35,722 nucleotides of DNA from Pseudomonadota bacterium (lineage in GTDB: Bacteria > Desulfobacterota > Desulfobulbia > Desulfobulbales > Desulfocapsaceae): assembly GCA_018820855.1 (NCBI GenBank), contig JAHJNL010000073.1:1-35722 (forward strand), written 5' to 3'. The translations under genes and the position numbers were made by a program. Below the pieces are notes generated by a model. It searched no databases. It had not been told where the DNA came from and saw only the letters and a program-made list of their open reading frames with translations. Shown here one piece after another: positions 1 to 35,722 of this stretch; the first letter of the stretch is position 1, and each line of letters opens with the position of its first letter.

Positions 1-38
1 GAGGTGATTTGGTTAAGGACTGTGCTATAATGCGCCAT
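1..38 (-). CDS. IS4-family transposase, N-terminal fragment (runs off left edge)
   Basis: Only the first 12 codons lie in the window. On the minus strand an ATG at 38-36 follows AAGGAG at 9 nt spacing and reads MAHYSTVLNQIT. This resembles the conserved start (MAHxxTVLxQ) of IS4-type transposases whose N-terminus is a DUF4372 domain; that match is from memory of the family. Transposases of this type cut and paste their own insertion sequence. A TGTTATAAT box at about 79-87 on the minus strand could be its extended -10 promoter. One end of the element should lie within roughly 60-200, but no terminal inverted repeat can be identified because the other end is outside the window. Confidence 0.6.
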   Translation of the reverse strand, partial: MAHYSTVLNQIT

Positions 39-129
39 GGCTCGGATCTCCTTGTTTTAAATGATTTTTTCGTCGAAACCATTATAACACAAAGAGCTCT
101 CCGAGCCTCCTTTTATTGATCATTTATGA

Positions 130-784
130 GACAGCACTGATGATATTTATTGAATCATCAATAAGCTTAACACATTATGGGAAATGAGTATTGATCTTTT
201 TCTGATTATCTCCAATCCTGAGGTCGTCAAATTTGATGGAAATATAAAATTCCTCTCCAGTCCTTCTGTCCCTCCCTTCTGCACACCACACCTATAAATA
301 GCCACTTCCATACCAGTGCTTATGGGAGGTTGACGATTGTGACAGCTGATAACACAATGGCTATGGCCATGCGCCTCCACATGATGAGGTGTAACTGATG
401 GGCTCTTGTGGGAAAAAAAAGATTGTTTGAGGGCAATGTTGCGAGGTGAATAGAGTTTGCCTATGAAAATGGATACGAGTTAACATTCGGTGATGCATAC
501 CAAGACAAACGATGTTCTTACGGATCTGTCGTCTCCTGCATCGAGAGAGGCTTGCCGTTGACTTCAACCTGTTCAAGGATGGAAAATAGTTGACTGAAAC
601 AGAAGACCACAGACCACTTGGAGCATTTTGGATGTCACTTGGTGGAGAATGGAGAGGAAAAGAAGGTCGTAATGACGGCAACCATTACAGTTGGCTTATA
701 TGAGACGCTGGTAAGATATGAACTAAGAGGAAACCACGAAGCCATCCAAGACTGTCCGGCAGGATCCATGAGGATTATCGAAAT
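130..784. other. Long stretch without a convincing gene
   Basis: Several open frames of 62-106 codons exist on both strands, but none has a good ribosome binding site together with a recognisable protein. Two near-identical GTTGCTAAA units lie just to the right, at 839-856. The region sits between an insertion sequence end and tRNA-Pro and may be insertion-associated debris; this is inference. Confidence 0.4.
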
Positions 785-822
785 AAAAAAAGGGCCAACA
801 TCGTGAAGATGCGACCCTTTTT
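785..822 (-). terminator. Rho-independent terminator downstream of tRNA-Pro
   Basis: On the minus strand AAAAAGGG pairs with CCCTTTTT, with an inner GATG/CATC pairing (808-811 with 799-802). A run of seven T follows. The symmetric A and T runs mean it could also act on the plus strand. It lies about 70 nt beyond the tRNA-Pro 3' end and probably ends that transcript. Confidence 0.6.
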
Positions 823-893
823 GACAACCTACAAAGATGTTGCTAAATGTTGCTAAAAGCTCATTTCTGCAATATTTGTAACTTGTTGATGTC

Positions 894-970
894 TGGTCGG
901 AACGAGAGGATTCGAACCTCCGACCACTTGACCCCCAGTCAAGTGCGCTACCAGGCTGCGCTACGTTCCG
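894..970 (-). tRNA. tRNA-Pro(GGG)
   Basis: The minus strand folds as a full cloverleaf with a 7-bp CGGAACG/CGTTCCG acceptor stem. The D-arm is GCGCAGCCTGGTAGCGC and the T-loop is TTCGAATC. The anticodon loop CTGGGGG has anticodon GGG. The 3' CCA is encoded (894-896). The anticodon stem is extended into a longer palindrome (CACTTGAC/GTCAAGTG). It lies 69 nt downstream of the merR-type gene with no terminator visible between them. Confidence 0.95.
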
Positions 971-1039
971 AAATGTGCTTCTCTATTACCACGGTGCTGC
1001 AATGGTGTCAACAAATGGTCGACAGGAAGATGGACTTTG

Positions 1040-1390
1040 TTATTCCTTTTTTTCCAGAAGTCGTTTCATCTGCAAAAGTTCTTGTTTGATCTTATCGAGG
1101 CAGCCGAGGGCAGTTGGGGATTCTGCAGCAGGTACCTTTTTTTCGTTGTTGCCTGCCAGAAACTTTCTGGCACCTGATATGGTGTATCCCTTTTCGTGCA
1201 GTAATTGTTTTATCAACAGGATCAGTTCGACATCTTCCCGTCGGTACAGCCGTTGTTTCGAGTTGGCACGTTTAGGACGGATTTCTTTGAATTCACTTTC
1301 CCAGTACCTGAGCACATGGGGGGCTACCCCGGCCAATTTGCTGACCTCACCGATTTTAAAATAGAGCTTATCAGGTATTTCTGCTCTCAT
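1040..1390 (-). CDS. MerR-family transcriptional regulator
   Basis: The 116-residue product has a typical MerR winged helix-turn-helix in its first 70 residues: [21 protein letters not shown], then an arginine-rich wing ([18 protein letters not shown]). A basic, helical C-terminus follows ([19 protein letters not shown]) that likely forms the dimer coiled coil. There is no obvious C-terminal effector domain or metal-binding cysteine pair, so the inducer is unknown. It lies 32 nt downstream of ihfA as the last protein gene of the thrS-to-ihfA series. A small MerR-type gene directly after ihfA is a recurrent arrangement in this phylum as I recall it. The function is probably regulatory; the target is unknown. 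Confidence 0.85.
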
Positions 1391-1422
1391 TACGGTGGTT
1401 TTTCCCCCCTTGTGATTCTACG

Positions 1423-1713
1423 TTAATCGTTAATTTGATCCCGCATTTTTTTACTTGGGCGGAAGCTGATCATCTGCCGGGATTTAATTGTAATGCTTTC
1501 TCCGGTACGTGGATTGCGACCGCGGCGAGGTTGTTTCTTCCGGACATTAAAGGTACCGAAGTGGACAAATTTAATGGATTCGCCATTGAGCAGCTTATCT
1601 TTCATCCTGTCCAGGAAGGTGTCAATAAGTTCAGAGCAGCTGCTTTGTGAGTAACCAAGCTGTGAGGTAAGAGCCTCGGCAAGTTCTTTTCGGGTAAGAT
1701 TTCCTTTGTTCAT
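1423..1713 (-). CDS. ihfA: Integration host factor subunit alpha
   Basis: The 96-residue product is a HU/IHF-family protein that bends DNA as a heterodimer with IHF-beta. It has N-terminal dimerisation helices (LTRKELAEALTSQLGYS). The DNA-inserting beta-arm around residues 58-75 contains the RRGRNPRTGE motif, whose proline intercalates into DNA. The Arg-rich arm and the position right after pheT favour IHF-alpha over HU, as in E. coli where pheT-ihfA is conserved. It starts 75 nt after the pheT stop and is likely co-transcribed with it. Confidence 0.93.
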   Translation of the reverse strand: MNKGNLTRKELAEALTSQLGYSQSSCSELIDTFLDRMKDKLLNGESIKFVHFGTFNVRKKQPRRGRNPRTGESITIKSRQMISFRPSKKMRDQIND

Positions 1714-1788
1714 CTAGTAACCTTTTCTATAAGTATTTATGTGCATACCTAAGTAGCTTTTATATTATTGGATGTAACTGTTGAACAG

Positions 1789-4233
1789 TTACCCTTCTCT
1801 CAGACTTCCGTTGAACTGAGAAGTCAGTTGCTGAATAATTTTTGTATGAGATTTAGTGACATTCTTTTCCGTAAGGGTCTTCGACGGAGAACGATAGGTC
1901 ATGGAGATAGCAATACTTTTCATCCCTTTCTCCAAAGGCTTGCCCTGGTAAACATCGAATATTTCACAATGTTCGATGAACTTTTCTTTGCTTGCTCGTA
2001 TTGTTTTCAGCAGATCTCCGGCTTTAACATCTTCAGGAACCAGCAAGGCGATATCTCGCTTTACTGCCGGAAAAACGGGTAGTGAGCTGAATTTTTTCGG
2101 AATGGCTTGCAGGGAGCAGAGAAGTTCAAGATCAAGATCGAAAAAGAATATCTCCTGTTTGATTCCGAAATTTCTTGCCACTTCCGGTTGAAGTCTGGCG
2201 AGTTGTCCCAAAATCCCTTTCTCTGTATCAAGAAGAAGACACTGCGATGAGTCACTATAGGGATCTACCTCACCCTGCTCTGGAATCCGGAATTGAACCA
2301 GATCAATGGAACCGCATCCTTGCAGACGCAGAGTCTCAAGTATCTGTTCAAGATTCCCTTTGGCATCAAGGATGTCAACATTCTCATCGTTGAAGTGGAG
2401 GGAAGATGCCTCACCATTTCTTCTTCCGCTGAGTATGCCGACCAATCGTTCTTTTTCGATAGGTTGTTCATTTTCTCCTTGAGGGGTAAAGACTTTTCCC
2501 ATCTCAAAGAGCTTTACACTATTTTTCTGAAAGTTGATATTGCGTTTCAGGTTTTCCAGAAGAGCGGGCAGGAGCATGGTACGCATGACAGACTGCTCTT
2601 CGCTGAGCGGGTTGAGGAGAGTTACCTGTCGTCGTCGCAGGTCATCCTCTGCCAGCCGCATAAGTGAGAGATGCTTTTCAGTGACAAAGCTGTAGTTGAT
2701 GGCCTCTGAGAATCCCATACCAGTGAGAAGGGTGGCAGTTTGGGCGCGTAACCGTCTTTGTGGATCTTGTTCAGGGTAACTGAGGCTGACAGTGGGCAGG
2801 CTGGTGGGGATGTTATTATAGCCAATCAGTCTGGCCACCTCTTCCACCAGGTCTACTTCACGTTCGATATCTATACGGAAGGTAGGTGGATTAACCCACA
2901 GGGTGTCCTTATCTTTTTCTATGCAGCGGATGCCAATGGACTGGAGAACGTCTGCAATTTTATTGTAATCGAGATCAATACCCAAGAGGGCTGAGGTCCG
3001 TGAAATCCGGAGAGTCAGGGAATTCAGGGGCCGTATACCACCATAGAGGTCAACTCCGCCAGGAACCGCAGTGCCTCCGGCGACTTCTGAGAGGAGCGAG
3101 ACCGCTCGTTCCATGGCTGTGATACAGCCGTCAGGGTCTACGCCTCGTTCAAAACGGTAAGAGGCCTCGGAGGGAAGATTGAGCCTGCGGGCAGTACGCC
3201 GAATGGAAATAGGATTGAAACAAGCGCTTTCCAGAAGGATGTTGGTCGTGGTCGCAGTAACTTCTGAATTGAGTCCACCCATGACCCCAGCCACAGCAAC
3301 TGGTTGAGCAGCATCGCAAATCAGCAGCATGTCTGCTTCCAGGCTACGCTCTACACCGTCCAAGGTGGTGAATGTTGTCTCATTGGACCTGGGACTACGC
3401 ACAAGAATCTGTTTTCCTTCAAGAGTGTCATAGTCAAAGGCATGCAGGGGTTGGCCGTATTCCATCATCACCAGATTGGTGATATCCACAACGTTATTGA
3501 TGGGACGAAGACCAATGGAAAGCAGACGTTTGCGGACCCACCAGGGTGAAGGGGCAATGGTCACTCCTTTGATGAGGCGCGCTGCATAACGGGGGCATTG
3601 TTCAGAATCTTCGATGTCGACCTTGAATTCGCATGAGCCGCGTTCCATGGATACTTCGCCCACGGGAAGAGTGAGTGGAGTCCTGGTAATGCCGGCAACC
3701 TCTCTGGCTATACCGATAACAGAAGCGCAGTCGGGGCGATTGGGGGTGAGGTCAACTTCGATCTGAAGATCATCGAGTCCAAGGACTTTGCGCAGGGGCA
3801 GTCCATGCTCCAGATCAGCAGGCAGCTCCATGATGCCGGTGTGTGAATCACTGAGTCCCAGCTCTCGTTCTGAACAGAGCATGCCGTTTGATGTTATACC
3901 CCTGACCTTGGAAGGTTTGATTTTTGTGCCGTCAGGCATGACGGTTCCAGGCAGGGCAATGGCTGTGATCAGATCTTTACGGACGTTGGGCGCACCGCAC
4001 ACTATAGAGTATGTGTCCTCACCAACTGCAACCTCACAGAGGTGCAGGGTTTCAGCATTCGGATGCGGCTCCACGGAAAGCACTTTGGCGGTCTTCAGTG
4101 ACTTTAGATCCGGAAAAACCTCGGTGACACCGTCTACCTCAAGACCTAGCATGGTCAGGTGATCAGCTAGGGCCTCAGGGCTGAGATCTCCGGTGTCGAC
4201 ATATTCTTTTAACCAGCTAAGGGTAAACTTCAT
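1789..4233 (-). CDS. pheT: Phenylalanine--tRNA ligase beta subunit
   Basis: The 814-residue protein is a normal length for bacterial PheT. It pairs with PheS as an alpha2-beta2 enzyme charging tRNA-Phe in the cytoplasm. It shows the N-terminal tRNA-binding OB-fold (VLSVEPHPNAETLHLCEVAVG, about residues 50-72) and the B3/B4 editing region (GLRPINNVVDITNLVMMEYGQPLHAFD). The B5 and catalytic-like core follow, then the C-terminal anticodon-binding FDX domain (FPAVKRDIALLVPED to MTYRSPSKTLTEKNV). It follows pheS by 43 nt in the same operon. No frame damage is visible. Confidence 0.97.
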   Translation of the reverse strand: MKFTLSWLKEYVDTGDLSPEALADHLTMLGLEVDGVTEVFPDLKSLKTAKVLSVEPHPNAETLHLCEVAVGEDTYSIVCGAPNVRKDLITAIALPGTVMPDGTKIKPSKVRGITSNGMLCSERELGLSDSHTGIMELPADLEHGLPLRKVLGLDDLQIEVDLTPNRPDCASVIGIAREVAGITRTPLTLPVGEVSMERGSCEFKVDIEDSEQCPRYAARLIKGVTIAPSPWWVRKRLLSIGLRPINNVVDITNLVMMEYGQPLHAFDYDTLEGKQILVRSPRSNETTFTTLDGVERSLEADMLLICDAAQPVAVAGVMGGLNSEVTATTTNILLESACFNPISIRRTARRLNLPSEASYRFERGVDPDGCITAMERAVSLLSEVAGGTAVPGGVDLYGGIRPLNSLTLRISRTSALLGIDLDYNKIADVLQSIGIRCIEKDKDTLWVNPPTFRIDIEREVDLVEEVARLIGYNNIPTSLPTVSLSYPEQDPQRRLRAQTATLLTGMGFSEAINYSFVTEKHLSLMRLAEDDLRRRQVTLLNPLSEEQSVMRTMLLPALLENLKRNINFQKNSVKLFEMGKVFTPQGENEQPIEKERLVGILSGRRNGEASSLHFNDENVDILDAKGNLEQILETLRLQGCGSIDLVQFRIPEQGEVDPYSDSSQCLLLDTEKGILGQLARLQPEVARNFGIKQEIFFFDLDLELLCSLQAIPKKFSSLPVFPAVKRDIALLVPEDVKAGDLLKTIRASKEKFIEHCEIFDVYQGKPLEKGMKSIAISMTYRSPSKTLTEKNVTKSHTKIIQQLTSQFNGSLREG

Positions 4234-4276
4234 GCTTTAATCTCTATCTCTGGGGGAACAGGGGCCTGGGGTTGAT

Positions 4277-5293
4277 CTAAAATTGGGAAAGAAAACGAAG
4301 GTCGTTTTCGTAGTAGAGACGGATGTCGTCTATACCATATTTGAGCATGGCAATACGTTCTATACCAAGCCCAAAGGCAAAACCGCTGTAAATTTCAGGA
4401 TCATAGCCAACCATTTTGAATACTTCTGGGTCAATCATTCCGGCCCCAAGAATCTCAAGCCATCCTGTGCGCTTACACACCCGACAACCGGAACCGCCGC
4501 AGATGACACAGGCAATATCCACTTCTGCACTGGGTTCGGTAAAGGGGAAGAAACTGGGACGAAAGCGCAGAGCAAGATCTTTTTCAAACATCTTTTGGGT
4601 GAAGGTGGTGAGCACGCCTTTGAGATCGGCAAAAGAGACGTGTTTATCTACAAGAAAACCTTCCACCTGATGAAACATGGGGGTGTGGGTAATGTCGGAA
4701 TCGCAGCGATAGACCTTGCCGGGAGCGATGACTCTGAGGGGCGGCTGCTGCTTTTCCATGATCCTCGCCTGCATGGGAGAGGTATGGGTTCGCAGGAGAA
4801 TAGAGTCGCTGACATAAAAGGTGTCATGCATATCCCTGGCTGGATGATGGGCAGGAATATTAAGGGCTTCAAAGTTGTAGTGATCGTGCTCTACGTCTGG
4901 TCCTTCAGCGACAGAGAATCCGAGGCTTTCAAAGATGGCGCAGACCTCGTTCATGATCTGAGTTACCGGATGCAGTTTTCCGTTTTGCGGCCGTCGGCCG
5001 GGAAGGGTGAGGTCAATTTGTCCGCTTTTCCCAGTGGCTCTAGTGCTGCCTTCTGCAAATTTCTGCTGTTTTTCAGTATACAGGCCTTCTATTTCTTTTT
5101 TGGCCTTGTTTGCCATCTGACCAAGCCGAGGTTTATCCTCAACAGGGACATTTGCGAGCTCTTTCATGAGTGAGCCGAATTGTCCTTTTCTGCCAAGAAA
5201 ACGGATGCGGAATTCTTCCAGCTGCTCTCCATTTTCTACGGTGGCCAACTGCTCTTCGGCCTGACCCTGTAGTTTGAGTATCTCTTGCTCCAT
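4277..5293 (-). CDS. pheS: Phenylalanine--tRNA ligase alpha subunit
   Basis: The 338-residue catalytic subunit begins with an N-terminal coiled coil (about residues 1-85). Class II aminoacyl-tRNA synthetase motifs follow: [21 protein letters not shown], then [21 protein letters not shown] (motif 2), and [19 protein letters not shown] (motif 3). A CxxCxxxxCxxC cysteine cluster ([12 protein letters not shown], near residue 265) is in the position known in many bacterial PheS proteins. The ATG at 5293 is preceded by 322 nt of non-coding DNA with a hairpin, so pheS may have its own leader control. Confidence 0.97.
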
Positions 5294-5615
5294 GGCGTTT
5301 TAGATTCTTGCTCGGATGTGCTAAGAATTTGACTCTTAGGTTATTAATAAAATGAAATAGTAAACCGTTGTTTCAACTGCCAGGGGATCTTTCATCCTTC
5401 AAGTAGGATATTGGAAAGAATCCTTTCGGCTCAAGTGTGGTATTCATTAAAACAATATGCCGGTTCCATTGAGGATGGAATCGGCATGAAGGATCTAACC
5501 AAGAGCCATTCGCAGACAAATACACATTTTGTCAAGAGGAGCAATTAACGCTGGCCTCCTGTTTAATTTTGTGTTGTCTGGGAATTGAATAACTACCTGT
5601 CCGAACGTACTGTCC
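5294..5615 (-). other. Intergenic leader between rplT and pheS
   Basis: This 322-nt gap lies in an otherwise compact operon. It contains the 5457-5487 hairpin. Downstream of that on the minus strand is a 24-codon open frame (ATG at 5447, starting MNTTLEPKGFF) with two adjacent Phe codons. Two small GGAT/ATCC stems also occur. No T-box consensus (AGGGTGGNACCGCG) is present. A pheM-like attenuator is possible but the Phe content is low compared with the E. coli leader. Confidence 0.35.
5457..5487 (-). terminator. Hairpin between rplT and pheS (terminator or attenuator)
   Basis: On the minus strand ATGCCG/CGGCAT and TTCCAT/ATGGAA pair with one symmetric mismatch and a 5-nt loop, giving a 12-bp stem. 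It is followed by ATTGTTTTAATG, a weak T-tract. It could be a partial terminator reducing pheST transcription relative to the ribosomal protein genes. Confidence 0.5.
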
Positions 5616-5972
5616 TTAGGCGTTTGCCTCTTTGGCACGCCTGACAATTTCGGAAAATGCAGGAGCATCCAGGATAGCCATGTTGGACAGAACTTTCCGA
5701 TCCAGATCGATGCTGGCTTTTTTCAGTCCGCCCATCAGTCTGGAATAGTTAATATCGTTCATCTTGGCACCGGCATTGATGCGGGCAATCCACAGACGGC
5801 GAAAATCGCGTTTTTTAGCACGACGGTCCCGATAGGCGTATGCCAGAGCTTTGTCAACGGCCTCAGTAGCTGAACGGTAGAGACGGGATTTACCACCCCA
5901 GTAACCTTTGGCCAGTTTTAATACTTTATTTCTTCTTCTACGGGCTTTAAAGCCCCTTGTCACGCGTGGCAT
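5616..5972 (-). CDS. rplT: 50S ribosomal protein L20
   Basis: The 118-residue protein is a standard length for L20. It shows the basic N-terminal extension ([39 protein letters not shown]) and the conserved core [23 protein letters not shown]20 is an early 23S rRNA binder needed for 50S assembly. In E. coli and Bacillus it represses its own operon through RNA in front of rpmI. It follows rpmI by 86 nt. Confidence 0.97.
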
Positions 5973-6058
5973 TATGCTGCTCCTTTCAATTCAAGAGGAC
6001 CGTGTCCTCAGTAGACTCACGATAGCGGGGGTTGTTACCCCTAAACGCTCAATGCTGG

Positions 6059-6256
6059 TTACAGGTAAGGAAGAATCTTCCGTATTGCCTTATCATTGGT
6101 GGAATCCACCAGTCCAGATTTACGTAAATTGCGTTTTCTTTTTGTAGATTTCTTGGTCAGAATGTGACTGGTAAAGGCTTTGGAACGTCTGATTTTTCCT
6201 GAACCGGTCTTTGTGAAACGCTTTGCAGCGCCTCTTTTGGTCTTCATCTTGGGCAT
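6059..6256 (-). CDS. rpmI: 50S ribosomal protein L35
   Basis: The 65-residue protein has the L35 signature [24 protein letters not shown]. It is highly basic with no acidic patch, as usual. The start ATG at 6256 is preceded by AAAGGAG. It lies between infC and rplT in the universal infC-rpmI-rplT order. Confidence 0.97.
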
Positions 6257-6289
6257 GGTATATACTCCTTTGACTACCTATACTGTGCT

Positions 6290-6313
6290 GGGGAACGGTT
6301 TAGCCACTTCCCC
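6290..6313 (-). promoter_or_regulatory. Hairpin in the infC-rpmI spacer (candidate L20 autoregulation site)
   Basis: GGGGAA (6290-6295) pairs with TTCCCC (6308-6313), with an inner GG/CC step. The stem-loop lies about 34 nt upstream of the rpmI start. In other bacteria L20 binds structured RNA in this same spacer to repress rpmI-rplT. The assignment rests on position only; the structure itself is directly visible. Confidence 0.4.
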
Positions 6314-6355
6314 ATAGTTGCTTAATTAATGAGTTACAGTCTTTTCCTGTTATTG

Positions 6356-6904
6356 TCAGCTCTTAGGTCCGACAAACATGACCAGTTGACGTCCTTCCAT
6401 TTTTGGTGGATTGAGGATAACTGCATCGTCCTCAAGGAGGGCACTGATCTTATTCATTGCTTCCAAGCCTACTGTCTGGCTGTAGACAATTTCACGTCCA
6501 CGGAAGCGCATGGTCAGCTTCACCTTGTGGCCTTGGCTAAGGAATTTTTGAATGTTCTTTATCTTAAAGTTGAGATCATGTGAATCTGTCTTGGGACGGA
6601 ATTTTATTTCCTTAGTCTCAACTATAGTCTGTTTCTTTTTAGCATCCTGTTGTTTCTTTGACTGTTCATATCTGAATCGGTCATAATTCATTATTTTACA
6701 AACAGGTGGCTCTGCATTTGGTGAAATTTCTACCAGATCCATTCCCTCATTGTCTGCAAGTTCCTGGCCCTCTGCCGAGCTTACTACTCCGAGCTGACTG
6801 CCGTCACTTCCAATGAGTCGAATTTGCGCATGACGAATCAAGTCATTTGTTTTAACTTTAACCTCACCACGCTGAACCGGGGCTCTTTTTCCTCGACGTT
6901 TAAT
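6356..6904 (-). CDS. infC: Translation initiation factor IF-3, ATT start codon
   Basis: IF-3 binds the 30S subunit and checks start-codon/initiator-tRNA pairing. The body shows LVEISPNAEPPVCKIMNY and FRGREIVYSQ, both classical. The first ATG/GTG/TTG-type codon in frame is TTG at 6841, but starting there would cut off the N-terminal extension. The frame continues upstream as KRRGKRAPVQRGEVKVKTND, matching the basic N-terminus of IF-3, to an ATT at 6904-6902. That ATT has GGAGGT at 6 nt spacing. With it the protein is 182 residues, the normal size. A rare AUU start is known for E. coli infC, where it lets IF-3 repress its own translation. The spacing to the upstream thrS stop is 51 nt. Confidence 0.9.
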   Translation of the reverse strand: MKRRGKRAPVQRGEVKVKTNDLIRHAQIRLIGSDGSQLGVVSSAEGQELADNEGMDLVEISPNAEPPVCKIMNYDRFRYEQSKKQQDAKKKQTIVETKEIKFRPKTDSHDLNFKIKNIQKFLSQGHKVKLTMRFRGREIVYSQTVGLEAMNKISALLEDDAVILNPPKMEGRQLVMFVGPKS

Positions 6905-6955
6905 GTCTCTACCTCCCTGTAACTCGGAATCTATTGTAGGATGTGGCGGTGGCTG

Positions 6956-8884
6956 TCATATACCGCGTTCCTCTAAACACTCTTTTGCAACTTTTTCAGC
7001 AAATGCATCAATGGTCATATCTGCTATATTCTTTCCATCGCGTAGTCGAAGGGTAACAGTTTGATTTTCTTTTTCTTTGTCACCGATGATAAGCATGTAT
7101 GGAATCTTGGCCATCTGCGCTTCTCTGATTTTATAGTTCAATTTTTCATTGCGCAAATCTTTTTCAATACGGACACCAGCTTTACGGAGACGTGTATAGA
7201 TCTCTTCACAATAGTCAGCCTGGGCATCAGTAATGTTGAGAATTCTGGCCTGAACCGGGGCGAACCAGAGTGGGAAAACACCGCCGTAATGTTCTATTAA
7301 CACACCAATAAAACGTTCCAGCGATCCCATGAGAGCGCGATGAATCATAATGGGCTGGTGTTCCTGATTGTCGTTACCAGTATAACTGACTTTAAAGCGT
7401 TCAGGAAGATTGAAGTCAACCTGAATGGTGGAGCACTGCCAGGAGCGGCCCAGAAGATCTTTGATTTTGATATCGATCTTCGGTCCGTAGAAAACGCCTT
7501 CTCCGGGATCAAGAGAATATTTCAGGCCTTTTTTCTCCAAGGCAACCTTCAGGGCCTCAGTGGATTGTTCCCAATTAACATCAGAGCCAACATATTTATC
7601 CGGTCTGGTGGAGAGATAGATATCGTATTGATCAAAGCCGAATGTCTTGAGGATGTGAAGGTTGAGATCAAGGATGTTGAAAATCTCATCTTCGAGTTGT
7701 TCAGGCATACAGAATATGTGGGCATCGTCCTGAGTGAATCCACGTACGCGAAGCAGTCCATGCAGGGCGCCGGCACGTTCATAACGGTAGACTGTACCCA
7801 ACTCACACCAGCGTATGGGGAATTCCCGATAACTTCTTTTGCGGCTGTTATAGATACCGATATGAAAAGGACAGTTCATCGGTTTGAGTTGATACTGCAC
7901 CTCATCGATGTCCATTGGCGCGTACATGTTCTCGGAATAAAAATCGAGATGTCCGGACGTCTTCCACAGATCCTGGCGGGCAATGTGAGGGGTGTAGAGC
8001 AGTTCGTAATCGTGACGATAGTGTTCTTCTTTCCAGTAATCTTCAATGAGCCTGCGGAGCAGTGCACCTTTTGGCTGCCACAGGATCAGACCGGGGCCGA
8101 TTTCATCTTGAATGGTGAAGAGTTCGAGTTCTTTTCCAAGTTTTCGATGGTCTCGTTTTTTTGCCTCTTCCAGGGCGTCGAGATGCTTTTTCAGCGCTTT
8201 TTTATCAAAGAAGGCCGTCCCGTAGATACGCTGGAGCATATCGTTTTTTTCGTTTCCCCTCCAGTAGGCACCGGCAACTCGCAGGAGTTTGAAGGCCTTG
8301 ACCCAGGAGGTGTCGGGAAGATGGGGACCGCGGCAGAGATCGGTGAAATTACCCTGCTGATAGATGGAGACTGTATCCACATCAAGATCGCGGATGAGTT
8401 CAATCTTGTATTTTTCCCCTTCTGCTTCGTAGCGTTTGATGGCTTCCGCACTCTTGATTTCGCTACGGGTAAAGGGTTCGGCCTTGTCGATAATTTCAAC
8501 CATTTTTGCTTCGATCTTATCGAAATCCTCGGGAGTAAATGGTTCACCCCGATCGAAGTCATAATAAAAGCCATCTTCAATGGAAGGACCGATTGCAACC
8601 TTCACATCTGCCCCAAACAGTTCGCGAACAGCCTCAGCCATGATATGGGCTGTGGAATGACGCAGGATTTCCAAGGCTTCAGGGGTGTCGATCTGTATGA
8701 AGCTCAGACTCGCATTGTTGGTGAGCGGAGTAGAGAGATCCACTGGGCTGCCGTCAAGTCGAGCTGCAACTGTCTTCTTCCGCTGTTTGTTTGACAACAG
8801 TTCGGACAGGGCTTCTTTGATGGTAGTCGCTACCGGTATGGACACGGTTTTGCCGTCGTCTAGTGTGATCTGAATATCAGTCAT
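6956..8884 (-). CDS. thrS: Threonine--tRNA ligase
   Basis: The 642-residue product (from the ATG at 8884) matches the usual ThrRS length. It has an N-terminal TGS domain (MTDIQITLDDGKTVSIP to LSFIQIDTPEA) and the second additional (editing) domain with HSTAHIMAEAV and the CRGPHLPDTS zone. The class II catalytic core shows the zinc ligands (MNCPFHIGIY, HRALMGSLERFIGVLIEHYGG). The C-terminal anticodon-binding domain begins near FPLWFAPVQARIL. A TTG two codons upstream is also possible; I prefer ATG. No strong Shine-Dalgarno is visible. A conserved hairpin element lies in the leader. It heads the thrS-infC-rpmI-rplT-pheST-ihfA series. Confidence 0.97.
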   Translation of the reverse strand: MTDIQITLDDGKTVSIPVATTIKEALSELLSNKQRKKTVAARLDGSPVDLSTPLTNNASLSFIQIDTPEALEILRHSTAHIMAEAVRELFGADVKVAIGPSIEDGFYYDFDRGEPFTPEDFDKIEAKMVEIIDKAEPFTRSEIKSAEAIKRYEAEGEKYKIELIRDLDVDTVSIYQQGNFTDLCRGPHLPDTSWVKAFKLLRVAGAYWRGNEKNDMLQRIYGTAFFDKKALKKHLDALEEAKKRDHRKLGKELELFTIQDEIGPGLILWQPKGALLRRLIEDYWKEEHYRHDYELLYTPHIARQDLWKTSGHLDFYSENMYAPMDIDEVQYQLKPMNCPFHIGIYNSRKRSYREFPIRWCELGTVYRYERAGALHGLLRVRGFTQDDAHIFCMPEQLEDEIFNILDLNLHILKTFGFDQYDIYLSTRPDKYVGSDVNWEQSTEALKVALEKKGLKYSLDPGEGVFYGPKIDIKIKDLLGRSWQCSTIQVDFNLPERFKVSYTGNDNQEHQPIMIHRALMGSLERFIGVLIEHYGGVFPLWFAPVQARILNITDAQADYCEEIYTRLRKAGVRIEKDLRNEKLNYKIREAQMAKIPYMLIIGDKEKENQTVTLRLRDGKNIADMTIDAFAEKVAKECLEERGI

Positions 8885-8921
8885 CTGCAAAGTCTATAGT
8901 ATAGTGTTCGCCCAGGAATGC

Positions 8922-9010
8922 GGATTTTGTCAGAAATCAAGGTATGGGGGGAAATTTACCGCAGGCATCGAAGAGATAATCCGAGGATAAAATTTTTCCC
9001 ATTACTCAGA
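8922..9010 (-). promoter_or_regulatory. Conserved leader hairpin element, copy 1 (upstream of thrS)
   Basis: On the minus strand the sequence holds AATTTTATCCTCGGA (8994-8980), a 10-nt spacer, then GATGCCTGCGGTAAA (8969-8955). Thirteen nt later comes CTTGATTTCTGAC. The same two 15-mers, the same 10-nt and 13-nt spacings and the same trailing motif recur at 30897-30985 in front of another gene. The element folds as one long hairpin (8946-9000). The outer stem is GGGAAAATTT with AAATTTCCC (small bulges), the middle stem is CCTCGG with CCTGCGG, and the upper stem is TATC/GATG around a 5-nt loop. It ends about 70 nt before the thrS start, in the sense orientation. Its identity is unknown. Confidence 0.65.
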
Positions 9011-9054
9011 GATCAGACATAACGATCATTTCTGGATGGGTACTAGAAAAGCAA

Positions 9055-9103
9055 AGGCTAAAGAAAATACGAGGGGCAGAGCTCTCCGTATGAACTTTAG
9101 CCT
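9055..9103 (-). terminator. Terminator of tRNA-Val
   Basis: AGGCTAAAG (9055-9063) pairs with CTTTAGCCT (9095-9103), and inside it ATACG (9067-9071) pairs with CGTAT (9087-9091). On the minus strand the stem is followed by TTGCTTTT. It lies just downstream of tRNA-Val and upstream of the thrS leader, so thrS is probably transcribed from its own promoter between here and 9010. Confidence 0.6.
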
Positions 9104-9111
9104 GTTACTTC

Positions 9112-9186
9112 TGGTAGGCACGGGCGGTTTCGAACCGCCGACTTCTACCATGTCAAGGTAGCGCTCTCCCACTGAGCTACGCGCCT
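9112..9186 (-). tRNA. tRNA-Val(GAC)
   Basis: The minus strand gives a full cloverleaf. The acceptor is AGGCGCG/CGTGCCT, the D-arm AGCTCAGTGGGAGAGC and the anticodon stem CTACC/GGTAG, with loop TTGACAT giving anticodon GAC. The T-arm is GGCGGTTCGAAACCGCC. CCA is encoded at 9112-9114. Confidence 0.95.
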
Positions 9187-9362
9187 GTGTCTATCTCCCT
9201 GCTGCTAATGTGTCAGGGTCAATAAGCAGGTGATTATCTTTTTTTTATGACAGCGTTCCAAACAATCTCAAGAAAAGATAATTGTAAACACTGTCAATTA
9301 CCAATATCTGTAAATTCTGTCAAGAAAAAATATACCGGATTAAGAGCGAATGCTCAGGTATT

Positions 9363-9971
9363 TCATACCGTTTTTGATCTGCTTTCTATGGCTCTGGCCA
9401 AGGTATATTTGTCGGCATATTTGATATCCATACCCATGGGAATGCCACAAGCCAGACGGGTGACAAGAACAGGTTTGTTCTGCAGTCTGTCGATGAGATA
9501 ATTGGCCGTGGCCTCTCCAGGGACAGTGGAACTGGTAGCAATGAGAATTTCCTTGATTGTACCGCTGGCAATACGGGATTCCAATTCAGTCACTTTGATC
9601 TCGCCTGGGCCAATCCCGTCAATGGGAGAAAGGACCCCATGGAGGATGTGATAATGGCCCTGGAAAATTCCAGTCTTCTCGATAGCAAGGAGATCGCCGG
9701 CCTGTTCAACCACACAGACCAGGCTACTATCTCGCTTGGGATCCCTGCATATGGCACAGGGGTCGTTTTCGGAAAAGGAAAAACAGCAGGAGCAGAGTTG
9801 GATTGCGCTGTGTAGTTCCATCAGGGCTGCCGCCAGCTCCCGTGCCTCTGCTGCCGGTCGCCTGAGGATATTCATGGCCAGCCGTGATGCGGTCTTCTCA
9901 CCTATTCCAGGAAGTCTGGTCAGGTCCTGGGTGAGACGTTCAAGAGCAGGTGGAACTACCTGTGGTATCAT
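9363..9971 (-). CDS. recR: Recombination mediator protein RecR
   Basis: The 202-residue RecR has a helix-hairpin-helix near the N-terminus (LTRLPGIGEKTASRLAMNIL). The four-cysteine zinc finger is CSCCFSFSENDPCAIC (about residues 57-72). The TOPRIM domain follows (LVCVVEQAGDLLAIEKTGIFQGHYHILHG), then a C-terminal Walker-like segment (LACGIPMGMDIKYADKYTLARAI). RecR with RecO/RecF loads RecA at gaps and breaks. It lies 5 nt after ebfC in the conserved dnaX-ebfC-recR cluster. Confidence 0.97.
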   Translation of the reverse strand: MIPQVVPPALERLTQDLTRLPGIGEKTASRLAMNILRRPAAEARELAAALMELHSAIQLCSCCFSFSENDPCAICRDPKRDSSLVCVVEQAGDLLAIEKTGIFQGHYHILHGVLSPIDGIGPGEIKVTELESRIASGTIKEILIATSSTVPGEATANYLIDRLQNKPVLVTRLACGIPMGMDIKYADKYTLARAIESRSKTV

Positions 9972-9976
9972 AATAT

Positions 9977-10297
9977 TTACGAGAAAATATTGGAGAGACC
10001 GGGAACGTTGAGACCGCCGGTGAGTTTTGCCATTTCAGCCTTGCCCATATCTTTTACCTTGCGCAAGGCATCATTGGTAGCTGCCACGATAAGGTCCTGA
10101 AGCATTTCTCTGTCATTGTTTGAGATGATACTTTGTTCAATCTCAATGGAGAGAATCTCGCTGCGTCCACTGGCGGTTACTGTAACCATTCCGCCGCCTG
10201 CACTGCCGGTTTCGGTCTTCTGCCCTAATTCTTCCTGCAGTGTTGCCATTTTCTTCTGCATCTGCTGAGCATGCTGCATGAGGGAATTCATGTCCAT
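9977..10297 (-). CDS. ebfC: YbaB/EbfC-family nucleoid-associated protein
   Basis: The 106-residue protein shows the YbaB/EbfC pattern: an N-terminal helix (MDMNSLMQHAQQMQKKMATLQEELGQK), a glycine-rich turn and strand (GSAGGGMVTVTASGRSEILSIEIEQS), and a C-terminal helix ending in the glycine-rich tail GGLNVPGL. Members form DNA-binding dimers with a tweezer shape. It sits between dnaX and recR, the near-universal location of this gene. The 141-nt gap from dnaX contains a small GACGGT/ACCGTC hairpin at 10337-10356. Confidence 0.95.
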   Translation of the reverse strand: MDMNSLMQHAQQMQKKMATLQEELGQKTETGSAGGGMVTVTASGRSEILSIEIEQSIISNNDREMLQDLIVAATNDALRKVKDMGKAEMAKLTGGLNVPGLSNIFS

Positions 10298-10438
10298 GGG
10301 AAAATCCTTGAAATAAAACTGTTGTGGGGTTTGCGGGACGGTACCTGGTGACCGTCTTCCGCTTTCAATCTCTAAGTGTAAGACCTTGCAGGGAGCTTGG
10401 CAACTGTTGACGATAACGATTGGTTTCCGGCAGCACTT

Positions 10439-12196
10439 TTATCGGCTTCTTGGTCCCACGCGGATGTCGCCGATCTGACCGTTGAAAATTTCGGTTGCCA
10501 TGAGGACCAGTGGGTCATTGGCAAGCCTTTGTCGCAATTTGTGCGGACTGTCGTTATGCTGCGAATCTACATGTTCCTTAAGGTCAGGAGTGATGAAGCG
10601 AAGCTTAAGGTCTTTTTGGAAAAAATCCAGGACAAACTCGGTGAGGAGTTTGACATTATCTTTTTGGCGAAGCAGGGTGCAGTTTGCCGGGTCGCTGAAA
10701 CGGAGTTGAAGTTCTCCGTCAACTTCCCGGGAGCTGTCGGCTCGTTGCAGGTCCTGCGCCATCCAGAGCTTTCTGTCCTTGACATGGTCGATGAAGCCGA
10801 GCCAGTCACGCCGTACATCCCGTTGATGAGGGTGAGGGATGTGTTTTGTTGTGTGTCGGACCGGGACTGATTCTTCTTCGGGCAGAGGAGGGTGCTCGTC
10901 GGATAGGTGGGGGATAACCAGTGCTTCGCCTGAATCTGTTATGGGAGGTGGCGGTAATGTCGGTTCAGGTTCACTGGCCGGCTGGGACTCTTCCGGGGTC
11001 TGCTGTTTTTTTTTCTCCCCGACTGTATTAGATGCTGCTATGGATTTCGGGGGCTTTCTTCCTTCCAGGATACTGTCGATCTTGCCAAGAAGACTTGAGA
11101 TCGGGACTACTTCGTCAGCCTGAATGATTTTGAGGAAGCTGCTTTCCAGGGCGAGTCGAGGCTGAGAGGAATAGCGCATCTCTTCCACGCCCTTCATGAG
11201 CAGATTCAGTTTCATATGGATGGTCTGCGGGGAATGTTTCTCGGCCAGTTCACGGAAGAGCGCCAGTTCCTGTTGCGGTATGTCTATAAGTTCCTGACAG
11301 CCTTCTATTTTACATAGGATAAGAGTGCGAAATGCGGTGAGGAGATCATTTGTGAAACGTTTCAGGTCCACGCCAAAGGCAAAGGTTTCATTCAGAGCCC
11401 GGAAGGCAGTGCCTGGATCCTGTTCAAGAAGCGCTCTGGTCAGCTTGAGGATGATGTCACGGGAGACCAGGCCCAGGACCTGGATCACATCATCCACACT
11501 GATGTTGGTCTCACCATAGGAAAAAACCTGATCGAGGAGGCTGAGTCCATCACGGACAGAACCCTCAGACTCTCTGACTATAAGATTCAGTGCTGCCGGA
11601 TCAATACTGACATTCTCTTCCTTGGCCAGTCTCTGGAAATGGGTGCTGAGTTCCATGGCCGAGACTCGTTTGAGCTCATAGCGTTGACAGCGGGAGAGGA
11701 TGGTGATAGGGATTTTATGCAGTTCTGTGGTAGCAAACATAAAAAAGACATGATTCGGTGGCTCTTCCAGGGTTTTGAGCAGAGCATTGAATGCCTCTGT
11801 GGTGAGCATGTGAACTTCATCAATGATGATGATCTTATGTTTCAGGGAGGTGGGAAGGAAACGGAGTTTTTCTTTCAGTTCACGGATTTCCTGGATTCCT
11901 CTGTTGGAGGCACCATCTATTTCGTAGAGATCGAGGGCTGAGCCTGCTGTGATTTCGAGGCAGGAAGGACAGCTGTTACAGGGATTTTTTGCAGGCCCTT
12001 TTTCACAGTTAATGGCCTTGGCCATGATACGGGCCAGTGTTGTCTTTCCTACGCCCCGCACTCCTGAAAATAAAATGGCATGGGCGACCCTTTCGCGAAT
12101 CAGACTGTTTTGCAGAGTCTTTACCACTGGAATCTGACCTACGACCTGGTCAAAATCCTGCGGGCGCGATTTTCTGGCTAGGACCAAATAAGACAT
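10439..12196 (-). CDS. dnaX: DNA polymerase III subunit tau (and possibly gamma)
   Basis: The 585-residue clamp-loader ATPase has a Walker A motif GVRGVGKTT (residues 45-53), a zinc module (CEKGPAKNPCNSCPSC, 64-79), Walker B IIIIDEVHM and sensor 1 (FATTELHKIPITILSRCQR). The clamp-loader AAA+ region and collar extend to about residue 365. A proline/acidic linker separates it from a C-terminal tau region. Residues 395-397 are Lys-Lys-Lys encoded by nine consecutive A (11014-11006). Slippage into either other frame gives a stop within about 12-25 codons, producing a gamma-like protein of roughly 410-420 residues. It is the first protein gene after ffs. Confidence 0.97.
   Translation of the reverse strand: MSYLVLARKSRPQDFDQVVGQIPVVKTLQNSLIRERVAHAILFSGVRGVGKTTLARIMAKAINCEKGPAKNPCNSCPSCLEITAGSALDLYEIDGASNRGIQEIRELKEKLRFLPTSLKHKIIIIDEVHMLTTEAFNALLKTLEEPPNHVFFMFATTELHKIPITILSRCQRYELKRVSAMELSTHFQRLAKEENVSIDPAALNLIVRESEGSVRDGLSLLDQVFSYGETNISVDDVIQVLGLVSRDIILKLTRALLEQDPGTAFRALNETFAFGVDLKRFTNDLLTAFRTLILCKIEGCQELIDIPQQELALFRELAEKHSPQTIHMKLNLLMKGVEEMRYSSQPRLALESSFLKIIQADEVVPISSLLGKIDSILEGRKPPKSIAASNTVGEKKKQQTPEESQPASEPEPTLPPPPITDSGEALVIPHLSDEHPPLPEEESVPVRHTTKHIPHPHQRDVRRDWLGFIDHVKDRKLWMAQDLQRADSSREVDGELQLRFSDPANCTLLRQKDNVKLLTEFVLDFFQKDLKLRFITPDLKEHVDSQHNDSPHKLRQRLANDPLVLMATEIFNGQIGDIRVGPRSR
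11006..11014 (-). other. A9 slippery tract within dnaX
   Basis: The coding strand reads GAG AAA AAA AAA CAG. A GGGGAG sequence directly precedes the tract and resembles an internal Shine-Dalgarno stimulator. Insertion of one A leads to TGA after about 12 codons, and loss of one A leads to TAA after about 22 codons. Thermus thermophilus dnaX uses transcriptional slippage on a run of nine A, and E. coli uses ribosomal frameshifting on A6G; both make gamma. Function here is inferred. Confidence 0.6.
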
Positions 12197-12252
12197 GAGA
12201 AATAACGGGACGGAATCAGGAAAAGATCATCTGTTCTGGATGAAAAAAAGAT

Positions 12253-12354
12253 GATAGCCGGGCACCCCTGTTGCACACCAAGGGGGTCATTACCGTTGCT
12301 TCCTCCCGGACCTGGCGGAGTTCATGATCCTTAGTTGCACAGGACCCGACTATC
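12253..12354 (-). ncRNA. ffs: Signal recognition particle 4.5S RNA
   Basis: The minus strand contains the diagnostic SRP domain IV: CAGGTCCGGGAGGAAGCAACGGTAA (only partially quoted here as CCGGGAGGAAGCA). The closing stem GATAG/CTATC and the inner GGGTCC/GGTGCCC helices form one long hairpin of 102 nt. A run of seven T follows a few bases after the 3' end (ATCTTTTTTT), giving a terminator. This RNA binds Ffh and targets membrane proteins co-translationally. It lies just upstream of dnaX, a common neighbour. Confidence 0.93.
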
Positions 12355-12429
12355 AAAAAAAGAAATTCATTGATGGCAAAAAAAAGAGCGTATGCTGAAG
12401 GATTGTAACAGGTGGTAATTAATTCCACG

Positions 12430-12953
12430 GCTCTCTTTCAAACAAATCTTTATACACAGTCTGTAAAGTGGCGTCAAGAGAATTTGTATGAGGATAGCTG
12501 TCCCTGGTTAGATCAATTTCATCGCAGGTGATCCAATATTCAGGATGTGGATAAATGGAAATGGCACATGCCAGCCGGTGAGAGATATTTCTTTATATTA
12601 ATGAATGAGTGAGGATCTTGTTGAATTCAGAAGAGTAGGTATGGATAAGCTTATCGGAAGAAATAAGGAAAGTCATGGTACATAATATTATTGTTGATTG
12701 GCTTTATTTGTTCGGATTTTAAGAAAAATATCTGTGGTGCCGTGATATTTCTTTTGACTGTTACCGTTTTGTTACCTTCATAATTGTAACCTATATCTAG
12801 CAAATAGAAAATCAGGGTACGCAATACCATCGTCAATGGGTGTCTGTCTCAGGATTGCGCTGAGTTCGATATTAATATTGTGGCCCCATGTTTTTCTGAC
12901 GGTTTTCTCTTTGAGGCAGCTCGGGTTGTTTTCTGAAAAAACTGGATGGAATT
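12430..12953. other. 524-bp intergenic region before the repeat protein gene
   Basis: No convincing gene is visible. The right half is AT-rich. A TTGACT at 12754-12759 with CATAAT at 12779-12784 (19-nt spacer) could be a weak promoter for the downstream repeat protein gene. Three GTTAC/GTAAC half-sites lie in or near it (12760-12765 and 12771-12776 direct, 12786-12790 inverted) and could bind a regulator. Confidence 0.3.
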
Positions 12954-13901
12954 ATGAAAACATGTACCTGTATTTCACTTTTCTTTCGCATTATTCATCT
13001 ATCATTAGTTCCTTCCATCATTGTTTTTATGTTTTTTTCTGCTGCTGCCGGCGAAGCTAACAACGGCGATCATGTCATGACCAGAACCATGGGTGCCATT
13101 TTAGGTGATTCTGGAGCTGCCATCTCTGTAACTAGTTCTGGAAATGTTTGTACCACGGGCCACTTCTCTGGTACTGCCGATTTTTACCCAGGAGCAGAGA
13201 CTTTTAACCAGACCAGCGCAGGATCTTCTGATATTTTTATCAGTAAACTGGACATCAATGGAAACTTTGTCTGGGCCATAGCTATTGGTGGGACTTCAAG
13301 TGCTTCTGGAAACAGTATCTTTGTAGACAGTTCCGGAAACGTTTATACCATGGGCCACTTCTCTGGTACTGCCGATTTTGACCCGGGAGCAGGGATTTCT
13401 AGCCTGACCAGTTCAGGATCTTCTGATATTTTTATCAGTAAACTGGACAGCAACGGTAACTTTGTCTGGGCCATAGCTATTGGAGGAACTTCATACGATT
13501 CTGGGACTGGCATCTCTATGGAAAGTTCCGGAAGTGTTTCTAGCACGGGCCACTTCTCCGCTACTGGCTACTTTGCCACCGGAACAGGGACTTCTCATCT
13601 GACCAGCGCAGGATTCGAAGATATCTTTATCAGTAAATTGACGAGCAGCGGTAGCTTTGTCTGGGTTAAGGCCATGGGGGGAACTTTATTGGATGGTGGA
13701 ACCGGCATCTCTGTGGATAGTTCCGGAAATATTTATACCAGCGGCTATTTCTCCGGTATTGCCGACTTTGACCTCGGAGCAGGGATTATTAACCTGACCG
13801 GCGAATGGTCAGACGATATTTTTATCAGCAAGCTGATTGGCCCGGAGATTTATCCTTGGTTCATGTTTCTACCGGCTACGACAGGAAACAAGCAGCTATA
13901 A
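12954..13901 (+). CDS. Secreted repeat protein, four 65-residue beta-propeller-type (SBBP-like) repeats
   Basis: The 315-residue product starts with a hydrophobic signal sequence (about residues 1-34, ending AAAGEA). It is then built of four tandem units of exactly 65 residues (195 bp). Each unit carries a version of DSSGNVYTTGHFSGTADFDPGAG, then GSSDIFISKLDSNGNFVWAIAIGGT. The pattern matches SBBP (beta-propeller) repeats seen in large secreted bacterial proteins. Four units alone are fewer than normal for a closed propeller, so the protein may be a shortened relative. Unit 1 to unit 2 are nearly identical in DNA over long stretches. It ends in an unremarkable LPATTGNKQL. The role is unknown; an extracellular or surface location is inferred. 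Confidence 0.75.
   Translation: MKTCTCISLFFRIIHLSLVPSIIVFMFFSAAAGEANNGDHVMTRTMGAILGDSGAAISVTSSGNVCTTGHFSGTADFYPGAETFNQTSAGSSDIFISKLDINGNFVWAIAIGGTSSASGNSIFVDSSGNVYTMGHFSGTADFDPGAGISSLTSSGSSDIFISKLDSNGNFVWAIAIGGTSYDSGTGISMESSGSVSSTGHFSATGYFATGTGTSHLTSAGFEDIFISKLTSSGSFVWVKAMGGTLLDGGTGISVDSSGNIYTSGYFSGIADFDLGAGIINLTGEWSDDIFISKLIGPEIYPWFMFLPATTGNKQL
13100..13840 (+). repeat. Four tandem 195-bp coding repeats
   Basis: The GGC codon of the (G)HFS/(G)YFS motif falls at 13158, 13353, 13548 and 13743, a spacing of exactly 195 bp each time. Units 1 and 2 share long identical DNA runs (for example around CCACTTCTCTGGTACTGCC); units 3 and 4 are more diverged. This pattern indicates stepwise duplication within the gene. 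Confidence 0.85.
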
Positions 13902-13989
13902 AACGGTAAAGAAACATAATGAAAGCTATTCCAATGAGCACTTAATATGTGGTGAATTCAATTCACCCCGGAATTGTTATAAGGTTATC

Positions 13990-14293
13990 ATGAAAGAGAC
14001 ACACCTTTTGAGAACGTTGTGGACCTGTTTGATAATCATCCTGTCTTCAGTTACCATACATGCCGTAGGGTAAAGTCGTAGTGGTGCCTCTTGGCGGATC
14101 GAATGCTAAAATTGAAACGAAAATATTTACCAAAAATATTTCTGCCGGGGAGTTTAGGCCTGACTTCAAAAATCCCGGTGCTGAGCTAGGGTATACCTAT
14201 TTTGCAGGGAATGGTTATCGGATAACGGATCAATCTGAGACTGTTTCACCTGGGGTAACAACAGATCAACGAGCTGCAACACGTGAAAGGTAA
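13990..14293 (+). pseudogene. Small secreted protein gene broken by a 1-nt frameshift
   Basis: An ATG at 13990 opens a signal peptide (MKETHLLRTLWTCLIIILSS, then VTIHAV) and hits TAA at 14071 directly after a GGG codon. If one G of GGG (14068-14070) is dropped, the frame continues GKVVVVPLGGSNAK and runs to the TAA at 14291. The intact product would be about 100 residues. The GKVVVVPLGG junction after a signal peptide is a pattern I recognise from small hypothetical secreted proteins, but I cannot name a function. The second half ends in a charged, disordered-looking tail. A sequencing error is a possible alternative explanation. Confidence 0.7.
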
Positions 14294-14338
14294 AAGGAAA
14301 GAGACAGGAGTGACAACAGAGTATTTCGGAGTGAATAC

Positions 14339-14378
14339 AAAAAGCCCCATGTAATCAATCGATTACATGGGGCTTTTT
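14339..14378. terminator. Strong bidirectional rho-independent terminator
   Basis: GCCCCATGTAATC (14344-14356) pairs perfectly with GATTACATGGGGC (14361-14373) around an AATC loop, flanked by A5 and T5. It ends tRNA-Ser transcription on the minus strand and could also end plus-strand transcription from the broken secreted-protein gene. Confidence 0.9.
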
Positions 14379-14384
14379 GGCGAA

Positions 14385-14470
14385 TGGCGGAGAGGGTGAG
14401 ATTCGAACTCACGGTACTTGCGTACACACGCGTTCCAGGCGTGCACCTTAAGCCGCTCGGTCACCTCTCC
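14385..14470 (-). tRNA. tRNA-Ser(GGA)
   Basis: This is a class II tRNA with a long variable arm. The acceptor is GGAGAGG/CCTCTCC and the anticodon stem is CACGC/GCGTG. The loop CTGGAAC gives anticodon GGA. The variable arm is around TGTACGCAAGTACC, the T-loop is TTCGAATC, and CCA is encoded at 14385-14387. Confidence 0.95.
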
Positions 14471-14563
14471 GTAAATCGGAAAAGTACGTTCCGATTGAGT
14501 GCCTTTCTAAACTGTGAACAGAAATTTCGCAATCAAAAATTCAGTAGAAGAGGAAAAAAGGTA

Positions 14564-15046
14564 TTAATAAGGGGATTGGAAATTATTGCGTCTTGCCTTG
14601 AAAAAAGCTTTGAGCAGAGATGAACACTCTACTTTACAGATCCCACCGGTGATCTTAAGGTTGTGATTAAGAAGACCGTCGCTGCCGATGGCGTAACGGG
14701 AACCAGCCGCCCCTGTTTTAGGGTCAAAGGCACCAAAAACCACTCTTTCCAGGCGAGCGTGGATAATGGCACCCATACACATGATACAGGGTTCCAAAGT
14801 GACGTAGAGGGTGGCACCCGGGAGCCTGTAATTACCAATTTTTCTGGCAGCTTTACGTAGGGCAATGATTTCTGCATGGGCAGTGGGGTCGTGACTGCTG
14901 ATCGGGCTGTTCGTACCCTCGGCAATGATTTCCTCACCCATGGTAAGGATTGCGCCTACCGGCACCTCTCCCTGTTCCCCTGCTGAGTGTGCAAGGCTGA
15001 GAGCCAGTTGCATAAATGTAGTGTCGTTTGAAGTGTTATGATCCAT
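14564..15046 (-). CDS. tadA: tRNA-specific adenosine deaminase TadA
   Basis: The 160-residue (from ATG at 15046) cytidine-deaminase-fold enzyme converts A34 to inosine in tRNA-Arg(ACG). The zinc and catalytic residues are seen as HAE (His57, catalytic Glu59) and PCIMC (Cys87, Cys90). GAFDPKTGAAGS and the C-terminal helix (CSSLLKAFFKARRNN) are also typical. A TTG start four codons upstream is an alternative; neither has a clear Shine-Dalgarno. It is the likely sole member on this minus-strand unit, followed by tRNA-Ser. Confidence 0.93.
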   Translation of the reverse strand: MDHNTSNDTTFMQLALSLAHSAGEQGEVPVGAILTMGEEIIAEGTNSPISSHDPTAHAEIIALRKAARKIGNYRLPGATLYVTLEPCIMCMGAIIHARLERVVFGAFDPKTGAAGSRYAIGSDGLLNHNLKITGGICKVECSSLLKAFFKARRNNFQSPY

Positions 15047-15233
15047 AAGAAAAGACAATTTATGGGTTAGGTGACTGTTGTTAACAGTTATGTGTCGAAA
15101 ATGTTATCGTAAATGTTAAACAGATATTGCTAAATTATGAATGAAGCGAATTTTGTTTGCAAAAAAGAAAATTGTTCCGTATGTTTCACTACGAATTACA
15201 AATATGAAATCCTGAGATCTGGCTTTTTGTAAG

Positions 15234-15263
15234 TTTATTAGACCTTAGGTTACTTTATTAGAT
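15234..15263 (+). repeat. Tandem direct repeat TTTATTAGA upstream of the sigma-54 activator gene
   Basis: TTTATTAGA occurs at 15234-15242 and 15255-15263, 21 bp apart, which is two helical turns. The second copy ends 16 nt before the start codon of the activator gene. It could be a regulator binding site, perhaps for autoregulation. This is inference. Confidence 0.35.
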
Positions 15264-15278
15264 TAGTAAAGGAGCCCC

Positions 15279-16646
15279 ATGTATACTATCTTAGCGTATG
15301 CAATTCCAGAAGAAAGTCGTCATATTATGCAGACGGCTCTCAATGAAAAGGCCAGTATAGAATTTTGTTCTGATCTGGATAGTTATTTTGAAAAACTGAA
15401 AAGACATGAGTATGATACCCTCTTCCTTTTTATGGAGGATGTCGATTCAGATATGGATCTGCTGGAAAAGACTTACCAGCGTACCCCACATACTCCGATT
15501 ATTATTGTCAGTCAGGAGGAGAAGACGGAGCTGGTTGTTGAGGCTCTGAAAAACGGGGCCAGCGACTATCTGGTTCATCCGGTTTCCATAGCCCGCTTTG
15601 AGGTGGCGACGCGACGAGCCATGGAAAACAGGGCCTTGCGTAATGAGATTGCCTATCTGCGTCACAAGCAGGATATTGTTTATCATTTTGATGATGTTAT
15701 TGCCTTTAGTCCGAATATGCAACAGGTCTTGAAAAGCCTGGAAAAATTTGCCAAGACTGATTCCACCATTCTTATTACTGGTGCTACCGGGACCGGGAAA
15801 AGTTTTCTTTCGGGAACGGTGCATTACAACAGTCCGCGCCAACAGAAACCCTTTATCAAGATTAATTGCGCGAATATCCCGGAAGATCTTCTCGAGTCAG
15901 AACTTTTCGGGCATGAAAAAGGGGCATTTACCGGGGCAGAGAAGCTGCGTATCGGTCGTTTTGAACAGGCCAGCGGCGGCACTCTCTTTCTTGATGAGAT
16001 CGGTGAAATCAGCCTTGGCCTGCAAACCAAGCTGCTGCGAGTACTGGAAGAGAAATGCTTTGAACGGGTGGGAGGGAACAAGACCATTTATGCCGATGTC
16101 AGGGTGATCGCTGCTACCAATAAAGATCTGTTGGAGCAGATTAGTCATGGGAAATTCCGGGAAGACCTCTATTATAGAATTAATGTCCTGCCCATTCGCT
16201 TACCGGACCTGCGGGAACGACGTCAGTGTCTCCTACCGCTTGCGCAATATTTTTTGAGAAAATATGCAAAATCACTGAGCAGTGATGTGCGGGGATTTAC
16301 TGATCGGGCCTTGACTCAGATTCGGGAGTACAGCTGGCCCGGAAATATCAGGCAGCTTGCTAATACTATAGAACGTGCCGTTATTCTTGAAGATGACGAG
16401 TTGGTCGATACCCATAATCTTTCATTACCTTCGGAGAGAGGGAGAGGGGAAGCCACTGACAGTAGTAAAGAGGGGGCAAAGGGTTCACTGGTTGACCAGG
16501 AGAAGGACCTGATCCTCAAGGCCCTGGAGGAGTGTCTCTGGGTGCAGAAAAATGCTGCTGAAAAGCTTGGGATCAGTCCAAGATCTTTAAATTACAAGGT
16601 TAAAAAATTCGGGATTACTCATCCCCACTGGCGCAAGCACCGATAA
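15279..16646 (+). CDS. Sigma-54-dependent transcriptional activator with a degenerate receiver domain
   Basis: The 455-residue protein has the NtrC layout. Residues 1-115 form a receiver-like fold, 138-375 a sigma-54 AAA+ domain, and the C-terminus a Fis-type helix-turn-helix ([20 protein letters not shown]). The AAA+ domain has Walker A GATGTGKS (168-175), the sigma-54 contact loop GAFTGA (215-220), Walker B FLDE (237-240) and arginine-rich sensors, so it should be active. The receiver lacks the key residues. The phospho-accepting Asp position is Phe51 (DTLFLFME), the conserved Lys is His100 (DYLVHP), and the N-terminal acidic pair is replaced by Ala-Ile-Pro. AAGGAG precedes the start at good distance. 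No sensor kinase gene is next to it. Confidence 0.9.
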
Positions 16647-16689
16647 TGGCGTGAAAAACTTAATCTGCTTTGTTGTTGCGAATTTCCAG

Positions 16690-16722
16690 TCACTGCGATG
16701 TACCTTTTGTCCACCGCAGTGA
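16690..16722. terminator. Hairpin in the convergent gap between the activator gene and trpA
   Basis: TCACTGCG (16690-16697) pairs with CGCAGTGA (16715-16722), flanked by CAG/TTG-type pairing. There is no T-run on either side, so it is a weak terminator candidate, perhaps a Rho-dependent or RNA-stabilising hairpin. Confidence 0.35.
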
Positions 16723-16852
16723 TTGAAGATGAGCAGGTCTCGTATATGAGGCTTTTTGCTGAGCCATCATACAATTCGCATTTTTTCGATTCTATTCTCT
16801 TTACCACACAATTACGTATCCTGTGATCGAATACGATGGATGGAATTCTCCT

Positions 16853-17617
16853 CTATCGCAGCCCGGCAATAAAGGGACCGACTGCCTCAGGACCTTCGCT
16901 GTCCACTAAGCTGATAGTGCGGGAGCCGATGACTGCCATGTCTGCCTTGCCTTTCAGGATTTCGATGTCTTCCCGGCTCTGGATGCCGAATCCTACTGCC
17001 AGCAGCAGAGAGGTTGCTTCGCGGCAACGGTTGAGATAGTCGTTGAAATCCTTACCGAATTCTGATTTTTTTCCTGTCACACCTCTTCTGGCTGCACAGT
17101 AAATAAAACCCTGACCATATCCTGCCAGTTCACGCATGCGTTCAGTTGTAGAGGTGGGCGCAAAGATCAAAATGGGGGCCACCTGGTATTTATCTGCCAG
17201 GGTCAGGAAGGATTCTCCCATCTCCGGCGGCAGGTCAGGGATGATGAAACCCTTGATCCCATCCTCAGCAGCCCTCCGGAAAAAATCCTCTTCTCCGTAT
17301 TTGAAAATGATATTGTAATAGGTCATATAGAGGAAGGGGATGTCGTATTTCTCAGCCATTTCGGCTCCGAAGGTAAGGCAATCCTCTACTTTGGTCCCGG
17401 CAGCAAGGGAGTCCTGATTGGCCTTCAGGATGACAGGTCCGTCTGCCATGGGTTCGGAAAAGGGGATCTGCATTTCGATGCAGTCCACTCCGTTTTCCAC
17501 CATCTGCCTGATGACTTCCCGGTTGGCAGCAAAGGACGGATAGCCGAGAACTATGTGAGTCATGAGCAGAATATCTTTTTCGTTTCGTTTGTCGCGTAAT
17601 TGTTGTTCTAACTGCAT
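16853..17617 (-). CDS. trpA: Tryptophan synthase alpha chain
   Basis: The 254-residue TIM-barrel enzyme cleaves indole-3-glycerol phosphate and passes indole to TrpB. The catalytic residues are present: Glu48 (CIEMQIPFSEP) and Asp59 (PMADGP). The segment RRGVTGKKSEF and the phosphate-binding GSRTIS region are also typical. I chose the ATG at 17617 because GAGG lies 8 nt before it and MQLEQQLRDKR begins the family homology. A longer frame (to 17809) only overlaps trpB. SEP replaces the usual SDP, and the protein is slightly shorter than most TrpA proteins (about 268). It follows trpB by 19 nt. Confidence 0.95.
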   Translation of the reverse strand: MQLEQQLRDKRNEKDILLMTHIVLGYPSFAANREVIRQMVENGVDCIEMQIPFSEPMADGPVILKANQDSLAAGTKVEDCLTFGAEMAEKYDIPFLYMTYYNIIFKYGEEDFFRRAAEDGIKGFIIPDLPPEMGESFLTLADKYQVAPILIFAPTSTTERMRELAGYGQGFIYCAARRGVTGKKSEFGKDFNDYLNRCREATSLLLAVGFGIQSREDIEILKGKADMAVIGSRTISLVDSEGPEAVGPFIAGLR

Positions 17618-17636
17618 ACTGTGATCCTCATGGGAG

Positions 17637-18869
17637 TTATTTGGAGCTGTATTCCTTGCCACGATCGATGATGAATTTCTTCCAGGAAGGATCCGCAAAG
17701 GCATGGGCAATGGTGAAGATATCCTTGTCGCCCCGCCCTGACTGGTTAATGATAATGGCATCGTCCGGGGAAAGTTTGCCGACTTCACGGAAGGCACCGG
17801 CAAAGGCATGGGATGATTCCAGGGCCGGGATGATTCCTTCTTTTTTCATGGTGAGATCCAGGGCCTGCATCACCTCGTTGTCCGTGGCTGATTCAAAGCG
17901 GACTTGTTTCTTCTCCCATAGGTCAGAGAGAATGGGGGAGACCCCGACGTAATCCAGACCGGCTGCTACTGAATGGGTATGTTTCATCTGCCCATCCTCA
18001 TCTTGGAGGAACATGGTCTTATACCCTTGAGCGACTCCTGGCGAGGCATCGGGACAGTTGAGACGGATGGCGTGAGAGCCACTGTCTATCCCGTGCCCGC
18101 CCGCCTCTACACCTATCAGTTCCACATCCTTTTCGTCAAGGAAGCGTTTGAAAATTCCCATGGCATTGGAACCGCCTCCGACACAGGCGTATATTTTTGC
18201 CGGCATTTTGCCATGATACTTTATAATTTGCTCTGCGGCCTCAATGCCGATAATGGATTGGAACCAGGATACCATTTCAGGAAAAGGTGCCGGCCCACAG
18301 GCTGTGCCGAAGACGTAATGGGTGTCATCCACGTTGGTCACCCAGTCACGAAAGGCCTCGTTGATGGCGTCCTTGAGGGTGCGGGAGCCGTCCTTAACCG
18401 GAATGACTGTGGCTCCCATCTTTTCCATCCAGAAGACATTGGGGCGCTGGCGCAAAACATCTTCTTCGCCCATGTAAATGGTGCATTCCAGGCCAAACTT
18501 GGCTGCCATGGTGGCTGTGGCCATGCCATGCTGGCCGGCTCCGGTTTCGGCGATAACCCGTTTTTTGCCCATCCGTTTCACCAGGAGGCCCTGGCCCATC
18601 ACGTTGTTGGCCTTATGGGCACCGGTATGGTTGAGATCTTCCCGTTTGATATAGATCTGGGCGCCACCGAAATAGTTGCTCAGGTTTTCGGCATGGGTGA
18701 GCGGAGTTGGGCGGCAGGAATAGGTCGACATCAAGTTCAGGTATTCTTCCCAGAACGCAGGATCCTGTCTGCAGCGGTCATATTCCTTCTGCAGCTCCTG
18801 AAAGGTTTGATAAAGTACTTCGGGGATATAGGCCCCGCCCCAGTTTCCGAAAAATCCTTTTTTATCCAT
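17637..18869 (-). CDS. trpB: Tryptophan synthase beta chain
   Basis: The 410-residue PLP enzyme condenses indole with serine to tryptophan. It has the PLP lysine in HTGAHKANN (Lys86), the ETGAGQHG loop that includes the catalytic Glu, and the phosphate-binding CVGGGSNAMG. The C-terminal SGRGDKD is also present. The ATG at 18869 begins MDKKGFFGNWGGAYIPE, the usual TrpB1 start; an upstream ATG ten codons away is less likely. Together with trpA it forms a two-gene unit. No other trp biosynthesis genes are near, so this pair is separated from the rest of the pathway. Confidence 0.97.
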   Translation of the reverse strand: MDKKGFFGNWGGAYIPEVLYQTFQELQKEYDRCRQDPAFWEEYLNLMSTYSCRPTPLTHAENLSNYFGGAQIYIKREDLNHTGAHKANNVMGQGLLVKRMGKKRVIAETGAGQHGMATATMAAKFGLECTIYMGEEDVLRQRPNVFWMEKMGATVIPVKDGSRTLKDAINEAFRDWVTNVDDTHYVFGTACGPAPFPEMVSWFQSIIGIEAAEQIIKYHGKMPAKIYACVGGGSNAMGIFKRFLDEKDVELIGVEAGGHGIDSGSHAIRLNCPDASPGVAQGYKTMFLQDEDGQMKHTHSVAAGLDYVGVSPILSDLWEKKQVRFESATDNEVMQALDLTMKKEGIIPALESSHAFAGAFREVGKLSPDDAIIINQSGRGDKDIFTIAHAFADPSWKKFIIDRGKEYSSK

Positions 18870-19156
18870 TAGTGACTCCAATAAAAATAGCTTCTGCATC
18901 CTGTAATCAGGTTAAGCATTTATGATAAGATGCCTCTGAGAACATGGCTTCAGGTGATTTCTTGTCTAATCCAGGTAACTTGAAGTTGCCATAGTCCTGA
19001 ATTCTTTTTTATAACCCTTTGAGGGGCAAAGCATCTGTAAAAATAATTTTACAGGTACTAAAACATACTGCTTTTGTTGTCGATAGAAACAGTAAGCAAT
19101 AGGTGCTGATATGTGACTGAACGAAAATGATAACCTCAACAACCTGGGAGCTCACT
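18870..19156. other. Divergent intergenic region between trpB and fliW
   Basis: Two stem-loops are visible. CTGTAAAA (19035-19042) pairs with TTTTACAG (19047-19054) around a 4-nt loop. A looser TACTG...CAGTA pairing lies about 19068-19094. Both lie upstream of fliW on the plus strand and could be transcription or RNA-level control sites. No trp-operator or leader peptide for trpBA was recognised. Confidence 0.3.
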
Positions 19157-19588
19157 ATGAGTATGGAAAGCAGAGTGACACGCCAACCGGCGATTCAGTC
19201 TGAAAAAATTTTTACATTCCCTAAAGGAATACCCGGTTTTGAAGAATACACTACTTTTAGGATTTTTCACAAGGATGATGGCAAGATTTCAGCATATTGG
19301 CTGGAATCCTGTGAGTCACCCACCGTCACCTTTACCCTGGTGGACCCCACGGCCTATGACCTGAACTATGATATCTACCTGGATGACAGTGAGCAGGAAG
19401 TCATTAAAGCAGAAAACCCGCTGCACATCGGGGTCTTTCTCATGTTGAAAAAAGATGAGCAGGGGGCGAACGGTAATCGCATCAGTGCAAATATAGGCGG
19501 CCCTCTGGTCATTAATGTTCAAGAACAGCTCGGCCTGCAGAAGGTCTTGAGGAGAAGGGTTGCTAAAAGGAATAGCCAGGAGCACTGA
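19157..19588 (+). CDS. fliW: Flagellar assembly factor FliW
   Basis: The 143-residue product matches FliW, shown by FPKGIPGFEEYTTFRIF and the later LGVxL-type segment (PLHIGVFLMLKKDEQGANG) before ANIGGPLVIN. In Bacillus and epsilonproteobacteria FliW binds flagellin and also inhibits CsrA, coupling flagellin export to hag translation. The start is set at ATG 19157 (MSMESRVTRQ) after GGGAGC; an upstream start would add ten unlikely residues. csrA and flagellin are not adjacent in this window, although they often neighbour fliW in other phyla. Confidence 0.9.
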   Translation: MSMESRVTRQPAIQSEKIFTFPKGIPGFEEYTTFRIFHKDDGKISAYWLESCESPTVTFTLVDPTAYDLNYDIYLDDSEQEVIKAENPLHIGVFLMLKKDEQGANGNRISANIGGPLVINVQEQLGLQKVLRRRVAKRNSQEH

Positions 19589-19605
19589 CCAGGGTTTGCT
19601 CGGTA

Positions 19606-19639
19606 CAGCGGAGGGTTGTTATCCGTCCGCTGCTTTTTT
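19606..19639 (+). terminator. Rho-independent terminator after fliW
   Basis: CAGCGGA (19606-19612) pairs with TCCGCTG (19626-19632), followed by CTTTTTT (19633-19639). It lies 18 nt after the fliW stop and shows fliW ends as a single-gene unit. Confidence 0.85.
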
Positions 19640-19663
19640 GTCCCCTCTTCTCAGGACAGGGGG

Positions 19664-21304
19664 TCAGGTAATGAGTCTCTCTTTCTTAAGCTGCTGGCGG
19701 CACGCGGCTGCAAAGTCTTCCGGATAGTGTCCGTTGATATAGCGGAGTTGCGCCTCGCTGAATGCCCCGGGCGATTCAGGCAGTCGAGGGAGAAAAGCGT
19801 AGAGCAGATGTTGCCCCTTCTCCCCGTGTTTGTCCAATCGTTTTGGGTACTCAATGGAGGTGACCATGCGGGCGCCCAGTTCGGCAAGGGCTTTCTGGGC
19901 CAGGAATATTCCTCTGTCCAGTGAGGCCCTGGCTGCTGTGTCCGCTTCCAAGATGTTGCCTATTCGTTCTCCCGTCTCACTATGCAGGGCCATGAGTTGC
20001 AGTTCCCACTGGGAGGTCTGTGCCTTGGGGACAAAGAGCAAAGCGTGTGCATCTTCCCAGACTATCAGGTTCGTCTCAAGATCAAGGCGTCCATCCATTC
20101 GGACATTGTTGCGAATACAGCCCAGATAATCGTTGAAAAAGTCGCTGCCGGTTTCCCGGCGATACTCCTCTATTACTTCAGCTACCATGTCACCGCAGCC
20201 GAATGCGGGAAGGATGGTGCATGAGTGCAGTGGATTACCGGAAAACCCTTCTACTTCATGGGGCAGCATGGCATACTGCTGGTGGATCTGCTGGTGGGAT
20301 GCATGCAGTCGGTAGCCGGTGGGAGCATAGTCAAACCCGAAATTCCAGCCCCAGAGGGTGGCGGTCATAGTCAAGACGCCTCCTTCCCTGATTTTTTTTG
20401 TAATCTCTTTTCGTAATGTTTCCAGTTCGGGAACTCCCAACAGCCGTTGCTCCGTATTACGTTCTATTCCCAGCTGATCAGCCAGCCGAATAAAGGTACG
20501 CTGGTAATAGAGGTGGCGCAACCCCTCCATATCAACTTTTGACAGTTGCTCCATGGCATAGCGGACCGCATCGTCGGCCATATTGGCGGCATAGTGGCCT
20601 CCTGCAATGTAGGAGTTGCGTCTGAGGTATTCAAAGACGTGGGTCTCGTCTTCCACCTCATACTCCCCGACGATTTCACTGCCGCCCTGGGCACCTGGGC
20701 GCAGCACCATGATTTTCTTGTAGGCGTCAGGAAGGGAGGGGTTGTTGGCAACCGCCTCAAACAGGACGTGGTCGCTGATGCGGGCCCGGTTTCGCCCCTT
20801 CTCGTCAACGTCATAGATGAGTCCACTGGGAGCACCGGTTGAGTCTTTCCTCAGGCAACAGGCAAGCTCAGCGAGCCGAATCAGATCATCCGGATCCGTT
20901 GAACCGGTGGCCAGTGCCAGGAGCAGGGGCCGAGGCAGTTTGTTCAGAAGGGTGAGCGGGACCTGCTCTTCGCTCAGGAGGGTGCTCAGAGAAAGGGGCT
21001 CTCTCTGCTGCAGTCGCATGCGCTGTGGCTTGTCTGCACTGGCATCGGCCCACTCCTTGTCTATAAAGGTGGTACCGCGAAAGGGAAGGGGGTTGGGGAT
21101 CTCAAAGATCCAGTCTGCCTCCGAGACACAGATTGGTCCGTCAGGGAAATTGCGTTGATTGTCAAGGGGGGCGCCGGAGGCGGTCTGGCCAAGTTCTTCG
21201 ATCCTCTTCCTCTCTCTCTGGTTTGCTACCTCATAGGCGGGCTTATGGATCCCGTAAACAAAGGAATGGGTCGGGCGTACTGCTGTTCTCAGTTTCTTCG
21301 GCAC
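19664..21304 (-). CDS. Uncharacterised protein with a GalT/HIT-like nucleotidyltransferase signature
   Basis: This 546-residue soluble protein has no signal peptide or membrane segment. I do not recognise the gene. The clearest signature is residues 321-341, NFGFDY then APTGYRLHASHQQIH. It resembles the NxGxxAGxSxxHxHxQ active-site pattern of galactose-1-phosphate uridylyltransferase and Ap4A phosphorylase, but with His334, His337 and His341 in the irregular spacing HxxHxxxH. Further on, VWEDAHALLFVPKAQTSQWE (about 415-434) resembles the GalT strand pattern ending in W(P/E). These hints suggest a nucleotide-sugar or dinucleotide transferase; this is tentative. It starts with GTG and no close ATG exists. 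It stands alone, convergent with fliW. Confidence 0.6.
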   Translation of the reverse strand: MPKKLRTAVRPTHSFVYGIHKPAYEVANQRERKRIEELGQTASGAPLDNQRNFPDGPICVSEADWIFEIPNPLPFRGTTFIDKEWADASADKPQRMRLQQREPLSLSTLLSEEQVPLTLLNKLPRPLLLALATGSTDPDDLIRLAELACCLRKDSTGAPSGLIYDVDEKGRNRARISDHVLFEAVANNPSLPDAYKKIMVLRPGAQGGSEIVGEYEVEDETHVFEYLRRNSYIAGGHYAANMADDAVRYAMEQLSKVDMEGLRHLYYQRTFIRLADQLGIERNTEQRLLGVPELETLRKEITKKIREGGVLTMTATLWGWNFGFDYAPTGYRLHASHQQIHQQYAMLPHEVEGFSGNPLHSCTILPAFGCGDMVAEVIEEYRRETGSDFFNDYLGCIRNNVRMDGRLDLETNLIVWEDAHALLFVPKAQTSQWELQLMALHSETGERIGNILEADTAARASLDRGIFLAQKALAELGARMVTSIEYPKRLDKHGEKGQHLLYAFLPRLPESPGAFSEAQLRYINGHYPEDFAAACRQQLKKERLIT

Positions 21305-21619
21305 TTGATATTACCCCGATTTAGTCTGACATAGAAATATGTTGATTGCGGCCAAGGCCAGAGTTTAAAGGTTTCATATGAACGACTTGTTGCTTCACCT
21401 GAAGACTGATTGTCATCACAACGAAGTTACAGGAGCAGGCAATGAGTCATTTTTAACGATTATCATAAATAAGATGGTATTGCAATATCACATGGTTGGG
21501 GGGGAGAGTTCCTCCTTTTTTTTTGGGGGGGAATCAAACTGTTTTTGAATAAACGTAATGTCTTTTGTCTCAAGATATACCGAGAAGTCGTATAAAAAAA
21601 ATGATTTTCAAAACATTTC
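21305..21619. other. Intergenic stretch without genes between the GalT-like gene and the tetR promoter
   Basis: No coding sequence was found. The stretch contains homopolymer-rich DNA (a G6 run, a T9 run and a G8 run at about 21499-21533). The T and G tracts are unusual and might affect promoter strength or be prone to slippage. Confidence 0.3.
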
Positions 21620-21646
21620 TTGACGGCCTGATACATGCGTTATAAT
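21620..21646 (+). promoter_or_regulatory. Sigma-70-type promoter for tetR / efflux operon
   Basis: TTGACG (21620-21625) and a perfect TATAAT (21641-21646) are separated by 15 nt (or 16-17 nt if CTTGAC or an offset -35 is used). Transcription would start near 21653, ahead of the tetR start at 21730. This is the best -10 match in the window's accessory part. Confidence 0.6.
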
Positions 21647-21659
21647 ATGTGAACCAGTC

Positions 21660-21689
21660 GTCACATTGTGTAATTGTATGTCACAGTGT
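21660..21689 (+). promoter_or_regulatory. Candidate TetR operator: GTCACAnTGT direct repeat
   Basis: GTCACATTGT (21660-21669) and GTCACAGTGT (21680-21689) are spaced exactly 20 bp, two helical turns. They lie directly downstream of the TATAAT box, where a bound repressor would block transcription. The two CACA/TGTG half-sites also give weak inverted symmetry. Operator function is inferred from location only. Confidence 0.45.
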
Positions 21690-21729
21690 TCCGGGTCAGG
21701 AGACCTTTAACTCAAACGGAAACCAGGAA

Positions 21730-22350
21730 ATGCTGAAGAAAACACTCTCGCGTCGGGAAAGAGAGAAGCTCAGGCAGCGGCGAGATATGCTTGCTGCCTC
21801 TCTGGAGCTTTTTTCGGAGAAAGGGTATCACAATGTCTCCATGCAGGAGATTGCGGAACGGGCTGAGTTTGCTCTCGGGACGCTTTATAAGTTCTTCAAA
21901 AACAAGGAGGACCTCTATAAAACCATTATAGCGGAACAAGCGGATAGGTTTCATGAGGTCCTCACCAATGCCATGGAAGAGGGTGATGACGAGATTGAAA
22001 AACTGCGAAATTTCGTGCGGACGAAAGGTACAATGTTTATAAACGACGTCTCCGTTGTTCGGCTTTATTTTGCTGAAACCCAGGGGGCAAGTTTCAATAT
22101 AAAGGCAGGTCTTGATAAACAGATTCTGGAAAACATTGAACAGGACCTGCAACAACTTGCCAGGATCTTTGAGTCAGGAATAGAAAAGAAACGATTTCGA
22201 AAGATCGCAGAGCCATATTACCTCGCCGTTTCCCTGAACAGTCTCACCGATGCGTTTCTGCTTCTGTGGTTGGAAGCGCCGGAGCGGCACCCTTATCCGG
22301 AAAACCCGGATGTCATTTTGGATATTCTCTGCAAAGGCCTGTTGGAGTAG
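21730..22350 (+). CDS. TetR/AcrR-family transcriptional repressor
   Basis: The 206-residue repressor begins MLKKTLSRREREKLRQRRDM. It has the TetR helix-turn-helix at about residues 32-61 (NVSMQEIAERAEFALGTLYKFFKNKEDLY) and a variable ligand-binding C-terminus. The ATG at 21730 is chosen because it is preceded by AGGAA and starts the charged N-terminal helix; a GTG further up (21649) lies inside the promoter region. It is transcribed in the same direction as the RND efflux genes 64 nt downstream, so it probably autoregulates and represses the pump, with the pump substrate as inducer. Confidence 0.9.
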   Translation: MLKKTLSRREREKLRQRRDMLAASLELFSEKGYHNVSMQEIAERAEFALGTLYKFFKNKEDLYKTIIAEQADRFHEVLTNAMEEGDDEIEKLRNFVRTKGTMFINDVSVVRLYFAETQGASFNIKAGLDKQILENIEQDLQQLARIFESGIEKKRFRKIAEPYYLAVSLNSLTDAFLLLWLEAPERHPYPENPDVILDILCKGLLE

Positions 22351-22414
22351 TGAGTAGCCCTGTAACTTTGAAAAATGCAATTAGCTGTTCTTATTTATGT
22401 CTGGAGGTTGTTTG

Positions 22415-23641
22415 ATGCAACAAGTTGGAATGTTAGATGAATCAATAAAAAAAATGCTCCTTGTCGCCGGTTTGCTAGGTGCCTTTTTGTTGGCAGGTTG
22501 TGATCGCAACCAAGAAGCTTTGACAGAGCGACCGGATCCTCAAGTTTCCTATATAACAGTGCAACCCGAAAAGATTATGCTTTCCACGAAACTGCCGGGA
22601 CGCTCTGCCCCGTTTCGGGTCGCGGAGATCAGACCCCAGATCAGTGGCTTGATCCAGAAACGCCTTTTTACGGAAGGTTCCAATGTCAAGGCCGGTCAAG
22701 TCCTCTATCAGATAGATCCGGCTCCGACTAAGGCTGCTTTTGATAATGCCAACGCCGCGCTTGGGCGAGCCAAGTCCAGTCTGCCGTCTGTCAAAGCAAG
22801 GGCCGAACGTCTGAGCCAGCTGGTCGCAGACAAGGCGGTGAGTCAGCAGGATTACGATGATGCTGCTGCCGCCCTGATTCAGGTTGAGGCTGATATTCGA
22901 TATTACCAGGCGTCCGCAGAGGCCGCCAGCATAAACCTGGGATACACCAAAGTTACCGCGCCGATCTCCGGTCGTATTGGCAAATCCAGCGTGACCGACG
23001 GCGCCATTGTCACGGCCTATCAGACGATGGCTTTATCGACTATTCAGCAGATGGATCCCATTTATATTGATGTGCCCCAGTCTACCACCGAACTGCTACG
23101 CCTTAAGCGACGCCTGAAGGAGGGCCTGCTCAGTCAGAACGAAAATGATCAGAACAAAGTCGATCTCTTTCAGGAAGACGGTACGCCATATCCACTGGAG
23201 GGAATCTTGCAGTTCAGTGATGTCACTGTTGATCAGAGCACAGGTTCGGTCACGCTACGGGCACTCTTTCCCAATCCGGACGAGGTGATACTACCGGGGA
23301 TGTTCGTCCAGGCTATGATCAGGGAGGGTGTCAATGAGCAGGCCATCCTTATTCCACAACAAGGGGTGTCCCGCGATCCCAAGGGGAATCCTTTTGCTTT
23401 GATCGTCGATGCCGAAAGCAAAGCCGGCTTCCGTCCGCTCACACTTGACCGTGCTATCGGCGACAAATGGCTTGTTTCGGCAGGCCTTGCTCCTGGTGAC
23501 CGGGTGATCGTCGAAGGACTGTTGATGTTGCGTCCGGGTACGGTAGTGAATGCCACTCCTTTTGAGCCGGTGCAAACCGGACAGGGGCCTGCTGCCAAAG
23601 TAGGGGCATCGTCCAAAAAGCCCAGTGAAGGGGGCGTGTGA
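22415..23641 (+). CDS. RND efflux periplasmic adaptor (AcrA/MexA-type membrane-fusion lipoprotein)
   Basis: The 408-residue adaptor has a lipoprotein signal with lipobox LLAGC (Cys at about residue 29), so it is anchored to the inner membrane facing the periplasm. A biotinyl-lipoyl half-motif (FRVAEIRPQISGLIQKRLFTEGSNVKAGQVLYQID), a coiled-coil hairpin (about 100-180) and the second lipoyl half (LGYTKVTAPISGRIGKS) follow. After these comes the beta-barrel and membrane-proximal domain. The start at 22415 has GGAGG at 8 nt; an ATG six codons earlier contains that Shine-Dalgarno and is unlikely. Its TGA overlaps the pump ATG, indicating translational coupling. Confidence 0.93.
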   Translation: MQQVGMLDESIKKMLLVAGLLGAFLLAGCDRNQEALTERPDPQVSYITVQPEKIMLSTKLPGRSAPFRVAEIRPQISGLIQKRLFTEGSNVKAGQVLYQIDPAPTKAAFDNANAALGRAKSSLPSVKARAERLSQLVADKAVSQQDYDDAAAALIQVEADIRYYQASAEAASINLGYTKVTAPISGRIGKSSVTDGAIVTAYQTMALSTIQQMDPIYIDVPQSTTELLRLKRRLKEGLLSQNENDQNKVDLFQEDGTPYPLEGILQFSDVTVDQSTGSVTLRALFPNPDEVILPGMFVQAMIREGVNEQAILIPQQGVSRDPKGNPFALIVDAESKAGFRPLTLDRAIGDKWLVSAGLAPGDRVIVEGLLMLRPGTVVNATPFEPVQTGQGPAAKVGASSKKPSEGGV

Positions 23642-26600
23642 TGTTATCAAAATTCTTTTTAGACCGACCGGTCTTTGCCTGGGTCATCGCCATTATCATG
23701 ATGACGGCAGGCGGTCTGGCTATCTATAACCTGCCCATTTCGCAGTATCCGCCGATTGCTCCGCCGGCCATCGCCATTGATTCCTTTTTCCCCGGGGCCT
23801 CGGGGGAGACCGTTGAAAATACTGTGACCCAGATCATCGAGCAGAAGATGACCGGGCTGGACGATATGCTCTACCTTGCCGGCACCAGTTCGTCGTCGGG
23901 CGCCTCGCGGGTCGAGCTGACCTTTGCACCCGGAACCGATCCGGATGTCGCCTGGTCCAAGGTGCAGAATAAGCTGCAACTCGCCATGGCCAGCCTGCCC
24001 GATGTGGTGCAACGCTCCGGCGTCAAAGTAAGCAAATCCACCAGGAACTACCTGCTGATTGTCGGCCTGACCTCGGAAGACGGCAGCATGGACGGGAATG
24101 ACCTGAGAGACTATGCCCAGTCAAATCTGGAAAAAATTCTCTCCCGGGTGCCGGGAGTGGGGGAAGTCAATAATTTCGGCTCCCAGTATGCCATGCGCGT
24201 CTGGGTCAATCCCGACAAGCTGACAAGTTACAGCCTGACCATGGAAGATGTCATACTGGCACTCAAGGCCTACAACGTCGAGGTCTCCGCCGGTCAATTG
24301 GGCGGAGCACCGGCAATGGCGGGCCAGCGCCTGAACGCTGCTATTATTGTTCAGCATCTGCTGCAGACTCCGGAAGAGTTTGCCGCCATCCCTATCCGCA
24401 CCAATCCGGATGGTTCAGTAGTTCGTGTCAAGGATATCGGTCGCACGGAACTGGGGACCGAACGCGACGATATCGTGGCTAATTATAATGGTAAGCCCGC
24501 AGCTGCCATGGCCATCAGGCAGGCGGCCGGCGCCAATGCGCTGGATACGGCTGATGCCGTTAAGCAGAAGATGGAGGAGATGAGCCATTATTTTCCGCCC
24601 GGCATGAAGGTTATTTACCCTTACGACACCACCCCCTTTACCAAGGTGGCGATTGACGAGGTGGTCAAAACCCTGCTTGAGGCTGTTCTGCTGGTCTTTG
24701 TTGTCATGTATCTCTTTATGGGAACATTCCGGGCCACATTAATCCCGACCATTGCCGTACCGGTGGTCTTGCTCGGCACCTTCGGGATTCTCGGGTTGTT
24801 CGGTTTTTCCATCAATATGCTGACCATGTTTGCCATGGTACTGGCCATCGGACTTTTGGTCGATGACGCCATAGTGGTGGTGGAGAATGTTGAGCGAATC
24901 ATGGCCGAGGAGGGCCTTTCACCTAAGGAGGCCACGGCTAAATCCATGGGTGAGATCACCAGTGCCCTGATCGGTATCGGCCTGGTGCTGTCGGCGGTCT
25001 TCGGTCCGATGGCCTTCTTTCCCGGATCCACCGGCGTTATCTATCGCCAGTTTTCCGTGACAGTCATTTCATCCATGCTTCTTTCGGTTGTAGTCGCTCT
25101 GGTTTTGACCCCGGTACTGTGCGCTACAATGCTTAAACAGGTACCCAAAGGGCATAAGCCCTCGGATGGCGCAGTCTGGTTTCTGCGTCCCTTTTTCCGC
25201 TGGTTCGACCGGGCCTTTTTCTTTGCCCGAGACCTGTATGTCAGGCTGGTCGGTCGGGTTCTTGCAAAAAAACTGCGTTATCTCTTCCTGTTTGTGTTGA
25301 TTGTTGTAGCCATGGGTTATCTGTTTCAGCGTATGCCCACTTCTTACATTCCGAACGAAGACCAAGGTATCCTGATGGTTCAGGCCATGCTTCCGTCGGG
25401 ATCGACTTTAGAGCAGACCGAAGCGGTGATAAACAAAGTGAGGGATCATTTTCTCGAGAATGAGAAAGAGGGCGTTGACTCCCTCATTACAATCGCCGGT
25501 ATGAGTTTCGGTGGTGAGGGGCAGAACATGGCTCTGGGATTTGTCAAACTCAAGGACTGGAAGTCGCGTCAGCGGCCGGATCTGGCAGTCGGGGCCATAG
25601 CCGGTCGGGCTATGGGAGCTTTTTCTCAGATAAAAGAGGCAATGGTCTTCGCCTTCCCGCCGCCGCCAGTTCTCGAACTGGGGATGGCCACCGGGTTTGA
25701 TCTGCAGTTATTGGACCGGGGCGGTCTGGGCCACGAAAAATTGATGGCGGCTCGCAACCAACTCCTTGGTATGGCGGCCCAGGATCCGCGCCTGGTCAGG
25801 GTTCGTCCCAACGGTATGAATGATGTGGCTGAATATCACATTGATGTGGACTGGGATAAAGCAGGTGCCTTGGGGATTCCTATTTCTTCCATTCACAACA
25901 CCATTGCTGCTGCCTTCGGCAGCGCGTATGTCAATGACTTTATCCAGGCAGGCAGGGTCAAAAAAGTCTATGCTCAGATGGATGCACCTTATCGTATGCT
26001 GCCGCAGGATCTGGAAAAGCTCTATCTGCGTAACAGTGTCGGCAAGATGGTTCCCTTCTCTTCCTTCGCCGTAGGGCGCTGGGCCATGGGATCACCTAAG
26101 CTGGAACGTTTCAACGGTTTCCCGTCGATCAATATCTGGGGTGAGCCCGCCCCGGGACGCAGTTCCGGTGAGGCGATGACTGCTATCGAAGAGATTATAG
26201 CCAAGCTGCCGCAGGGCATCGGCTATGACTGGACAGGACTTTCTTATCAGGAACGGATGGCCGGTTCCCAGGCGCCGTTGCTCTATGCCTTCTCGATCTT
26301 TGTCGTCTTCCTCTGTCTGGCCGCCCTGTATGAGAGCTGGCCTATTCCCATCGCCATTCTGCTGACGCTCCCCCTTGGTGTTATCGGTGGGGTTATTGCT
26401 TCAAGCATGCGGGGCATGCCAAATGACGTCTATTTCCAGATCGGCCTTTTGACGACCCTGGGCTTGACCACCAAAAATGCGATACTGATCGTCCAGTTCG
26501 CCAGGGCCAGGGTTGATGAAGGAGTAGGTCTGGTCGAGGCGACCCTGGACGCAGCCAAGTTGCGGCTGCGTCCGATCATCATGACCTCGCTGGCCTTCGC

Positions 26601-26823
26601 TTTCGGTATCCTGCCGCTCGCTCTCGCCGTCGGGGCCGGATCAGGGGCGCAAAGGGCCATCGGTACCGGCGTACTCGGCGGTACCGTGACCTCGACTTTT
26701 CTGGTAACACTCTTCGCGCCGCTGTTTTACGTGTTGATCTATAAGGTCCTGGGCAAACACAGAAAGAAAGTAACTATTGAACATTTTGAAGAAAGTATGC
26801 CGGGGGAACAGGCACATGAATAG
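23641..26823 (+). CDS. RND multidrug efflux transporter (AcrB/MexB-type, HAE1 family)
   Basis: The 1060-residue inner-membrane pump has the 12-TM duplicated RND fold. It opens with SKFFLDRPVFAWVIAIIMM and has the RND/HAE1 signatures (GLDDMLYLAGTSSSSG and later IGLLVDDAIVVVENVERI). The proton-relay Asp-Asp pair is in LVDDA (TM4) and the TM10 Lys is in GLTTKNAILIVQFAR. Large periplasmic loops occur between TM1-2 and TM7-8, as usual. It assembles as a trimer with the adaptor and outer-membrane factor to export hydrophobic compounds. Start and stop overlap the flanking genes. Confidence 0.95.
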   Translation: MLSKFFLDRPVFAWVIAIIMMTAGGLAIYNLPISQYPPIAPPAIAIDSFFPGASGETVENTVTQIIEQKMTGLDDMLYLAGTSSSSGASRVELTFAPGTDPDVAWSKVQNKLQLAMASLPDVVQRSGVKVSKSTRNYLLIVGLTSEDGSMDGNDLRDYAQSNLEKILSRVPGVGEVNNFGSQYAMRVWVNPDKLTSYSLTMEDVILALKAYNVEVSAGQLGGAPAMAGQRLNAAIIVQHLLQTPEEFAAIPIRTNPDGSVVRVKDIGRTELGTERDDIVANYNGKPAAAMAIRQAAGANALDTADAVKQKMEEMSHYFPPGMKVIYPYDTTPFTKVAIDEVVKTLLEAVLLVFVVMYLFMGTFRATLIPTIAVPVVLLGTFGILGLFGFSINMLTMFAMVLAIGLLVDDAIVVVENVERIMAEEGLSPKEATAKSMGEITSALIGIGLVLSAVFGPMAFFPGSTGVIYRQFSVTVISSMLLSVVVALVLTPVLCATMLKQVPKGHKPSDGAVWFLRPFFRWFDRAFFFARDLYVRLVGRVLAKKLRYLFLFVLIVVAMGYLFQRMPTSYIPNEDQGILMVQAMLPSGSTLEQTEAVINKVRDHFLENEKEGVDSLITIAGMSFGGEGQNMALGFVKLKDWKSRQRPDLAVGAIAGRAMGAFSQIKEAMVFAFPPPPVLELGMATGFDLQLLDRGGLGHEKLMAARNQLLGMAAQDPRLVRVRPNGMNDVAEYHIDVDWDKAGALGIPISSIHNTIAAAFGSAYVNDFIQAGRVKKVYAQMDAPYRMLPQDLEKLYLRNSVGKMVPFSSFAVGRWAMGSPKLERFNGFPSINIWGEPAPGRSSGEAMTAIEEIIAKLPQGIGYDWTGLSYQERMAGSQAPLLYAFSIFVVFLCLAALYESWPIPIAILLTLPLGVIGGVIASSMRGMPNDVYFQIGLLTTLGLTTKNAILIVQFARARVDEGVGLVEATLDAAKLRLRPIIMTSLAFAFGILPLALAVGAGSGAQRAIGTGVLGGTVTSTFLVTLFAPLFYVLIYKVLGKHRKKVTIEHFEESMPGEQAHE

Positions 26824-28225
26824 ACGAGTATTGTTTTTATTAATCGGCGTCGGCCTCATTATGGGCGGTTGTTCACTGGCCCCCCAATATACACAACCTC
26901 AATCGCCGATTCCGGAAGAATGGCCAGAGGGAGATGCCTACCAAACAGCTCCGGCCATACCCGAGGCCCAGAGAGTTACGGATCTGAGTCGTCAGGAGTT
27001 TTTTCCAGACGAACAGTTGCAGAAGGTCATCGCAATGGCCTTGGAAAATAACAGAGATCTTCGACTTGCCGTTTTGAATGTGGAAAGGGCGCGCGCAATG
27101 TACGGCGTACAACGGGCGGAACTGTTTCCCGCAGTCAATGCGACAGGTGTGGGAAGCAAACATGGTTTGTCCGGCGACCTTATCAGCCCTGGAGACTCAA
27201 GGACAAGTGAACAATATAGCCTTAATCTGGGCGTTGTTTCCTGGGAGATCGATTTTTTTGGCCGCATGCGTAGCCTGAAAGATCAGGTTCTGGAAGAGTA
27301 CCTGGCCACAGATGAAGCGCGGCGTGGTGCCCAGATTTCTTTGGTGTCCGAGGTTGCCAGGGTGTATCTGACCCTTGCTGCGGATCGCGAAAAGCTGCAA
27401 CTGGCCCAGTCTACTCTGGAAAGCCAGCAGGCCGCTTATGGTTTGGTACAAAAACGGTATGATGTCGGGATTGCAACCGAACTGGACCTGAAGCGGGCCC
27501 AAGTCCCTCTGGATACGGCCCGGGGAGATGTCGCCCGTTTTATGCAGTTGGTAGCGCAGGATCAAAATGGTTTGCAACTCCTTGCCGGTTCCTCGATTCC
27601 GAAGGAGTTGTTACCGGTGGACCTGGAAAGCGTTACTCCGCCCAGAGAACTTTCTCCGGGCCTGTCTTCCGAGGGGCTTTTACGTCGACCGGACATTATG
27701 GCAGCGGAACATCGGCTCAAAGGAGCCTACGCCTATATCGGAGCGGCCAGGGCTGCCTTTTTCCCCCGTATTTCCCTGACTACTGCGATAGGCACCGCAA
27801 GTGATGAGTTGTCTGGACTTTTTGGTTCAGGCTCCGGCACATGGAGTTTTACACCGCAGATTGTTATGCCCATTTTTGATGCCCGTGTCTGGGCGGCGCT
27901 GCGGGTCAGCAAGGCTGATCGGGAAATTGTCTTGACTCAGTATGAGTTGGCAATTCAGACGGCCTTCAGGGAGGTGGCTGATGCCCTTGCCGTACAGGGA
28001 ACAATTGAGCAGCAAGTCGCGGCACAACAATCCCTTGTGTCTGCCGTTGCGGAAACCTATCGTCTTGCAGACAAACTCTACCTAGAAGGAATTGACAGTT
28101 ATCTCGGAGTACTTGATGCGCAACGCTCTCACTTTGCAGCTCAGCAGGGGCTGGTCGATTTGCGTCTGGCCAAGCTTGCCAATCGGGTGCGTCTGTATGC
28201 AGTATTGGGTGGAGGCGGGGAGTGA
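26816..28225 (+). CDS. RND efflux outer-membrane factor (OprM/NodT-type lipoprotein)
   Basis: The 469-residue outer-membrane channel has a lipoprotein signal with MGGC (Cys near residue 19). Two TolC-like OEP repeats follow (for example LENNRDLRLAVLNVERARAMYGVQRAELFPAV and later FREVADALAVQGTIEQQVAAQQ). The SYLGVLDAQRS motif near the C-terminus is typical of NodT-family members. The ATG at 26816 overlaps the pump stop by 8 nt (ATGAATAG), so the two are translationally coupled. It completes the tripartite export machine. Confidence 0.95.
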   Translation: MNRRVLFLLIGVGLIMGGCSLAPQYTQPQSPIPEEWPEGDAYQTAPAIPEAQRVTDLSRQEFFPDEQLQKVIAMALENNRDLRLAVLNVERARAMYGVQRAELFPAVNATGVGSKHGLSGDLISPGDSRTSEQYSLNLGVVSWEIDFFGRMRSLKDQVLEEYLATDEARRGAQISLVSEVARVYLTLAADREKLQLAQSTLESQQAAYGLVQKRYDVGIATELDLKRAQVPLDTARGDVARFMQLVAQDQNGLQLLAGSSIPKELLPVDLESVTPPRELSPGLSSEGLLRRPDIMAAEHRLKGAYAYIGAARAAFFPRISLTTAIGTASDELSGLFGSGSGTWSFTPQIVMPIFDARVWAALRVSKADREIVLTQYELAIQTAFREVADALAVQGTIEQQVAAQQSLVSAVAETYRLADKLYLEGIDSYLGVLDAQRSHFAAQQGLVDLRLAKLANRVRLYAVLGGGGE

Positions 28226-28333
28226 TCTTGCCATTGTCTGTTAAAAAAAACCAGGTAGGGAATTACATGTCTTGTTTAATGATTTTTCCTGGGCTCTGAA
28301 CCGGAATGGGCCGCAAAGGAAGGAGAGACCAAA

Positions 28334-28909
28334 ATGGTGAGTAATGTGACAATCGCGGCAGGAAAGAAAAGTTTTCCTCTTATCGATCTTGAAATATTAT
28401 TGACCTCCTTACCTATCGAGAAGGACAGCGTCATTCTCGACGTGGCCTGCGGCTCCGGAGCCTATGTCCTTGCTATGGCACCACTCTGTCCAAATGGGAA
28501 AATATTTGCCTTTGATCTGTGGGAGGCGGGAGTCGAGGAACTAATCAATAAGGTTATGACGAAAGTCTTTACCTGTGTTGTCCCTAGAATTGCTGATCCA
28601 TGTTCACTTCCTCTTGGTAACGGGACCATAGATATTTGCCTTATGGCCACACTATTTCATGACTTGGTGCAGAAGGGTTCAGATCGCGATTCGTTACGGG
28701 AGATCGGCAGGGTTCTGAAGCCTGACGGCTTGCTGGCGGTGGTTGAGTTCAAAAAGATAGTCGCTCATCCCGGCCCACCTCTGGAGATTAGCATCAGCCC
28801 GGCTAGGCTTGATAAAATACTCAGGTTCTCGGGCTTTACGTCGGCATCGACTCAAAAAATTGACCTTGGCGTCTATACCTATTTGGCGCTTTACCATCCA
28901 GCTGCATGA
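28334..28909 (+). CDS. Class I SAM-dependent methyltransferase
   Basis: The 191-residue protein has the SAM-binding glycine-rich motif I (VILDVACGSGAYVLAMA, about residues 33-49) and an acidic residue after strand 2 (IFAFDLWE). Motif post-I to IV and the LLAVVEFKK strand follow. It resembles small methyltransferases acting on small molecules (UbiE/Methyltransf_11 type); the substrate cannot be told. The start has AAGGAG at good spacing. It lies downstream of the efflux operon and 129 nt before mqnA. Co-regulation with mqnA is possible, and a role in menaquinone methylation is only a guess because it is much shorter than UbiE. Confidence 0.8.
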   Translation: MVSNVTIAAGKKSFPLIDLEILLTSLPIEKDSVILDVACGSGAYVLAMAPLCPNGKIFAFDLWEAGVEELINKVMTKVFTCVVPRIADPCSLPLGNGTIDICLMATLFHDLVQKGSDRDSLREIGRVLKPDGLLAVVEFKKIVAHPGPPLEISISPARLDKILRFSGFTSASTQKIDLGVYTYLALYHPAA

Positions 28910-29037
28910 ACAACCCCTGACATATCTTTATGAAAAGAATATCCATCACCAACAACATTGCCGAAAACTGATAGGTTTAAATTTCCTTGAAATTGCAGAG
29001 AATCATTTGTTCCCCATATCCGTGAAGGAAAAAAACG

Positions 29038-29889
29038 ATGAAGACACGTATCGGCCATATCCAGTTTCTGAACAGCCTTCCTCTGTACCATATGTTGGTT
29101 AAAGAAGAGATTATCCTGGGAATCGACCTGTTTAAAGACAGTCCTCGGCAACTGTGCCGCAGGCTTCTTGATGGACAGCTCGATATCAGCCCGGTTCCGG
29201 CAATCGAATATGCCCGGCATGCCGACCAACTGTTTCTCCTGCCGGATCTTACCATCAGCTCAGATGGCAAGGTAATGAGTATCCTATTAGTCAGCAAGGT
29301 TCCTATCGAGCAATTGGACGGAAAGAGGGTTGCCTTGACAAATACGTCAGCAACGTCCCAGGTCCTCGCCAGAATCATTTTGGAAGAAAAGTATGGGCTC
29401 TGCCCTGATTATTTTGAGTGTCCACCGGACTTGGGGCAAATGTTTCGTGAGGCTGAAGCGGCTTTGCTGATCGGTGATGAAGCCTTGCGGGTGCTGCATA
29501 GACCGATAGACTATCATCTCTACGATCTTGGCGAAGAATGGACCGCCTTTACCGGGGAAAAAATGGTTTATGCAGTCTGGTGTGTGCGCAGGGCCTATGC
29601 CCTCGAAAACCGGGAGCACGTTGATAACGTCAGCCATGCCTTCCAGCACTCCATGGAGATGAGCAAAGAGTATGTTGACCTCATTGCAGAGGAAGCTGCC
29701 CGCTGGGATGTTTTTTCCAAGAATTTTTTAAAGGAATATTTCACAAGTTTGAAGTTTGAATTCGGCCAGGACTATCAACAGGGGCTTCTTGTTTACCTGA
29801 ACAAAGCCAAGGAACTGGGTGCCCTTGAGGATGTCCCGGAACTTACTTTTTTTAGAAATTCGGCTGCAAAGAAAGATTGTATGAAATAA
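29038..29889 (+). CDS. mqnA: Chorismate dehydratase MqnA (futalosine pathway)
   Basis: The 283-residue protein matches MqnA, which dehydrates chorismate to 3-enolpyruvylbenzoate, the first step of the futalosine route to menaquinone. Typical segments are IGHIQFLNSLPLYHML, DISPVPAIEYARHADQ, LLPDLTISSDGKVMSILLVSK and ALLIGDEAL. It has the periplasmic-binding-protein-like fold of the family without a signal peptide, as expected for a cytoplasmic enzyme. AAGGAA precedes the start. Its presence implies that menaquinone is made by the futalosine pathway in this organism; other mqn genes are outside the window. Confidence 0.93.
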   Translation: MKTRIGHIQFLNSLPLYHMLVKEEIILGIDLFKDSPRQLCRRLLDGQLDISPVPAIEYARHADQLFLLPDLTISSDGKVMSILLVSKVPIEQLDGKRVALTNTSATSQVLARIILEEKYGLCPDYFECPPDLGQMFREAEAALLIGDEALRVLHRPIDYHLYDLGEEWTAFTGEKMVYAVWCVRRAYALENREHVDNVSHAFQHSMEMSKEYVDLIAEEAARWDVFSKNFLKEYFTSLKFEFGQDYQQGLLVYLNKAKELGALEDVPELTFFRNSAAKKDCMK

Positions 29890-30002
29890 AGATGTTGCTG
29901 GTTATTGCGTTGTGATGTCTGCCGGTTAAACGGGGCCCTCTTTGTAATGTCGGGAATATGTTGTGACAATTTTTCGTTTTCCGGGGGATGGCAAGCAAAT
30001 CT

Positions 30003-30711
30003 AGAGATTTCATGAATGAGGCCGAACGTTGCGACCGCATCTTATTGATGCATGCCGGACAGGTGCTGGTTGGCGATACACCTGCGGCACTTAATGTAAA
30101 AAAGTGGAACAACAACAATGGAATCGGCATTTATCGGTTGTCTGGAAGACGCAGTGGCAAAGAGTAAGACACCTGAGCTGTCAACAGGTGAGGCAATGGT
30201 TTCCACCCCACCGTCACCACACGACATGACTGTCTCTAACAAAAAAATCGGCTTAGACCTTCGGCGCCTGTTCCGCTGCAGCCGCCGCAAGACGCTGGAG
30301 TTTTACCGTGATCCAAGCCGGGCTACCCTGGCATTGCTCGGCGTGTTATTCTTATGTTTGTCATGGGATATGGGATTACCCTGGATGTAGAGAATCTCAC
30401 CTTTGCTGTGCCCGATCGTGATAAAATCTCGACCAGCCGTGACTATACGCTGAATCTTGGCGGCTCGCGTTATTATTTCGTCGAACCTGCGCCTAGTAGC
30501 GATTGCGCCAATCTGGACTGGCGCAATCTGGTGGCGATCGGTGCCGGCGGTGATTCCGCTGTCTTTACAAATGCTCTCCGGTGCAGTCACGCCGCGTGAG
30601 AGCATGCCTGACTTTATTATTCAAGCTGTAATGCAGGTAGCGCCGACCATCCACTTTGTTTCACTTCAGGATGGAAAATCTATGAGCGGTACGATTTTGA
30701 TTGCATCGTGA
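30003..30711 (+). pseudogene. Decayed RbbA/YhiH-like ABC ATPase-permease fusion
   Basis: Four collinear pieces in different frames match one protein type. (1) About 30006-30117: the end of an ABC ATPase, [20 protein letters not shown] then GDTPAAL. (2) 30118-30345: FIGCLEDA, then a linker and RRKTLEFYRDPSRATLALLGVLF, the start of an ABC-2 permease. (3) 30353-30560: VMGYGITLDVENLTFAVPDRD and NLGGSRYYF. (4) About 30555-30711: LSGAVTPRESMPDFIIQAVM and PTIHFVSL, the C-terminal permease end. Frameshifts separate 1/2 and 2/3. An internal deletion joins 3 to 4. The 5' half, including the Walker motifs, is gone. In RbbA/YhiH these parts form one fused transporter-like ATPase. Confidence 0.85.
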
Positions 30712-30823
30712 CAACTCAAACCACGAATAACGAATTTTGCGAGAGCTACTGCAAGGGCACCACTGCGCTCAACCGGGTAGTTACCAAAGTGGACCGAAAA
30801 CTTGTCTTCTGGCTTTCCATGTA
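30661..30823 (+). pseudogene. Unrecognised coding remnant downstream of the ABC relic
   Basis: One frame reads GWKIYERYDFDCIVTTQTT then NNEFCESYCKGTTALNR and ends at TAA (30821-30823) without a plausible start. The residue mix (YDFD, TTQTTNNEF) looks coding. I do not recognise the family. It may be the end of a second gene removed along with the ABC relic. Confidence 0.3.
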
Positions 30824-31042
30824 ACAATGAAATGGAGTATTATTGTTTCTGCACAGTTGAGGCCACCTTACAAAATTGCCTTTTCGCCCAAACTCTTCGT
30901 TATGAAATAAATTTTATCCTCGGAATATCAGATAGATGCCTGCGGTAAAATTTATCTCAGGCCTCGATTTTGAACGAAAATTCTAATTTTTCAAGGTACC
31001 CTTGAATGAATAACTAAAAATCATAACACGAGGAGAATACGT
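30712..31042 (+). other. Leader region of the CBM48-like gene
   Basis: No intact gene was found. It contains the tail of the remnant described above (to 30823), the second copy of the conserved hairpin element (30897-30985), and the GAGGAG ribosome-binding site at 31030-31035. Nothing else was recognised. Confidence 0.5.
30897..30985 (+). promoter_or_regulatory. Conserved leader hairpin element, copy 2 (upstream of the CBM48-like gene)
   Basis: The plus strand holds AATTTTATCCTCGGA (30910-30924), a 10-nt spacer, GATGCCTGCGGTAAA (30935-30949), and 13 nt later CTCGATTTTGAAC. Spacings are identical to copy 1 near thrS. The outer stem here is ATAAATTTTA (30907-30916) with TAAAATTTAT (30946-30955), perfectly paired yet different in sequence from copy 1. 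It lies 93 nt upstream of the start codon of the next gene and in its sense direction. Confidence 0.65.
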
Positions 31043-31339
31043 ATGTTGAAAAAAAACTACCTAAAAAAAGGCAAAACTTGTCGGGTTACCTTTAAGTATA
31101 GCAACGAAGAAAATTCTAAGACCGCTGTGCTGGTAGGTGACTTCAACGACTGGAATATGGAGACCTGTCCTATGAAGCGTCTTAAGGACGGTAGCTTTTC
31201 GGTAACCGTTGCTCTTGAAGCAGGGCAGAATTATCGTTTTCGCTATGTGATGGATGGCAATATATGGGTTAACGAGCACGATGCCGACAGCTATATTGCC
31301 AATGCATACGGCGGTGATGATTCCATTGTCAGCGTGTAA
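31043..31339 (+). CDS. Stand-alone glycogen-binding (CBM48/isoamylase-N-like) domain protein
   Basis: The 98-residue protein is a single immunoglobulin-like early-set domain: VTFKYSNEENSKTAVLVGDFNDW, then MKRLKDGSFSVTVALEAGQNYRFRYVMDGN and W(V)NEHDADSY. The GDFNDW and YRFRYxxDGxxW motifs are hallmarks of the carbohydrate-binding domain of glycogen branching enzyme, isoamylase and AMPK-beta. No catalytic domain is attached. The probable role is binding glycogen or another protein on glycogen; this is inference. It has a strong GAGGAG site. It is preceded by the conserved leader hairpin. Confidence 0.85.
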   Translation: MLKKNYLKKGKTCRVTFKYSNEENSKTAVLVGDFNDWNMETCPMKRLKDGSFSVTVALEAGQNYRFRYVMDGNIWVNEHDADSYIANAYGGDDSIVSV

Positions 31340-31627
31340 CAAGAATATCCTGTATCAGATATAACCTATAGAGCGACTGGAATTTGTTGATGAGTTCTTC
31401 TTCTGTTTATGTGCTCAAAGAGACGAATATTTCTTCAATGATCCTATAATTTCTCATCGTATTATGCATGTTGAATACAAAAAAGAAGAGGAATCGAACG
31501 TGCCCCTATTGTCCCTGTGGGATTCATTTGATATAATCGAAGAGTGCATTATAATCAGTACAAAAATATACATTCTGAACATTCACTGTCTTATCCGGAA
31601 AGATCTGGAAGAAGGAGAAACCCGATC

Positions 31628-34600
31628 ATGGTTAAACAACTGTTATCTGTATCCAGGGGAAAGATTATGCAACTCCTTCTTTTTGTGCCAGTGTTCTTCA
31701 TCCCGGCCCTGGCCTATGGCCAACCTGGTTTTAGCTTGGAGTTCTCTCCATCCACCATCGGACCGGGAAGCATTGCCACCCTGCAATTTACCATCAACAA
31801 TATTGAATTGCCCCTGGCCACCGAGTTGAGCTTTACCGACACCCTGCCTGACGGGGTCACCATTGCCGCACCTGCTCAGGCACGTTCCGAATGCGGCGGA
31901 ACCCTGGATGCACCTGAGGGGGGGAGCATCATCACCTTCAGCGGAGGAACGGTTGCTGGTTCCGCTTCCTGCACGCTTCAGGTGGACATCATCTCTGCTA
32001 CTGCCGGTACGCATACAAATGTCACGGGAGACCTGACCTCAACTGCAGGTAACAGTGGTACGGCCACAGGGGATCTGACTGTGGCCCTTGACCGGCCGGG
32101 TTTTTCCAAAAAATTCTCGCCGACTTCCATTTCCCTGGGCGGCCGGTCAACCCTGACCTTCACCATTGATAATAGCGCGAACACGAATACGGCTGCTTCG
32201 TTGCAATTTACCGACAATTTCCCTGTTGGACTGGTTGTCGCCAATCCGGCCAATGCCTCCACCACCTGCACCGGGGGGACCATAACCGCAGTGCCTGGAG
32301 CCAGTGTAGTCTCGTACGGTGGTTTCGATAGCATTGTCGGGGCTCAGGCAAGCTGCAGCGTGACTGTCGATGTCACTGTTGCCGCTATCGGCTTACTCGG
32401 CAACACTACTGGTGACCTTACTTCAACATATCTAACAAGTAAGAGCAGTGGCAAGGCAGGCGCGGTCCTGGAGGTCACAGCCGGCAAGATCCATCTTGAC
32501 AAAACCTTCCTGGATAATCCGGTCTCAGCGGGAGGGACAACAAAGCTCGCATTTACTCTCAGCAATTTTGACCGGGTGCTGTCCGCGACCAATATCAGTT
32601 TCACCGATGACCTTGATGCCAGTCTGTCCGGCCTTGCAGCGGTTGGATTGCCCCTAACGGAGCCCTGTGGTCCGGGCTCTCAGCTCTCCGGCACCAACCT
32701 CCTGACCCTTACCGGTGCCAGTCTGGCCCCGGAGGAGACCTGTGCCTTTGAGGTGATCCTGCAGGTACCGGTAGCGACTGATACCGCAGCCTATCCTAAT
32801 GTGACCTCCGCTGTTACTGCGGAACTGGACGGTCAGTCCGCAGAATTCCCAGGTGCGGCTGACATCCTTTTTGTTAATGAAGCACCCGTCCTTACCAAGA
32901 AGTTCCTGACCAATCCTGTCGGGGCCGGGGGAACCACCACCCTGGAATTCACCATAACCAGTATCAGCCCGATATCAGGAGCGACAAGTATTGCCTTTAT
33001 CGACGAGTTGACCACCTTTCTCCCGTTTCCGGTTTCGGTAATTCTCCCACCAACTCCTGATCCTCCCTGTGGCGATGGATCCGCCTTGACGCTCGTCAGC
33101 GTGGGTGCAAACCTGCAAGCACTGTCGTTCACCGGTGGCTCTCTTGCTGCGTCCGGCCAGGCCGGGGACTCCTGTACCTTCACAGTTGATATAGACATCC
33201 CGGGTGGTGTGCCTTCCGGAATATATCTGAATGTCACTGAACCCATTACCGCCATCGTGGGTGATTTTCCTCAGACCGGTGCCGTCGCCTTCGATACCCT
33301 GACCGTCGCTGGCAGTCCGACCCTGAGCAAGGCCTTCACCAATGATCCGGTTTTGCCGGGTGATACGGTTACCCTTCAATTTACCCTGAGTAATGCCGGG
33401 GAGGTAAGCGGTGACGCTACCTCTATTTCCTTTACCGATGATCTGGACGCTGCTCTTTCCGGGCTTGTTGCCACAGGGCTTCCCATATATGATATCTGTG
33501 GGGTTGGCTCAAGTCTCTCTGGAACTTCCCTTCTCAGTTTTAATGGAGGTGGCCTGGCTGCTGGTGCATCCTGTACATTCAGCGTCACTCTTCAGGTGCC
33601 TGCGGATTCAATTTCCGGGAAATATACCAACACGACAAGCAGCGTTGCCGCAATGGTTGCAGGAATATCTGTTTTGGCCGACCCGGCTCAGGATGATCTG
33701 CAGATCAGCGGTCTGTCGGTGACGAAATCCTTTACAGATGATCCGGTCATCCCCGGTGATACGGTCACTCTCGAATTTATCCTTACCAATCAGCTTACCA
33801 CCCAGTCGATAACTGGAATTACCTTTAGTGATAATCTTGCCGCTGCCCTGGCCAATCTTGCCGCCACAGGTCTTCCCATGAATGATATCTGCGGGACCGG
33901 CTCTACCATTACGGGAACCTCAAGTCTCAGTTTTACGGGTGGCAATCTTGGGCCCCAGGAATCCTGTACCTTCAGTATATCCCTTCAAGTCCCCCAGAAT
34001 GCAGCATCCGGTACCTATGTCAACACAACAGGTTCGATAGTGGCTAGCGTAGATGGAAATCCGTTTGTCCTCGATCCCGTAACTGCAGATCTTGTTGTCA
34101 ATGGTGATTTTCTGCAGTTGAGCAAGTCCTTCATCGACGATCCGGCAATTCCTGGGGAAACGGTCATCCTTGAGTTTATCCTTACTAACCTGCACACCAG
34201 CCAGTCTGCTACAGGCCTTGCTTTTACCGACGACCTTGATGCAGCCCTGGCAGGGTTGGCGGCAACCGGTTTACCGGCAGCCGCCTGTGGGGGGACGTTG
34301 AGTGGTACGGGCCAGCTGGACTTTACCGGCGGCTTTCTCGCCGCCGACGCATCGTGTACCTTCAGTGTCGAACTCCAGGTGCCAACCGGTCTGCCTTCCG
34401 GAACCACGGCCATTAACACCACCAGCCAGGTGACCGGAATAATTAATGGTCTGGAGGTGACAGGTACTCCTGCCAGCGATGTTCTGAAGGTGAGTGATCT
34501 GATCCTTGCCAAGTCCTTCAGTGGCAAGGGCAGGGCAGGAGAAATGGTGACCCTGAGTTTTACCCTGCAGAACAACAATCTGACAGAGACGGCCACTGAT

Positions 34601-35335
34601 CTGCGATTTTCCGATGAGTTAGACACCATGCTTCCCGGAACTGTAGCCATTGGCCTGCCAAGAGCAGATGTCTGCGGGACGGGTTCACTGGTATCCGGCA
34701 CAGGGATACTCTCCATCACCGGTGTCACCTTGAGCCCTGGGTCGGCATGCACCTTTAATGTGGATCTTCTCCTGCCATTAGATACTTCGCAGGGATCTTT
34801 TCTCAATATCACCAGCCCTCTTACTTATTCAGGGCAGGAAGTCGCCATCCCGGCCACAGCCATTCTGGAGGTGGACAATGACCCGGACAAAGACAGCATC
34901 CTAGACCAAAATGACAATTGTCCGAATATATGGAACCCGGACCAGGCGAATAATGACAAAGACAGTCAGGGGGATGTCTGTGACTTGGACGATGACAACG
35001 ATATTGTAGCCGATATCGCGGACAACTGCCCACTCACGGCAAATCCATACCAGGCTGATTTTGATGGTGATGGACTAGGAGACGCATGTGATCTGGATGA
35101 CGATAACGATGGAATGCCAGATACCTGGGAGATTTTCAATGGTTTGAAACCCTACGATCCATCCGATGCAAACCAGGATGATGATGGTGACGGCTTTACC
35201 AATCTGAAAGAATACCGTTTCGGTTCCGATCCCACCGTGTTTGATATGGACCTGAATAATAACGGTGTACCCGATCTGGTGGATGGCAGAAGAGGAGCGA
35301 TCCCCTCACTCTGGCATCTGCTTCATCAGAAGTAA
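31628..35335 (+). CDS. Large secreted surface protein: eight Ig-like repeats plus thrombospondin-3-type calcium repeats
   Basis: The 1235-residue product starts at ATG 31628 (AAGGAG upstream). A Sec signal peptide (MVKQLLSVSRGKIMQLLLF to PALAYG) comes first. It then has eight tandem repeats of about 128-144 residues beginning near 34, 161, 292, 424, 568, 700, 833 and 962. Each starts with a version of (L)SKSFTDDPVIPGDTVTLEF and includes FTDDLDAALSGLAATGLP and a Cys pair about 23-35 residues apart. They look like DUF11-type beta-sandwich repeats. The last 150 residues carry Asp-rich thrombospondin type 3 calcium motifs (DNCPNIWNPDQANNDKDSQGD, DLDDDND). No membrane anchor or sorting motif was seen. 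Likely an adhesin or matrix protein. Confidence 0.85.
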   Translation: MVKQLLSVSRGKIMQLLLFVPVFFIPALAYGQPGFSLEFSPSTIGPGSIATLQFTINNIELPLATELSFTDTLPDGVTIAAPAQARSECGGTLDAPEGGSIITFSGGTVAGSASCTLQVDIISATAGTHTNVTGDLTSTAGNSGTATGDLTVALDRPGFSKKFSPTSISLGGRSTLTFTIDNSANTNTAASLQFTDNFPVGLVVANPANASTTCTGGTITAVPGASVVSYGGFDSIVGAQASCSVTVDVTVAAIGLLGNTTGDLTSTYLTSKSSGKAGAVLEVTAGKIHLDKTFLDNPVSAGGTTKLAFTLSNFDRVLSATNISFTDDLDASLSGLAAVGLPLTEPCGPGSQLSGTNLLTLTGASLAPEETCAFEVILQVPVATDTAAYPNVTSAVTAELDGQSAEFPGAADILFVNEAPVLTKKFLTNPVGAGGTTTLEFTITSISPISGATSIAFIDELTTFLPFPVSVILPPTPDPPCGDGSALTLVSVGANLQALSFTGGSLAASGQAGDSCTFTVDIDIPGGVPSGIYLNVTEPITAIVGDFPQTGAVAFDTLTVAGSPTLSKAFTNDPVLPGDTVTLQFTLSNAGEVSGDATSISFTDDLDAALSGLVATGLPIYDICGVGSSLSGTSLLSFNGGGLAAGASCTFSVTLQVPADSISGKYTNTTSSVAAMVAGISVLADPAQDDLQISGLSVTKSFTDDPVIPGDTVTLEFILTNQLTTQSITGITFSDNLAAALANLAATGLPMNDICGTGSTITGTSSLSFTGGNLGPQESCTFSISLQVPQNAASGTYVNTTGSIVASVDGNPFVLDPVTADLVVNGDFLQLSKSFIDDPAIPGETVILEFILTNLHTSQSATGLAFTDDLDAALAGLAATGLPAAACGGTLSGTGQLDFTGGFLAADASCTFSVELQVPTGLPSGTTAINTTSQVTGIINGLEVTGTPASDVLKVSDLILAKSFSGKGRAGEMVTLSFTLQNNNLTETATDLRFSDELDTMLPGTVAIGLPRADVCGTGSLVSGTGILSITGVTLSPGSACTFNVDLLLPLDTSQGSFLNITSPLTYSGQEVAIPATAILEVDNDPDKDSILDQNDNCPNIWNPDQANNDKDSQGDVCDLDDDNDIVADIADNCPLTANPYQADFDGDGLGDACDLDDDNDGMPDTWEIFNGLKPYDPSDANQDDDGDGFTNLKEYRFGSDPTVFDMDLNNNGVPDLVDGRRGAIPSLWHLLHQK

Positions 35336-35632
35336 GAAGAGGATGGAGTGGCTCAGCTTTCAGCAGACTTACGCTCTTTGTCGACAGAGATTTCTTGGCA
35401 AAGAGTATACCATCCCTGATGGTTGGGGACTGACGTGCACCATGTATCCGTGTTCCACAGAGGTTTGTGTTTGGGCAACGCCAGCCCTGTGAAGTTCCAC
35501 AATCATTGCTGTTGGGCAAAGAGTCACGATCTTGGAGGCAGGATTGTGTAGATAGCGGAGACAAAAGAATGTGTCGAGGCAATCTGTTTTTCAGTGGCAT
35601 TGGAAGTGGTTCGGTGATGCGCCTTCCACCCA
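35336..35632. other. 297-bp gap after the surface protein gene
   Basis: No convincing coding frame or strong terminator was found. Two similar TTGGGCAA motifs (about 35470 and 35513) are the only repeat seen. The open frames here on both strands lack a ribosome binding site and recognisable protein. Confidence 0.35.
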
Positions 35633-35722
35633 TCATCTCATCGTGAGCAGCAAGCCTCCGGTGAAGAGGACAAGCGCTGCACCAAAAATAAAGAGTTCAG
35701 CAAAGGCAGCCGAGTGCTTGAC
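35633..35722 (-). CDS. C-terminal end of a membrane protein (enters from right edge)
   Basis: On the minus strand the last 29 codons are VKHSAAFAELFIFGAALVLF then TGGLLLTMR, with TGA at 35635-35633. The segment FIFGAALVLFTGGLLL forms a clear transmembrane helix ending in a short positively charged tail. The family cannot be determined from this fragment. Confidence 0.55.
   Translation of the reverse strand, partial: VKHSAAFAELFIFGAALVLFTGGLLLTMR

Follow-up and report, generated by a model that had tools for sequence, protein, structure and literature searches.

Bacterial MITEs such as Correia, RUP and Chunjie of Geobacter are small, AT-rich and intergenic, bear terminal inverted repeats (TIRs), target duplications and IS-like ends and have hairpin transcripts on record (PMC10969869; PMC3049150). 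MITEs are also described from Thiomargarita (PMC4853749), which were considered by description, not by sequence. The BOX elements of streptococci are structured repeats and, in the same source, those of S. suis place boxA/boxC or boxE/boxF ends around the same boxB modules (PMC3049150). The element described here is like the MITEs in size, composition, intergenic placing, TIRs, target duplications and IS-like ends, and like BOX in being a structured repeat.

The window, by which we mean the whole stretch of 35,722 nt that was analysed, contains two copies of this element. We consider it very probable that they are diverged members of a large non-autonomous transposon family, MITE-like and about 141 bp long, which folds as a hairpin from end to end; its fold would be kept by selection, and IS transposases would move it in trans. 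Multicopy dispersal, TIRs, target duplications and an empty site in a relative all bear on this. So do the several end types, which differ in duplication length while sharing a homologous interior, and two of which resemble the ends of IS elements from different transposase families.

Two copies in the window and others in the source genome

Copy 1 (8904..9043) lies between tRNA-Val(GAC) (9112..9186, minus strand; ARAGORN, Rfam tRNA) and thrS, the threonyl-tRNA synthetase gene (6956..8884, minus strand, ATG at 8884; Pfam tRNA-synt_2b, HGTP_anticodon and tRNA_SAD). It has type B-like ends, GTGTTCGCCCAGGAATG and GTACCCATCCAGAAATG, and is matched by the covariance model over its full length at 92.5 bits in cmsearch, the genome's own copies being part of the model. 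Its better-folding strand is the plus strand, antisense to thrS, at -44.7 kcal/mol against -32.6 for the opposite strand. An imperfect target-site duplication is read from the sequence on the minus strand, as TTTTCTA on the thrS-distal side (9044..9050) and TATACTA on the thrS-proximal side (8897..8903). Copy 2 (30861..31001) has type A ends, GGGTACCTTG.. and GGCCACCTTA.., scores 155.1 bits with a model that includes it, and is 98% identical to the typed consensus (L021). Here the minus strand folds better (-48.3 against -32.1 kcal/mol), and the flanking sequence holds a 4-bp target-site duplication, TTGA, on the left (30857..30860) and right (31002..31005). Downstream is the gene for a CBM48-domain protein of 98 aa (31043..31339, plus strand; Pfam PF02922 and PF16561).

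Much of what the sequence-only reading had reported of these copies stands. Its two 15-mers with an identical 10-nt spacer occur exactly twice each, at 8980-8994/8955-8969 on the minus strand and 30910-30924/30935-30949 on the plus strand; the third motif and the changes in the outer stems can be read in the sequence, and the flanking genes are, by Pfam, the thrS and CBM48 genes that it named. The repeat is real, but the extent of 8922-9010 that it had been given is too short, the element running from 8904 to 9043. In copy 1 the paired 15-mers make up the conserved core (8955..8994, minus strand), marked by conservation and covariation and comprising CC/GG, a GCA/GA internal loop and an AUAU stem. 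Allowing up to three mismatches, the first 15-mer alone is found twice, not above shuffles (33 of 100 reach 2), and the second five times, a count that none of 100 shuffles reaches; the composite pattern is found, at the same tolerance, at 13 places in the 4.82-Mb genome and nowhere in a reversed control. Its statement that no named motif has this signature holds as far as Rfam goes, with no match above gathering score. The scan of the window returned three tRNAs and an SRP RNA only, and no T-box or other family on the element, while that of six loci at E<=5 returned one tRNA and one HPnc0260 at 34.2 bits (gathering score 59). The small SRP RNA gene (Rfam RF00169) lies at 12253-12351 on the minus strand.

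Among the copies in the source genome, similarity continues outside the hairpin core as far as the two ends, which are imperfect inverted repeats. Full copies fold back along their whole length of about 141 nt and are often bordered by direct duplications. A typed 145-nt consensus gives 42 matches in this genome at E<=10, 28 of which cover at least 117 of the 145 positions. Four contigs (C1, C74, C84 and C90) end within a copy, as expected for a repeat. The GC content of the element is 0.39, against 0.49 for the window, and 7 of 151 copies fall inside crude ORFs, with 27 at locus edges left unplaced. The folded strand is the more stable one in 29 of 30 source-genome copies, in 31 of 33 of a set made up of 29 copies from other genomes and four from the source genome, and in 18 of 20 copies of genome G033, the other two folding better on the opposite strand.

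Element ends, target duplications and candidate transposases

End types were read from 29 places in relatives and from 93 places in named loci, the latter drawn from 168 matches by setting aside duplicates on the opposite strand and copies truncated at contig ends. Around a like interior are found the ends A GGGTACCTTGAAAAATTAG, B GTGTCCGTCCAGAAATGAG, C GAGCCTCTTGCAAAATGAG and D GAGTCTGTTGATTAATGAG, with E, F and G rarer. Duplication length tracks end type. An exact 4-bp duplication flanks 45 of 73 type A copies (shuffled mean 5.8) and 7 of 10 of type C (1.4); an exact 6-bp duplication flanks 20 of 44 of type B (1.3) and 8 of 12 of type D (1.1). Three of five type F copies have an exact duplication of 4 or 5 bp and none of five type E copies has an exact one, 15 further copies in this tally being untyped.

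The end types are scattered over a tree of the interior, which implies at least 19 end-type changes; its starred branches alone force three changes for A, two for B, three for C, two for D and three for E. The tree has 105 rows, 12 of them untyped, and leaves 66 of 101 inner branches open, a low support that reflects its having only 101 columns. The interior may thus have changed ends repeatedly. In some longer copies (173-252 bp; L121 3511 and 5502, L161 6827, L144 6143) the GCA internal loop holds additional hairpins, similarly placed although the ends of these copies are of types B, F and D, which also hints at end exchange. A second palindrome of about 19 nt, GGTAAGCGYAGACTCCGA or close variants of it, lies within certain hairpin elements. 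Six of 20 G033 copies (L362, L364, L367, L373, L378 and L379) have it in the same position, and in other genomes it is found elsewhere in the element (L150 3794, L191 7270, L145 6740).

For type A, similar ends are found on an IS5-like element of the source genome with a broken transposase, the fragment of which has IS5 as its best model at 85.6 bits against a cut-off of 140. Type B ends resemble a 1.68-kb ISNCY element present in three copies in Desulfosarcina alkanivorans (447 bits, cut-off 325); one of its ends matches over 18 nt and the other over the first 11 nt only, and a duplication is clear in one of the three copies. A second, truncated IS5-like copy with the same left end is present at G000:C52 96500-98700 (L046). 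In the loci scanned for autonomous partners, the type A IS was recovered along with spacings taken as chance, and none was found for types other than A and B. DDE_Tnp_1 elements on contig C72 were considered as drivers and dropped, no element-like inverted ends being found on them.

The element accordingly has the features by which a MITE is recognised: TIRs, target-site duplication, the lack of an internal transposase alongside autonomous IS elements with like ends (of partial identity, IS5-like for A and ISNCY for B), and multicopy, AT-rich and mostly intergenic occurrence. Transposases of the IS5, ISNCY and other IS families would move it in trans through its ends; the likeness of the ends supports this for types A and B, and for the other end types it is presumed.

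Distribution

A covariance model built from 25 copies of the source genome matches, at E<=1e-3, 48 of the 56 genomes taken as a sample around the window and, at E<=1e-6, 84 of 93 genomes of the family and 24 of 148 drawn from the phylum, the source genome being counted each time. In all, 350 genomes were searched, and cultured carriers include Desulfobulbus rhabdoformis and Desulfosarcina alkanivorans. The exact core pattern is found in at least 120 stretches in named genomes. Among the 80 matches listed, titles are mostly Desulfobulbaceae, Desulfocapsa, Desulfobacteraceae and Desulfosarcina; 'Deltaproteobacteria' is found in some, 'Proteobacteria' in two and Syntrophobacterales in one. The element was looked for on viruses, phages and plasmids without success: the exact core pattern had no match in viral contigs, nor a 110-nt consensus any blastn match in phages and plasmids. 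Head-to-tail pairs of elements a few bases apart are seen in G213:C1 (4214166/4214308, 1672071/1672216 and 3621873/3622012) and in G056:C1 (2296845/2297022).

Orientation relative to replication

In some genomes it is mostly the C-rich, lagging-type strand that bears the folded strand of the element, which leaves the weaker fold on the lagging-strand template. G033, a single contig, can be divided into two arms, at borders consistent with the GC skew as sampled, such that 57 of 59 copies have the orientation of their arm; the best of 30 shuffles reaches 42. By the nearest skew sample the figure is 55 of 59. In G056, 28 of 35 copies point in the same direction, and by the nearest skew sample 16 of 21, with 14 unclear; the two-arm fits of both these genomes were set after viewing the data. 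The source genome has 17 of 23 copies, a subset, in the same direction (p 0.035). For G024, 56 of 88 is obtained with arms taken from GC skew (p 0.014), a figure no better than shuffles when switch points are free (mean 55.4, best 62). Replication polarity is not universal, since G213 shows no orientation bias (55 of 100, p 0.37). All these p values assume independent copies, an assumption that does not hold. The counts cover 59 of 62 matches in G033, 88 of 94 in G024, 35 of 51 in G056 and 100 of 144 in G213; a further genome, G031, has 29 element matches.

Polarity of this sort is itself already known from a review, in which several beta-clamp-binding IS families are described as biased in orientation (PMC5371812). 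By analogy, the polarity seen here could be set at insertion by contact between transposase and beta clamp and not by the hairpin, an explanation with that precedent behind it which we nonetheless regard as somewhat doubtful: the 20 G033 copies include three end types (A 7, B 10 and E 3), probably served by three transposases, yet have the same polarity relative to the interior. These 20 were picked by hand and include neither of the two orientation exceptions. It is the polarity common to three end types that is the unusual part. We favour instead a selected single-stranded fold: copies that present the strong hairpin on the lagging template would either be lost or never have inserted.

Structure and covariation of the interior

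The interior hairpin of about 100 nt is conserved in sequence and covaries. The structure alignment holds 105 elements, which remain of 137 of length 137-143 once those of at least 93% identity are removed, longer and partial copies being omitted. In these 105 non-redundant copies, standard pairs occupy 92% of paired cells, compared with 38-54% when partners are slid, and shuffled controls reach at most 78.5% in the interior and 68.8% in the ends. By MI-APC, 13 of the top 20 column pairs, among 9316, fall in the 35-pair structure. Another three are in the same helix register (2-140, 37-105 and 57-84), one is off by one column, and the remaining three link columns that distinguish end types. 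The compensatory stem changes first proposed from two copies are therefore upheld by the covariation in the multi-copy alignment.

The structure is also one-sided, in that one strand favours G-U over A-C. There are 351 G-U cells against 65 A-C, more than half of the excess coming from three columns with near-fixed U-G. Inferred changes from Watson-Crick pairs to G-U number 115 against 60 to A-C (p 4e-5; 64 against 34 in the interior alone), four pairs having been added to this count by hand.

Foldback DNA is prone to hairpin-templated correction, and a neutral MITE whose arms were kept complementary by quasipalindrome template switching would show covariation without function. The TIR pairs and interior pairs covary alike, as that explanation would have it. 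It seems unlikely all the same, because the mismatched GCA/GA loop and a bulged A are conserved and have gone uncorrected, and because an excess of changes to G-U over those to A-C is not predicted by a correction that is blind to strand. These points suggest that selection keeps the single-stranded fold, as RNA or ssDNA, of one strand. A bolder reading, which we put forward tentatively as not far short of an even chance, is that the interior stands on its own as a selected single-stranded structure (RNA or ssDNA) and has passed through the phylum on ends and transposases borrowed from several unrelated IS families, its one-sided fold dictating insertion or survival by fork direction.

The thrS site and its neighbours in relatives

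Comparison with relatives shows that the thrS copy was inserted, and that the site may lack it or hold a damaged one. In G011 (L094) the site upstream of thrS is empty, with flanks kept, and reads TATTCTA; G006 has a full but diverged copy there and G018 a copy without the core. Among 30 thrS loci, some with short upstream sequence, a copy directly upstream is found at E<=1 in L091 (the window), L093 and L115, and a shortened one, detected by alignment only, in L092 (G018). The L115 copy is bounded by its own TAACTA duplication. Upstream of thrS in L092 (G018) and L115 (G042), both ends are kept and the central stem is lost, which fits hairpin deletion.

The sequence-only reading had named first a structured cis-regulatory leader RNA, and offered as an alternative a mobile palindrome that had landed in leaders. 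In favour of the former, each window copy lies ahead of a gene, in an orientation common to the two, at 19 nt (thrS) and 41 nt (CBM48 gene) from the start codon, and covariation is strong. However, by the energies given above, both copies fold well on the antisense strand of the gene beside them and poorly on the sense strand, which tells against a sense leader. Nor is there a consistent sense orientation upstream of genes among 117 copies placed by crude ORFs, a count that omits the 27 copies at locus edges and seven inside ORFs and in which a few may be counted twice: the upstream gene is on the folded strand in 59 and the downstream gene in 66. The same copies lie in tandem (68), divergent (28) and convergent (21) contexts so that, on the test of orientation proposed at the outset, they occur both ways and in convergent gaps. 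A scan for promoter and terminator at copy 1 revealed neither. Fold strand, the survey of thrS loci, the empty and core-deleted sites and the absence of gene-orientation bias together lead us to reject a leader RNA specific to thrS, and leave one regulating thrS and the CBM48 gene in cis highly improbable. The mobile palindrome is the alternative that fits, and the thrS copy would have been inserted long ago, no part in regulation being apparent for it. A caution follows for these genomes, where covarying 'leader RNAs' can be transposon copies.

Comparison with known systems

REP and REPIN sequences are dispersed palindromes too, but REPs are far shorter and are not known to have target duplications. 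Unlike them, the present element is about 141 bp long with TIRs and target duplications, and so does not answer to the definition of REP/REPIN, a RAYT-mobilised short palindrome without target duplication. The candidate RNA Desulfotalea-1 presumably has a related host, to go by its name, the likeness extending to name and table row only. That row gives its RNA status as '?', cis-regulation as 'n' and distribution as Proteobacteria, and itself prints no Rfam accession (Weinberg 2010; PMC2864571). Compared by description only, BOX differs from the present family, which is mostly about 141 nt, not of modular size, and has unrelated hosts.

The MITE kind is known, and for different ends around a common module S. 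suis BOX offers partial precedent in the account cited (PMC3049150). In literature on MITEs, BOX and sulfate-reducing hosts, of partial coverage, no paper on this family was seen among the matches listed; nor, among them, was any family that is widespread and combines a covarying core with end types differing in duplication length and a replication-polar fold, Desulfotalea-1 being known by description only. As those MITEs are described, the present family differs in having one interior with several end types and duplication lengths, in occurring in many families of the phylum and in its covarying core. MITEs are usually viewed as IS remnants defined by their ends. Here it is the ends that vary and the interior that is conserved; the interior covaries in the manner of an RNA and, in some genomes, prefers one strand in relation to replication. 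The element thus provides a system for asking whether a nucleic-acid fold can itself be a selfish unit, and whether the strand asymmetry of a hairpin controls where mobile DNA survives.
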